Source: Actinomycetota bacterium
GTDB lineage: Bacteria > Actinomycetota > Actinomycetes > Mycobacteriales > Mycobacteriaceae
Direction of reading: 5' to 3'
DNA length: 51,691 nt
Assembly (NCBI GenBank): GCA_018268465.1
Contig: JAFDWN010000065.1
Location: 1-51,691 of the forward strand
Shown: one piece after another, positions 1 to 51,691 of the stretch
Layout of the letters: every line of letters starts with the position of its first letter
How positions within the stretch are numbered: position 1 is the stretch's first letter
Notes under the pieces: generated by a model
What the model saw: only the letters and a program-made list of their open reading frames with translations
Databases searched by the model: none
What the model was told of the DNA's origin: nothing
Made by a program: the position numbers and the translations under genes

Positions 1-33
1 ACGCTCGCGGGAAGGGAAGAGGAGGAAAGCTAG

Positions 34-780
<747 letters not shown>

Positions 781-793
781 CGGGTTTCGACTC

Positions 794-1261
794 ATGAGCG
801 ACGGGGCGCGCTCCCTGCGCATCCAGCTGGTGATCGGGTTCATGTGCGTGGCCCTGATCGTCTACTTCGTGTTGCTGGGCCGACTCGCCTTCGCGTTCAT
901 CACGTCGGGCAGCATGGCCGCGGTCGGGCTCGGCGTCGCGCTGCTGATCTTCCCGCTCATCGGAGTCTGGGTGCTGGTGAACACACTCCGGGCGGGTCTG
1001 GCGCACCAGCGGCTGGCACGCCTGATCAACCAGGACGGAATGGAACTCGACGTCAGCGATCTGCCCAGGCTGCCATCGGGCCGCATTCAGCGCGACGCGG
1101 CCGACGCCCTTTTCTCGACGGTTCGCGACGAGCTGGAGGAAGACCCCGACAACTGGCGCCGCTGGTATCGGCTGGCCAGGGCATACGACTACGCCGGGGA
1201 CCGCAGCCGGGCCAGGGAAACCATGCGCAAGGCCGTCGAACTGCAGGAACGCGACCGATGA
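794..1261 (+). CDS. Small membrane protein with C-terminal TPR-like helices
   Basis: Conserved mycobacterial protein of unknown function (positional equivalent of Rv2772c, by gene order). Two hydrophobic segments at about residues 10-32 and 37-60 are separated by a very short turn, giving a hairpin in the membrane. The remaining soluble part ends in a helix pair of tetratricopeptide type (residues about 112-148: W-R-R-W-Y-R-L-A-R-A-Y-D-Y-A-G-D then A-R-E-T-M-R-K-A-V-E-L). It sits 13 nt behind dapB and 16 nt before the flavodoxin-like gene, so the three were probably one transcript before the insertion. Function cannot be called from sequence. Confidence 0.85.
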   Translation: MSDGARSLRIQLVIGFMCVALIVYFVLLGRLAFAFITSGSMAAVGLGVALLIFPLIGVWVLVNTLRAGLAHQRLARLINQDGMELDVSDLPRLPSGRIQRDAADALFSTVRDELEEDPDNWRRWYRLARAYDYAGDRSRARETMRKAVELQERDR

Positions 1262-1277
1262 ACGGGAGAGCGGCGCC

Positions 1278-1538
1278 GTGAGCAGGACGCTGCTCATCGT
1301 TCACCACACGCCCTTACCGCACTGCCAGGAGATGTTCGAGGCGGTGGTGTCCGGCGCGACCGACCCGGATATCGAGGACGTCGAGGTCACGCGTCGGCCG
1401 GCGCTGACGGTGTCGCCGGTCGACATGCTGGAGGCCGACGGCTACCTGTTGGGCAGCCCGGCCAACCTCGGGTACATGAGCGGCGCGCTCAAACACTATT
1501 TGGTCGAATACCCGCTTAGTAGAAGAACTCCCAGCTAG
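1278..1538 (+). pseudogene. 5' half of flavodoxin-like gene, split by element
   Basis: Residues 1-73 (up to S-G-A-L-K-H) are the N-terminal half of a flavodoxin/NADPH-dependent FMN reductase-like protein (positional equivalent of Rv2771c). The last 13 residues are read through from the inserted element and end at TAG 1536-1538. The missing second half lies at 9742-9978. Joining 1278-1496 to 9742-9978 restores an open frame of 151 residues without any change, so the gene was intact before insertion. The fragment keeps the host promoter and ribosome site and ends overlapping the start codon of the element's own copy (TAGTG), so it now acts in effect as a leader ORF. The truncated product is unlikely to fold. 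Confidence 0.93.
1471..1513. other. attL junction
   Basis: Host flank 1471-1490, core AAACAC 1491-1496, element flank 1497-1513 ending in ATACCC (1508-1513). The element flank is the right arm of the reconstructed attP palindrome. The core falls on codons Lys72-His73 of the host gene. Confidence 0.85.
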
Positions 1539-1990
1539 TGGCCCGCTTACTGATCATCCATCACACGCCGAGCCCGCACTGTCAGGAGATGTTCGAGGCG
1601 GTCGTGGCGGGAGCCACCGATCCCGACATCGAGGGTGTGGAGGTGGTGCGCCGCCCCGCGCTCACGGTGTCACCTGTCGAGATGCTTGAAGCCGACGGCT
1701 ACCTGTTGGGCTCGCCGGTCAACCTCGGCTACGTCAGCGGGGCTTTGAAGCTTGCGTTCGACCAGTCCTATTACCAGTTGCTCGACTCGACCCGTGGCCG
1801 ACCGTTCGGGCTGTGGCTCCACGGCAACGAGGGCACCGAAGGAGCCGAGCGCGCCATCGACGGAATCACCGCCGGGCTCGGTTGGGTCAAGGCGACCGAT
1901 CACGTCGTCGTCTCGGGCAAGCCCACGAAGGCCGACGCCGAGGCGTGCTGGAACCTCGGGGCCACCGTGGCGGCGACCCTCATGGCCTAG
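1538..1990 (+). CDS. Element-borne intact flavodoxin-like protein
   Basis: Complete 150-residue homologue of the gene the element interrupts, presumably a flavodoxin-fold NAD(P)H/FMN oxidoreductase. Counted by eye it differs from the rejoined host protein at about 11 of the first 73 positions and 14 of the last 78, so it is a diverged orthologue and not a recent duplication. Its GTG start (1538-1540) shares one base with the TAG of the truncated host fragment. Translation would therefore be coupled to the host gene's own initiation; the nearest purine-rich stretch (AGAAGAA) is about 14 nt upstream. At the position equivalent to the attachment core the copy reads TTGAAGCTTGCG and lacks AAACAC. 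It ends 4 nt before the convergent R-M gene. The biochemical activity of the family is not established here. Confidence 0.88.
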   Translation: MARLLIIHHTPSPHCQEMFEAVVAGATDPDIEGVEVVRRPALTVSPVEMLEADGYLLGSPVNLGYVSGALKLAFDQSYYQLLDSTRGRPFGLWLHGNEGTEGAERAIDGITAGLGWVKATDHVVVSGKPTKADAEACWNLGATVAATLMA

Positions 1991-1994
1991 GTAT

Positions 1995-4814
1995 TCAGGG
2001 CGTGAGCCGGTAGGTGGTGGTGTACGCCTCGGGCCGTCCGCCGCCGCCGGGAGCTGTGGCAACGGCCGGATCAGCGGCTGCTGCGAGGTTCAAGGCGAGC
2101 AACTGAGCCAGAAGGTCCTCCTCAGGGTTGAACCCGTAGGCGGCGATGACAACCGAGTCCAGATGGTCGTGAAGATCGCGTAGTTCGGCCTTGCCCGGTG
2201 TCCTCAGCGCGTCGTACTGATCGCCGAGGGCGATGCCCTCGGCCAGTCGTGCCGCTCGGTACTCGGTGATGGCGGCCATCGCTTGGGCGACTTCGGCGAC
2301 GGCCGAGTCGGAGGGAGCCGTCGGCCACGGGAAGGAATCCCAGACGGTAGTGGACGTATATCGCGGCCGGGCCTCCAACCGTGAGCATCGTTCATCGAGC
2401 CAGGCGCGGTGGAGCGCGGAAGACACGATCCCGAGCGAGTAGTCGTCATCGAGCGCGAGCACCGACAGCGAGTCATCCGGTCGGATCGACGGGTCGATGA
2501 ACTGGAAGACAGACGTCCGCCGCTCCGTGGCAACCCTAGAGGTGGCGATGTAGCGGTCGACGGCCCCGATGGCGTCGAGCATTTCAACCCGTCGATAGGA
2601 GTGTTGCCACCACTTGTTGAGGAAGTTCCGGTTGTGCCAGCGCACAGAAGCTCTCGGGTTCCGTTCGAGAATGGCCGCGTTGTCCCTCGCCTCCTCGTCC
2701 GCCGCTTGTTGTCGGCCTGGCAGTACCAGGGTCTGCAGTCGGGCCAGCGCGCCGCGGGCTTCAGCGGCCACCCTGACCGCGTCGGTATGGGGCAAGTCGA
2801 TGATCAGGTTTGTAGTCCCCAGCGCGTGGAGCAAGCCGTTCCCCCCGATTAGGGGGTGAATGAATGACGCTGAGCCTGGGTCCCTTCGAGTAATCTCAGC
2901 GGCCTCGTCTGGAGTGAGTCGGAACGCTGAGACGTGCCCGGCGGTTTGCCCTTGGAAGCACCGCTTCGGCCTCTTGTTCTGGGCCAGTGAGACGGCCCTG
3001 CGTACATCAGTTGTCGGTCGGAGTGATGGCGCGATTTCCTCGACCGGCAATCGGAGTTGTCCGTTGTCGAGCCAAAGCACCTTCGTCTCGGGGGCGTGGG
3101 CGGCACCTTTGACCCAGTTGACGATCGACACAGTGACGGCGGCATCGCCGGACCACGGCTGCGATGAAATCGCCTCGAATATGACTCCGTCGTTGTCGAC
3201 GATGTAGTCCAGTGAGGCTGGCCGTGAATGGCCCGCACGGATAGCCTGCGTCGCTACGAAACCTGCGCGGCCTCCATCCGGTAGTGCATTGTGCGCCAAC
3301 GGAAACCAGTACGTGACGAAATCGCTCACGCCAGGGCCGGGGTACCTTTCGTCAAGGCGGGAGCAGTAATCAGCGCCGAGTTCTTCGGCCATCTTGCGTC
3401 GGCCCATGTACGGCGGATTGCCGATGATGACGTCCGCGTTGGGCCAGTCGGAGAACAGGGCATCCCGACACCGGATTGAGTCATCCAGGTTGTCTAGCGG
3501 GAGGGCGTCCACGTACTCCTCCAACTCGTCCGCCGCGAGCTTCTTGGCCATCATCATCGTCACCTTCGCCACCTCGACCGCGAACGCGTTGTTGTCGATA
3601 CCCATGAAGTGGTCGGGCGTGACGTACGAGATCGTCGCCTGACCCTGGCGAGCCCTCCGTCGCGCCAGGATTCGGTTCTTCACCTCGACCTCCAGGCGGC
3701 GCATCTCGCGATACGCGACGTAGAGGAAGTTGCCCGATCCGCACGCGGGGTCGAGCACGCGATAGTTGGCCATCGCTAGCTGAATCTGTTCGAGATCGCC
3801 GATTGTCTTTGCGGCTTCGATTCGTTCAAGCCACGGGTCAACGATGCAGGGAATCACCACGCGGGCAATGTCCGCCTGCGATGTGAAGTGCGCGCCGTAG
3901 GCGTGGCGCTCATCCTTGTCCATCGAGGTCTCGAACAGCGTGCCGAAGATTTCGGGCCGCACCGCCGCCCAGTTGGTCGTGCATGCCCATCGGATCGCAT
4001 TGAGCTCGTCTCGGTTCATCTCAATCGGCGTGATGTTCTCGAAAATGCCGCCGTTGAAGTAGGGGGTCCCCGCGAACTGTCCGCCCCTTGTACGGCCTGG
4101 CGTGTTCATCTCTCGGAACAGGGAGCCAAGCAAGTCATAGGCCTCACGGCCCGACCTGGCTTCCTCGACAACGCGGGTGAAGAACTTTTCCGGGAGCAAG
4201 AAGATGTCCTCGGCGAACATCGCCACGACCGACTGGAGAACGAAATGCTGAGCATCCAGCCTCGGGATGCCACGGTCCTTCATCGAGCGAAACACGCTGG
4301 ACACCTGGGCCGCTGCCTCGCGCGTGACTTGAACGAGATCGTTGCCGAATAGCGGCGTCTCAGGCTCCGGCAACAGGAACGCCAGCACTTCCCGCCGGTT
4401 GACGAGATCATCAAGCTTGAGCACGTCCATCGGAGCGTCGAGTTGTAGGTCGAAGTCGTAGACCCAGAACTCGTCGAAGTTGCACAGCACCACGTAATTC
4501 GGGCGGTGTGGCACGACCTGGATCCAATGCTGGAACGCCTGGCGGAAGTGCTTCGACAGGTCAGTCCCGGCCTTCTTCATCTCGATGATGCAGCGCGACT
4601 CCCACAGGAGGTCAGCGAACGAGGTGCCCCGTGACTCGGTGTTCCGTACGCGCGCTTCCAGCGTCGCCCCGGCCTCCCGCACGCCGCCGTGACCGAACGC
4701 CTTGAACAAGCGGTCCAGGAAGACCTGGGCCTCGCCCTTCTCGTCCCCCGTCAGGAGGTTGTGGCGGTACGCGATGAAGTCGGCGAGGTCTTGCTGGAGC
4801 GTCTCAGGCTGCAC
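1995..4814 (-). CDS. MmeI-like type IIL restriction-modification enzyme
   Basis: Single-chain enzyme of about 939 residues combining nuclease, N6-adenine methyltransferase and DNA recognition, the architecture and length of the MmeI family. The N-terminal nuclease motif is D68-x9-E78-x-K80, exactly the MmeI spacing. Methyltransferase motif I is L-D-P-A-C-G-S-G-N-F (354-363) and motif IV is N-P-P-Y (466-469). Near the C-terminus L-E-A-R-P-R-Y followed by F-P-W-P marks the target-recognition/helical region typical of MmeI relatives. In this family one protein both modifies one strand and cuts about 20 bp away, so no separate methylase is needed. The GTG at 4814 was chosen because AGGGG lies about 8 nt upstream and alignment with MmeI begins there; an in-frame ATG at 4907 would add 31 low-quality residues. 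Target sequence cannot be read from this. Confidence 0.9.
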   Translation of the reverse strand: MQPETLQQDLADFIAYRHNLLTGDEKGEAQVFLDRLFKAFGHGGVREAGATLEARVRNTESRGTSFADLLWESRCIIEMKKAGTDLSKHFRQAFQHWIQVVPHRPNYVVLCNFDEFWVYDFDLQLDAPMDVLKLDDLVNRREVLAFLLPEPETPLFGNDLVQVTREAAAQVSSVFRSMKDRGIPRLDAQHFVLQSVVAMFAEDIFLLPEKFFTRVVEEARSGREAYDLLGSLFREMNTPGRTRGGQFAGTPYFNGGIFENITPIEMNRDELNAIRWACTTNWAAVRPEIFGTLFETSMDKDERHAYGAHFTSQADIARVVIPCIVDPWLERIEAAKTIGDLEQIQLAMANYRVLDPACGSGNFLYVAYREMRRLEVEVKNRILARRRARQGQATISYVTPDHFMGIDNNAFAVEVAKVTMMMAKKLAADELEEYVDALPLDNLDDSIRCRDALFSDWPNADVIIGNPPYMGRRKMAEELGADYCSRLDERYPGPGVSDFVTYWFPLAHNALPDGGRAGFVATQAIRAGHSRPASLDYIVDNDGVIFEAISSQPWSGDAAVTVSIVNWVKGAAHAPETKVLWLDNGQLRLPVEEIAPSLRPTTDVRRAVSLAQNKRPKRCFQGQTAGHVSAFRLTPDEAAEITRRDPGSASFIHPLIGGNGLLHALGTTNLIIDLPHTDAVRVAAEARGALARLQTLVLPGRQQAADEEARDNAAILERNPRASVRWHNRNFLNKWWQHSYRRVEMLDAIGAVDRYIATSRVATERRTSVFQFIDPSIRPDDSLSVLALDDDYSLGIVSSALHRAWLDERCSRLEARPRYTSTTVWDSFPWPTAPSDSAVAEVAQAMAAITEYRAARLAEGIALGDQYDALRTPGKAELRDLHDHLDSVVIAAYGFNPEEDLLAQLLALNLAAAADPAVATAPGGGGRPEAYTTTYRLTP

Positions 4815-5034
4815 GGCTCGGCCCCTGAGTCGGCGCGAACGATTCCGATGGTGTCGAGGCCATGACTGGCACTGTAGGGCGGTCCACCGACGCTTATGTG
4901 GTGGCACACCGTGGGCGGCAAAGCCCGAGCCCTCGACTCACTTAGGTCTCGATGACGTGGAAGCTTGGTCACGACCGCTCCGATCGGCCTCGATCTTGTT
5001 GCCGCCCGTGGAAGTATTCACAGCCAAAGGTCGG
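4815..5034. promoter_or_regulatory. Divergent intergenic region of the element
   Basis: About 220 bp between the R-M gene (leftward) and the nucleotidyltransferase-like gene (rightward) must hold promoters for both. No clear -10/-35 pair or repeat was recognised. Open frames crossing it have no family resemblance. Confidence 0.4.
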
Positions 5035-5547
5035 ATGGGGCACTCAGGCGGGGGACAACGGTTGCCAATTCCAGCTACGGGCGGTCCGTATGCGACGCTG
5101 CCCGCCGGTCGACACACGGCCACCCTCAGCGAGGTCTACGAGACCTTCGTGGAACAGGCACCGTTCCGCCCGCGCCGAGAGCTGATCTTCCGGGCGCTGG
5201 CGCTGTACGTCGACCTCGTATCGCCGCAGTTCACCGCATGCAGGTACTGGATTAACGGCGGTTTCGTCACACATAAGCCCTGGGCCGAACCAGAGGACGC
5301 CGACCTGGTGGTTGTCGTACCCCCAGGGGAGGCTGCGAAGGTGACGCAGCCAGAGTTCTTGCCGCTGCTCAGCCTGCCGAGCACGGCGGGCAAGGTCCAC
5401 CCGATGGGCGGGTTGATCGACAGCTTCGTGGCCATCGACCACCCGATGGCGCTATCGCCTTGGGAACTCACCTGGTCATCGGTGCGGGATCAGCATCACA
5501 ATGTTGTTCCAGGCGTCAGCAAGGGGTTTCTGGAGGTGAGTGCGTAG
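5035..5547 (+). CDS. DUF6932-like nucleotidyltransferase-fold protein
   Basis: About 170 residues resembling small proteins of the DUF6932 type, which look like minimal nucleotidyltransferases. The key motif is visible: G75-G76, eleven residues, then D88-A-D90 followed by four valine/leucine residues, the hG[G/S]...Dh[D/E]h metal-binding pattern of MNT enzymes. The N-terminus has the usual L-P-A-G-x-H-x-A-T-L-x-E-V motif (22-34). The ATG at 5035 was chosen because family similarity begins just after it; a longer open frame upstream reads through non-coding-looking sequence and into the R-M gene's opposite strand. Its stop TAG overlaps the GTG of the next gene. MNT proteins often act as antitoxins or defence effectors; the substrate here is unknown. 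Confidence 0.72.
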   Translation: MGHSGGGQRLPIPATGGPYATLPAGRHTATLSEVYETFVEQAPFRPRRELIFRALALYVDLVSPQFTACRYWINGGFVTHKPWAEPEDADLVVVVPPGEAAKVTQPEFLPLLSLPSTAGKVHPMGGLIDSFVAIDHPMALSPWELTWSSVRDQHHNVVPGVSKGFLEVSA

Positions 5548-6566
5548 TGGCGACCGATCACGAATTGGAGGCGTCGCTGGTCGACGCACTCAGGTACACC
5601 TCGGGTGACCCCGCCTCGGACCGCGTTCTGCATGAGTCGATCCGCGCCGGGATCGTCCGTGACGACGCCGAGCTCCTCAACATCTACGAGCGTGAGGTCG
5701 GGCCAGAGCAGGCCGAGGTCGACCTTCACCTGGTCGGCCCCGGCATCGAGCAGAACACCGCCAACGCGCGTCAGTTCTCCCTGTTCGTCAGCGGCATCAG
5801 CGACGCCGTGAAGGAGACCGCCAAGGCCCGCGTGGGCCGTCGGCGCTACCGGGACAACCTACTGATCGAGGGCGCGACGCCCGGCTCGGTCAGGGTGGTG
5901 CTTCGAGTGGCCGCACCGACCGTGCCCGAGACACAGACCGTCGATGAGGAGACTGTGGCGTCCAGCGTCGATTCGGATGCGCTGCGAACGGTCGCGTCGA
6001 TCCTGGCTCATGCCAGCGACCCCGATCTCGATACGCCGCTGGTTGCCGAAATTGCGGACCTGCCGATCAGGGCGCGTACCGCCCTGAAGCGGGTTGCGAA
6101 CGCCTCTCAGCAGGGCGGCTGGGCGGTCAGGGGAATGATCCGGCAGCGCCGGGTTGGCGCGGCGGGCCTTGAGCTGACCAACGAGGGCGCGACCCGGCTG
6201 CGGATCGAGCTTGAGGTGGCGCAGGAGAAGCGCCGCCGGGAGACCCGCACCGGCACCATCGACGGATTCCGGTGGTCCCTCGGCACGCTGTACTTCGACC
6301 CAGTGGACGCGCCCGCGTTCACCGCTGGTGTGATGGAAAGCCGTGTGGCTCAAGAGGTCACCGGCCTGATGAACGATCCCGAGCTACGGGTATCAGCAGA
6401 TTTCGATGTAGTGGAGTCGTACCTACCGGGTGATCAGACGCGCTCTCGCGTCAGCCGCGTGCTGATAGGCATTCGCCCGCTCGGGGAGCAAACCGCGTTT
6501 CCTCTCGATGAACCTGCCGGGGGCCTGCCTGGTCCGCCGAAGGAACTGCCACCTGGAACTAGCTGA
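5547..6566 (+). CDS. Unrecognised 339-residue partner of the NTase-like gene
   Basis: No family recognised. It is soluble, rich in charged residues and begins at GTG 5547, overlapping the previous stop (TAGTG), with GGAGG about 11 nt upstream, so the two genes are translationally coupled. The first half (to residue about 140) contains a segment R-Q-F-S-L-F-V-S-G-I-S-D-A-V-K-E-T followed by beta-rich R-D-N-L-L-I-E-G-A-T-P-G-S-V-R-V-V-L-R-V. The second half has alternating strands and a helix around A-L-K-R-V-A-N-A. There is no signal peptide or membrane segment and no Walker or nuclease motif that I can name. The tight pairing suggests a joint function, possibly a toxin-antitoxin or anti-phage pair (inference). 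Confidence 0.75.
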   Translation: MATDHELEASLVDALRYTSGDPASDRVLHESIRAGIVRDDAELLNIYEREVGPEQAEVDLHLVGPGIEQNTANARQFSLFVSGISDAVKETAKARVGRRRYRDNLLIEGATPGSVRVVLRVAAPTVPETQTVDEETVASSVDSDALRTVASILAHASDPDLDTPLVAEIADLPIRARTALKRVANASQQGGWAVRGMIRQRRVGAAGLELTNEGATRLRIELEVAQEKRRRETRTGTIDGFRWSLGTLYFDPVDAPAFTAGVMESRVAQEVTGLMNDPELRVSADFDVVESYLPGDQTRSRVSRVLIGIRPLGEQTAFPLDEPAGGLPGPPKELPPGTS

Positions 6567-6568
6567 CC

Positions 6569-7603
6569 TCAGCGGCCTCCGATCTGGCGTCGCATCCACG
6601 ACGGTGGCGGTGGCATCGTGCCCTCGCGCACCCGGCGCACGACGTCGAGCGGTGACGCGAAGGCCCACGCCTGGCCCATCGAGTGGACCAGCACGTCGTG
6701 GGCGACCACCAGGGCGGCCAACGCGTCGGGCTGGTGTTGACCGGCCTGCCAGGTGACCGCCGCGCTTTCCAGACCGGGGAGGTGCCCGGCGATGCGGGTG
6801 GTGCCGGTTTCGAAGCCCTGGAGCAGCGCCGACGACCGGGCGATGGCGTCACCGCCGCCTCGGCCCGAGCCCTTCGGCGGCCAGGTGGTCACGTTCACGG
6901 GCCGGTTGAGCTTGGCCCGGCGCAGCGCCTCCTTCACCACGCGCTGATAGGTCTCGCGGGCGGCGAACCCCTCGACGGCGATCTCGGACGCCCCGACGTC
7001 CACGGCCAGATCGACCGCCGCCCTTGCCCATTGGTCGCTTGTCATCGGGGCCGACAGATCGGCGATCACCGCGACCATGCCCTCGGCGGTCAGGCTCGCG
7101 GCCACGATGCCGCAGGCGTCGCCTGAGCCCGAGTCGGAGGGGTCTACCCCGACGACGGTCTTCACGACGCCCAGCGGCGCGCTGGGGAGCCGCCACTGGT
7201 CGAACCATTCGCGCTTGACCAGACCGCCCTCGGGGGCCGAAGGCACACCCTCGTACAGGGCGTACCAGGCCCGCTCGCCCGAGGTGCGGCGGGCGGCGGC
7301 GAAGTGGTCGGCGGTAAACCCGAGCGCCGACGTCATGGCGACGCCGGGCGCTCGCCCGAGGGCGTCGGGCACGCCGGTATCCGCGACGGCGGGCACGTTG
7401 GTGTGAGTCCACACGTCGGGCTCGGCGTCGAGCAGTTCACCGGCCAGATCCCGTTCGTGCCAGCGGGTCATCACCAGCAGCACCGACCCGCCGGGGTGGA
7501 CGCGGGTGGCCAGGGTCGAGCGGTACTCGGTGATCACCCGGCGGCGGTGGGCGGCTGAGTCGGCCTCGGCCTCGTCGCCGACGTTCGAGGTAGTCTCTGT
7601 CAT
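6569..7603 (-). CDS. Phage terminase large subunit remnant (nuclease half)
   Basis: 344 residues corresponding to the C-terminal nuclease of a large terminase. Residues 14-57 keep the last part of the ATPase domain (E-A-D-S...H-P-G-G-S-V...M-T-R-W-H-E-R-D-L), but Walker A and Walker B are absent. The RNase H-like nuclease looks whole: D154 in V-G-V-D-P-S, E211 in I-A-V-E-G-F, D293 in H-Q-P-D-A-L-A. AGGAG lies 3-7 nt before the ATG at 7603, so the short form appears to have its own ribosome site; an in-frame start at 7666 would include half of a hairpin. Without ATPase it cannot package DNA. It is either a relic or a reused nuclease. It is convergent with the gene ending at 6566. Confidence 0.8.
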   Translation of the reverse strand: MTETTSNVGDEAEADSAAHRRRVITEYRSTLATRVHPGGSVLLVMTRWHERDLAGELLDAEPDVWTHTNVPAVADTGVPDALGRAPGVAMTSALGFTADHFAAARRTSGERAWYALYEGVPSAPEGGLVKREWFDQWRLPSAPLGVVKTVVGVDPSDSGSGDACGIVAASLTAEGMVAVIADLSAPMTSDQWARAAVDLAVDVGASEIAVEGFAARETYQRVVKEALRRAKLNRPVNVTTWPPKGSGRGGGDAIARSSALLQGFETGTTRIAGHLPGLESAAVTWQAGQHQPDALAALVVAHDVLVHSMGQAWAFASPLDVVRRVREGTMPPPPSWMRRQIGGR

Positions 7604-7639
7604 GTCTCCTGCTTTGATGGGGTAGGGGTCGTCGGTGGC

Positions 7640-7677
7640 AACGCCGCCCGGTCGAGGCCCAAGCACCGGGCGGCGTT
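7640..7677. terminator. Perfect 13-bp stem hairpin between HTH and terminase genes
   Basis: AACGCCGCCCGGT (7640-7652) and ACCGGGCGGCGTT (7665-7677) pair perfectly around a 12-nt loop. It lies 64 nt beyond the stop of the HTH gene and just upstream of the terminase ribosome site. No U-run follows on the minus strand, so it could be an intrinsic terminator of the U-less actinobacterial type or a translational control element. Confidence 0.55.
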
Positions 7678-7740
7678 CACTGTTTCTAGGTCGTGCCAGT
7701 CACGTTGTGCGCCTCCGGTTCTGGGCGTCAAGTGACGTGG

Positions 7741-8103
7741 TCAGCAGTTGCCGCGAGCATTTGCCTGGCTCAGAGCGAGGAGAAGCTGACCGGCCCGACG
7801 TAGATCGTCGGCACTGAACTTGGCGACCTGAGCGGCGACCCACGCCGGATCTACAGGCGTCGAGGCGTCGGGGCTGACGGGCAGCGTCGTAGTGGCGGGA
7901 TCAACGTCACCATCACCGTCGCGGCTGCGCGTCCAGGCGGCGACCTCATCGGCCAGGTACATGCGCCGCCGCCCGACGCGATGTGACGGCAGCCCGTGGT
8001 GCTTGCTGAGTCTGACGATTCGGTCGGGGGAGACCGCACCGCCGAATATCTCGGCGCTGACTTCCTCGGGTGTCAGAAAGCGATCAATGGTGATGGCGGA
8101 CAA
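7741..8103 (-). CDS. Helix-turn-helix protein, excisionase-like
   Basis: 120 residues. Residues 8-60 (F-L-T-P-E-E-V-S-A-E-I-F...R-I-V-R-L-S-K-H-H-G-L-P-S-H-R-V-G-R-R-R-M-Y-L-A-D-E-V-A-A-W) form the winged-helix/MerR-like DNA-binding fold of recombination directionality factors and small phage regulators. The C-terminal half is an acidic linker and a short helix. Lying next to the serine integrase, transcribed with it and separated by about 165 bp, it is the natural candidate for the directionality factor that turns integration into excision. It could equally be a repressor. Confidence 0.7.
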   Translation of the reverse strand: MSAITIDRFLTPEEVSAEIFGGAVSPDRIVRLSKHHGLPSHRVGRRRMYLADEVAAWTRSRDGDGDVDPATTTLPVSPDASTPVDPAWVAAQVAKFSADDLRRAGQLLLALSQANARGNC

Positions 8104-8267
8104 CGGGTGTGCCTCTCAACTCGCCGTGCGAGGCGAGCCGGTTGGCTCCCTCGGACGGCGGGTCAATCCCGCCTTAGTTGACCAACGCTAGCGCGCGTTG
8201 ACGTTCGAAGCCAAACTTTGCCGCCGATCATCGGCGTGTCGACAACACCGACCAAAGTCGGGGAACT

Positions 8268-9713
8268 CTAACGACTTTCGTGTCCGAGCGCCCGACTGTC
8301 GATCAGGATGCCGCCCTCCTTGGGGTGCCACCGGCTGGTCACACGCTCGACCTCGATCGTCATCACGGCGCGGATGAACTCACGCCTGGCCGTCAGCGGC
8401 AGGCCCCGCCACATCGCCACCGGATCAGGAGCGGTGGCCAACTGACGAACGATCGGTTCCGTATAAGTCGGGGCGGTGGTCTTCTCCAGTTCGGCGATCC
8501 GCTCGGCCAGCCGGGTCGCCACCCGCGCGCCCACGTCGGCGGGCATCGACAAATCGGCTAGCTTGTCCTCGATGGCCTGTAGCTGGTGCCTGAGGTCGTC
8601 CAGGTCGGCCTTAGCGGTCGAGTTCGGCTCAGCGGGTGGCGCGGACAATGCAGCCAGCGCCTCGGGCGTCGTGAGGATGCCCTCGACCACTGACAAGATC
8701 ACTTCGTCCACCTGGCCGAGATTGCGTCCTACGCAGCCCTTCCGGCACTTGTAGACCTCGTAGGGTGAGCCGTCTCTCTTCCGCCCGGCCTTGCCGCGCC
8801 AGATCTTCTCCTCGCACACCGCGCACGACGCGATACCCGACAACAGATGGATCGGCTCAGGCCCGCGCGGGCCGGTCTTGCGGGCGGCGAACATGGCCAC
8901 CAGGTCGTCGTGCTGCTCGGGTGTCAACAGCGGTTCCCACGTGCCCTCGCCGTGGATCATCTGCGGGCCACGTTTGCCGTTGACCTTGTGGCTCTGTGTG
9001 CGGTACCCGGCGCTGGTCGGGTTGAGCAGGATTCGCCTCAGCTTGGCCCCGTTCCACCGGGGATCGGGATCCTTGGCGGCGATCCACCGCACCGTCGATT
9101 CGAGGCTGTGGCCGTCGAGCACACGCCGCGCCGCCTCGGCGACCAGAGGAGCGCGCGCCGGATCGGGCACCCGTCCGGTGGCCCTGCCGGTCTCAGGATC
9201 GCGAACGATCTTGTAGCCGTACGGAACCCGACCGTGAGGCTTGCCTGCGGCGAGGTTGGCACGGTGGGCGCGGACGATGCGCTTGCGGATGTCCTCGGCC
9301 TCACGCTCGGCGATCAGTGCGTCGAGGCCGGTAGCGAAACGGTCGTTGCCGTCGTCCATGTCGAACAGCCGACCGGAGTAGGAAAGCAGCACACCGCGTT
9401 CGGTGCACAACCGCCGCAGATCGACATAGTGGTCCAGCGAGCGACCCGCCCGGCTGGCCTCCCAGACCACCAGAACGTCGCCGGGCCGCAGCACCGAGCG
9501 CAGCCGCTCGTACTCGGGACGGTCCTTGGTGGCGAACCGCGTGGCGCTGCGGTCGTTGTCGATCAGCACCTCGCCGACGGGCCAGCCCCGGCGCTCGCAC
9601 TCGGCCCGGCATTCGGCCTCCTGCTCCGTGACCGAGCGGCCTCCGGCGCGATCGGACGAGACGCGGGTGTAGACGATTGCGCGGGTGACCTGCGCGGATT
9701 CGGGGTGAGCCAT
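8268..9713 (-). CDS. Large serine integrase
   Basis: 481-residue site-specific recombinase of the large serine family. The N-terminal catalytic domain has Y-T-R-V-S (15-19) with Ser19 as likely nucleophile and the arginine-bearing W-E-A-S-R-A-G-R-S (84-92). A recombinase domain follows (about 155-265), then a zinc ribbon with Cys297, Cys300, Cys323 and Cys327, and a coiled coil near residues 368-395. Such enzymes recombine attP with attB without supercoiling or host factors and need a directionality factor for the reverse. The ATG is only 22 bp from the attachment core and has no ribosome site. A TAnnnT hexamer (TACCCT, 9720-9725 on the minus strand) is spaced for leaderless transcription starting at the ATG, which places part of the promoter within the attachment site. 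Confidence 0.95.
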   Translation of the reverse strand: MAHPESAQVTRAIVYTRVSSDRAGGRSVTEQEAECRAECERRGWPVGEVLIDNDRSATRFATKDRPEYERLRSVLRPGDVLVVWEASRAGRSLDHYVDLRRLCTERGVLLSYSGRLFDMDDGNDRFATGLDALIAEREAEDIRKRIVRAHRANLAAGKPHGRVPYGYKIVRDPETGRATGRVPDPARAPLVAEAARRVLDGHSLESTVRWIAAKDPDPRWNGAKLRRILLNPTSAGYRTQSHKVNGKRGPQMIHGEGTWEPLLTPEQHDDLVAMFAARKTGPRGPEPIHLLSGIASCAVCEEKIWRGKAGRKRDGSPYEVYKCRKGCVGRNLGQVDEVILSVVEGILTTPEALAALSAPPAEPNSTAKADLDDLRHQLQAIEDKLADLSMPADVGARVATRLAERIAELEKTTAPTYTEPIVRQLATAPDPVAMWRGLPLTARREFIRAVMTIEVERVTSRWHPKEGGILIDSRALGHESR

Positions 9714-9720
9714 ACTATAA

Positions 9721-9760
9721 GGGTATCGGACAAATAAACACGCCTTCGACGTTTGCTACT
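9721..9760. other. attR junction
   Basis: Element flank 9721-9735 beginning GGGTAT, core AAACAC 9736-9741, then the host gene from 9742. The element flank is the left arm of the reconstructed attP palindrome. Host codons run AAA CAC GCC TTC across the core. Confidence 0.85.
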
Positions 9761-9978
9761 ACCCGTGCCTGGACGCCACCCGTGGGCGACCGTTCGGGCT
9801 GTACCTGCACGGCAACGAGGGCACCGAGGGCGCCGCGCGGGCGGTGGACGGGATCACCGCCGGCCTGGGATGGGTTAAGGCGACGGGATACGTCACGGTG
9901 TCGGGCAAGCCGACCAAGGCCGACCTGGAAGCCTGCTGGAACCTCGGAGCGACGGTCGCCGCGTCGTTGATGCGGTGA
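9742..9978 (+). pseudogene. 3' half of the split flavodoxin-like gene
   Basis: Encodes the last 78 residues of the host protein, beginning A-F-D-V-C-Y-Y and containing G-R-P-F-G-L-Y-L-H-G-N-E-G-T-E-G, ending at TGA 9976-9978. It has no start codon or ribosome site of its own and is separated from its 5' half by the element. The frame is clean, with no other lesion, so insertion was recent or the site is regenerated by excision. Confidence 0.92.
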
Positions 9979-10084
9979 GGCGTCAGCAACGGGGGTACCC
10001 GTCGTGTGGATCGAGGGCGGCAGAACACCGCTAGCGTGACTCTCACCGAATTCATCACCTCCCGAACAGAAACGAAGACCGACC

Positions 10085-10564
10085 GTGGCCACTTCCCCGA
10101 CCGCACCACTGTTCAACGCAGTGAGCGACCTCCTGCGGCGCCCCGCACTGCGACCCGTTACCCGCGCGTTCAGCGCACTGCACGCCTTGGCCTACCGGGT
10201 CACCGGCGGCAGGGCGCAGAACCGGAAGTATCCGACGATGCTGTTGACCGTCACGGGGCGGAAGACCGGTAAGTCGCGAACGGTGCCGGTCATCTACATC
10301 GAGGACGGCGATCGATTCGTGATCGCCGCCGCCTATTCGGGCAGCGACACCGACCCCGCGTGGTGGCTCAACCTACGCGCCAATCCAGTGGCCCAGGTGC
10401 AGGTGATGGGCTCAACCGTGCGCGTCGAGGCTGCGCAGGCGAGTTCGGAGGAGAGGCCGGGCCTCTGGCGTCGACTGGTGCAGATGTATCCGTACTTCAG
10501 CGACTACGAGAAGCGGACGACCCGGCAGATCCCGGTCATCGTCTTGACTCCGACGGTCACGTGA
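10085..10564 (+). CDS. F420-dependent nitroreductase/quinone reductase family (DDN-like)
   Basis: 159-residue split-barrel protein of the deazaflavin-dependent nitroreductase family, which in mycobacteria uses reduced F420 to reduce quinones and related compounds. Family signatures: L-L-T-V-T-G-R-K-T-G-K-S-R-T-V-P (residues about 53-68), the phosphate/F420-binding loop, and D-P-A-W-W-L-N-L-R-A-N-P (about 91-102). The N-terminal region 1-40 is an amphipathic helix as in DDN relatives, often membrane-associated. GTG start. The substrate cannot be told from sequence; mycobacteria carry many paralogues. Confidence 0.88.
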   Translation: MATSPTAPLFNAVSDLLRRPALRPVTRAFSALHALAYRVTGGRAQNRKYPTMLLTVTGRKTGKSRTVPVIYIEDGDRFVIAAAYSGSDTDPAWWLNLRANPVAQVQVMGSTVRVEAAQASSEERPGLWRRLVQMYPYFSDYEKRTTRQIPVIVLTPTVT

Positions 10565-10806
10565 GCGAAACGGGCGATCACGGCGCGTGGCGGTTCGGCT
10601 GAGCGGCTGCTGGGCGAGGGCCGATCGTGTGGACCAATCCGCGTTGGTCTCCGAAACCCCGGCCACGACAGAACTGGCGGCCACGTTGTCGGAGTGAATC
10701 GGCCACGTCCGGGGGTGTCCCGGCGCGAACGGCGCTACCGTGCCCGTGCGGACGAATCGCGGCGCATCAGCCGTGACCCCGCAGGATCGACGGAGGAGCT
10801 GACAGC

Positions 10807-11277
10807 ATGGCCGGAATCGCCGAATTCGCTCTCGCGGGTGCACCCATCGCCGGTGGCGCGCTCCTGGGCCTCGCCGCCGGAAACCTCAAGGCCCCCGACG
10901 TGCGCGCCAGCATCCTCAAGGACATGGACCTGCTCGACCGGTTGCCCCCCGACCAGGTCGAGCGGCGCGCCCAGTTGCAGAAGTCCATCGACATGCGCGT
11001 CGACGACATCGTCGCCACGGTCGAGAAGAACCGGGAGATCCGCAAGATCGCGGCGTCCTACGAGGGCAACTGGCGCGACATCGTGGTGTTCATCTGCGCC
11101 ATCCTGTTCACCATCATCTGGTGGAACGTCAGCCACAGCCGTGGCAACTGGCTGCTGATGTTCCTGGTCTTGATCGCGCTGTCGGTCCTCGCCGGTGTCT
11201 ACGCCGCGCGCGGCATCATCCGCGCGCTCGCGACCTACCGGCACTCACGGGCCCGTCACCGCTCGACAGGTCAGTAG
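10807..11277 (+). CDS. Membrane protein of unknown function
   Basis: 156 residues. A hydrophobic N-terminal stretch (about 5-25, alanine/glycine-rich) is followed by a charged helical region (35-90), then two membrane helices at about 97-114 and 118-140 and a basic tail (R-H-S-R-A-R-H-R). GGAGG lies about 8-12 nt before the ATG, so the start is firm. The preceding 240 bases hold no gene that I can support. It ends 7 nt into the convergent lyase gene. No family recognised. Confidence 0.8.
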   Translation: MAGIAEFALAGAPIAGGALLGLAAGNLKAPDVRASILKDMDLLDRLPPDQVERRAQLQKSIDMRVDDIVATVEKNREIRKIAASYEGNWRDIVVFICAILFTIIWWNVSHSRGNWLLMFLVLIALSVLAGVYAARGIIRALATYRHSRARHRSTGQ

Positions 11278-12191
11278 TGGTAGGTGTCCGACGGCGCGGG
11301 AATGTGCGCCGGGTCGTCGACATCGTCGAACTCCGACACCTCGATGCCGTAGGCGCGGGCCAGGTCGAGGATCTTGTTGGCGCGCGCGATACGGGGCAGA
11401 TCCGATCCGTTGCGGATCTCTCCGCCGTCGCGTTCGAACTCGGTGAAGAACTCCTTGGCCCAGCTGATCTCTTCCTGCGAGGGTGACAGCCCCTCGTTGA
11501 CCGTCGGGCACTGGTCCGGCGTCAGGCAGATCTTGCCGGTCATCCCGAATTCGGCCGACACCGCGGTGGCCTCGCTCAGCTTGAGCGCGCTGGACCCCAC
11601 CGTGGGCCCGTCGATGGCACTGGGGAGGTGGGCCGCCTTCGCCGCAATGGTGAACCGCGACCGTGCATACGCCAGCGTGGCCGGGCTCTCGCCGAAACCG
11701 GTGTCGCGCCGGAAGTCACCGATACCGAAGGCCAGCCGGAACGTGCCCTTGGCCGCGGCGATCTCGGTGATGCGCTCCAGTCCGCGGGCGGTCTCCACCA
11801 ACGCCACGATCGGCACGTTGGGCAGCCGTTTGGCGGTTTCGGTGACGTGGTCGACGGATTCCACCATCGCGAGCATCACGCCGCCGACCGACGTCGTGGA
11901 CAGCAGTTCCAGGTCGTCGGCCCACCATGCGGTGCCGAATCCGTTGACGCGCACCCAGTCGCTGTGGCCTTCGCCGAGCCAGCGGGTGACGTTCTCGCGC
12001 GCCACGGCCTTGTCTTTCGGGGCAACCGCATCCTCGATGTCGAGGATGACGATGTCGGCGCGGGAGCGGGCCGCGGGCGCGAACCGGTCGTACTGCGCAC
12101 CGTTGACCAGCAGCCAGCTTCGCGCCAGCACCGGATCGATGCGGAAGCCGGCGTCGTGAGGGTCGGATTCATGGAACGTCTGGTCGTACAT
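11271..12191 (-). CDS. CoA-ester lyase (HpcH/CitE-like)
   Basis: 306-residue TIM-barrel protein of the HpcH/HpaI aldolase-citrate lyase beta family. Visible family features: R-S-W-L-L-V-N (24-30), the acidic metal/CoA region D-I-V-I-L-D-I-E-D-A-V-A-P-K-D-K (46-61), R-V-N (80-82), and the barrel strand V-A-L-V-E-T-A-R-G-L (128-137) supplying a metal-binding glutamate. Relatives cleave malyl-, methylmalyl- or citramalyl-CoA or act on hydroxy-acyl-CoA esters; the exact substrate is undetermined. Monocistronic between a convergent membrane protein and the dienelactone hydrolase on the same strand. Confidence 0.87.
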   Translation of the reverse strand: MYDQTFHESDPHDAGFRIDPVLARSWLLVNGAQYDRFAPAARSRADIVILDIEDAVAPKDKAVARENVTRWLGEGHSDWVRVNGFGTAWWADDLELLSTTSVGGVMLAMVESVDHVTETAKRLPNVPIVALVETARGLERITEIAAAKGTFRLAFGIGDFRRDTGFGESPATLAYARSRFTIAAKAAHLPSAIDGPTVGSSALKLSEATAVSAEFGMTGKICLTPDQCPTVNEGLSPSQEEISWAKEFFTEFERDGGEIRNGSDLPRIARANKILDLARAYGIEVSEFDDVDDPAHIPAPSDTYHY

Positions 12192-12235
12192 CGGGTCAAT
12201 GGTGGTCTATCGGCTGCCGACCGGCCACGGCGGGG

Positions 12236-12973
12236 TCAGGAGAGATGCTCGCCGAAGAATTCCCTGGTGGCTGCCCAGTGCCGCCGCGCGGCGGATTCGT
12301 CGTAGGGCACATTGTCGGGCACCGCGAACCCATGTCCGGCCGGGTAGGTCTCGATCGTGTGCCGCACACCGGCGGAGGTCAGCGCCGTGTCGAGTGTTTC
12401 GCCCTGCTCGGGCGTGAAGGACGGATCATCCGCGGCGCCGGCCACGAAGACCGCCGCGCGAATCCGGTCGGCGAGCAGATGCGGGCTGTCCGGCTTGTCG
12501 CTCACGAGACCGCCGCCATGGAACGACATCGCCGCGGCGACCCGCTCAGGCACCCGGCCCGCCACCACGAGCGACGTCCGCCCACCCATGCAGTATCCCG
12601 TCGTCCCGAAGGCGGTGCCGACGACCTCGGGCCGCGACTGCAGGTGATCGAAGAAGGCTGCCGCGTCGCCGGCCATGGTTTCGGGGGTCAGCGCGCCCAT
12701 CATCGCGAACAGCCGCGCGCGCTCGGATTCGTCGCCGAACACCGTGGCGATGTCGAAGGGCGCCCAGTCGCCGCTGCGGTAGTAGACGTCGGGCACCAAC
12801 ACCGCGTAGCCGTAACCCGCCAGCTGGGCGGCCATATCGCGGAAAGTGTCCCGCAGGCCGCCGGCGTCGGGATACATCACCACGCCGGGCCAGGGGCCCG
12901 TCCCGTCCGGGGTGGCGAAGACGACGGGGCAGGTCCCGTCCGCGGCGGTCACGGTGTCGGAGATGGTCGGCAT
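12236..12973 (-). CDS. Dienelactone hydrolase family protein
   Basis: 245-residue alpha/beta hydrolase. The nucleophile elbow is G-Y-C-M-G-G with Cys128 in place of Ser, the hallmark of dienelactone hydrolases; P-A-G-H-G-F near residue 220 supplies the catalytic His. Start ATG 12973 (M-P-T-I-S-D-T-V) is chosen because the family begins there; an open frame continues far upstream only because it is antisense to thyA. Matches the position of Rv2765 in M. tuberculosis, where it is likewise divergent from thyA. Substrate unknown. Confidence 0.9.
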   Translation of the reverse strand: MPTISDTVTAADGTCPVVFATPDGTGPWPGVVMYPDAGGLRDTFRDMAAQLAGYGYAVLVPDVYYRSGDWAPFDIATVFGDESERARLFAMMGALTPETMAGDAAAFFDHLQSRPEVVGTAFGTTGYCMGGRTSLVVAGRVPERVAAAMSFHGGGLVSDKPDSPHLLADRIRAAVFVAGAADDPSFTPEQGETLDTALTSAGVRHTIETYPAGHGFAVPDNVPYDESAARRHWAATREFFGEHLS

Positions 12974-13084
12974 GGCCTCCGTTCTACTCTTCGCCCCTGA
13001 CACCGCGCGCACGGTGCGGAAATGCGGCCGGGTACCGCCGTGGCAGGGTTTGACCGCGTGATGCCCCGCGATAGGCTGGCCGGC

Positions 13085-13885
13085 GTGCCGATTCCGACGC
13101 CCTATGAGGATCTGCTCCGCCTGGTGCTCGACACCGGCACCCCCAAGTCGGATCGCACGGGCACCGGCACCCGCAGTCTGTTCGGCCACCAGATGCGTTA
13201 TGACCTGAGCGCGGGTTTCCCGCTGATCACCACCAAGAAGGTGCACACCAAGTCGGTGATCTACGAGTTGCTGTGGTTCCTGCGCGGCGACTCCAACGTG
13301 CGCTGGCTGCAGCAGCACGGCGTCACCATCTGGGACGAATGGGCAAGCGAGGCAGGTGATCTCGGTCCTATCTACGGGGTGCAGTGGCGGTCGTGGCCGA
13401 CGCCGTCCGGTGCGCACATCGACCAGATCACCAACGCGTTGCAGCTGCTGCGCAGCGACCCGGACTCGCGGCGCAACATCGTGTCCGCCTGGAACGTCGG
13501 CGAGATCCCGCAGATGGCGCTGCCCCCGTGTCACGCGTTCTTCCAGTTCTACGTCGCCGACGGCAGGCTGAGTTGCCAGCTCTACCAGCGCAGCGCCGAC
13601 CTGTTCCTCGGTGTGCCGTTCAACATCGCCAGCTACGCGTTGCTCACGCACATGATGGCCGCGCAGGCCGGGCTCGCGGTGGGGGAGTTCGTCTGGACCG
13701 GCGGGGACTGCCACATCTATGACAACCACGTCGATCAGGTCGCCTTGCAGCTCGGACGCGAGGCCCGCCAGTACCCGGAACTTGCTCTAGCGCAGCGTGA
13801 TTCGATTTTTGACTACACCTTCGACGATATCGAGATCAAGAACTACGACCCGCATCCGGCGATCAAAGCACCCGTCGCCGTATGA
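13085..13885 (+). CDS. thyA: Thymidylate synthase (folate-dependent, ThyA)
   Basis: Converts dUMP to dTMP using methylene-tetrahydrofolate. The protein has D-R-T-G-T-G-T (23-29), the active-site L-P-P-C-H with Cys149, [15 protein letters not shown] (about 169-183) and the C-terminal A-P-V-A-V typical of mycobacterial ThyA. GTG 13085 gives 266 residues, matching family length; an in-frame ATG at 13061 would add eight. dfrA overlaps its stop by ATGA, so the enzyme that recycles the dihydrofolate made here is translationally coupled. The genome also has thyX at 22165. Confidence 0.95.
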
Positions 13886-14367
13886 GTCCGGTCGGTCTCA
13901 TCTGGGCGCAGTCCACCTCCGGAGTGATCGGCCGGGACAACGGCATCCCGTGGCGGCTGCCCGAGGACCAGGCCCGGTTCAAGGAGATCACCCTGGGGCA
14001 CACGGTCGTCATGGGCCGGCTGACCTGGGAATCGCTGCCCAGAAGGGTGCGCCCGCTGCCGGGCCGCAGAAATGTCGTAGTCACCAGGCAAGCTGACTAC
14101 ATGGCTGACGGTGCGGATGTCGTGGGGACGCTCGATGAGGCGCTCGGCGACGGCGAGGTATGGGTGATCGGCGGGCAGCAGATCTTCGCGCTGGCGTTGC
14201 CCGCGGCGACGCGGTGCGAGGTCACCGAGATCGAGGTCGACGTGCGGCGCGAGGACGGTGACGTCGTCGCCCCGGTGCTCGACGAGACGTGGCGGGGGAC
14301 GGTCGGGGACTGGCGGGACAGCGCATCGGGGATGCGCTACCGGTTCCACACCTATCTGCGGGCATGA
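13882..14367 (+). CDS. dfrA: Dihydrofolate reductase
   Basis: 161 residues, NADPH-dependent reduction of dihydrofolate. Shows the N-terminal [19 protein letters not shown] (6-24, substrate loop), L-P-E-D (26-29) with the active-site acid, [10 protein letters not shown] (44-53), and the NADPH-binding V-W-V-I-G-G-Q-Q-I (about 93-101). ATG overlaps the thyA stop (ATGA), and its own stop overlaps the next start in the same way. Confidence 0.96.
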
Positions 14368-15587
14368 CCCGGCTGACCCGGGCCCAGGCCCGGCGGATTG
14401 CGGTCGCGGCTCAGGGTTTCCACGAACCGCGCGCGGGTGGGCCGGTGACCCGCGGACATCTCAAACGGCTGATCGCCCGCATCCAGGTGTTGCAGCTCGA
14501 CTCGGTGTCGGTGGCGGTGCGCGCCCACTACGCGCCGGTGTTCAGCCGGCTGGGTCCCTACGACCGGGATCTCGTGGATCGGGCCGCGTGGAGTCACAGC
14601 GCTCGCTCGCCACGGCTGCTGGTCGAATACTGGGCGCACGAGGCGGCGCTGATGTCCGTGGAGGACTGGCCGTTGCTGCGGTGGCGGATGCGCGAGTACG
14701 CCGACGGCCGCTGGGGTAAGGAGATCGTGCGCAAGAACGCGCGGCTGGCCCAGGACATCGTCGCCGCCGTGGCGGAGTTGGGACCGTCGACGGCAGGCCA
14801 GATCGAGGAGCACCTGGAAGCCGAACCGCGCGGCCGCAAGGGACCGTGGTGGGACCGCAGTGACACCAAATGGGTCGCCGAGGCGCTGTTCGCCTCTGGG
14901 GTACTGACGACGGCCACCCGGGTCGGATTCGCCAGGCACTACGACCTCACCGAGCGGGTGCTGCCGCCCGAGGTGATGGCCAGGGAGATCGGCGATGAGG
15001 ACGCTGTGCGGCAGCTCGCACTGCGCGCCGCCACCGCCCTCGGCATCGCCACCGAGGCCGATATCAGAGACTACTTCCGGCTGCCCGCCGCGCCGGTCAA
15101 ACCGGCGATCGCGGCGCTGGTGTCCACCGGTGAGCTGGCCCGCGTTGAGGTGGACGGCTGGTCGTCTCCGGCGTATCTGAGTGTGGGACAGAAGATTCCG
15201 CGACGCGATCAGGGCACGGCACTGCTGTGTCCGTTCGACCCGCTGATCTTCTTCCGTCCGCGGGTGGAGCGGTTGTTCGATTTCCACTACCGCATCGAGA
15301 TCTACGTGCCTGCCGCGAAGCGTCAGTACGGCTATTACGTGTGGCCGTTCCTGCTCGACGGTGAACTGGTGGCGCGGGTCGATCTCAAGGCCGACCGGAC
15401 GTCGGGCGCGCTGCAGGTGCTCGGCGCGTTCAGCGAGCACGGACGCGATCGTACCCGGGTGGCCGCCGCGCTGGCGGCAGAGCTCGTCACGATGGCCGGC
15501 TGGCTGGGGCTGCCGGACGTGACGATCGGGACGCGGGGGGATCTGGCGTCGGCGCTGCGGCGCCACGTCATGGCGCCGCAGCCGTGA
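14364..15587 (+). CDS. YcaQ-like winged-helix DNA glycosylase
   Basis: 407 residues of the HTH_42/YcaQ family, whose E. coli and Streptomyces members (AlkX, AlkZ) unhook interstrand crosslinks and bulky alkyl adducts. Three winged-helix units are expected; the catalytic loop Q44-L-D46 in [11 protein letters not shown] matches the family Q-x-D/Q motif. The C-terminal barrel region has [15 protein letters not shown] (about 288-302). The start overlaps the dfrA stop (ATGA), making thyA-dfrA-ycaQ a coupled operon. Whether it acts on crosslinks or monoadducts is open. Confidence 0.88.
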
Positions 15588-15603
15588 CACCGCCCGGCCC
15601 GGT

Positions 15604-17004
15604 TCAGGACCCGGCCGGCGACACCTCGGGCACCCCGCGCCCGCGGATGACGTTGACGCCGAACACGATCGCTCCGACACCCAGCCACACCAGCCCACCG
15701 ATCTTGGCCAGCGTGTCCGCATTGACCAGCACGTAGGCGATGATCAGGAAGCCCAGCGTCGGCACCACCGCATGCAACAGGTAGTTCCTCGACTTCTGGC
15801 GCACCAGGTAGTACCACATCACCGAGATGTGCAGCAGGCAGAATCCGAACAGCGCGCCGAAGTTCACCAGCGACGAGATGAGCGCGATCTGACCGACGAA
15901 GAACAGCACCAGCACCAGGCTCAGGGCGCTGACGACCAGGATGGCCGCGGTCGGCACCTTGCGTGCGCTGATCCGCGACAGGAACGACGGCAGTTGCCGG
16001 TCGCGACTCATCGAGAACAGCAGCCGGCTGGTGGCGGCCTGGGCGGCCATCGCGTTGGCGAATCCGACGGCCAGCACGTTGACGACGAGGAACGCATTCA
16101 TCCAGCCGGTGCTCGCGGCGGCCTGAACCAACAGGAAGAATGCGTTGCCGACCTCGTCGTCGCCGAAGGCCTCGCGCCCACCGGCCAGCAGGCTGGCCAG
16201 CCAGGTCTGGGTGATGAACAGCGTCGCGACCACGAACAGGGCGATGATCATGGCGCGGCCCGCCGGATTGCGCTTACCGGTGGACTCCTCGGCAAGCGTC
16301 GAGATGCCGTCGAAGCCAAGGAAACTCAGCACCGCGATGGACAGTGCTGCGGCGATCAGCGGCGCGCTGACCGCCTCGGAGTTCCAGATCGGTGTCATGG
16401 ACCAGCCCACGTCCGGCAGGGACTGGCCGCTGATCGCCCGGATCGCGATGACGACGAACAGCGCGACGAAGACCAACTCGACGGCCAGGAACACCCGGTT
16501 GGCGATCTTGAGGGTGCCCACCCCGAGCAGGTTGATGACGGTGTTGACGACCACGAAGAGAATCGCCCACACCCACCGTGGGGTATCCGGGAACAGGCCG
16601 ACCATCGATTCGGCGGCGAATACGTACAGCAGGGTGGGCACCAGCAGGTAGTCCAGCAGGATGGCCCAGCCGGCGAAGAATCCGACGCTGGGATGGATGC
16701 CGCGGCCGACGTAGGAGAACACCGAGCCCGCGAGCGGAAAGGACTTGGCCATCTGCGCATAGGCCAGTGCCGTGAACACCATGGCGATCAGGCCGATGAG
16801 GTAGACCAGCGGCACCATCCCGGCGGCGCTGTTGTAGACGGTGCCGAAGATCGCCCACGGCGCGATGGGCACCATGAACACCAGGCCGTACACCACGAGG
16901 TCGACCGTCGATACGGATCGTTTGAGTTCCTGTGTGTAACCGAATGATTCGAGGGTACGTTGCCCCTCCCCGGTGGTGAGCCGGGGTTCTGCGGCTGTCG
17001 CCAT
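15604..17004 (-). CDS. APC-superfamily amino acid permease
   Basis: 466-residue integral membrane transporter with about 12 hydrophobic segments. The first (residues about 33-55) contains V-Y-G-L-V-F-M-V-P-I-A-P-W-A, and F-P-L-A-G-S-V-F-S-Y lies in the second/third helix, as in amino acid/polyamine/organocation antiporters. The SFLGFDG-I-S-T-L-A-E-E segment (helix VI-VII) is also typical. Start ATG 17004; a longer open frame upstream overlaps the hydrolase gene out of frame and is rejected. It lies 30 nt behind the iminopeptidase-like gene on the same strand, suggesting uptake or exchange of the amino acid or amide acted on by that enzyme. Confidence 0.9.
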   Translation of the reverse strand: MATAAEPRLTTGEGQRTLESFGYTQELKRSVSTVDLVVYGLVFMVPIAPWAIFGTVYNSAAGMVPLVYLIGLIAMVFTALAYAQMAKSFPLAGSVFSYVGRGIHPSVGFFAGWAILLDYLLVPTLLYVFAAESMVGLFPDTPRWVWAILFVVVNTVINLLGVGTLKIANRVFLAVELVFVALFVVIAIRAISGQSLPDVGWSMTPIWNSEAVSAPLIAAALSIAVLSFLGFDGISTLAEESTGKRNPAGRAMIIALFVVATLFITQTWLASLLAGGREAFGDDEVGNAFFLLVQAAASTGWMNAFLVVNVLAVGFANAMAAQAATSRLLFSMSRDRQLPSFLSRISARKVPTAAILVVSALSLVLVLFFVGQIALISSLVNFGALFGFCLLHISVMWYYLVRQKSRNYLLHAVVPTLGFLIIAYVLVNADTLAKIGGLVWLGVGAIVFGVNVIRGRGVPEVSPAGS

Positions 17005-17033
17005 GACGTGTCCTGTCAGATGGTTGGGATGGG

Positions 17034-17963
17034 TCAGACCCGGTCGGCGGTGGCCAGATCGTGCTGGTGGAGGAAGTCGGCGATGACGGACCGGAAGTCC
17101 TCGGGCTTCTCCAGATGGGTGCAGTGGCTCGCGTCCGGGAACACGTGACTGCGGACGTCGGGGATGTGGTCGACGTACGGTGCCCACGTGGCGGGAGTGG
17201 CTTCGTCGAACTCGCCGGCGACCACCAATGTGGGGACGTCGATCTGGGGGAGCCGGTCGACAATGGTCCAGTCGCGCAGCGTGCCGATGACGTGGAATTC
17301 GTTGGGGCCGTTCATGGTGTGATAGACCGTCGGCTCGGCCTCCATCTGGGCCACGCTGTCGGCGAAGTCCTGCGGCATCGGTGTGGTCCGGCAGACATGG
17401 CGGCGGTAGAACTCGTCGGCGGCGGCCAGGTACTCGGGGTCGGTGACGGTGCCGTGGGCTTCGTGGCGTTGCAGGGCGGCCAGCGTGGCCTGCGGTAGTT
17501 GCGCGCGGAGTTCGTCGGCGGCGGCGACCCACAGCGCCATCGAGGCCGGTGAGTTGCAGATCGCCAGCGACTCCAGCCCCGCGGGTCGGCGGACGGCGAT
17601 CTCGGCGCCCAGCATGCCGCCCCACGACTGGCCCAGCACGTGGTAGTGGGTGATGGCCAGGGCCGAGCGCACCGCGTGGAATTCGTCCACGAACAGCTGC
17701 GGTGTCCAGAAGTCGGCGGGCGCGGCGGGCAGGTGGGTGCTCTTGCCGCAGCCGAGCTGGTCGTAGTGCACGACGGTGCGGCCCGTCTCGTCGGCCAGCG
17801 CGGCGAGGTTGGCGACGTAGTCGTGAGCCATGCCGGGTCCGCCGTGCAGGACGAACAGAGGTAGGGCGCCGCTGCGGGCCATTGCGGGAACGGTGATCTG
17901 GACCCAGGTTTGGTGGTCGAGGAAGGGCACCGTGCGGGTTGTGGTTGGCACGGAGAACAGCAT
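17034..17963 (-). CDS. Proline iminopeptidase-like alpha/beta hydrolase
   Basis: 309 residues. Shows the oxyanion segment L-H-G-G-P-G (39-44), D-Q-L-G-C-G-K-S (68-75) and nucleophile elbow G-Q-S-W-G-G with Ser113, the exact pattern of the S33 proline iminopeptidase/L-amino-acid amidase group. A C-terminal D-x-A-S-H-C-T-H region gives the catalytic His. ATG 17963 with AAAGGG 4-9 nt upstream was preferred to an upstream in-frame start. Transcribed leftwards with the permease and divergently from a FadR-type regulator 79 bp away, which probably controls both. Confidence 0.88.
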   Translation of the reverse strand: MLFSVPTTTRTVPFLDHQTWVQITVPAMARSGALPLFVLHGGPGMAHDYVANLAALADETGRTVVHYDQLGCGKSTHLPAAPADFWTPQLFVDEFHAVRSALAITHYHVLGQSWGGMLGAEIAVRRPAGLESLAICNSPASMALWVAAADELRAQLPQATLAALQRHEAHGTVTDPEYLAAADEFYRRHVCRTTPMPQDFADSVAQMEAEPTVYHTMNGPNEFHVIGTLRDWTIVDRLPQIDVPTLVVAGEFDEATPATWAPYVDHIPDVRSHVFPDASHCTHLEKPEDFRSVIADFLHQHDLATADRV

Positions 17964-17974
17964 CAGCCCTTTAA

Positions 17975-17991
17975 GGTCTCGTCGCAAGACC
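17975..17991. promoter_or_regulatory. Candidate FadR/GntR operator
   Basis: Inverted repeat GGTCT (17975-17979) / AGACC (17987-17991) with a 7-nt spacer lies in the 78-bp divergent region, between the iminopeptidase start and the regulator start. Half-sites of the GGTC...GACC kind are common for this regulator family. Binding is inferred. Confidence 0.5.
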
Positions 17992-18041
17992 AATAATGGG
18001 AGTTAACGCGACGTTGACAATCCGGCGGGTTAGAGTCGCTC

Positions 18042-18806
18042 ATGGCCAGCGGCGCACCCGCGGCCCGGGGGCTGTTGCAGCAGCAGCTCGATTCGCCGTC
18101 CCGGGTCGACGAGATCACCGACCGGCTCGTCACCGCGATCGCGATCGGCGAGTACCTGCCCGGCGCCCGTCTGCCCGTAGAGCGCGACCTGGCCGCCTCG
18201 CTGGGTGTGGGACGTATGACGGTGCGAGCGGCATTGGCGCGCCTGGTGGACCGCGGACTGCTGGAGACACGGCGCGGTCGCGGCGGCGGATCGTACGTCC
18301 TCGACCAGTGGCCGGATTCGTCCACCGAGGTCGTCGGCCGGACGTTGTCGATGCGGATGGGCGAACTGCGCGACCTTTTCGACGCTATCTGCCGGTTGCA
18401 CGGTGCGGTGTGCCGGGCGGCGGCCGAGACCCGCACCGACGCCGACGTCGCCGGGCTGCGGGGCTGCCTCGAGGACTATCGGCATGCCGACAGCGGGCTG
18501 CAGGCCCAGCAGGCCGACAGCCGCCTACACCTGGCCATCATCGACGCCGCGCACAACGCCGTCCTCAAGCGGCTACTGCTCGAACTCGAGGCGTCGGTGA
18601 GTCTCGGTTCACCCGCTCACCCCTGGGGCGATCCCGCCACCATGGTCGACATGGAGAAGCGCGCGTTGCGCGACCACGAACTGATCGTCGAGGCGATCGC
18701 CGGGGGACGCGGCGACGACGCCGAGGCGCTGGCGCGAGAGCACGTCGGCATCGACTTCGAGCACATCTCCGCCGCGATGCGCCGGGCGGGTGTGTTCACC
18801 GACTGA
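18042..18806 (+). CDS. FadR-subfamily GntR transcriptional regulator
   Basis: 254 residues. N-terminal winged helix (about 18-85): L-P-G-A-R-L-P-V-E-R-D-L-A-A-S-L-G-V-G-R-M-T-V-R-A-A-L and the wing R-R-G-R-G-G-G-S-Y-V. The C-terminal all-helical FCD ligand domain (95-245) has the metal-binding pattern with histidines in R-L-H-L-A-I-I-D-A-A-H-N and R-D-H-E-L-I-V-E-A-I. It is divergent from the hydrolase-permease pair and likely represses or activates it in response to a small acid. Confidence 0.9.
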   Translation: MASGAPAARGLLQQQLDSPSRVDEITDRLVTAIAIGEYLPGARLPVERDLAASLGVGRMTVRAALARLVDRGLLETRRGRGGGSYVLDQWPDSSTEVVGRTLSMRMGELRDLFDAICRLHGAVCRAAAETRTDADVAGLRGCLEDYRHADSGLQAQQADSRLHLAIIDAAHNAVLKRLLLELEASVSLGSPAHPWGDPATMVDMEKRALRDHELIVEAIAGGRGDDAEALAREHVGIDFEHISAAMRRAGVFTD

Positions 18807-18822
18807 CGTCGCCAGTCCCCGG

Positions 18823-19410
18823 TCAGTTCAACGGAATGTCGTTGTCGCCCTTGGATTCCTGATACTGCGTCGACAACGCGTCGTAGCGCGCGCGGATGCG
18901 CTGCTGCTGGTCGCGCAACTGGGTGCGCAGCGGTTCGGGCTCGGCGTCGGCCAGCGCGGCGATCGAGTACGCCGTCCAGAATGCGTTGGTGCGCCGGTAG
19001 CCCCCGGGCTCAAGGCCGAACACCTCTTTGAGGATCTTCAGGTCGTGCGGGATGGCGAAGCTGTCGCGGGAATCCTCATGGCTGTAGAAGTAGTAGTAGT
19101 TGTCGAATCCGGCCCAGGTGATCGCCGACATGCACAGCGTGCACGGCTCGTGGGTGGTGACGAACAGCAGATCGCGCGTGGCCGGCCGGTCGGGGAGCTC
19201 GTAGAACTGCTTGAGGGTGTGGATCTCGCCGTGCCACAACGGGTTACCGGTTTCGTCATTGGTACCCGCGATGACCAGCGAGAGGTCGGATTTGCGCAGC
19301 AGCGCCGCCCCGAACACCTTGTTCCCCGCTGCCACACCGACTTCGGTGAGTGGAAGCACATCGTTCTCGATCACGTCCAGCAGGCGGCCGGGGGGAGCGG
19401 TGGCTGTCAT
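18823..19410 (-). CDS. Nucleoside/guanine deaminase family protein
   Basis: 195-residue cytidine-deaminase-fold zinc enzyme. The zinc and proton-relay motif is H60-G-E62 with P-C90-T-L-C93, as in the CMP/dCMP-guanine deaminase family; H-G-E rather than the common H-A-E/H-V-E is a mild variant. The C-terminal 60 residues are a helical extension (Q-L-R-D-Q-Q-Q-R-I-R-A-R-Y) not seen in the shortest members. ATG 19410 is used; an upstream TTG is possible. Substrate is not determinable. Confidence 0.82.
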   Translation of the reverse strand: MTATAPPGRLLDVIENDVLPLTEVGVAAGNKVFGAALLRKSDLSLVIAGTNDETGNPLWHGEIHTLKQFYELPDRPATRDLLFVTTHEPCTLCMSAITWAGFDNYYYFYSHEDSRDSFAIPHDLKILKEVFGLEPGGYRRTNAFWTAYSIAALADAEPEPLRTQLRDQQQRIRARYDALSTQYQESKGDNDIPLN

Positions 19411-19470
19411 GGCCAACCCTAACGCGCGGCGGGTGCGGGTGCGCGGCGTCGGCGGGGCGGTCCGGTCCCG

Positions 19471-20028
19471 CTAGGGGATCCGCCCATATCTGACTGTCAG
19501 CCGCTGCGGCCAGGCCATGACGAGGTCCTCGCCCACGGCGACGTCCTCCCAGCGGCGCAGCACCTCGTCGAGTCTGCGGTTGATCGACATCCGCAGATCC
19601 GGTGTCACCACCAGCGGGTCGGCGCCGGAAGGGATCCGCCCGTGGTATGCGAGCCCGGCCAGCTGTTCGGAGCGACCCACCTGTGCGCGGCCCGCGCTGC
19701 CGAGCCGCTGCGAGCGCTTCGCCTGCTGCGCCCGTCCGCGTTTGCCCGCGACGGCCCGGAAGAAGCCGCCCACATCGCCGCCAGCGGCGGCCTGCCCGAA
19801 GATGCCGAGGGTCAGACCGGACTGCTCCTCGACGACGAAATGCACCAGGTCGTGGGGGACGCGGGCATCACCGGGCGCCAGCCGAACCGCGACGTCGCCG
19901 CCGATGTCGCGAGCACCGTTGCGCAGCAGCCCGATTCCGTATTGGCGCGAGTTGATCCTGCGGAAGACGCAGTCCACGACTCCGATGATCGCGGCCGCGG
20001 CCGCTGGTATCAACCGAATAATCGGCAT
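19471..20028 (-). CDS. Conserved actinobacterial hypothetical protein
   Basis: 185 residues, no named family recognised. The segment V-R-L-A-P-G-D-A-R-V-P-H-D-L-V-H-F-V-V-E (about 48-67), followed by a G-I-F-G-Q-A-A-A-G-G-D-V-G-G-F-F stretch, looks like a conserved fold and supports real coding. An arginine-rich middle part (90-115) is probably exposed. Preceded on the same strand by the TetR gene at 42 nt distance, so it may be co-transcribed with the monooxygenase-TetR pair. Confidence 0.65.
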   Translation of the reverse strand: MPIIRLIPAAAAAIIGVVDCVFRRINSRQYGIGLLRNGARDIGGDVAVRLAPGDARVPHDLVHFVVEEQSGLTLGIFGQAAAGGDVGGFFRAVAGKRGRAQQAKRSQRLGSAGRAQVGRSEQLAGLAYHGRIPSGADPLVVTPDLRMSINRRLDEVLRRWEDVAVGEDLVMAWPQRLTVRYGRIP

Positions 20029-20069
20029 CGCCGGGGACGATGGGCTGATACGTGTTGCGGCCGAGACCC

Positions 20070-20639
20070 TTATGCGCCCAGGGCGGCGAAGGCGGCGTCC
20101 ACGAGAGCCACGAGATCGGCCTCCGGGTCGGCGGCCCAGGCCTCGATCGCGGGCAGCATCGCGCCGACCGCGACCGAGGCCTGCACCGTCATGGCGTAGT
20201 CCGGGGCCGCGAGGCCGGCCCGCCTCGCCAGGGCCCCGGCGATCAGTTCGCGGGTGGAGTCCTGGGCGATCCAGTTGCGCGACCGCAGCGCCGGCGTGTC
20301 GAGTATCAGCCGGGTGCGGGCCAGGATCGCGTCGCGATCGGTGACGAGGACGGTGAGGGCGCCCTCGCGGATGGCGGCGTGCACCGCGGTCAGCGGCGGC
20401 TCCTGCGGTGGTCGCCCGGCGATCAGTTCGGCCAGGATCGGGTCGTAGTCGTCGTATTCGACGACGGATTCCTTACGCGAGAAGTACCGGAAGAACGTCA
20501 TGTGCGACACCCCCGCGGCGGCCGCGATGTCCTCGACGGTCGTCGTGTCGTAGCCGCGTTCGGCAAACAGCCGCAACGCCTCGTCCTGGATCGCGCGTTT
20601 CGTCGCCGCCCGCTTGCGGGCCCGCCAATCGCCGGTCAC
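20070..20639 (-). CDS. TetR-family regulator
   Basis: 189 residues. HTH at about 9-55: A-I-Q-D-E-A-L-R-L-F-A-E-R-G-Y-D-T-T-T-V-E-D-I-A-A-A-A-G-V-S-H-M-T-F-F-R-Y-F in segments typical of TetR, with the ligand domain C-terminal. GTG 20639 overlaps the stop of the upstream monooxygenase (GTGA), so the two are translationally coupled. This favours a local regulator of the monooxygenase acting on the paired palindromes at 22102-22131. Confidence 0.92.
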   Translation of the reverse strand: MTGDWRARKRAATKRAIQDEALRLFAERGYDTTTVEDIAAAAGVSHMTFFRYFSRKESVVEYDDYDPILAELIAGRPPQEPPLTAVHAAIREGALTVLVTDRDAILARTRLILDTPALRSRNWIAQDSTRELIAGALARRAGLAAPDYAMTVQASVAVGAMLPAIEAWAADPEADLVALVDAAFAALGA

Positions 20640-22087
20640 AGCGCGCCGTCGATCCAGCGGCACAGGCTCTGCGCCGAGGTGCCGCGCCATGCCAGGTGCC
20701 CGTCCGGTCGGATGAGCAAGGCCTCGTCGCCGCCCCGTAGGGCGGTCACGTCGCCGAGGCGTTCCCGGGCCGTCACCGCCAGCGGTGCGGGACCGAGCAG
20801 TGCCCATCCCGGCCCGAGCGCGTCGAACAACCGCACCGGGCTACCGGCGGCGTCCACGCAGGCTCGGTCGGCGACCCGATCGCCGGCTCGCAGCCCGGGC
20901 AGCCCCCGCCGGACGCCGGCGCCGAGTGGACCGTCCCGGTAGGACACCTGCAGCTGGGACGTCCGTTCGGCGATCGCGCGCTGCACGCGGGGACGGTTCA
21001 GCAGCGGCACGACCACCCGATCTCGGAGAAACCGCGCGGGCGGATTCTGGTCGAAGACGAACCTGGTGGTGTTCGACGTGGTGTCCAGGACGTCCTCGGC
21101 GACCGGGCGGCGTTCGGCCTGGTACGTGTCGAGAAGGCGTTCTGTCGCCCGGCCGCTTAGCACCAGCGCGAGTTTCCAGGCCAGGTTCTCCGCGTCACCC
21201 AACCCGGTGTTCATCCCCTGCCCGCCCAGCGGACTGTGGATATGCGCGGCGTCGCCGGCAAGCAGGACGCGTCCCACCCGGTACGTGTCGGCGAGGCGGC
21301 GCTGGATGCGGAACGTCGACGTCCACTCGGCCGACCGGATCGTCGCGCCGGTTTCCTCACTCAGCCGCGACCCCAGATAGCCGACGATCTCCTCGCGGCC
21401 GAGCTCGCCGCTACCCCCCGGTGCCGGCGCCAACAACCGCCACACATCGTCTCCCGGCAGGGGAAACACGGCGAACGTCTTGTCACCCCGAAGCCAGGTG
21501 TGCGCGCCGTCGCGGGGCCGGTCGATACGGGCGTGCACGTCGGCGATCAGGAAGCCTTCGATGAGGGGGAAGCCGCGGAATCCGATGCCCAGCGATTTGC
21601 GGACGGTGCTGTGTGCGCCGTCGGTCCCCACCACCCAGCCCGCCGCGATCTCGGAGCCGTCGCCCAGCCGTACGGCGACCGCGTCGGGGGAACTGATCAG
21701 TCCGACGACCGGCCGCGACCATTCGACGGTGCCGCCGAGCGCAGCCAGGCGCGTGCGCAGCGCGGCCTCGACGCACGCCTGGGAGACGATCAGCCCGCTC
21801 GGGCCGCGCAATCGGACGGCCCTGGCGATGTCGAGGCGGGCCAGCGGGCGACCGTCGACGTTGATCGTGGCCCGCATGATGGGTAGGCCGGTCTCGGGCA
21901 GGTCGCCAAGGGCGCCGAGGCGGTCGAGCACCTCGACGCCCCTCGGTTGCAGGCCAAGGGCCCGCGAGGTGGTCGCGGGCGCGTCGGCCTTGTCGAGGAC
22001 GCGGACGGCGACGCCGGCGGCTCGCAATGCGCACGCCAGCGCTAGACCTGTCGGTCCGGCGCCGACGATGACGACTTGTGTGTCCAT
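20636..22087 (-). CDS. FAD-dependent aromatic monooxygenase
   Basis: 483-residue group A flavoprotein hydroxylase. G-A-G-P-T-G (8-13) binds the FAD ADP moiety; D-G-A-H-S-T-V-R (the D-G motif, about 162-169) and G-D-A-A-H-I-H-S-P-L-G-G-Q-G-M-N (about 283-298) bind FAD and ribose. The C-terminal thioredoxin-like domain (about 390-483) is of the phenol hydroxylase/PgaE type found in polyketide and rifamycin monooxygenases. Expression is likely controlled by the coupled TetR. It may detoxify aromatic compounds or antibiotics; the substrate is unknown. Confidence 0.92.
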   Translation of the reverse strand: MDTQVVIVGAGPTGLALACALRAAGVAVRVLDKADAPATTSRALGLQPRGVEVLDRLGALGDLPETGLPIMRATINVDGRPLARLDIARAVRLRGPSGLIVSQACVEAALRTRLAALGGTVEWSRPVVGLISSPDAVAVRLGDGSEIAAGWVVGTDGAHSTVRKSLGIGFRGFPLIEGFLIADVHARIDRPRDGAHTWLRGDKTFAVFPLPGDDVWRLLAPAPGGSGELGREEIVGYLGSRLSEETGATIRSAEWTSTFRIQRRLADTYRVGRVLLAGDAAHIHSPLGGQGMNTGLGDAENLAWKLALVLSGRATERLLDTYQAERRPVAEDVLDTTSNTTRFVFDQNPPARFLRDRVVVPLLNRPRVQRAIAERTSQLQVSYRDGPLGAGVRRGLPGLRAGDRVADRACVDAAGSPVRLFDALGPGWALLGPAPLAVTARERLGDVTALRGGDEALLIRPDGHLAWRGTSAQSLCRWIDGAL

Positions 22088-22101
22088 CCGCGACCCCTTT
22101 G

Positions 22102-22131
22102 TGTTAGTAACTAACATGTTAGCGGCTAACA
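22102..22131. promoter_or_regulatory. Two abutting 15-bp palindromic operators
   Basis: TGTTAGTAACTAACA (22102-22116) is followed without a gap by TGTTAGCGGCTAACA (22117-22131). Each is a perfect palindrome around its central base and they share the half-site TGTTAG. They lie 15-44 nt upstream of the monooxygenase ATG and 34 nt before thyX on the other strand, so the local TetR probably binds here. Confidence 0.8.
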
Positions 22132-22164
22132 CAAAGTCCCGCCCGTCAGGCGTTAGGGTGAGCC

Positions 22165-23845
<1,681 letters not shown>

Positions 23846-23855
23846 AGCGGCGGCG

Positions 23856-25556
23856 GTGGTGAGCGCCGGCGTGCGCAGCGCCGAAGAACCCGGCGGACCT
23901 CCGGGCCCCCTGCCCGATGGCGGTCTGCGGGTGACCGCGCTGGGCGGAATCAGCGAAATCGGCCGCAATATGACCGTTTTCGAACACCTCGGTCGCCTGC
24001 TCATCATCGACTGCGGCGTGCTGTTCCCCGGTCACGACGAACCCGGGGTCGACCTGATCCTGCCCGACTTGCGCCATGTGGAGCACCGCCTCGACGATGT
24101 CGAGGCGCTGGTGCTCACACACGCCCACGAGGACCACATCGGCGCGGTGCCCTTCCTGCTCAAACTGCGGCCGGACATCCCGGTCGTCGGCTCCAAGTTC
24201 ACTCTGGCCCTGGTGGCCGAGAAATGCCGCGAACACCGCATCAAGCCGAGGTTCGTGCAGGTCGCCTCGGGGCAGAGCAGCCGGCACGGCGTCTTCGAGT
24301 GCGAGTACTTCGCGGTCAACCACTCGGTGCCGGGCTGCCTGGCGATCGCGCTGCACACCGGCGCGGGCACGGTGCTGCACACCGGTGACGTCAAACTCGA
24401 CCAGCTGCCGCTCGACGGCCGGCCGACCGACCTGCCGGGGATGTCGCGGCTCGGGGACGCCGGTGTCGACCTGTTCCTGTGCGATTCGACCAACGCCGAG
24501 ATACCGGGTGTCGGACCGTCGGAGAGCGAGGTCGGCCCGACGCTGCACCGCCTCATCCGGGGCGCGGACGGGCGCGTCATCGTGGCGTGCTTCGCGTCCA
24601 ACGTCGACCGCGTCCAGCAGATCATCGACGCCGCCGTGGCCCTCGGCAGACGGGTGTCGTTCGTCGGCCGTTCGATGGTGCGCAACATGGGTATCGCCAG
24701 GGAGCTGGGATATCTGCGGGTCGAGGATTCCGACCTACTCGACATCGGCGCCGCCGAGATGATGCCGGCCGACCGGGTCGTGCTGATCACCACCGGCACC
24801 CAGGGCGAACCGATGTCGGCGCTGTCGCGGATGTCACGCGGGGAGCATCGCAGCATCACCCTGACGTCGGGCGATCTGATCATCCTGTCCTCGTCGCTGA
24901 TCCCCGGCAACGAGGAGGCGGTCTACGGCGTGATCGACGCGCTGTCCAAGATCGGGGCCCGTGTGGTGACCAATGCGCAGGCCCGTGTGCACGTGTCCGG
25001 CCACGCCTACGCCGGTGAACTGCTCTTTCTCTACAACGGCGTCAAACCGCGCAACGTCATGCCGGTGCACGGCACGTGGCGCCATCTGCGGGCCAATGCC
25101 GCGCTCGCGGCCCGTACCGGGGTACCGCGGGATGCGATCATGCTCGCCGAGAACGGTGTGAGCGTCGACCTGGTGGCCGGAAAGGCCAGCATCGCCGGCG
25201 CGGTGCCGGTGGGCAAGATGTTCGTCGACGGCCTGATCACCGGCGACGTGGGCGACGCGACGTTGGGCGAAAGGCTGATCCTGTCATCGGGTTTCGTGGC
25301 GGTGACGGTGGTCGTGCGCCGCGAAACCGGTCGTCCGGCCGCGCCGGCGCACCTGCATTCCCGCGGCTTCTCGGAGGATCCCAAAGCGCTTGAGCCCGCG
25401 GCTCGAAAGATCGAAGCCGAATTGGAAGCCCTTGCCGCCCAGAAGATCACGGACCCGGTGCGAATTGCGCAGGCGGTGCGCCGCACCGTCGGGAAGTGGG
25501 TGGGGGAGACCTACCGCCGCCAGCCGATGATCGTGCCGACCGTCATCGAGATCTAA
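23856..25556 (+). CDS. rnj: Ribonuclease J
   Basis: 566-residue metallo-beta-lactamase/beta-CASP nuclease with 5'-exo and endonuclease activity in RNA maturation and decay. Metal-binding T-H-A-H-E-D-H is at 88-94; beta-CASP motifs follow, including F-V-G-R-S-M-V-R-N (about 265-273) and H-V-S-G-H-A (about 378-383). The C-terminal domain ends I-V-P-T-V-I-E-I. Length agrees with mycobacterial RNase J. Its stop overlaps by 3 nt the stop of a convergent small gene. Confidence 0.96.
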   Translation: MVSAGVRSAEEPGGPPGPLPDGGLRVTALGGISEIGRNMTVFEHLGRLLIIDCGVLFPGHDEPGVDLILPDLRHVEHRLDDVEALVLTHAHEDHIGAVPFLLKLRPDIPVVGSKFTLALVAEKCREHRIKPRFVQVASGQSSRHGVFECEYFAVNHSVPGCLAIALHTGAGTVLHTGDVKLDQLPLDGRPTDLPGMSRLGDAGVDLFLCDSTNAEIPGVGPSESEVGPTLHRLIRGADGRVIVACFASNVDRVQQIIDAAVALGRRVSFVGRSMVRNMGIARELGYLRVEDSDLLDIGAAEMMPADRVVLITTGTQGEPMSALSRMSRGEHRSITLTSGDLIILSSSLIPGNEEAVYGVIDALSKIGARVVTNAQARVHVSGHAYAGELLFLYNGVKPRNVMPVHGTWRHLRANAALAARTGVPRDAIMLAENGVSVDLVAGKASIAGAVPVGKMFVDGLITGDVGDATLGERLILSSGFVAVTVVVRRETGRPAAPAHLHSRGFSEDPKALEPAARKIEAELEALAAQKITDPVRIAQAVRRTVGKWVGETYRRQPMIVPTVIEI

Positions 25557-25804
25557 CGCAGTCTGCCCGCCATCGCTGCCGGGATCACCAGCGGATTGTT
25601 GACGTGGCAGCCGGATTCGGCAGCATGCTCCCAGGCGTCGGCGCATGACGAGGCCTTGAGCAGCCGGTGTCGTCGCGACCATCCGCACGTGCAGACCGCC
25701 CGAAACCTGCCGGGCCGGTACCGGTAGACGCTGACCCCGCGACGGTCGCGGGGCGGGGCGTCGATCGCGGGGCTGTCCGGGTTCTCTGGGTGGATGGCGT
25801 CCAT
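25553..25804 (-). CDS. Small conserved protein, possible zinc site
   Basis: 83 residues. Contains C-T-C-G-W...C-A-D-A-W-E-H-A-A-E-S-G-C-H (about 44-71), a Cys/His pattern that could bind one zinc. Start ATG 25804 is the nearest Met before the compositional core; an upstream in-frame start at 25891 gives a basic extension that looks non-native. No named function known to me; presence after rnj fits other mycobacteria. Confidence 0.65.
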   Translation of the reverse strand: MDAIHPENPDSPAIDAPPRDRRGVSVYRYRPGRFRAVCTCGWSRRHRLLKASSCADAWEHAAESGCHVNNPLVIPAAMAGRLR

Positions 25805-25963
25805 GCTCTTCACCGGTATCCTCGTCGACACACGACGGACGCAAGTATAGTCCCGAGCCGGCGCCGCTCGACCGTCCGCGCCGCGTGGCATTTCACCGGC
25901 CGCCCAAAGTAGTTGCGTACGAGAAGAATTGCGGCTGTCCGCAGGCCTCGTTCGCCGAGTGTG

Positions 25964-26287
25964 TCAGCGCTTGTTCACACAGCCCGCGTCCACCGGCTGT
26001 ACCACGCCGGTGATCTGCCGGGCCTCATCGGAGGTCGGCCGGGCGCCGCGGCGGAGATGTCCTGGGCCCCGGCAGCCTATTTCCAGCGGATTGCCCGTCT
26101 GCGTTTCGACCTCGGCCGGCCAGCGCCGGGTGAACTGGTTGTTGATGATGGCGTGTCGACCGCGCTGGGCAGGACCGCGTTCACCCGGATGCTTTGTGGG
26201 GCAAGATGATTGGCGTGCACCCACATCAAGCCGTTAACCCCGCGCGGCGCCGGTGACGAAGGCGCCCTTGCCGTCGGGGCAGCCCAT
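25964..26287 (-). pseudogene. Decayed SDR-family dehydrogenase
   Basis: Pieces of one short-chain dehydrogenase remain in order on the minus strand. The N-terminus [17 protein letters not shown] (cofactor loop) is followed at once by a stop. Then [20 protein letters not shown] and, after a frameshift, the end S-D-E-A-R-Q-I-T-G-V-V-Q-P-V-D-A-G-C (stop 25964-25966). The central part with the Tyr-x-x-x-Lys active site is deleted. The ATG overlaps the stop of the ABM gene (ATGA), so an ABM-SDR operon once existed, matching Rv2749-Rv2750 in position. Confidence 0.82.
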
Positions 26288-26601
26288 CAGTCGCGCAGGC
26301 GGCCTTTTGCGGGATCTCCGGCGACCACCGGGGTGAGCGTTTTGATGTCGGGCGCACCGGCGAGGAGGTCGCCGACGGCGGCGAACAACGCACCGACGGC
26401 GGGGGCGGTGCTGTGTGTCTTCAGCGCCTCGGCGTCGGTCCATTGTTCGACGAATACGAACGTGCCGTCGGCCTCGTGCAGTGCGTAGAGTTCGCAGCCC
26501 GGCTCCCCGTGTACCGCCTCGATCGCCGTCGTGCAGGCCTCGCGCACCGCGTCGACGGACTCGGGTTTGGCGGTCATGGTTGCGACGACGACAACGGGCA
26601 T
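26287..26601 (-). CDS. ABM-domain quinol monooxygenase-like protein
   Basis: 104 residues, a single ABM ferredoxin-like fold. Family traits: V-V-V-V-A-T-M-T-A-K-P-E (3-14), G-C-E-L-Y-A-L-H-E (34-42) and T-F-V-F-V-E-Q-W-T-D (46-55). Homologues are cofactor-free quinol or anthracycline-type monooxygenases. It appears intact although its coupled SDR partner is destroyed. Confidence 0.87.
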   Translation of the reverse strand: MPVVVVATMTAKPESVDAVREACTTAIEAVHGEPGCELYALHEADGTFVFVEQWTDAEALKTHSTAPAVGALFAAVGDLLAGAPDIKTLTPVVAGDPAKGRLRD

Positions 26602-26764
26602 GCGACGGCCTCCTCGGGTGGGCGCGAATTGAACGCGTGTCCACCCTACTCATCGGCCTGTTCTGGGCCGCCTGCCCGGGTCGGCCCGGGGCACGGTCCG
26701 TATCCAACCTGTGACCTGTGTGGCAGATGGTGCAGATGGTGTATTTGCGACTAGGCTTGGCCGC

Positions 26765-29365
26765 ATGGCTAGTAAGACCGCCAACAGGTCCGGCGCGCGT
26801 TCGAGCAGGTCAAAGGGCGGATCGCAGCCAACGCGCCCGCAAAGGCCGGCCAAGCCCGCGCCGCCCCGGCGCAAACCCGCGGCCCGGCGCGGGCCGTCGC
26901 CATTGGCCACCGCGGGGATGGCCGTCGGCCGGGGTGCCCGCGCGAGCTGGCTGATGCTGGCCAGGGGGGCGGGATCGACCGCGCGTTCGGTCGGCCGCGC
27001 CCGTGACATCGAACCCGGCCATCGCCGCGACGGCGTCGCACTGGCGCTGCTGGGACTCGCCGTTGTGGTGGCGGCAGGCTCCTGGTTCGACGCCGCCCGC
27101 CCGGTGGGTGAGTGGATCGACGTCGCCGTGCGCACCCTGGTCGGATCCGCTGTGGTGCTGGTGCCGCTGGTGCTCGCCGTGGCGGCGGTCGTCCTGATGC
27201 GCACCGGACCCGACCCGGACGCCCGGCCCCGGCTCATTCTCGGGTCGGCCATGATCGCACTGCCCGCGCTGGGGCTGTGGCATCTGTGGTCGGGATCGCC
27301 GCAAACACCCACCGGCCGCCAGGATGCCGCGGGCTTCGCCGGCTTCGCGATCGGCGGTCCGCTGGCCGATGGGCTGACCGAGTGGATCGCCGCCCCGTTG
27401 CTGTTCATCGCCGCACTCTTCGGCGTGCTGCTGGTCACCGGCACGACGATCCGCGAAGTCCCCGCCACGGTGCGCACCATGTTCTCGACGCGGATGTTCG
27501 GCGGACGCCACGCCTACGACGACCACGACGAGTATGACGAAGACCACGACGAATATGACGAAGACGATGCCGCGGACGTCACGGACCTCGCGGACGAGCG
27601 CGGGCACCGCGCGGGCCGGGAGGACGACGACTTCTCCGACGGCTACTACGACGACCCCTCGGCCTACGGCGACCGCGAACCCGCGGCATTGCCGGCCGTC
27701 ACGGCGGCGTCCGCCGCGCCGCGCGCGGGCAGCCCCATGGACAACTACCCGCTGGACGAGGACGCGCCGACGGTGCCCGAACCGGCCGCCAGGACCCGGC
27801 GCAAGAAACCCGCCAGACCCGACACCCCGGTCATCGACCGGGTGGTGGAGGGTCCGTACCACCTGCCGCCGCTGGAGCTGCTCGTCAAGGGCGACCCGCC
27901 CAAACGCCGCAGCGCGGCCAACGACCAGATGGTCGAATCCATCACCTCGGTGCTGGAGCAATTCAAGGTCGACGCCGCCGTCACCGGATGCACCCGCGGC
28001 CCGACGGTCACCCGCTACGAAGTCGAACTCGGCCCCGGCGTCAAGGTGGAGAAGATCACCGCGCTGCACCGCAACATCGCCTACGCGGTGGCCACCGAGA
28101 GCGTGCGGATGCTCGCGCCGATACCCGGCAAATCAGCCGTCGGCATCGAGGTGCCCAACACCGACCGAGAAATGGTGCGCCTGGCCGACGTCCTCACCGA
28201 TCCGGTGACCCGCTCCGATCACCATCCGTTGGTGATCGGGCTCGGCAAGGACATCGAGGGTGAGATGGTCTCGGCCAACCTGGCCAAGATGCCCCACCTG
28301 CTGGTGGCCGGCTCGACCGGTTCGGGTAAGTCCAGTTTCGTCAACTCGATGCTGGTGTCACTGCTGGCGCGGGCCACCCCCGAAGAGGTCAGGATGATCC
28401 TGATCGACCCGAAGATGGTGGAACTGACCCCCTACGAGGGCATCCCGCACCTCATCACGCCGATCATCACCGAACCCAAGAAGGCCGCCGCGGCGCTGGC
28501 ATGGCTGGTCGAGGAGATGGAACAGCGCTACCAGGACATGCAGGCCTCCCGGGTGCGCCACATCGACGTCTTCAACGAGAAGGTGAGAACCGGGGAGATC
28601 TCCACCCCGCTGGGCAGCGAACGGGTGTACAAGCCGTACCCGTACATCGTGGCGATCGTCGACGAGCTGGCCGACCTGATGATGACCGCGCCGCGCGACG
28701 TCGAGGACGCGATCGTGCGGATCACCCAGAAAGCCCGGGCCGCCGGCATCCACCTCGTCCTGGCCACGCAGCGACCCTCGGTCGACGTCGTCACCGGTCT
28801 GATCAAGACGAACGTGCCCTCGCGGTTGGCGTTCGCGACCTCCTCGCTGACCGACAGCCGCGTCATCCTCGACCAGGCCGGCGCCGAGAAGCTGATCGGT
28901 ATGGGTGACGGGCTGTTCCTGCCGATGGGCGCGAACAAACCGCGCCGCCTGCAGGGCGCGTTCATCACCGACGAGGAGATCCACGCGGTCGTCGCGGCGA
29001 GTAAGGAGCAGGCGCAGCCGGAGTACACCGAGGGTGTCACCGCAGCCAAGGGCGGCGGCGACCGCAAGGACGTCGACCCCGACATCGGCGACGACATGGA
29101 CGTGTTCCTGCAGGCCGTCGAGTTGGTGGTGTCCAGTCAGTTCGGCTCGACGTCGATGCTGCAGCGCAAGCTGCGTGTCGGATTCGCCAAGGCGGGCCGG
29201 TTGATGGACCTGATGGAGACCCGAGGCATCGTGGGACCGTCGGAGGGCTCCAAGGCACGCGAGGTGCTCGTCAAACCCGACGAACTGGCGGGCACGCTGG
29301 CGCTGATCCGTGGCGGCTCCGACGCCGTCGGCGGCGATCTCGACGAGGACGAGCCCGGCTTCTGA
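26765..29365 (+). CDS. ftsK: DNA translocase FtsK
   Basis: 866 residues. Basic N-terminus, about four membrane helices (roughly 95-245), an acidic linker, then the motor. The linker has a short repeat of D/E-Y-D-E-D-H-D units (about 251-268). Walker [11 protein letters not shown] lies near 515-524, and the C-terminal gamma winged helix ([17 protein letters not shown]) recognises chromosome polarity sequences. It links division-site membrane to chromosome dimer resolution. ATG 26765 is chosen because the mycobacterial protein begins M-A-S-K-T. Confidence 0.95.
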
Positions 29366-29377
29366 ACATCCCCGGTG

Positions 29378-29418
29378 TTGAGTCTGCGGTGGGATCGCCG
29401 ATCGGCGTGCAGACTCAA
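29378..29418. terminator. Bidirectional terminator hairpin between ftsK and argA
   Basis: TTGAGTCTGC (29378-29387) pairs with GCAGACTCAA (29409-29418). The 21-nt loop contains an inner CGCCGATCGGCG palindrome. It sits between two convergent genes, 13 nt after the ftsK stop and 11 nt before the argA stop codon. Confidence 0.7.
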
Positions 29419-29428
29419 ACGCCGGCGC

Positions 29429-29944
29429 TCAGAGCAGCAGCAGCATCCTGGTGTTGCCGAGGATGTTGGGTTTGACATAGGACAGGTCGAGGAATTCGGC
29501 AACGCCGGTGTCGTAGGAGCGGCACATCTCCTCGTAGACCTCAGCGGTCACCGGAGTTCCCTCGATCTCCTCGAATCCGTGCCTGGCGAAGAAGTCGACC
29601 TCGAAGGTCAGCACGAAGATGCGCCCGAGATGCAATTCGCGGGCCACGTCGAGGAGCCGCTCGACGATGCGGCGCCCGACGCCCTTGCCCCGCACCCCCG
29701 GATGCACGGCGACCGTGCGTAGCTCGCCGAGGTCGGACCACAGCACGTGCAGAGCGCCGCAACCGACCACTCGACCCTCGACCTCGCCGACCCAGAACTC
29801 CTGGACCGCCTCGTAGAGGGTCACCAGATTCTTCTCCAGCAGGATCTTGCCGGAGTATTCGTCGACCAGCGCCTTGATCGCCGGCACGTCGGACGTCCTG
29901 GCCCGTCGCACGACGAGCCGGCCGTCATCGGGGGCAGCGCTCAC
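29429..29944 (-). CDS. argA: N-acetylglutamate synthase, short GNAT type
   Basis: 171 residues, equivalent to mycobacterial Rv2747, which catalyses the first step of arginine synthesis with a stand-alone acetyltransferase domain. GNAT motif A is L-R-T-V-A-V-H-P-G-V-R-G-K-G-V-G (about 86-101, acetyl-CoA loop). The C-terminal end L-D-L-S-Y-V-K-P-N-I-L-G-N is distinctive for this family. GTG 29944 is chosen because homology starts there; the longer frame upstream is antisense to pgsA. Confidence 0.93.
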   Translation of the reverse strand: MSAAPDDGRLVVRRARTSDVPAIKALVDEYSGKILLEKNLVTLYEAVQEFWVGEVEGRVVGCGALHVLWSDLGELRTVAVHPGVRGKGVGRRIVERLLDVARELHLGRIFVLTFEVDFFARHGFEEIEGTPVTAEVYEEMCRSYDTGVAEFLDLSYVKPNILGNTRMLLLL

Positions 29945-29998
29945 GGTGCGACAGTATCGGCAGGACCTCACCGGCAGGCAACCGGATATTCTGTTGCG

Positions 29999-30595
29999 GT
30001 GTCGGGCCAACCTCACATCGATCCGGTGGTGCCGCGCGCCCGGGTGGCAAACCTCGCCAACATGCTCACCGGTGTGCGGATGGTTCTGGTGCCCGTCTTC
30101 CTGGTCGCCCTGTTCGTCGGGGATGGCCACGAAACATATTGGCGGCTAGTTGCTTTCGCCATTTTCGCGGTCGCGGTGATCACCGATCGCATCGACGGGG
30201 CGCTGGCGCGCAGTTTCGGCATGGTGACCGAATTCGGCACCCTGGCCGATCCGATCGCCGACAAGGCCCTCATCGGCGCCGCGCTCATCGGGCTGTCGAT
30301 GCTCGGCGATCTGCCCTGGTGGGTCACGGTGGTGATCCTGGCCCGTGAGATCGGCGTCACGGTCCTGCGATTGGCGGTGCTGCGTCACGGCGTGATCCCG
30401 GCCAGCCGCGGCGGGAAACTGAAGACGCTCGTGCAGGCCGTCGCCATCGGGTTGTTCATCCTGCCGCTGTCCGGGGCGTGGCTGTTCGCGGCATGGGTGA
30501 TCATGTGGGCGGCGGTGGTGCTGACCGTGCTCACCGGGATCGACTACGTCGTGTCGGCGATCAGGGATTCGCGTGGACGACCCGCTGGTCAGTGA
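29999..30595 (+). CDS. pgsA: CDP-alcohol phosphatidyltransferase (PgsA-like)
   Basis: 198-residue integral membrane enzyme, probably phosphatidylglycerophosphate synthase of the PgsA3 branch. The active-site motif D-x2-D-G-x2-A-R-x8-G-x3-D-x3-D is complete: D-R-I-D-G-A-L-A-R...G-T-L-A-D-P-I-A-D (about 63-90). Five or six membrane helices. GTG 29999; divergent from argA by 54 bp. The next gene starts 23 nt inside it. Confidence 0.9.
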   Translation: MSGQPHIDPVVPRARVANLANMLTGVRMVLVPVFLVALFVGDGHETYWRLVAFAIFAVAVITDRIDGALARSFGMVTEFGTLADPIADKALIGAALIGLSMLGDLPWWVTVVILAREIGVTVLRLAVLRHGVIPASRGGKLKTLVQAVAIGLFILPLSGAWLFAAWVIMWAAVVLTVLTGIDYVVSAIRDSRGRPAGQ

Positions 30596-31061
30596 CGACG
30601 CCCGCGGACTCGTCGCCGACCTGACGGTGCGCAGGCAGACCGTCGCCACCGCCGAATCCCTGACCGCCGGACTGCTGGCGGCCACCCTGGCCGGTGTCCC
30701 GGGCGCCAGCGTGGTGCTGCGCGGCGGCCTGATCACCTATGTCGAAGACACCAAGATCTCCCTGGCCGGAGTGGCGCCGCAGGTGCTCGACTCGGTCGGT
30801 CCGGTGGCGGCGCCGACGGCCCGCGCGCTGGCGGTGGGGGCGCGCCAACGATGCGCCGCCACCTGGGGGATCGGCCTGACCGGCGTGGCGGGCCCCGAAC
30901 CGCACGGCGGGCACCCCGTCGGCACGGTCTTCCTGGGCCTGGCCGGTCCGGTCGACGCCGACGTCGTCGAACTGCACCTCACCGGATCGCGCTGGGACAT
31001 CCGAGTGGCGGCGGTCAACGCCGCGATCGCGCGGCTGCGTGCGGTGGTCGAAAGCCGATGA
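30573..31061 (+). CDS. CinA C-terminal-like NMN amidohydrolase
   Basis: 162 residues corresponding to the stand-alone C-terminal domain of CinA (PncC), which deamidates nicotinamide mononucleotide. Active-site region T-A-E-S-L-T-A-G (about 27-34), G-L-I-T-Y (about 52-56), G-L-T-G-V-A-G-P (about 108-115) and P-V-G-T-V-F-L-G-L-A (about 122-131). GTG start within pgsA; coupled operon. The N-terminal molybdopterin-binding domain of full CinA is absent, as in mycobacterial homologues at this site. Confidence 0.88.
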   Translation: MDDPLVSDDARGLVADLTVRRQTVATAESLTAGLLAATLAGVPGASVVLRGGLITYVEDTKISLAGVAPQVLDSVGPVAAPTARALAVGARQRCAATWGIGLTGVAGPEPHGGHPVGTVFLGLAGPVDADVVELHLTGSRWDIRVAAVNAAIARLRAVVESR

Positions 31062-31108
31062 GCGCGACGTCGCGGAGGGATCCGGGAACCATCGCCACCG
31101 CCGCGTGC

Positions 31109-31126
31109 GTTCAGCACTTAGCGAAC
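31109..31126. promoter_or_regulatory. Candidate ClgR operator
   Basis: GTTCAGCACTTAGCGAAC is an imperfect inverted repeat (GTTC...GAAC ends) 22 nt upstream of clgR. Mycobacterial ClgR activates its own operon, so an autoregulatory site is expected here. The match to known ClgR boxes is partial. Confidence 0.4.
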
Positions 31127-31148
31127 CCGCTCGATGAAGGAGGGCACG

Positions 31149-31481
31149 ATGGCCGCATTGCTGCGTGAGGTGATCGGCGACGTGCTGCGCCGTGCCCGCA
31201 CGTCTCAGGGGCGCACCCTGCGCGAGGTGTCCGATTCGGCGCGGGTCAGCCTGGGTTACCTGTCCGAGGTCGAACGCGGCCGCAAGGAGGCGTCCAGCGA
31301 GCTGCTCAGCGCCATCTGCGGCGCCCTGGACGTGCCGCTGTCGCGGGTGTTGTCCGCCGCGGGGGAGGCGCTGGCCCGCCAGGAGCGTGCCCCGTTCGAA
31401 CCCACGGTGGTGGGTTCTGCGCATATCGACGCCACGACCAAGGTCGTCATCCCGCAGGTCGTCTCGATGGCGGTCGCCTGA
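31149..31481 (+). CDS. clgR: ClgR transcriptional regulator
   Basis: 110-residue Xre-type regulator that activates clp protease genes and the psp-like envelope-stress genes in mycobacteria. HTH at about 12-66: [26 protein letters not shown] in parts. It ends V-V-S-M-A-V-A, a small hydrophobic tail suited to Clp recognition. AGGAGG at 31138-31143 fixes ATG 31149. First gene of clgR-pspA-pspM. Confidence 0.94.
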
Positions 31482-31629
31482 CCCCCGGCCCGCGAACGTC
31501 CCTGCAATTCGCCTGCGGGGGTGTGGTGGTGTGCGCAGAACCGATAAGTTGGCAGTAGAGCAAACGCAGGAGCCCCAGCGGCACCAGCACAGTGGTCACA
31601 ACTCGAAGACATGAAGGCGGAATGAACTC

Positions 31630-32442
31630 ATGGCCAATCCGTTCGCCAAGGCGTGGAAGTACCTCATGGCGCTGTTCAGCTCGAAGGTCGACGAATACGC
31701 GGATCCCAAGGTCCAGATCCAGCAGGCCATCGAGGAAGCCCAGCGCCAGCACCAGGCGCTGACGCAGCAGGCCGCTCAGGTGATCGGCAACCAGCGCCAA
31801 CTGGAGATGCGGCTCAACCGCCAGCTCGCCGACGTCGAGAAGCTCCAGGTCAATGTGCGTCAGGCACTCACCCTGGCCGACCAGGCGGTGGCGGGCGGTG
31901 ACGCAGGGAAGGCCACCGAGTACAACAACGCCGCAGAGGCCTTCGCCGCGCAATTGGTCACCGCCGAACAGAGTGTCGAGGACCTCAAGGGTCTGCACGA
32001 CCAGGCGCTCAACGCTGCCGCCCAGGCCAAGAAGGCCGTCGAGCAGAACGCGATGATGTTGCAGCAGAAGATCGCCGAGCGCACCAAGCTGCTCAGCCAG
32101 CTCGAGCAGGCCAAGATGCAGGAGCAGGTGAGCGCGTCACTGCGCTCGATGAGTGAGTTGGCCGCCCCGGGCAACACACCGAATCTCGAAGAGGTCCGCG
32201 ACAAGATCGAACGCCGGTATGCCAACGCGATCGGCCAGGCCGAACTGGCGCAGAACTCGGTGCAGGGCCGGATGATGGAGATCCAGCAGGCCAGCGTGCA
32301 GATGGCCGGGCATTCGCGGCTGGAGCAGATCCGCGCGTCGATGCGCGGTGAGGCGCTGCCCTCCGGCGGCGCACCGGCGACGCCGGCCGCACCCGCGGCC
32401 AATCCGAACGCCGCGACCCCCGAAAACCCGCTCAGTCAATAG
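31630..32442 (+). CDS. pspA: PspA/IM30 family membrane-stress protein (35-kDa antigen)
   Basis: 270 residues, almost wholly coiled coil from about 25 to 225. N-terminal amphipathic helix [15 protein letters not shown], then [15 protein letters not shown] typical of PspA. The C-terminus is Ala/Pro-rich and disordered. PspA polymers coat damaged membrane and, in mycobacteria, work with ClgR and PspM. It lies 148 bp after clgR. Confidence 0.95.
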
Positions 32443-32452
32443 GTCTGGCGAC

Positions 32453-33271
32453 ATGGCAGTGAACTCGACCTCGAATCCGGCGTGGCGTTCGATGCTGCAG
32501 CGCGGCGTGGACACCGCTGCCGAACTGTCCGATGTGGTGGCCGAGAAGCTCAGCGCCGCAGCCGATCCCCGCGCCAAACTGCTGCGCAAGCGGCGCTGGG
32601 CGTTGCGGCTGGGGTTGTTCTTCACGGTGTCGAGTGTGTTCTGGGTGCTCGTGACAGCGGTGCTCGCATCGTGGACCGTACCGGCCTGGGTGCTGATCAT
32701 CACGGGGGCGGTCGCCGCCGGCGCGGCATTTCCGGCCACGCTGCTGTTGCTGCGCTACCGGTGGTTGCTCGGGGCGCCGCTGCCCCCCGAGCGCTCCAGG
32801 GCCGCGCGCCGGCTGCCACCGTGGGGTTCGGCTGCGCGGGCGCCGATGTCGGCGCTGTCCGGCTCGGAGCGTGGCCTGTTCTCGCTGCTCGGGGTGATCG
32901 AACGGGGCCGCATGCTGCCCGCCGACGAGGTGCGTGAACTCACCGTCGCGGCGAACCGCACCGCCGCCACCATGGCCGCCACCGCCGCCGAAGTGGTTTC
33001 CATGGAACGGGCGATGAGTTCGGCGCCGCAAGCGCGTCGCCACCTCGCGCCGACCGTCACCTCCTACGTCACCCAGATGGACGCCGGAGTGCGGCAGTAC
33101 AACGACATGCTCACCGCCGCAGCCCAATTGGTGTCGGCGGCGAACAAGGGCACCCTGTCGGGCTCGCCGATGTCGGGCCAGCGCTACCGCGACGAGCTGA
33201 CCGATGCGACCGATCGGCTGCTGGGTTGGGCGCAGGCGTTCGACGAACTGAACCAGTTGCGCCGCGCCTGA
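32453..33271 (+). CDS. pspM: Phage-shock envelope stress protein PspM
   Basis: 272 residues, mycobacterial membrane partner of PspA (Rv2743c position). Two membrane helices at about 50-70 and 77-100, separated by T-V-P-A-W, precede a long cytoplasmic alpha-helical region with alanine-rich heptads (about 155-260). ATG 32453 lies 10 nt after the pspA stop. No separate pspN-like gene is present downstream; the next gene is convergent. Confidence 0.88.
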   Translation: MAVNSTSNPAWRSMLQRGVDTAAELSDVVAEKLSAAADPRAKLLRKRRWALRLGLFFTVSSVFWVLVTAVLASWTVPAWVLIITGAVAAGAAFPATLLLLRYRWLLGAPLPPERSRAARRLPPWGSAARAPMSALSGSERGLFSLLGVIERGRMLPADEVRELTVAANRTAATMAATAAEVVSMERAMSSAPQARRHLAPTVTSYVTQMDAGVRQYNDMLTAAAQLVSAANKGTLSGSPMSGQRYRDELTDATDRLLGWAQAFDELNQLRRA

Positions 33272-33281
33272 TCGGGGATGC

Positions 33282-33704
33282 TCAGATGTCGTGGCTGCTC
33301 GGCCGCGACGAGTCGGGCCGGGGCCCGTACTTCTCGATGTAAGCCCGGTGGACATGCGCGTTGCGTTCCCGGGAGATGTAGTCGACCAGATCCGGGTCGA
33401 GGTTGTGTTTGCGCAGCATGTGCCGACGCCACACCTTGTTCAGTGCGTGGGAGAAGTACACGAACGGGATGAGGATGGGCATCGTCATGCTCAGGTGCAC
33501 GTACAGCGTCGTGGGGATCAGCCAGAACGGCGCCAACACGATCACCGCGGGAATGAAGACCCGGACCATCATCCGGACGGTGGCGCCCTTGCCCGCGAGG
33601 TCGTCGGCAACCCACTGCCGCATGGAATCCGGCAGTCGCCGCCCATAGCAGTAGCCGATGTACTCCAGCAGGTTGGGTTTGGTTCGGTTGGTGTCGTTGT
33701 TCAC
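33282..33704 (-). CDS. DUF5313 family membrane protein
   Basis: 140 residues. N-L-L-E-Y-I-G-Y-C-Y-G-R-R-L-P-D-S-M-R-Q-W-V begins the conserved core, followed by two membrane helices (about 55-75 and 77-97) and an H-x3-L-R-K-H-N-L-D-P segment. GTG 33704 was chosen because the family starts near N-R-T-K-P-N-L-L; the longer open frame is a low-complexity arginine stretch. Function unknown. Confidence 0.8.
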   Translation of the reverse strand: MNNDTNRTKPNLLEYIGYCYGRRLPDSMRQWVADDLAGKGATVRMMVRVFIPAVIVLAPFWLIPTTLYVHLSMTMPILIPFVYFSHALNKVWRRHMLRKHNLDPDLVDYISRERNAHVHRAYIEKYGPRPDSSRPSSHDI

Positions 33705-33863
33705 GGGTGCGCGACCTTCCTGGGACCGGCGGGCCCGGGCCCGCCGCCGACCGTCACCCCGCATGTCGTGCTGCCGCGGGCGTTGCCGATCATGCAAGGC
33801 AGCCTAACGGTTCGTGCGACGCACGGGTCACCGCAGGCGATGGGGTGTGGCAGGGTGAGGGCG

Positions 33864-35036
33864 ATGCGCGTCGCTGTGGTGGCCGGGCCCGACCCGGGGC
33901 ATGCCTTTCCCGCCATCGCACTGTGCCGCGAGCTGCTGGCCGCCGGTGACACCCCGACATTGCTGACGGGCACGCAATGGCTGCCCACCGCCGCAGCCGC
34001 GGGTATCGACGCGGCCGAACTGCTGGGCCTGGACCCGACCGAACTCGACGACGACAGCGACGCCGGTGCCAAGATCCACCGGCGCGCGGGCAGGATGGCG
34101 GTGCTGAACGCGCCGCAACTCCGGGAGTTGGCACCTGACCTGGTGGTATCCGACGTCATCACCGCGTGCGGCGGGCTGGCCGCCGAACTGGTCGACGTCC
34201 CGTGGGTCGAGCTGAGCCCCCATCCGCTCTACCGGCCGTCGAAGGGACTGCCCCCGCTGGGCAGCGGGCTGGCGCCGGGGACGGGATTGCGGGGGCGGCT
34301 GCGTGACGCGGTCATGCGGTCGCTGACGGCGCGATCATGGCGCGAAGGGCTGCGCCAGCGCGCCGCGGTGCGGGCCGACATCGGGCTGCCCGCCGACGAT
34401 CCCGGGCCGCTGCGGCGGTTGATCGCCACGCTGCCCGCGCTGGAGGTGCCCAGGCCGGACTGGCCGCGGGAGGCGGTGGTGGTCGGCCCTCTGCATTTCG
34501 AACCCACGGCGGCGGTGCTCACCGTTCCGGACGGCGCGGGACCGGTGGTGATGGTCGCGCCGTCGACCGCCACCACCGGTACGCGCGGGCTGGCCGAACT
34601 GGCGCTCGAGACGCTGGTGCCCGGTGAGACGTTGCCCGCGGGCGCGCGGGTGGTGGTGTCGAGGTTGTCCGGACCCGACGGGCCCCTCCCGCCGTGGGCC
34701 CGCGTCGGACTGGGCCGCCAGGACGAGCTGCTGACCCACGCCGACGTGGCGATCTGTGGCGGTGGTCACGGCATGGTGTCCAAGGCGTTGCTCGCCGGGG
34801 TGCCGCTGGTGGTGGTACCCGGCGGGGGTGATCAGTGGGAGATCGCCAATCGCGTTGTACGCCAGGGCAGTGCGCAGCTGGTGCGGCCGCTGACGGCCGA
34901 CGGGCTGGTCGCCGCGGTCGGCGAGGTGCTGTCCTCGCCGCGGTACCGGGCGGCCGCCGTCCGCGCGGGAGCGAGTCGTACGCGGGTGGCCGATCCGGTA
35001 CAGGTGTGCCATGAAGCGCTAACCGTCTCAGCGTAG
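33864..35036 (+). CDS. Glycosyltransferase, GT1 (UGT-like) family
   Basis: 390 residues, GT-B fold. N-terminal acceptor half begins V-A-V-V-A-G-P-D-P-G-H-A-F-P. The donor-binding signature is C-terminal: H-A-D-V-A-I-C-G-G-G-H-G-M-V-S-K-A-L, L-A-G-V-P-L-V-V-V-P-G-G-G-D-Q-W-E-I-A (about 290-329), typical of nucleotide-diphospho-sugar transferases acting on lipids or macrolide-like acceptors. Position equals Rv2739c. ATG 33864; acceptor unknown. Confidence 0.9.
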   Translation: MRVAVVAGPDPGHAFPAIALCRELLAAGDTPTLLTGTQWLPTAAAAGIDAAELLGLDPTELDDDSDAGAKIHRRAGRMAVLNAPQLRELAPDLVVSDVITACGGLAAELVDVPWVELSPHPLYRPSKGLPPLGSGLAPGTGLRGRLRDAVMRSLTARSWREGLRQRAAVRADIGLPADDPGPLRRLIATLPALEVPRPDWPREAVVVGPLHFEPTAAVLTVPDGAGPVVMVAPSTATTGTRGLAELALETLVPGETLPAGARVVVSRLSGPDGPLPPWARVGLGRQDELLTHADVAICGGGHGMVSKALLAGVPLVVVPGGGDQWEIANRVVRQGSAQLVRPLTADGLVAAVGEVLSSPRYRAAAVRAGASRTRVADPVQVCHEALTVSA

Positions 35037-35045
35037 GTTGGGTGC

Positions 35046-35240
35046 GTGCGGTTGACGGAATTCAACGAGCTCGTCGAAAGCCAGTTCGGCCCGATACGCG
35101 GTCCGTCGTTACTCGTCGACCATGTACTGGCCGCGCTGGGCGGCCGAACCGGCGCCGAGGCGATCGAGGACGGCGTCGAACCCCGTGATGTCTGGCGGGC
35201 GCTGTGCGCCGACTTCGACGTCCCGCGCGACCAGTGGTAG
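35046..35240 (+). CDS. DUF3046 family protein
   Basis: 64 residues, conserved in actinobacteria next to recA. Starts M(GTG)-R-L-T-E-F-N-E-L-V-E-S-Q-F-G and contains D-H-V-L-A-A-L-G-G-R-T and D-V-W-R-A-L-C-A-D-F-D-V-P. In most mycobacteria it directly precedes recA; here a 14-kb block including the whole hydrogenase operon lies between. Function unknown. Confidence 0.93.
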   Translation: MRLTEFNELVESQFGPIRGPSLLVDHVLAALGGRTGAEAIEDGVEPRDVWRALCADFDVPRDQW

Positions 35241-35264
35241 GTCCGCGGGAGCTCAGTCCGGCGG

Positions 35265-36344
35265 TCAGCAGATCCGCGGCAACTGTTCGCCGATGGGCAG
35301 ATCCACCACCCGGGTGCCGCCGAGTGCCGTGCGCGCCACCACCATGCCGGGGTGTTCGTCCACACACCGCCCGATGATCCTCGCCCTGGCGCCCAGCGGG
35401 TGGGTGCGCATCGCGGCCAGCACCCGTTCGGCGTCACCGGCCGCGACGAACGCGACGAGCTTCCCCTCGTTGGCGACGTAGAGCGGGTCGAGACCCAGCA
35501 GCCCGCAGGCGTCGCGCACCTCGGGCGGGATCGGCAGTGTCCGCTCGTCCAGGGCGATGCCCACCCGCGCCGACCTGGCGATCTCGTTGACGGTGGCCGC
35601 CACCCCGCCCCGCGTCGGGTCCCGCAGGGTGTGCACATCGGCGCCCGTGTCGATCATCGCGGCGACCAGACCGTGCAGCGGGGCCGTGTCGCTGGTCACG
35701 GCGGTGGCGAATTCCAGACCCTCGCGGCAGCTCATCACCGCAACACCGTGCACGCCGATGTCGCCGCTGACGATCACGGCGTCGCCCACCGCGGCCCGCT
35801 GCGGACGGATGTCGGCGCGCGGATCGACCAGACCGATACCGGCGGTGTTGACGTACACGCCGTCCCCGTGGCCGGCGTCGACCACCTTCGTGTCACCCGT
35901 GACGAGCTTCACACCCGCGGCCAGTGCGGCGGTGCCCACCGCCTGGGCCACTCGGGCCAGTTCGTCCAGCGCGGTGCCCTCTTCGAGGATGAACGCGGTG
36001 GACATCACCATCGGCGCCGCCCCCGCCATCGCCAGATCGTTGACGGTGCCGTTGACGGCAAGCTCGCCGATGCTGCCGCCGGGGAACGCCAGCGGTTTGA
36101 CCACGAACGAATCGGTGGAGAACGCCAGCCGGACGCCGCCGACGGCGACGACGGCCGCGTCGCCCATCGCGGCGTCGGCCGCCGGGCCGAACGCCGGCAG
36201 GAACAGGTGCTCGATCAACTCGGCGGACATCGCCCCGCCACCCCCGTGCCCCATCACGATGTTGGGCGCGTCGCGCAGCGGCGCCGGGCACACCCACGCC
36301 TCCATGTCGATCGTGGTGCGCCGATCGGTCGACGGATCAGGCAT
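35265..36344 (-). CDS. hypE: Hydrogenase maturation protein HypE
   Basis: 359 residues; dehydrates the thiocarboxamide made by HypF into the cyanide ligand. N-terminal ATP-binding G-H-G-G-G-G (about 27-32), D-S-F-V-V-K-P (about 72-78) and G-D-T-K-V-V are AIR-synthase family motifs. The protein ends P-R-I-C, the invariant C-terminal cysteine that carries the thiocarbamate. ATG 36344 overlaps hypD by 8 nt with GAGGT upstream. Last gene of the operon. Confidence 0.96.
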
Positions 36345-37437
36345 TGCTGACCTCGAGGCGCCGGTAGAGGTAGTACGCCGCGCAGGCACCCTCTGACGAC
36401 ACCATGGTGGCGCCCAACGGGTTTCGCGGAGTGCACAGGGTGCCGAACGCCGCGCATTCGTGCGGCTTGATCAGGCCTTGCAGCACCTCCCCGGATCGGC
36501 ACACCGCCGACTCCTCGGTGTGGATGTCCGTCACGCTGAAACGGTGCTCCGCGTCGTAGTCGCGGTAATCGTGCGACAACCGCCAGCCGCTGCTCGGGAT
36601 CATCCCGATGCCGCGCCAGCTGCGGTCGGTCACCTCGAAGACGTCGAGCAGCATCGCCTTGGCGGCCGGGTTGCCGGTGTCCTGCACCGCCCGGGGATAG
36701 GCGTTCTCCAACTCGTGGCGACCCGATTCGAGTTGCAGCACCGTGCGGCGGATGCCCTCGAGGATGTCCAGCGGCTCGAAACCCGTCACGACGATGGGGA
36801 TCCCGTACTTGTCGCACAGCGGCGGGTACTCGTCGGTGCCCATCACCGTGCAGACGTGCCCGGCGGCCAGGAACGCCTGTACGCGGCATGCCGGGGATTC
36901 CATGATCGCCGAGATGGCCGGCGGCACGAGAACGTGGGAGACAAGCAGCGAGAAGTTCTCGATCCCCAGCCTTTTGGCCTGGTAGACGGTCATCGCGTTG
37001 GCCGGCGCGGTGGTCTCGAAACCGATGCCGAAGAAGACGACCTGCTTGTCGGGATTCTCCCTGGCCACCGTCAGCGCGTCCAGCGGCGAGTACACGACCC
37101 GCACGTCCCCGCCTTCGCTCTTGACCCGAAACAGATCCTTCTCGCTGCCCGGCACCCGCAGCATGTCCCCGAACGAACAGAAGATCACGCCGGGCCGCGA
37201 CGCGATCTCCAGCGCCTTGTCGATGATCTCCAGCGGAGTGACGCACACCGGGCAGCCGGGGCCGTGGATCATCTCGATCTGGTCGGGCAGCAACTGGTCG
37301 ATCCCGTGCCTGATGATCGAATGCGTCTGTCCGCCACAAACTTCCATGATCGCCCATCGACTGCTGGTGGACCTCTTGATCTCTTCGATGAGTTTGCCCG
37401 CCAACTCCGGATCGCTGAACTCGTCGAGGTACTTCAT
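36337..37437 (-). CDS. hypD: Hydrogenase maturation protein HypD
   Basis: 366 residues; iron-sulfur scaffold that, with HypC, carries the Fe(CN)2CO unit. Conserved V-C-G-G-Q-T-H (about 34-40), [11 protein letters not shown] (about 61-71), G-F-E-P-L-D-I-L (about 217-224) and the cluster cysteines, including [13 protein letters not shown] 37437 overlaps the hypC stop (ATGA). Confidence 0.96.
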
Positions 37438-37772
37438 CGTGTCACCCCAGAATCTCCATTGCGCTGCGAGAGGTCTTCGGCGCCGTCGGGATTCGTGGCG
37501 CCGGCCTGGCGTGCGGCTCGTGCGAACCCGTCGCCGAACTCCTCCTCGAGCACGCCGAGGTGCTCGAATTCCGCCAGGGTGCGCTTGGCCGACTCCTCGT
37601 CCAGGCGCTGGATCGCGAAACCGACATGGACCACCACGAATTGCCCGACCTCGGCGTCGGGCAGATACTGCAGACACACGTCCTTCTGCACGCCGCCGAA
37701 GTCCACCACCGACATCAGGGTGCCGTCACGGTCTTCGACCCGCAGGATTCTTCCCGGTACCGCCAAACACAT
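37434..37772 (-). CDS. hypC: Hydrogenase maturation chaperone HypC
   Basis: 112 residues, begins M-C-L-A-V-P-G with the essential Cys2 that holds the iron ligand complex; OB-fold core with [13 protein letters not shown]. The C-terminal extension (about 80-112) is longer than in the classical 75-90 residue family and is hydrophilic. Coupled to hypD by ATGA, fitting the known HypC-HypD complex. A second HypC lies upstream at 40208-40480. Confidence 0.95.
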
Positions 37773-37796
37773 CGGCGACTCCTTTCTCGTGACGCG

Positions 37797-40211
37797 CTAA
37801 CCCGCATTTCCGATGAGCAGCTGACCCAGGGCGATGCCGCCGTCGTTGGGCGGCACACGCCGATGCGTGATGACCTGGAAGCCATTGTGGCGCAGCATCT
37901 TCACCGTCATACCGAGCAGCAGCGCGTTCTGGAACACCCCGCCCGACAGCGCCACGGTGTGCGTGGCGGGCGGGTCGGTGCCCGCGAGTGTGACGATCAG
38001 ATCCGCCACCGCGCGGTGGAATCGGGCGCCGATCACCCCGGTGGGCAGCCCGCGGCGCACGTCGGCGACCACCGCGGCCAGCACGGGCGCCGGGTCGACC
38101 ACGGCGGGTGTGACGTCGTCGCTGATGCCGAACGCATAGGGCTCCGCGGCGCAGCCGGACGGGCGCGAGCGCCCCTCCAGCTCGATGGCCGCCTGCGCCT
38201 CGTACGCCACCTCCTGCCGGACACCGGCCAGGGCCGACACCGCGTCGAACAGCCGTCCCATACTCGAGGTCGGAACGCAGCCCAGTCCGGTCTCGAGCTG
38301 ATGCCGCAGCACCCGGCGCTCGTCGGGTGGGCAGGCGCGGACAGGCGGCAGATCCTCATCCCAGGGCAGGCCGGCCGCCCAAAGATGGGCCAGTGCCATC
38401 CGGTACGGGCGCAGCACGCTGACGTCCCCGCCGGCCAGCGGCACATACCGCAGGCAGGCCAGCCTCCGGTACTGCTTGTAGTCGGCCAGCAGCACCTCAC
38501 CACCCCACACGGCGCCGTCTGGACCGTAACCCGTTCCGTCGAAGGCGAATCCGAGCACCGGGCAGGACCCGTCGAGTCCGTGTTCGGCCATCACCGCGGC
38601 GATATGGGCGTGATGGTGCTGCACGGTGTGCACGGGCCGGGTCCCGGCGTTGCGGTGCGCCCACGCTGTGGACCGGTAGAGCGGATGAGCATCGGCCACC
38701 AGCGCGACGGGAGCCACGCCGGTCAGCGACCGCAGATGCGACTCGGCGGCGTCGAACGCCGACAGCGTCGCGAGGTCGTCCATATCGCCGATGTGCTGGC
38801 TCAGCCACGCGTACCTGCCCTCGGCGAGGGCCATGGTGTTCTTCAAGTCCGCACCGACCGCCAGGGTCGGCGGCACCGCCACCGGAAGGGCGATCGGCAG
38901 CGGGGCATAGCCGCGTGATCGGCGGATCGGCAGTTCGCTGACCTCGTCGCCGTCGCTCAGCACCCTGACCACCGAGTCGTCACACGGCACCAGGATCGCC
39001 CGGTCGTGCACCAGCCAGCCGTCGGCCAGCCCCGACAGACGCTCCAGCGCGTCGTCATCGTCGAAGCAGATCGGCTCACCGCCCCTGTTGCCCGACGTCA
39101 TCACCAATACCGTGGGGCCGGGACGGTCGCCGGGCAGCCCGAACAGCAGGGAGTGCAACGGTGTATAGGCGAGCATCACGCCGAGATCGGGGTTGTGCGG
39201 CGCGACGTTGCCGGCGACGGGCGCGCCGCGAGCGCGGGGCAATAGGACGATCGGCCGCTGCGGCCCGGACAGCACACGCGCCGCCGGTTCGTCGAGGGTC
39301 GCGACGGTACCCGCGACGCGTAGATCGGCGACCATCACCGCAAACGGTTTGTCCCCCCGGCGTTTCCGCAGCCGAAGCGTGTCGACCGCAACGTCATTGC
39401 CCGCGTCGCAGGCCAGGTGGTAGCCACCGATACCCTTGACGGCCAGAACCGCGCCGTCGCGCAGCAACTCTCGCGCGCGGGTCAGTGCCCGCTCACCGTC
39501 GGCGGCGCCGTTCGCGTCGTGGAATCGCAGGCCGGGGCCGCACGCGGGACAGCAGACCGGCTGGGCGTGGAAACGGCGGTCGGCAGGGTCGGCGTACTCG
39601 CGAGCGCAATCGGCGCACATCGGGAAGCCGGCCATCGTCGTCGCCGATCGGTCGTAGGGCAGCGACGCGATGATGGTGAACCGCGGCCCGCAGTTGGTGC
39701 AGTTGATGAACGCGTGCCGATAGCGCCGGTTCGAGGTGTCGCGTTGTTCGGCCGCGCATTCGGCGCACATGGCGACATCGGGGGAGGCCAGGGTGCGCCC
39801 ACCCGCGGAGCGTGTCGAATCCGCGATCGTGAACCCGGTTCCGCCGCACACCGGAATGGGCGCAGTCCGGATCGATTCGATGACGGCCAGCGGCGGCGGG
39901 TCGCGCAGCCGGATCAGGAACCGGTCGATATCCTCGGCCGCTCCCTCCACCTCGACGACGGCGCCGGAAGTGTCGTTGCGAACCGAACCGGCCAAGCTGC
40001 ACGCGGCGGCGGTGGTGTAGACGAACGGGCGGAACCCCACGCCCTGCACGACGCCGCGCACACTGATGCGAAGCCGGCGGCGATCCGCTGGCGCTTCTCG
40101 CGTGTTTGATGCGCGATCTGCTGGCGCTTCTCGCGTGTTTGATGCGCGATCCGCTGGCGCTTCTCGCGTGTTTGATGCGCGATCCGCTGGCGCTTCTCGC
40201 TGGCCGGTCAT
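37797..40211 (-). CDS. hypF: Carbamoyltransferase HypF with repeat-bearing N-terminus
   Basis: 804 residues; makes the carbamoyl-adenylate and transfers it to HypE. After an unusual N-terminal stretch of three and a half tandem units R-E-A-P-A-D-R-A-S-N-T (residues 5-44) come the acylphosphatase domain (R-G-V-V-Q-G-V-G-F-R-P-F, about 52-63), two zinc fingers (C-A-E-C...C-x2-C and C-A-D-C...C-C-P-A-C), the YrdC-like domain and the Kae1-like domain with H-H-H-A-H-I-A-A-V (about 528-536). ATG 40211 overlaps the hypC stop (ATGA), so the repeats are translated from the start. Repeat identity at DNA level implies recent expansion. Confidence 0.95.
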   Translation of the reverse strand: MTGQREAPADRASNTREAPADRASNTREAPADRASNTREAPADRRRLRISVRGVVQGVGFRPFVYTTAAACSLAGSVRNDTSGAVVEVEGAAEDIDRFLIRLRDPPPLAVIESIRTAPIPVCGGTGFTIADSTRSAGGRTLASPDVAMCAECAAEQRDTSNRRYRHAFINCTNCGPRFTIIASLPYDRSATTMAGFPMCADCAREYADPADRRFHAQPVCCPACGPGLRFHDANGAADGERALTRARELLRDGAVLAVKGIGGYHLACDAGNDVAVDTLRLRKRRGDKPFAVMVADLRVAGTVATLDEPAARVLSGPQRPIVLLPRARGAPVAGNVAPHNPDLGVMLAYTPLHSLLFGLPGDRPGPTVLVMTSGNRGGEPICFDDDDALERLSGLADGWLVHDRAILVPCDDSVVRVLSDGDEVSELPIRRSRGYAPLPIALPVAVPPTLAVGADLKNTMALAEGRYAWLSQHIGDMDDLATLSAFDAAESHLRSLTGVAPVALVADAHPLYRSTAWAHRNAGTRPVHTVQHHHAHIAAVMAEHGLDGSCPVLGFAFDGTGYGPDGAVWGGEVLLADYKQYRRLACLRYVPLAGGDVSVLRPYRMALAHLWAAGLPWDEDLPPVRACPPDERRVLRHQLETGLGCVPTSSMGRLFDAVSALAGVRQEVAYEAQAAIELEGRSRPSGCAAEPYAFGISDDVTPAVVDPAPVLAAVVADVRRGLPTGVIGARFHRAVADLIVTLAGTDPPATHTVALSGGVFQNALLLGMTVKMLRHNGFQVITHRRVPPNDGGIALGQLLIGNAG
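40081..40200. repeat. 33-bp tandem repeat inside hypF
   Basis: Three full 33-bp copies (40081-40113, 40114-40146, 40147-40179) and a partial fourth (40180-40200). Copies differ only at 40119 (T for C), a synonymous change. Unit length is a multiple of three, so copy-number change keeps the hypF frame. Confidence 0.97.
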
Positions 40212-40480
40212 GGCGACCCCTCGGCGCCATCGACCGGCCCGTCCTCGCTGCCGGAACCCAACAGCCGCAGACCGGCCAGGGCTGCGTCCGCCCCTGCCCT
40301 GTCGGTCTTCTCGACAGCGAACCCCATGTGGATGATCACCCAGTCACCCGGGGCCACCGTCTCGTCCGGCAGCATGCCGATGTTGACCTTGCGATGCCGT
40401 CCCGCGACGTCGACAAGGGCCAGTTGCCCCTCATAGCCGTCGAGCATGCCCACCACCCGGCCGGGAATCCCCAGACACAC
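40208..40480 (-). CDS. hypC: Second HypC/HupF-like chaperone
   Basis: 90 residues starting M(GTG)-C-L-G-I-P-G-R-V-V with the catalytic-type Cys2, then G-R-H-R-K-V-N-I-G-M-L and P-G-D-W-V-I-I-H-M-G-F-A-V. Adjacent to the protease gene (4 nt) and to hypF (ATGA). It may serve as a dedicated chaperone of the large subunit while the other partners HypD, or the two may be redundant (inference). Confidence 0.92.
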   Translation of the reverse strand: MCLGIPGRVVGMLDGYEGQLALVDVAGRHRKVNIGMLPDETVAPGDWVIIHMGFAVEKTDRAGADAALAGLRLLGSGSEDGPVDGAEGSP

Positions 40481-40483
40481 GGT

Positions 40484-41032
40484 TCAGCCCTCCCGCACCG
40501 GAGTCAACAGCCCCGACAGGACGTCGTCGAGTGCGCGCACCGCCCGGGGGACTGCCGCAGCCACCCCCTCCGACAGGCCCATCCGCTCGTCCACGTCGTA
40601 CACCTCGCACCCGATCACGACCGTGCGCGGCGGGGAACCGCCCAGCGCCGCAAGTCCGGCGAACACCGCGGCGGGGTCCATCGCATGTGCATCCAGACCG
40701 ACAGTGGCCGAAGCGTTCTCGGTGTCGGCTTCGAAGACGTGCACGGTGCCCGGTGCTCCGCGATCCGGAAGTGCGTCGACGAGCACGAGTGCGTCGTACC
40801 CGTCGAGCAGGTCATACGCAAGATGCATGCCGCCGATGCCATAGTCGGTCATGCGAATCCGCGGATCGTCGCGACGTGCGGCGTGCCGCAGCACCTCGGG
40901 GCCGAACCCGTCGTCACCGAGGAAGATATTGCCGATACCTGCTACCAGGATGCGCGTGATGCCCTCACAGCGGTCTGCCCGCGGTCGCTTCCCCGCGCTA
41001 CATCCGACGCATTCGCATGTAGCGCTTGGCAT
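40484..41032 (-). CDS. Hydrogenase maturation protease
   Basis: Nickel-dependent endopeptidase of the HyaD/HybD type that trims the large-subunit C-terminus. Core: I-L-V-A-G-I-G-N-I-F-L-G-D-D-G-F-G-P-E-V in parts, with the nickel-binding Asp/Glu of D-D-G-F-G, and the second acid in V-D-A-L-P. Homologues usually start one or two residues before T-R-I-L-V-A-G-I-G-N, but no ATG, GTG or TTG is in frame there. The nearest are ATG 41032 and GTG 41050, both inside the 39-residue peptide gene, giving an extra 29-35 residue N-terminus. The start is therefore uncertain; a rare ATC start is possible. Confidence 0.85.
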   Translation of the reverse strand: MPSATCECVGCSAGKRPRADRCEGITRILVAGIGNIFLGDDGFGPEVLRHAARRDDPRIRMTDYGIGGMHLAYDLLDGYDALVLVDALPDRGAPGTVHVFEADTENASATVGLDAHAMDPAAVFAGLAALGGSPPRTVVIGCEVYDVDERMGLSEGVAAAVPRAVRALDDVLSGLLTPVREG

Positions 41033-41117
41033 CCGGGATCGACCGGACACTCACCAGCGCCCCGGCGACGATCACCGCGGCGACCACACCGACGGCCACC
41101 CAACCTACTGCTTCCAT
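40998..41117 (-). CDS. 39-residue single-span membrane peptide
   Basis: M-E-A-V-G-W followed by a strongly hydrophobic stretch of about 17 residues (V-A-V-G-V-V-A-A-V-I-V-A-G-A-L-V) and a basic tail R-S-I-P-D-A-K-R-Y-M-R-M-R-R-M, giving N-out/C-in topology by the positive-inside rule. It overlaps the end of the preceding gene by 13 nt and is followed by the protease. Similar tiny proteins (DUF6893-like, as I recall) recur in actinobacterial group 1h hydrogenase loci. A membrane tether for the hydrogenase complex is an inference. Confidence 0.75.
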   Translation of the reverse strand: MEAVGWVAVGVVAAVIVAGALVSVRSIPDAKRYMRMRRM

Positions 41118-42445
41118 TTCGTACTCCTCTCGATGAGTGGTTCGACTTCGTCCGGCGCGAAATACAGGTACCGGCCGTACCATTCGTGCATATCGGCGCC
41201 GGGGTCGTCTTCCAGCACGACGCCGACATGCTGGTCGCCGTCGACGTCCTCGTGCACCGACGTGACCCGCGCCACACGATCGGCGAAGAACAGATCCTGC
41301 GCGTCGGCGCGGCGCGACGGCCGCAGCCTGACCCGGCTGCCGCGTGCCACCCGCACACCGTCGACCAGCACTGCATCGATGTCCGGGCGAACCGCGTTGT
41401 CGGCCAACGGATCCCACCAGTCGACGCCGAGCGGCACGTCCGGTATGAGGCCGAGGTCGCGGTCGTCGGCGTGCGGATCGCGCAGCACACCGTGCAGATC
41501 GAGCATCGCCTCGGGTGCCATCGAGTCACATCGGTCGATGATTTGGGCGGCACGGGGATCGGTGGCCCTGGCTTCGGCTTTCTCCTGCTCGGTCATGGTC
41601 ATGACCCGCAAGGTGAGGATCTCGTCGATCTCGGTGGAGTCGTACAACGCGCCCGCGCTCTGCGTGGCCACCTCCGGATGGTCGTAGAGGATGATCGGCG
41701 ACACCAGCGCGAGCGTGTGGTCTCCCGGTGGTCCGGCGAGCACGGGGAAGCAGCGGTGCTGCCGGCAGTCCGCCACCGCGGCGGACGCCGATGCGGGCGG
41801 TTCGAGAAGCGAGACGAACTCCCCGTCGGTCACCTCGAGGACGAGGTGGGTGCCGATCAGCGACGTCGCAATCGCATCGTCCTTGTCGACGGCCGGCCGG
41901 CAGGCATTGCGCACTTCCAGCGAGATGCGCGCGAGATCGGCGGCGCCGTCAACGGATACGGTGAGCTGCCCGCGCAGTTCACGGCGCCGCCGCAGCAGCC
42001 TGCCACCATCGACCGCTTCGGTGTCGGCGCCGCCGGGAACGTCGATGTCGAACGTACGGGACAGACCGGGCAGCGCGAACGGCCCGTATTCGACCTCCCG
42101 CTCTACCGCCTCGTCCCAACTCAGCCACGATCCCGTCGGGCCCGCCAGCTCGCTGACGGCTTCGAAGGTGCCCGCACCGGCGTCGCGTTGCGCGTCACGG
42201 CGCTGCAACTGCAGGAAACGCACCACCACGGTCAGCGACGGTGTGCCGTGCGACCGCACGATCACCTGCGCCGAGAGCGTGTCGTCCTCGCCGATGCCCG
42301 CGGCCTCGGCGCCGGGCGGCCCGAGCACGCCGAACTGCCAGCGGGATTGGTTCTTCCCCGAGGTCGCGCGATAGGGGTAGAGCAGATAGCCCTCGTAGAG
42401 CACCGCGTCGGCGACGGCCCTGGCGCGGTGCCAGCCGGCGGTCAT
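41105..42445 (-). CDS. Uncharacterised hydrogenase-cluster protein, 446 residues
   Basis: No named domain recognised. The N-terminal half begins A-V-L-Y-E-G-Y-L-L-Y-P-Y-R and has F-G-V-L-G-P-P. A second block reads L-G-V-D-W-W-D-P-L-A-D-N-A-V-R-P with V-L-V-D-G-V-R-V-A-R-G-S-R-V-R-L-R-P, which looks like a small beta-barrel. The C-terminus is Y-L-Y-F-A-P-D-E-V. No cysteine clusters, no signal or membrane segment. ATG 42445 overlaps the previous stop (ATGA). Recurs beside group 1h hydrogenases in actinobacteria, so probably an assembly or complex-specific factor. Confidence 0.8.
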   Translation of the reverse strand: MTAGWHRARAVADAVLYEGYLLYPYRATSGKNQSRWQFGVLGPPGAEAAGIGEDDTLSAQVIVRSHGTPSLTVVVRFLQLQRRDAQRDAGAGTFEAVSELAGPTGSWLSWDEAVEREVEYGPFALPGLSRTFDIDVPGGADTEAVDGGRLLRRRRELRGQLTVSVDGAADLARISLEVRNACRPAVDKDDAIATSLIGTHLVLEVTDGEFVSLLEPPASASAAVADCRQHRCFPVLAGPPGDHTLALVSPIILYDHPEVATQSAGALYDSTEIDEILTLRVMTMTEQEKAEARATDPRAAQIIDRCDSMAPEAMLDLHGVLRDPHADDRDLGLIPDVPLGVDWWDPLADNAVRPDIDAVLVDGVRVARGSRVRLRPSRRADAQDLFFADRVARVTSVHEDVDGDQHVGVVLEDDPGADMHEWYGRYLYFAPDEVEPLIERSTKWKQ

Positions 42446-43128
42446 GGCGCCAGCCCTCCGTGTGCGGGCACCCGCCCCGGGTCCGCATCCGCGTGCCGCG
42501 CCAGCAGCGCGCCCACCGCGTCGTCGAAAGACAGCATCCCGTTGGCCGACCGATAGGCGGCCAGCGCGGCCACCGTCTCGTGGCTGAGCCGCACCCAGCC
42601 GGTGCCGGGGTAGTGCTGCCGGATGATGTCGCGCCACACCTGCACCGGCAGGTCGTATCGGTCCTCACGGTCCCAGGGCACCTGCTGGACCGAGAACGCC
42701 TTACTGCCCTGGGCGAAAACTGTTCCACTGAACAGGAATTGGAGCGGAATCGCACCGTCGCGCAGGGAGTGCAGATACTTGGCCGAGGCCACCTCGAAGT
42801 CGTAGGTGCATTCGACGGGCATATCCACCTGGGTGGCGCCGGTGAACCCGGGGACCATCACTGCGGCGTGGCGCCATAGGAAGGTGCGCTGCGTGGTGCC
42901 CCAGCGTTCTCGCGGCCCGAACAGGTCGGTCAGCCCGTCGGCCTCGGCGTCGGAATACCCGCGGCGGCCCGGATCGATGCGGATCTGGCACCGCAGTGCG
43001 ATCGCGTGGATGGGATGGTCGCCCATCGCCGCGATCCCCACCCGGGCCATCAGAATCGGCGTGACGGCGAACGGTTCCGGCGCCATGTCGACGACGGCGA
43101 ACGTCACCTCGGTCGTCGGGCCGGCCAT
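42442..43128 (-). CDS. Uncharacterised hydrogenase-cluster protein (DUF6084-like)
   Basis: 228 residues, predicted beta-rich and soluble. Conserved-looking blocks: P-I-H-A-I-A-L-R-C-Q-I-R-I-D-P, L-F-G-P-R-E-R-W-G-T-T-Q-R-T-F-L-W, C-T-Y-D-F-E-V-A-S-A-K-Y-L. ATG 43128 shares one base with the preceding TAA. The DUF6084 label is from memory of how such genes are annotated beside group 1h hydrogenases and is not verified. Confidence 0.78.
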   Translation of the reverse strand: MAGPTTEVTFAVVDMAPEPFAVTPILMARVGIAAMGDHPIHAIALRCQIRIDPGRRGYSDAEADGLTDLFGPRERWGTTQRTFLWRHAAVMVPGFTGATQVDMPVECTYDFEVASAKYLHSLRDGAIPLQFLFSGTVFAQGSKAFSVQQVPWDREDRYDLPVQVWRDIIRQHYPGTGWVRLSHETVAALAAYRSANGMLSFDDAVGALLARHADADPGRVPAHGGLAP

Positions 43129-43796
43129 TACGCAACCACCCTGCTGCGTGCGTCCACGGTGCCGAAGAACTCGGCCATGAACCGGTGCGCCTCCTGGCCA
43201 CCGTCGAATCCGCGCCAGAGCATCCGCAACCGGCCCACGAACTCGTAGCAGGCGTCGATCGGCAGCAGGTGACATACCGGGTCGCCGTCGCCGTCCTGGC
43301 CGCTGTCGGGCACCCGCACCAGCAGGGCCTCGGTATCCTCGGCAAGCAGGTCGACCCGGGGTTCGGCCGTACGGATGTCGTCCCACGCGGCCAGGTCGAG
43401 ATCCGATTCGGTGGCACCCGCCGGGCCGGGATAGAACGCGACGACACGGCCCAGGGTCGAGTTGCGGAAGAAGAACGCCAGCCCGACCGGGATCTGTAGC
43501 GCATCCCATCGGCGGCGGTCCAGAGCGAAGCCGGGGAACACCAGATAGCGGTCGGGCACGGCGCGGTAGCGCAGTGCCGCGTGCACATCGGTGAACAACA
43601 GATAGCACCCGCGGCACACGCACATGATCTGGCGCGCATCGATGTTCACCACGTGCTGGTGTTCGTCGGCGATGGGCTCGGCGCACATCTCGCAGCGCTC
43701 CTCCACAGGCTGGGGCGCACCGCGGTCGGCGCGAATGCGGGTGAGCACCGCCGAGATGTCGGCGCTCGTCGTGCTGCTCCCGGCGTCCGCGGTCAT
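43128..43796 (-). CDS. Cys-rich hydrogenase-cluster protein (DUF5947-like)
   Basis: 222 residues with a metal-site pattern near the N-terminus: C35-x-x-C38 (R-C-E-M-C-A-E) and C59-V-C61-R-G-C64, separated by a strand containing H-V-V-N-I-D-A-R. This could bind zinc or an iron-sulfur cluster. The rest is alpha/beta with W-D-D-I-R and C-Y-E-F-V-G-R-L-R-M-L-W-R-G-F. ATG 43796 overlaps the hhyE stop (TGATG). Role unknown; position between hhyE and other accessory genes suggests assembly or electron transfer. Confidence 0.8.
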   Translation of the reverse strand: MTADAGSSTTSADISAVLTRIRADRGAPQPVEERCEMCAEPIADEHQHVVNIDARQIMCVCRGCYLLFTDVHAALRYRAVPDRYLVFPGFALDRRRWDALQIPVGLAFFFRNSTLGRVVAFYPGPAGATESDLDLAAWDDIRTAEPRVDLLAEDTEALLVRVPDSGQDGDGDPVCHLLPIDACYEFVGRLRMLWRGFDGGQEAHRFMAEFFGTVDARSRVVA

Positions 43797-44707
43797 CACG
43801 CCACCTGTTCGGGCACTGCGACCGACAGCACGCCGCGTCGCGTGAGGACAGGAATCGGCTCCAGGTGCTCGACCCCCCCGCCGACGGCGGCGCCGGCGTG
43901 CGTGGCGTCGAACGCGGTATGACAACGCGGGCAGCGCACCACCGTCCCGTCCAGCCGGGTGCCCGCCAGGGAGCCGGTGCAGTGCGGACACCGGTCGACG
44001 TAGGCGTACAGCGCATCGCCCACCCGGCAGACCAGCGCCGTCGTGCCGCCGACCGAGAAGCCGCCGACCTCGCCGGGCGCCAGTTCCGACAGTTCGGGCG
44101 CCGGCTGCCAGTTCGCCTGCCGGCCGGTGGTGTGCACGTGGTGCAGCAGCGAATCCGGCGGAATCACCCCGTGCGCGGAGCCTTCCTGCGCGGCGACCAC
44201 TTCGATGGACCCGATCTCCGGTGCCGCTGCCCGCACTGCGTCCTGCACCGCGAGTTCGAGCGTGACCGACGACGACGGACAGCTCTTGCAGCTGCCCGCG
44301 AACGCCAGTCGGACGACGTGGTCGCCGTCGGGTCCGCGCTCGACACCGAGCAGCGTCACGTCGCCGCCGTGCGATCCGAGGTAGGGCCGCACGCTGTCCA
44401 GCGCCTCGGCAACACGCCTCCGCACATCGTGGGGGTGCAGCCCGTGCACGAGGAGCAGACTCGCCACGAGGTCGTCGCCGGCGAACCGGTCGGCCAGCCG
44501 CGGGTCGGCGGCGACGGCTACGGCGAGCATCCGTTCCAGAGCCGCCCCGTAGAGGTCGGACACCTCACGCACGAGCTGTTCGGCGCGTTCACGCGCCACC
44601 GAACCGCCCGACGCGCTGGCGTCGAGGAGGTTCTGGATCCGGTCGCCCGCCGACCGCCACCGGATATCGTCGCCCGTGCCGTCCGAGCGTGAGCCAGCGG
44701 GCGGCAT
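43796..44707 (-). CDS. hhyE: NifU-Rieske fusion Fe-S protein, HhyE
   Basis: 303 residues. After a helical start, residues about 95-175 are a NifU C-terminal-type domain with C140-K-S-C143; residues about 205-300 are Rieske-like. The 2Fe-2S ligands would come from C240-P-H242-C243 and C259-P-R-C262-H263. Canonical Rieske is C-x-H...C-x-x-H, so here the second His is displaced by one and a Cys sits in its place. In M. smegmatis an Fe-S protein encoded beside Hhy (MSMEG_2718, HhyE, from memory) is needed for electron transfer to the respiratory chain; this is its positional equivalent. Starts 3 nt after the hhyL stop. Confidence 0.88.
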   Translation of the reverse strand: MPPAGSRSDGTGDDIRWRSAGDRIQNLLDASASGGSVARERAEQLVREVSDLYGAALERMLAVAVAADPRLADRFAGDDLVASLLLVHGLHPHDVRRRVAEALDSVRPYLGSHGGDVTLLGVERGPDGDHVVRLAFAGSCKSCPSSSVTLELAVQDAVRAAAPEIGSIEVVAAQEGSAHGVIPPDSLLHHVHTTGRQANWQPAPELSELAPGEVGGFSVGGTTALVCRVGDALYAYVDRCPHCTGSLAGTRLDGTVVRCPRCHTAFDATHAGAAVGGGVEHLEPIPVLTRRGVLSVAVPEQVA

Positions 44708-44710
44708 ACC

Positions 44711-46507
44711 CTAATCCCCGGTCGCGGTCTGCGTCGGCGAGTGCAGGCGCTCCAGGGTTTTGCCGTTGCCAAGGTACATGTGCACACCGCACGGCAGGCA
44801 TGGGTCGAAGCTGCGCACCGTGCGCATGATGTCGATGCCCTTGAAGTTCTCCCTGTTGTTCTCCTCGAAGATCGGCTGACCCTGCACGGCGTCCTCGTAG
44901 GGGCCGGGTGTGCCGTAGCTGTCCCGCGGATTGGCATTCCACGGAGTCGGCGGGTACGGATGGTAGTTGGCGATCTTGCCGTCGCGGATCACCATGTGGT
45001 GGCTCAGCACACCGCGCACCGCCTCGGTGAACCCGCATCCGATCCCTTCGTCGGGAACCTCGAACTTCTCCCACGTCCTGGTACGGCCGGCACGGATCTC
45101 GGCCAGCGCCTTCTCCGCGAAATGCAATGCGCAGGCAGCCGAATACGCCTGGAAGTAGGTCCGGGCCCGGTTACGTTCGATGGTGTTGCTGCCGTACTGC
45201 GGAATCTTCCACTCGAATTCGACCGGACCCTTGAGCGCGGTCTTCGGCAGGTTGATCTGCACGCTGTGGCCGGTCGCCTTCACGTAGCCCACATCGACCA
45301 GGCCGGCCAGTGCGGTCACCCACAATCGGGCGAGCGGTCCGCCCCCGGTGTCCAGTGCGAGATGGTCGGTGCCGTCGAACCAGCGCGGCGCCATCACCCA
45401 GCTGTACTTGTCGTCGAAGTCGCGCTTCTGCGGCCGCGGGTTGGTGTGTTGGTTCCACGGATGCCTGCGGTCCACAGGGTTGCCGAGCGGGTCTGTTCTG
45501 ACGAACATCTCCTGATCGGTCCAGTCGTCATAGTAACTGTGGCCCAATAGGATCCGGATGCCGAGATTGATGTCGACCAGCGAGTGGGTGATCAGTTTGC
45601 CGTCCACCACGATCCCCGGGGTGACGAACATGGCGTTGCCCCATCGCTCCATGTCCCGGTAGGTGAAGTTGCACACCTGCGGGTCCTGGAACGAACCCCA
45701 GCAGCCCAGCAGGGTGCGGCGCAGCCCGACCTGGTCGTAGCCCGGCAGCGCCTCGTAGAAGAAGTCGAACAGATCGTCGTGCATGGGCACGACCTTCTTC
45801 ATGAACTCGACATAGCGCATCAGCCGGGTCATGTAGTCCGTCATGAGCTGGATCGTTGCGGTGGTTCCGATTCCGCCGGGATACAGCGTCGACGGATGCA
45901 CATGCCTGCCCTCCATCAGGCAGAACATCTCCCGCGTCCACCGGCTGACTTGCAGTGCCTCTCGGTAGAACTCGCCGGTGAACGGGTTGAGCGCGCGCAT
46001 GATGTCGGCGATCGTGCGGTATCCGTGCGCATCGGCATGGGCGGCCTGGGTGTTCTCGGCCTTGGCGAGTACACCCGGATTGGTCTCGGAGACCATCTTC
46101 TCGCAGTAGTCCACACCGACCAGGTTCTCCTGGAAGATGTTGTGGTCGAACATGTATTCCGCGGCCTCGCCGAGGTTGATCAGCCATTCACCGAGGTGTG
46201 GCGGTTTCACGCCGTACGCCATGTTCTGGCAGTAGCACGAACAGGTGGCGTGGTTGTCGCCGCAGATGCCGCAGATCCTGCTCGTGATGAAATGCGCGTC
46301 GCGAGGGTCCTTGCCCTTCATGAAGATCGAATAGCCGCGGAAGATCGACGACGTGCTGTGGCACTCGACGACCTCCTTGTTCTCGAAGTCGATCTTTGTG
46401 TAGATGCCGAGGCTGCCGACGATCCGGGTGATCGGATCCCACGCCATCTCGACGAGCTGGCCGGGTTCGCGCTTCACGTGTGACGGTTCGGGGATGATGG
46501 TTGTCAT
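44711..46507 (-). CDS. hhyL: [NiFe] hydrogenase large subunit, group 1h
   Basis: 598-residue catalytic subunit that oxidises H2 at the Ni-Fe site. L1 motif R-I-C79-G-I-C82-G-D-N-H-A-T and L2 motif D-P-C570-L-P-C573-G-V-H576 supply the four metal-binding cysteines. Twenty-two residues after His576 form the extension expected to be removed by the protease. G-D-N-H-A-T-C-S-C-Y-C-Q-N is characteristic of the actinobacterial high-affinity clade. ATG 46507 (M-T-T-I-I-P-E-P) has AGGGA about 10 nt upstream; an in-frame start at 46546 is less likely. Confidence 0.96.
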   Translation of the reverse strand: MTTIIPEPSHVKREPGQLVEMAWDPITRIVGSLGIYTKIDFENKEVVECHSTSSIFRGYSIFMKGKDPRDAHFITSRICGICGDNHATCSCYCQNMAYGVKPPHLGEWLINLGEAAEYMFDHNIFQENLVGVDYCEKMVSETNPGVLAKAENTQAAHADAHGYRTIADIMRALNPFTGEFYREALQVSRWTREMFCLMEGRHVHPSTLYPGGIGTTATIQLMTDYMTRLMRYVEFMKKVVPMHDDLFDFFYEALPGYDQVGLRRTLLGCWGSFQDPQVCNFTYRDMERWGNAMFVTPGIVVDGKLITHSLVDINLGIRILLGHSYYDDWTDQEMFVRTDPLGNPVDRRHPWNQHTNPRPQKRDFDDKYSWVMAPRWFDGTDHLALDTGGGPLARLWVTALAGLVDVGYVKATGHSVQINLPKTALKGPVEFEWKIPQYGSNTIERNRARTYFQAYSAACALHFAEKALAEIRAGRTRTWEKFEVPDEGIGCGFTEAVRGVLSHHMVIRDGKIANYHPYPPTPWNANPRDSYGTPGPYEDAVQGQPIFEENNRENFKGIDIMRTVRSFDPCLPCGVHMYLGNGKTLERLHSPTQTATGD

Positions 46508-46598
46508 CGAACGTATTCCCTTTTCCTGTAATGCGCTGTGCTGCAACGATCACCGACACAGCGGCGTCGGCTGCAGGCAGGAAGGAGGGGACCCGCAC

Positions 46599-47654
46599 CT
46601 ACCAGGTGCGAGTCGCTCCGGTTTCCAGTGTCGTGCCGCGGTGGCGCCACCTGGGCTCTTTGTCGACCGTTCGGCCCGTGACATGCCGCAGGCTGCGGAT
46701 CACCGATCCGTACAGGCCCGATGCCGCGGTCGAGACCTTGCCGCCGGGTGGTTCGTCCATGAACGGCATGAACTTGTCCGGGAATCCGGGCATCGTGCAA
46801 CCGATGCAGATACCGCCGACGTTCGGGCACCCCCCGATGCCGTTGATCCAGCCTCGCTTGGGCACGTTGCACTTGACCACCGGACCCCAGCAGCCAAGTT
46901 TCACAATGCATTTCGGCGAGCCGTACTCCGTCGCAAAGTCACCCTGCTCGTAGTAACCGGCCCGATCGCAACCTTCGTGGACGGTGTTGCCGAACAGCCA
47001 CTTCGGTCGCAGCGCCTCGTCGAGAGGGATCATCGGCGCCTGGTCGGTGGCCATGTAGAGCAGGTAGGTCAGGGTTTCGGAGAGGTTGTCGGGCTGGATC
47101 GGGCAACCGGGCACGCAGACGATCGGGATGCCCGCCTTGCTCTTCCATTCCCATCCCAGGTAGTCGGGAACACCCATCGCACCGGTGGGGTTGCCCGCCA
47201 TCGCGTGAATACCGCCGTAGGTGGCGCAGGTGCCCACCGCTACTACCGCAGTTGCCTTGGGCGCCAGGCGATCCAGCCATTCGCTGGTCGTCATCGGCTG
47301 GTCGGTCGCGGGGTTGTTGCCGAACCCGCACCAATACCCTTCGTTCTTGATCTGTTCGTTCGGGATGGATCCCTCGACGACCAGGACGAACGGTTCCAGT
47401 TCACCGCGCTCGGCTTTGAAGAACCATGAGAGGAAGTCGTCGGCGCCCCCGCTCGGGCCGCATTCGAAGTCGATCAGGGGCCAATGGACGGCGATCTTGG
47501 GCAGACCGGGAAGGGCGCCGAGCGCGATCTCCTCGATGCTGGGTTGTGTGGCGGCAGTCAACGCCACGGAATCGCCGTCGCAACTCAATCCGGCATTGAT
47601 CCAGAGAACGTGGATCAGCGCCTGTTCTGCTTTGACTGCTGCCTCGCTCGGCAT
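46599..47654 (-). CDS. hhyS: [NiFe] hydrogenase small subunit, group 1h
   Basis: 351 residues carrying three Fe-S clusters from the active site to the surface. At the proximal cluster the usual C-x-G-C reads C25-D-G-D28: the second cysteine is replaced by aspartate, a hallmark of the oxygen-tolerant group 1h enzymes. Other ligands: V-G-T-C-A-T-Y-G-G, P-G-C-P, then medial/distal H-E-G-C-D-R-A-G-Y-Y, C-W-G-P-V-V-K-C-N and C-P-N-V-G-G-I-C-I-G-C. No twin-arginine signal is present, so the enzyme faces the cytoplasm or is attached by another protein. Confidence 0.96.
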   Translation of the reverse strand: MPSEAAVKAEQALIHVLWINAGLSCDGDSVALTAATQPSIEEIALGALPGLPKIAVHWPLIDFECGPSGGADDFLSWFFKAERGELEPFVLVVEGSIPNEQIKNEGYWCGFGNNPATDQPMTTSEWLDRLAPKATAVVAVGTCATYGGIHAMAGNPTGAMGVPDYLGWEWKSKAGIPIVCVPGCPIQPDNLSETLTYLLYMATDQAPMIPLDEALRPKWLFGNTVHEGCDRAGYYEQGDFATEYGSPKCIVKLGCWGPVVKCNVPKRGWINGIGGCPNVGGICIGCTMPGFPDKFMPFMDEPPGGKVSTAASGLYGSVIRSLRHVTGRTVDKEPRWRHRGTTLETGATRTW

Positions 47655-47743
47655 ATGTCACAGCTTTCCGGGGTCCGGGCTGAGAACCCCTGCGGCACAG
47701 GAGTCGACCTTCGGCCCAGCTTGCGTGCCGTCAACCTTTGGGT

Positions 47744-48550
47744 TTACTCCCGTGCGATTGTCTTGTCAACGGATCGTTGTGGCATCAGGCTATTTGCGCG
47801 AACGTCAATCCAAGAGTGCCACGCGTCGAGGCCGTCGCCCCGCGTCGCCGATACTGGCAAAATCTCGACACCCGGGTTCACTGACCTGGCATGACGCGTC
47901 ATCAGGTCAAGATCAAAGTCGACGTAGGGCAGGAGGTCGACTTTGTTGACGATCACGAGTCCGGCTGCAGCAAACATGTGAGGGTACTTCAGCGGTTTGT
48001 CGGCACCCTCGGTCACCGAGATCACCACCACTTTGCTGCGCTCGCCGAGATCGAACAGCGCCGGGCACACCAGGTTGCCCACGTTCTCGATGAACAGCAG
48101 CGAGCCGGGCTCCGGCGCCAAGGCATCGAGCGCGCGCCGCACCATCGCGGCGTCGAGGTGGCACCCCGCGCCGGTGTTGACCTGGACCGCACGGGCTCCC
48201 GCGGCGCGGATCCGGTCGGCGTCGAGCAACGTCTCCTGGTCGCCTTCGATCACCGCGACCGGGCGGTCGCCACCCAGCTCGCGGACGGTCCGTTCCAGCA
48301 GCGTCGTCTTACCCGCCCCGGGTGAGCTGGTGAGGTTGAGGGCCAAGATGGCGTTGTCGGCGAACCACCGGCGGTTCTCCCCGGCCAGTGCGTCGTTCTT
48401 GTCCAGAACCCGCTGCTCGAGCGAGACGGTGCGGGTGCCGTGTTCATGCGGATGGTCGTGGTCGTGGTGGGGGTCGTGGTCGTGGTGGGGGGTGTGGCCG
48501 GCCAGTGTGATGACCGTGCCGTCGGCGCCGCACCCACAGGTTGCACACAT
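47744..48550 (-). CDS. hypB: Nickel-insertion GTPase HypB
   Basis: 268 residues. N-terminal M-C-A-T-C-G-C-G (nickel-binding C-x2-C-G-C type), then a histidine-rich tract (about 21-37, ten His) for nickel storage, then the G domain with S-S-P-G-A-G-K-T-T (about 74-82), E-G-D-Q (about 102-105), C-H-L-D and N-K-V-D. Delivers Ni with HypA. ATG 48550 follows hypA by 2 nt; the longer frame upstream is out of phase with hypA and rejected. 89 nt separate it from hhyS, the widest gap in the operon after hypA. Confidence 0.96.
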
Positions 48551-48552
48551 GG

Positions 48553-48882
48553 TCAGCTCACTTCCATCGACATGATGCGGAGGTCGTTTCCGGACAGCAC
48601 CTGGACATCGGCACTTCCGCAGGGGCACAACAGAATAAGGTCGGGTAACGCGATGTCGGAACCGCAGGAGCGGCAGCGTCCACGCCCCGGGCGGACATCG
48701 AGGTCGAGCCGGGCGCCGGCGGCCACCGTGCCCTCGGTGGCCAGCTCGAAGCAGAAGAGCATCGAGTCGGGGACGACGGCGCACAGGGCCCCGACCTCGA
48801 GCCTGACGCTGTGCACGCGGCGACCGGCGGCGTGCTCGCACACCGCGTCGACAAGACTTTGCGTCAGCGCCATCTCGTGCAT
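48553..48882 (-). CDS. hypA: Nickel chaperone HypA
   Basis: 109 residues. Begins M-H-E-M-A-L-T with the nickel-binding His2; zinc site C-R-S-C-G...C-P-C-G. GGGAAAG lies 4-10 nt upstream of ATG 48882, so this start is preferred over one at 48897 that would bury His2. First gene of the hydrogenase operon. Confidence 0.95.
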
Positions 48883-48934
48883 GTCTTTCCCCACCATAGG
48901 CGCGGTACACGACGTGTGGTGAGCAGACGTGAAA

Positions 48935-49867
48935 TCACCCGGGCACGCTGGTGGGCGGGGGAGTCGGCGTCTGCTCGCGGGCGGGGCCGAGCACCCGCCG
49001 GAGGAACGCGACCTGATCTGCCTTGACCTGCGGGTCGTGGTAGATCTCGAAGTGGCCGAAGGGGTAGCGCCGCAGGTCTCCGCGCGGCGCGTGTTCGGCG
49101 GTCCTGACCGCGGGTGCCACGGGGGTCGTCATATCCGCGTCGCATACGCACACCAGCAGCGGCATGGTGAGGTCACGCGCCCTGCGTATCGGCCGGTAGA
49201 AGGCGAAGTGCACCATCAAACGTGCGGTGATCTCGTTGCGCCACAACGAGTTCTGGCCGAGTATCGCCTCAAGTCCCGGTTTGGCGTCGGGTGCGGTCAT
49301 GGCGGCAACGGTGCCCGGGTCGCCGACCGCGGGCACCATGATCGGGCGCCGTCCCCGCCAGGCCCCGAGCTGATCGCGCAGTCCTGCCAGGGTCATCTGC
49401 GCGGCGGTCCTGGCCGGGATGTAGCCGAGGGTGGGTAGTGCGTCGGTGAACGGAGCCTGCGCGATCACCGCCGCGATGCGGGGGTCGTCGGCCGCGACGG
49501 TCAGGACGTGACCGCCGCTGAACGACGACCCCCACAGTACGACGCGGTCTGGGTCGACCCCGTCTAGGCGGCGGGCCCACTGCACCACGGACCGGTAGTC
49601 CTCCAGCTGGCGGGTGATGTCCAGCAGTTGTCGGGGTTCGCCCGTCGACGCGCCGAAGTGCCGGTAGTCGAAGACGACGACGATGAACCCGGCTTCGCGG
49701 AACACGTCGGCGTAGCCGGGCAGCGCGTCGTCGCGGGTTCCGGAGAAGCCGTGCGCCATCACCACGCACGGCGCCGCCCGGCCGGCGGATTCTGGCCGGT
49801 ACAGGTAGGCGGCCAGCTGCTCGCCGTGTGAGGGGATGCGGATGTCGTCGCGGCGCCGTTCACCCAT
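48935..49867 (-). CDS. Alpha/beta hydrolase
   Basis: 310 residues. Oxyanion region A-H-G-F-S-G-T-R (38-45), nucleophile elbow G-S-S115-F-S-G-G, acid in C-D-A-D-M and a late G-H-F-E-I-Y-H with catalytic His. This pattern resembles dipeptidyl-peptidase/YcjY-type hydrolases acting on acylated or xenobiotic substrates. The Pro-rich tail (T-P-T-P-P-P-T-S-V-P-G) is disordered. Same strand as and 52 nt ahead of hypA; it could be co-transcribed, but has no known link to hydrogenase. Confidence 0.88.
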   Translation of the reverse strand: MGERRRDDIRIPSHGEQLAAYLYRPESAGRAAPCVVMAHGFSGTRDDALPGYADVFREAGFIVVVFDYRHFGASTGEPRQLLDITRQLEDYRSVVQWARRLDGVDPDRVVLWGSSFSGGHVLTVAADDPRIAAVIAQAPFTDALPTLGYIPARTAAQMTLAGLRDQLGAWRGRRPIMVPAVGDPGTVAAMTAPDAKPGLEAILGQNSLWRNEITARLMVHFAFYRPIRRARDLTMPLLVCVCDADMTTPVAPAVRTAEHAPRGDLRRYPFGHFEIYHDPQVKADQVAFLRRVLGPAREQTPTPPPTSVPG

Positions 49868-49919
49868 GCATCCGCACGCTACGCGCGCAGCTGAGCACCC
49901 ACCGGCGTGTCAACTTGAA

Positions 49920-49935
49920 TCGAACAGGTGTTCGT
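49920..49935. promoter_or_regulatory. LexA SOS box upstream of recA
   Basis: TCGAACAGGTGTTCGT differs at one base from the mycobacterial SOS consensus TCGAAC-N4-GTTCGA. It lies 135 nt before recA and 53 nt before the divergent hydrolase ATG. Confidence 0.88.
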
Positions 49936-49989
49936 CTACTGTGGGCAGTGTTCGACGGCTAGATGCTGGCCTGTGCAGCGACGGGAGAT

Positions 49990-50012
49990 TTGTCGGTGGC
50001 GGCCTCTAGCGT
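49990..50012 (+). promoter_or_regulatory. LexA-independent DNA-damage promoter (RecA-NDp type)
   Basis: TTGTCGGTG (49990-49998), eight bases, then TAGCGT (50007-50012) matches the TTGTCRGTG-N8-TANNNT motif known for LexA/RecA-independent damage genes, which respond to PafBC in mycobacteria. Correctly placed about 58 nt upstream of recA. Confidence 0.9.
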
Positions 50013-50069
50013 CACGGCTAACTGATCGGCACCGATCAACGAACATCCACGAGGACGGAGACCCAACTC

Positions 50070-51110
<1,041 letters not shown>

Positions 51111-51648
51111 GTCGTCCGGCGACGAGCAGGCGCCGCCCGACAAACGCGAGGAGCAGGCGAAGGCAGTGTGCCTGCGCCTGCTCACCGCGAGGGCGAGAAC
51201 ACGTGCCGAACTCGAAGAACAGCTCGCCAAGCGGGGCTACACCGACGAGGTGAGCAGCCGGGTCCTTGACCGGCTGGCCAATGTCGGTTTGGTCGACGAC
51301 AGCGATTTCGCCGAACAGTGGGTGCGGTCTCGCCGGATGTATGCGGGAAAGGGCAAGCGGGCACTGGCCGCAGAGCTGCGTACCAAGGGTGTCGACGATG
51401 GTGTGATCAACGCGGCCCTGAGCGGGATCGATGCCGGGGCCGAACGCACCCGCGCCGAACAACTGGTGCAGAGCAAGCTGCGTCGCGAGAGCCTCGGCGA
51501 CGGCGATGACGCCAGGGTGACGCGCCGACTGGTCGGCATGTTGGCGCGGCGCGGGTACGGCCAGTCGATGGCCTTGGACGTAGTGACCGTCGAACTGGCG
51601 GCCGAAAGGGAACGCCGCCGGGTCTGAGTGTCGAGCCCGCGTCCGGCG

Positions 51649-51691
51649 TCAGCCGACCTTGGCGCCTGGGGCGCCTTCCTGTTCGATGGCT
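51649..51691 (-). CDS. C-terminus of a minus-strand gene (partial)
   Basis: The last 13 codons read A-I-E-Q-E-G-A-P-G-A-K-V-G then TGA (51649-51651), convergent with recX. In related actinobacteria a glutamate ABC transporter (gluABCD) follows recX on this strand, so this may be the end of its permease. Too short to identify from sequence alone. Confidence 0.45.
   Translation of the reverse strand, partial: AIEQEGAPGAKVG

Follow-up and report, generated by a model that had tools for sequence, protein, structure and literature searches.

Integrating elements are known to make good the damage they do: attP usually carries a replacement sequence, as described in the part of PMC10111431 available to us, and tRNA genes and icd are restored in this way. 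The element described here, which lies in a flavodoxin-like gene, is like these attP-borne systems in that it supplies what its integration breaks, and we regard it as a variant of target-gene restoration in which the replacement is a separate complete gene. In the tRNA gene and icd systems, the replacement lies in the attP/att identity block and a recombinant target gene is made, whereas in the elements studied here the core is 2–6 nt in length and the replacement has its own start, often in a stop-start overlap with the broken half of the target.

Other described systems share some but not all of these properties. The streptococcal ICEs and prophages at rumA, mutT and hsdM as well as the Listeria element at comK also combine a serine recombinase, very short repeats and a coding gene as target; however, according to the accessible part of PMC4701971, the target gene stays broken or is restored by excision, whereas here a complete replacement is carried. 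Helper-embedded PICIs also capture a complete gene near their site, a "backup intact copy", but their target is a late gene of the helper prophage, and the portion of PMC10111431 on which we draw makes no mention of stop-start coupling, of chromosomal gene turnover or of core-deleted copies. Mycobacterial PICI-like elements are also small and contain an integrase and phage genes such as terminase; they are, however, defined by an integrase and a capsid gene, and no capsid was identified here among the proteins scanned, which represent part of the ORFs, while the text of PMC10654092 available to us mentions neither a flavodoxin target nor a carried complete replacement gene. In the open-licence literature, which leaves most subscription journals outside, we came across no account of serine-integrase elements with a complete replacement gene that evolves separately and is start-stop-coupled; likewise, in this literature no description of core-deleted carried alleles was found, Rv2771c gave no match, and the accessible text of PMC11357604 and PMC6957869 offered nothing relevant.

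The window, i.e. the whole stretch of DNA analysed (51,691 nt), starts with a host operon of the order dapB-TPR-flavodoxin, all on the forward strand. dapB (43–780) was assigned based on its ORF, on the same gene order in genomes without an insertion footprint, and on an annotated dapB in a Tsukamurella record; it is followed by an ORF for a TPR-like membrane protein (794–1261), a conserved neighbour whose product we take to be of the TPR/Rv2772c type. The third gene, which encodes a flavodoxin-like protein, is interrupted within host codon 73 by a serine-integrase element of 8,245 nt from core to core (~8.2 kb). By tblastn and reading frame, the 5' half of the host gene spans 1278–1495 on the forward strand, with coding sequence at 1278–1493 (72 codons) followed by the CA core at 1494–1495; by tblastn, the 3' half spans 9739–9979 on the same strand. 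A previous sequence-only reading of this DNA had placed the break after codon 73; the split itself is confirmed, with its position differing by a fraction of a codon: 72 whole codons precede the inferred crossover, which falls on the first two nucleotides of host codon 73, the equivalent of codon 72 in the carried copy. Comparison of attL and attR in 11 elements places attL at 1474–1519 (host half, CA core, element arm) and attR at 9716–9760 (element arm, CA core at 9739–9740, host half).

Between the two att sites lies a complete flavodoxin-like gene of 150 aa from the FMN_red family (1538–1990, forward strand), identified by its ORF, tblastn and a domain match, and the 3' half of the host gene sits 7.7 kb beyond it. 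Therefore, the split gene and the complete 150-residue homologue inside the left end, as originally read, are all present in the window. The replacement is not part of an att identity block fused to the host part but a separate gene beginning 42 nt beyond the core; the spacing originally given was 41 nt. The original estimate of about 25 differences between the host halves and the copy also agrees with our count, in which the 5' piece differs at 11 of 71 positions and the 3' piece at 13 of 77 codons, with residue 72 in addition. At the opposite end, the element encodes a large serine recombinase of 481 aa (8268–9713, reverse strand) that matches Pfam Resolvase (1.7e-24) and Recombinase (5.3e-9) as well as PHROG 95 (integrase) and exceeds the length of at least 400 residues that we required in addition to these domains.

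For a comparison of junctions, we used the 11 elements that have both ends on one contig and a full integrase; G158, with its ends on two contigs, was excluded. These elements range in length from 8.2 kb (the window, the shortest) to 15.7 kb. The stretch common to attL and attR is 2–6 nt long and includes CA in all 11, and in G057 and G606 it consists of CA alone. CA forms the first two bases of the His codon that follows a conserved Lys codon. Because CA is always common to both ends and always at this place in conserved Lys-His codons, the crossover dinucleotide is very probably CA; and with no more than 2 bp common to attL and attR in some elements, a long att repeat cannot restore the target. 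Across 38 left junctions, the crossover place reads CA in 31 and CG in two (the second junction of G019, and G240), and was extrapolated beyond the match in five. Compared as a possible imperfect inverted repeat, the attP arms match at 12 of 18 positions in the window and at 6–11 of 18 in the other ten elements, these counts being the best of seven ungapped shifts with no random control.

To place the integrase among its relatives, we used a pattern-based scan by integrase alignment of 84,980 species, each represented by one genome, which yielded 36 loci. The eight genome loci with an integrase at least 60% identical and a virus contig (L106) are all at the same codon of the same flavodoxin gene, in four genera; the genomes are those of M. 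persicum, M. attenuatum, Mycobacterium sp. 141, Gordonia jinhuaensis, Rhodococcus sp. HNM0563, Tsukamurella asaccharolytica, T. spumae and an uncultured bin. At all eight loci and on the virus contig, the flavodoxin 3' half lies within ~75 nt of the integrase. No flavodoxin match was found near the more distant integrases (0 of 32, i.e. 28 genome loci and four virus contigs, up to 10 kb on each side and less at contig ends). Because flavodoxin was not used in the integrase search, the presence of the copy is tested here without bias: seven of the eight genomes contain a complete copy, which in M. persicum (G158) is on a different contig from the integrase. In Gordonia jinhuaensis the copy is truncated, with ~22 codons kept and then an apparent internal deletion. 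Thus, related elements at this site generally carry the copy, but not as a strict rule. The virus contig shows the 3' half only and was probably cut before its left end. The arrangement in the window is not due to chance, since loci of several genera have an identical break point and carry this gene as well. Of note, M. shimoidei (G191) has an integrase of 54–56% identity elsewhere in the genome (L065, 9836–11278) and an intact flavodoxin gene (L066), and target choice, therefore, seems to shift between ~54 and 60% identity.

Of 35 split loci read, all of them with a 5' half, 34 continue into a complete copy on the same strand and at most ~2 kb from attL. In a sample of 297 genomes from the same genus, 287 had a flavodoxin match at E 1e-20 and 19 had more than one; all 19 contain a complete gene, in 18 cases with a 5' piece upstream. 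In the remaining genome, G257 (L060 with L061), the complete gene lies close after the TPR gene and the 3' half is on another contig. Closer reading revealed additional 5' remnants in G074 and G153. In a family-level sample of 401 genomes, 18 genomes from other genera had more than one match and 17 of them hold the complete gene, the exception being G312, taken as Gordonia jinhuaensis. Two halves without a complete copy would also give two matches, yet apart from G312 this was not seen in these samples. In G485 and G524 the complete gene is close after the TPR gene (L233, L236) with only a 3' piece beyond, and G506 is similar with a wider gap; the pattern in G257, G485 and G524 is as if the 5' half had been lost through recombination with the copy.

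At eleven loci (G266, G050, G176, G240, G264, G364, G582, G643, G365, G501, G602), both halves survive as remnants with no full-length integrase of the window type between them, which leaves room for other kinds of integrase, and a complete copy is retained at every one of these loci. A plain tandem host gene without an element, which would have spoken against the original reading, was not present in any sampled genome, and genomes without a footprint have one gene after the TPR gene. The nearest to a tandem arrangement are G569 and G579, in which the 5' half directly precedes the copy and no 3' half was detected in the genome at E 1e-5; in both, a scar resembling an attP arm lies between the 5' half and the copy. 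Two near-complete genomes, G023 and G042, gave no match with either of the two flavodoxin types described below, and together with the truncated copy in Gordonia jinhuaensis this suggests that the gene is not indispensable.

The sequence-only reading had also claimed that the read-through frame of the broken half stops at a TAG (1536–1538) overlapping the GTG start of the copy at 1538, and this TAGTG (1536–1540, forward strand) is confirmed by the reading of ORFs and frames. To place this observation in context, we traced the broken frame to its first stop in 38 left junctions of 35 loci and scored whether this stop overlaps the start codon of any ORF with 50 or more codons. The stop overlaps an ORF start in 22 of 38 junctions compared to 1366 of 5762 random positions (binomial p 6.5e-6, uncorrected for relatedness); the latter frequency (24%) documents that such overlaps often arise by chance in this GC-rich DNA. 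In 13 junctions the overlapped ORF is the complete copy: by TAGTG in the window, G158, G091, G240, G264, G275 and G074 (in G074 with an extrapolated frame), by ATGA in G582, G606, G365 and G501, and by GTGA in G569 and G579. These overlaps occur after 15, 18, 19 or 23 codons and are, therefore, present despite differing spacer lengths. In seven junctions (G057, G063, G087, G298, G364, G643, G602) the stop overlaps an intervening ORF that precedes the copy, and the idea that the copy is always first after attL is, therefore, not correct. The remaining two overlaps lead into the truncated copy of Gordonia and, at the first junction of G158, into a copy broken later. An overlap of the kind tested is absent in 16 of 38 junctions; in Tsukamurella, the likely start of the copy, as read by eye, is upstream of the stop, giving a longer overlap. 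A 355-codon ORF lies between attL and the copy in L047 (2079–3146) and in L053 (8072–9139, reverse strand), and the broken frame ends on its start codon (GTGA); in L047 (G063) this intervening ORF is a DUF4238 protein.

The flavodoxin genes are of two types that are ~54% identical, type A (the window) and type B (e.g. M. shimoidei). Eight Mycobacterium hosts (G050, G074, G091, G153, G158, G240, G264, G275) have B-type remnants and an A-type complete copy, while G260 shows the reverse, i.e. A-type remnants and a B-type copy. Because remnant and copy differ in type, the carried gene in these hosts is not a duplicate of the host's gene. We compared protein identities in 17 chosen pairs. For the window and G019, the copies are 96.6% identical while TPR and dapB are 72.7% and 84.1% identical; for G057 and G266, the corresponding values are 97.3%, 72.9% and 85.7%. 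In G063/G087, G091/G074 and G157/G206, identity of the carried copies is without excess over the flanks, and flavodoxin is generally better conserved than TPR, as in the footprint-free pair L005/L009 (flavodoxin 86.3%, TPR 67.6%, dapB 83.6%). For these reasons, only window/G019 and G057/G266 provide strong evidence for movement between distant hosts. The claim that the copy is old and separately evolving is supported in that its nearest relative in the sample is the copy of another element, that of G019. Over 148 codons, these two copies show 35 synonymous and 5 non-synonymous differences, and these mostly synonymous differences as well as the retention of the copy in the 11 loci without a full-length window-type integrase fit selection for the carried gene.

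For phylogenetic analyses, we used 152 complete genes, obtained after nine duplicate loci of the same genomes had been dropped, comprising 23 genes behind a 5' half (three of them from Rhodococcus/Tsukamurella), the gene of G257, and 128 genes without a detected 5' half. The latter, "footprint-free" genes are a non-random draw of better-scoring A-type matches and of B-type matches, and 11 of them are separated from TPR by an unusually long distance, in which old remnants may be hidden. In the careful tree, the footprint-free B-type genes were thinned to three and G257 was labelled as element by hand; G602, which is from another genus, is in neither the careful nor the quick tree. Fifteen changes of the element label are required on the best careful tree, suggesting that the copies have probably often passed between hosts and elements, and a single origin of the carried copies was rejected on this basis. 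A phage origin of the copy was rejected because none of 50,697 phage records matched flavodoxin at E 1e-3, and a plasmid origin because the plasmid collection had no integrase match at E 1e-40, with the limitation for both that records near the window's genome may be left out; 102 phage records had an integrase match, all below 60% identity. The closest flavodoxin in the plasmid collection is in Tsukamurella tyrosinosolvens NZ_LR134457.1 (L225), which is named plasmid 15 but has dapB and dapA beside this gene, also contains thymidylate synthase and further genes of chromosomal appearance, and is probably a mislabelled piece of the chromosome.

Stacked insertions are present at two loci. In G158 (L048, 2380–2960), a decayed B-type 5' half is joined by TAGTG to an A-type copy; this copy has itself been interrupted at the same Lys codon and is joined by a second TAGTG to another copy, and in G019 (L045, 6700–8130, reverse strand), two successive 5' halves precede the complete copy. 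We conclude from these loci that a carried copy with a CA core can become the next target. However, not all copies retain the core. In the window, the crossover codon of the carried copy is Leu (CTT, 1751–1753), and Leu or Val (CTT, CTG, GTG, GTC) is found at this codon in eight of 38 insertion-linked copies, i.e. those of the window, G057, G266, G153, G257 and G602 and the last copies of G158 and G019. These 38 copies are the 23 behind a 5' half, of which six have Leu/Val, G257, and 14 others including G602. His (CAC/CAT) occupies this codon in 127 of the 128 genes for which no 5' half was detected; none of the 128 has Leu/Val, and one, L221 (G056), has Tyr (TAC) and has thus also lost the CA core. 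The difference is significant in a Fisher test (p = 1.5e-4; 6 of 23 vs 2 of 129, the second group including G257 and the Tyr gene), whereas a sign test of Leu/Val against element carriage on independent pairs, which takes relatedness into account, is not, there being too few informative pairs. Leu/Val needs five changes on the careful tree (best tree and 5–95% range of 200 bootstrap trees, the bootstrap being unsettled). Because the well-supported branches force three changes for Leu alone in the quick tree but only one origin of Leu/Val in the careful tree, we regard convergence as unproven. A serine integrase is expected not to recombine a site that has lost the central dinucleotide. Because a Leu or Val codon removes the CA core, a copy of this kind should resist the same integrase.

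Our working hypothesis, which we consider likely as a whole, is that the window contains a member of a self-complementing element family that integrates in a conserved flavodoxin-like gene and brings a complete copy of it. In this model, the serine integrase of a phage-satellite-like integrative element would target the Lys-His codons with core CA, as found in every locus read, and the element would bring a whole gene inside attL in place of a long att repeat. After integration, the host operon transcript would run through the broken half; because in many elements the broken frame reads through the attP arm without interruption and stops on the next start codon, ribosomes could pass from it to the carried gene (at TAGTG here, at ATGA or GTGA in relatives). 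We infer that the copy is made from the host promoter with start-stop coupling, is functional, and lowers the cost of integration. The presence of the copy in seven of the eight genomes found via the integrase and in 34 of 35 split loci supports self-complementation at the level of sequence. A copy that keeps CA would be a new landing site, while a Leu/Val copy, the window's included, would be closed to the same integrase. These considerations are suggestive of a relay, to which we assign even chances, in which each integration would break the current gene and install a coupled copy as the host's only one, and this copy would outlive its element and be the next landing site until Leu/Val closes the site; in this way, elements would, in the long term, drive the replacement of a conserved Mycobacteriales operon gene by foreign versions.

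We considered three alternative explanations. If the complete gene were ordinary cargo, or host DNA captured by chance and kept beside attP, with no role in softening the integration, then the scatter of carried copies over the gene tree with its 15 label changes would be as expected from repeated host captures, and a truncated copy as in Gordonia jinhuaensis would be no surprise. We nevertheless find this improbable, because in 34 of 35 loci the element carries precisely the gene that it splits, on the same strand and within ~2 kb of attL, because start-stop overlap with the copy is found in 13 of 38 junctions, because 11 loci without a full window-type integrase keep the copy, and because the window and G019 copies differ by 35 synonymous vs 5 non-synonymous codons. 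Even less probable is a reversible switch that regulates gene integrity, as at sigK, mutL and comK, with an incidental copy: serine-integrase and satellite elements can act in this manner (accessible parts of PMC4701971 and PMC10111431) and an Xis-like gene adjoins the integrase, but a carried copy would make excision needless for gene function and the same 11 loci still keep it. That the element landed in the first of two tandem host flavodoxin genes would explain a complete gene directly after a partial one on the same strand; with the copy between both att sites and the 3' half 7.7 kb further, one gene after TPR in the sampled footprint-free genomes, and B-type remnants beside an A-type copy in B-type hosts, we regard this possibility as negligible.

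Self-complementation would provide a sequence-level answer to the question of how elements with a 2-bp core can land in conserved protein genes, in a case in which the gene is seen passing from element to element in many hosts, and it predicts integrase-resistant alleles that arise from a single codon. Because the His core codon is near-invariant (127 of 128 sampled genes), these integrases are also candidates for use in actinobacterial integration tools that supply the disrupted gene anew.

As for the type of element, the longer relatives L046, L047 and L050 encode an integrase, an Xis-like gene, a prim-pol or AAA helicase, and a terminase large subunit (TerL) of 519–540 aa, with stretches of replication and packaging genes at 13625–15364, 12364–14904 and 5447–8071, respectively. 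With this gene content, and with no capsid identified among the proteins scanned, they look like possible phage satellites of actinobacteria. Ten of their proteins gave no match in PADLOC. In the window element, the phage terminase large subunit is truncated (6569–7666, reverse strand; PHROG 38, profile positions 421–743 of 760), an HTH protein next to the integrase is a candidate excisionase (7741–8103, reverse strand; Pfam HTH_17, weak PHROG 66 match at E 8e-4), and no replication gene was identified in the part of its ORFs scanned. The rest is cargo. A protein of unknown function (5460–6566, forward strand) has a 76% identical relative in the element remnant of G050 and an NCBIfam LAPAL match far under the cut-off. 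An MmeI-like type IIG restriction enzyme-methyltransferase of 970 aa (1995–4907, reverse strand; Pfam MmeI domains, PADLOC REase_MTase_IIG) and an ORF with a C-terminal DUF6932/PDC-M63A domain (4702–5547, forward strand; domain match, true start probably later) are possibly involved in anti-phage defence.
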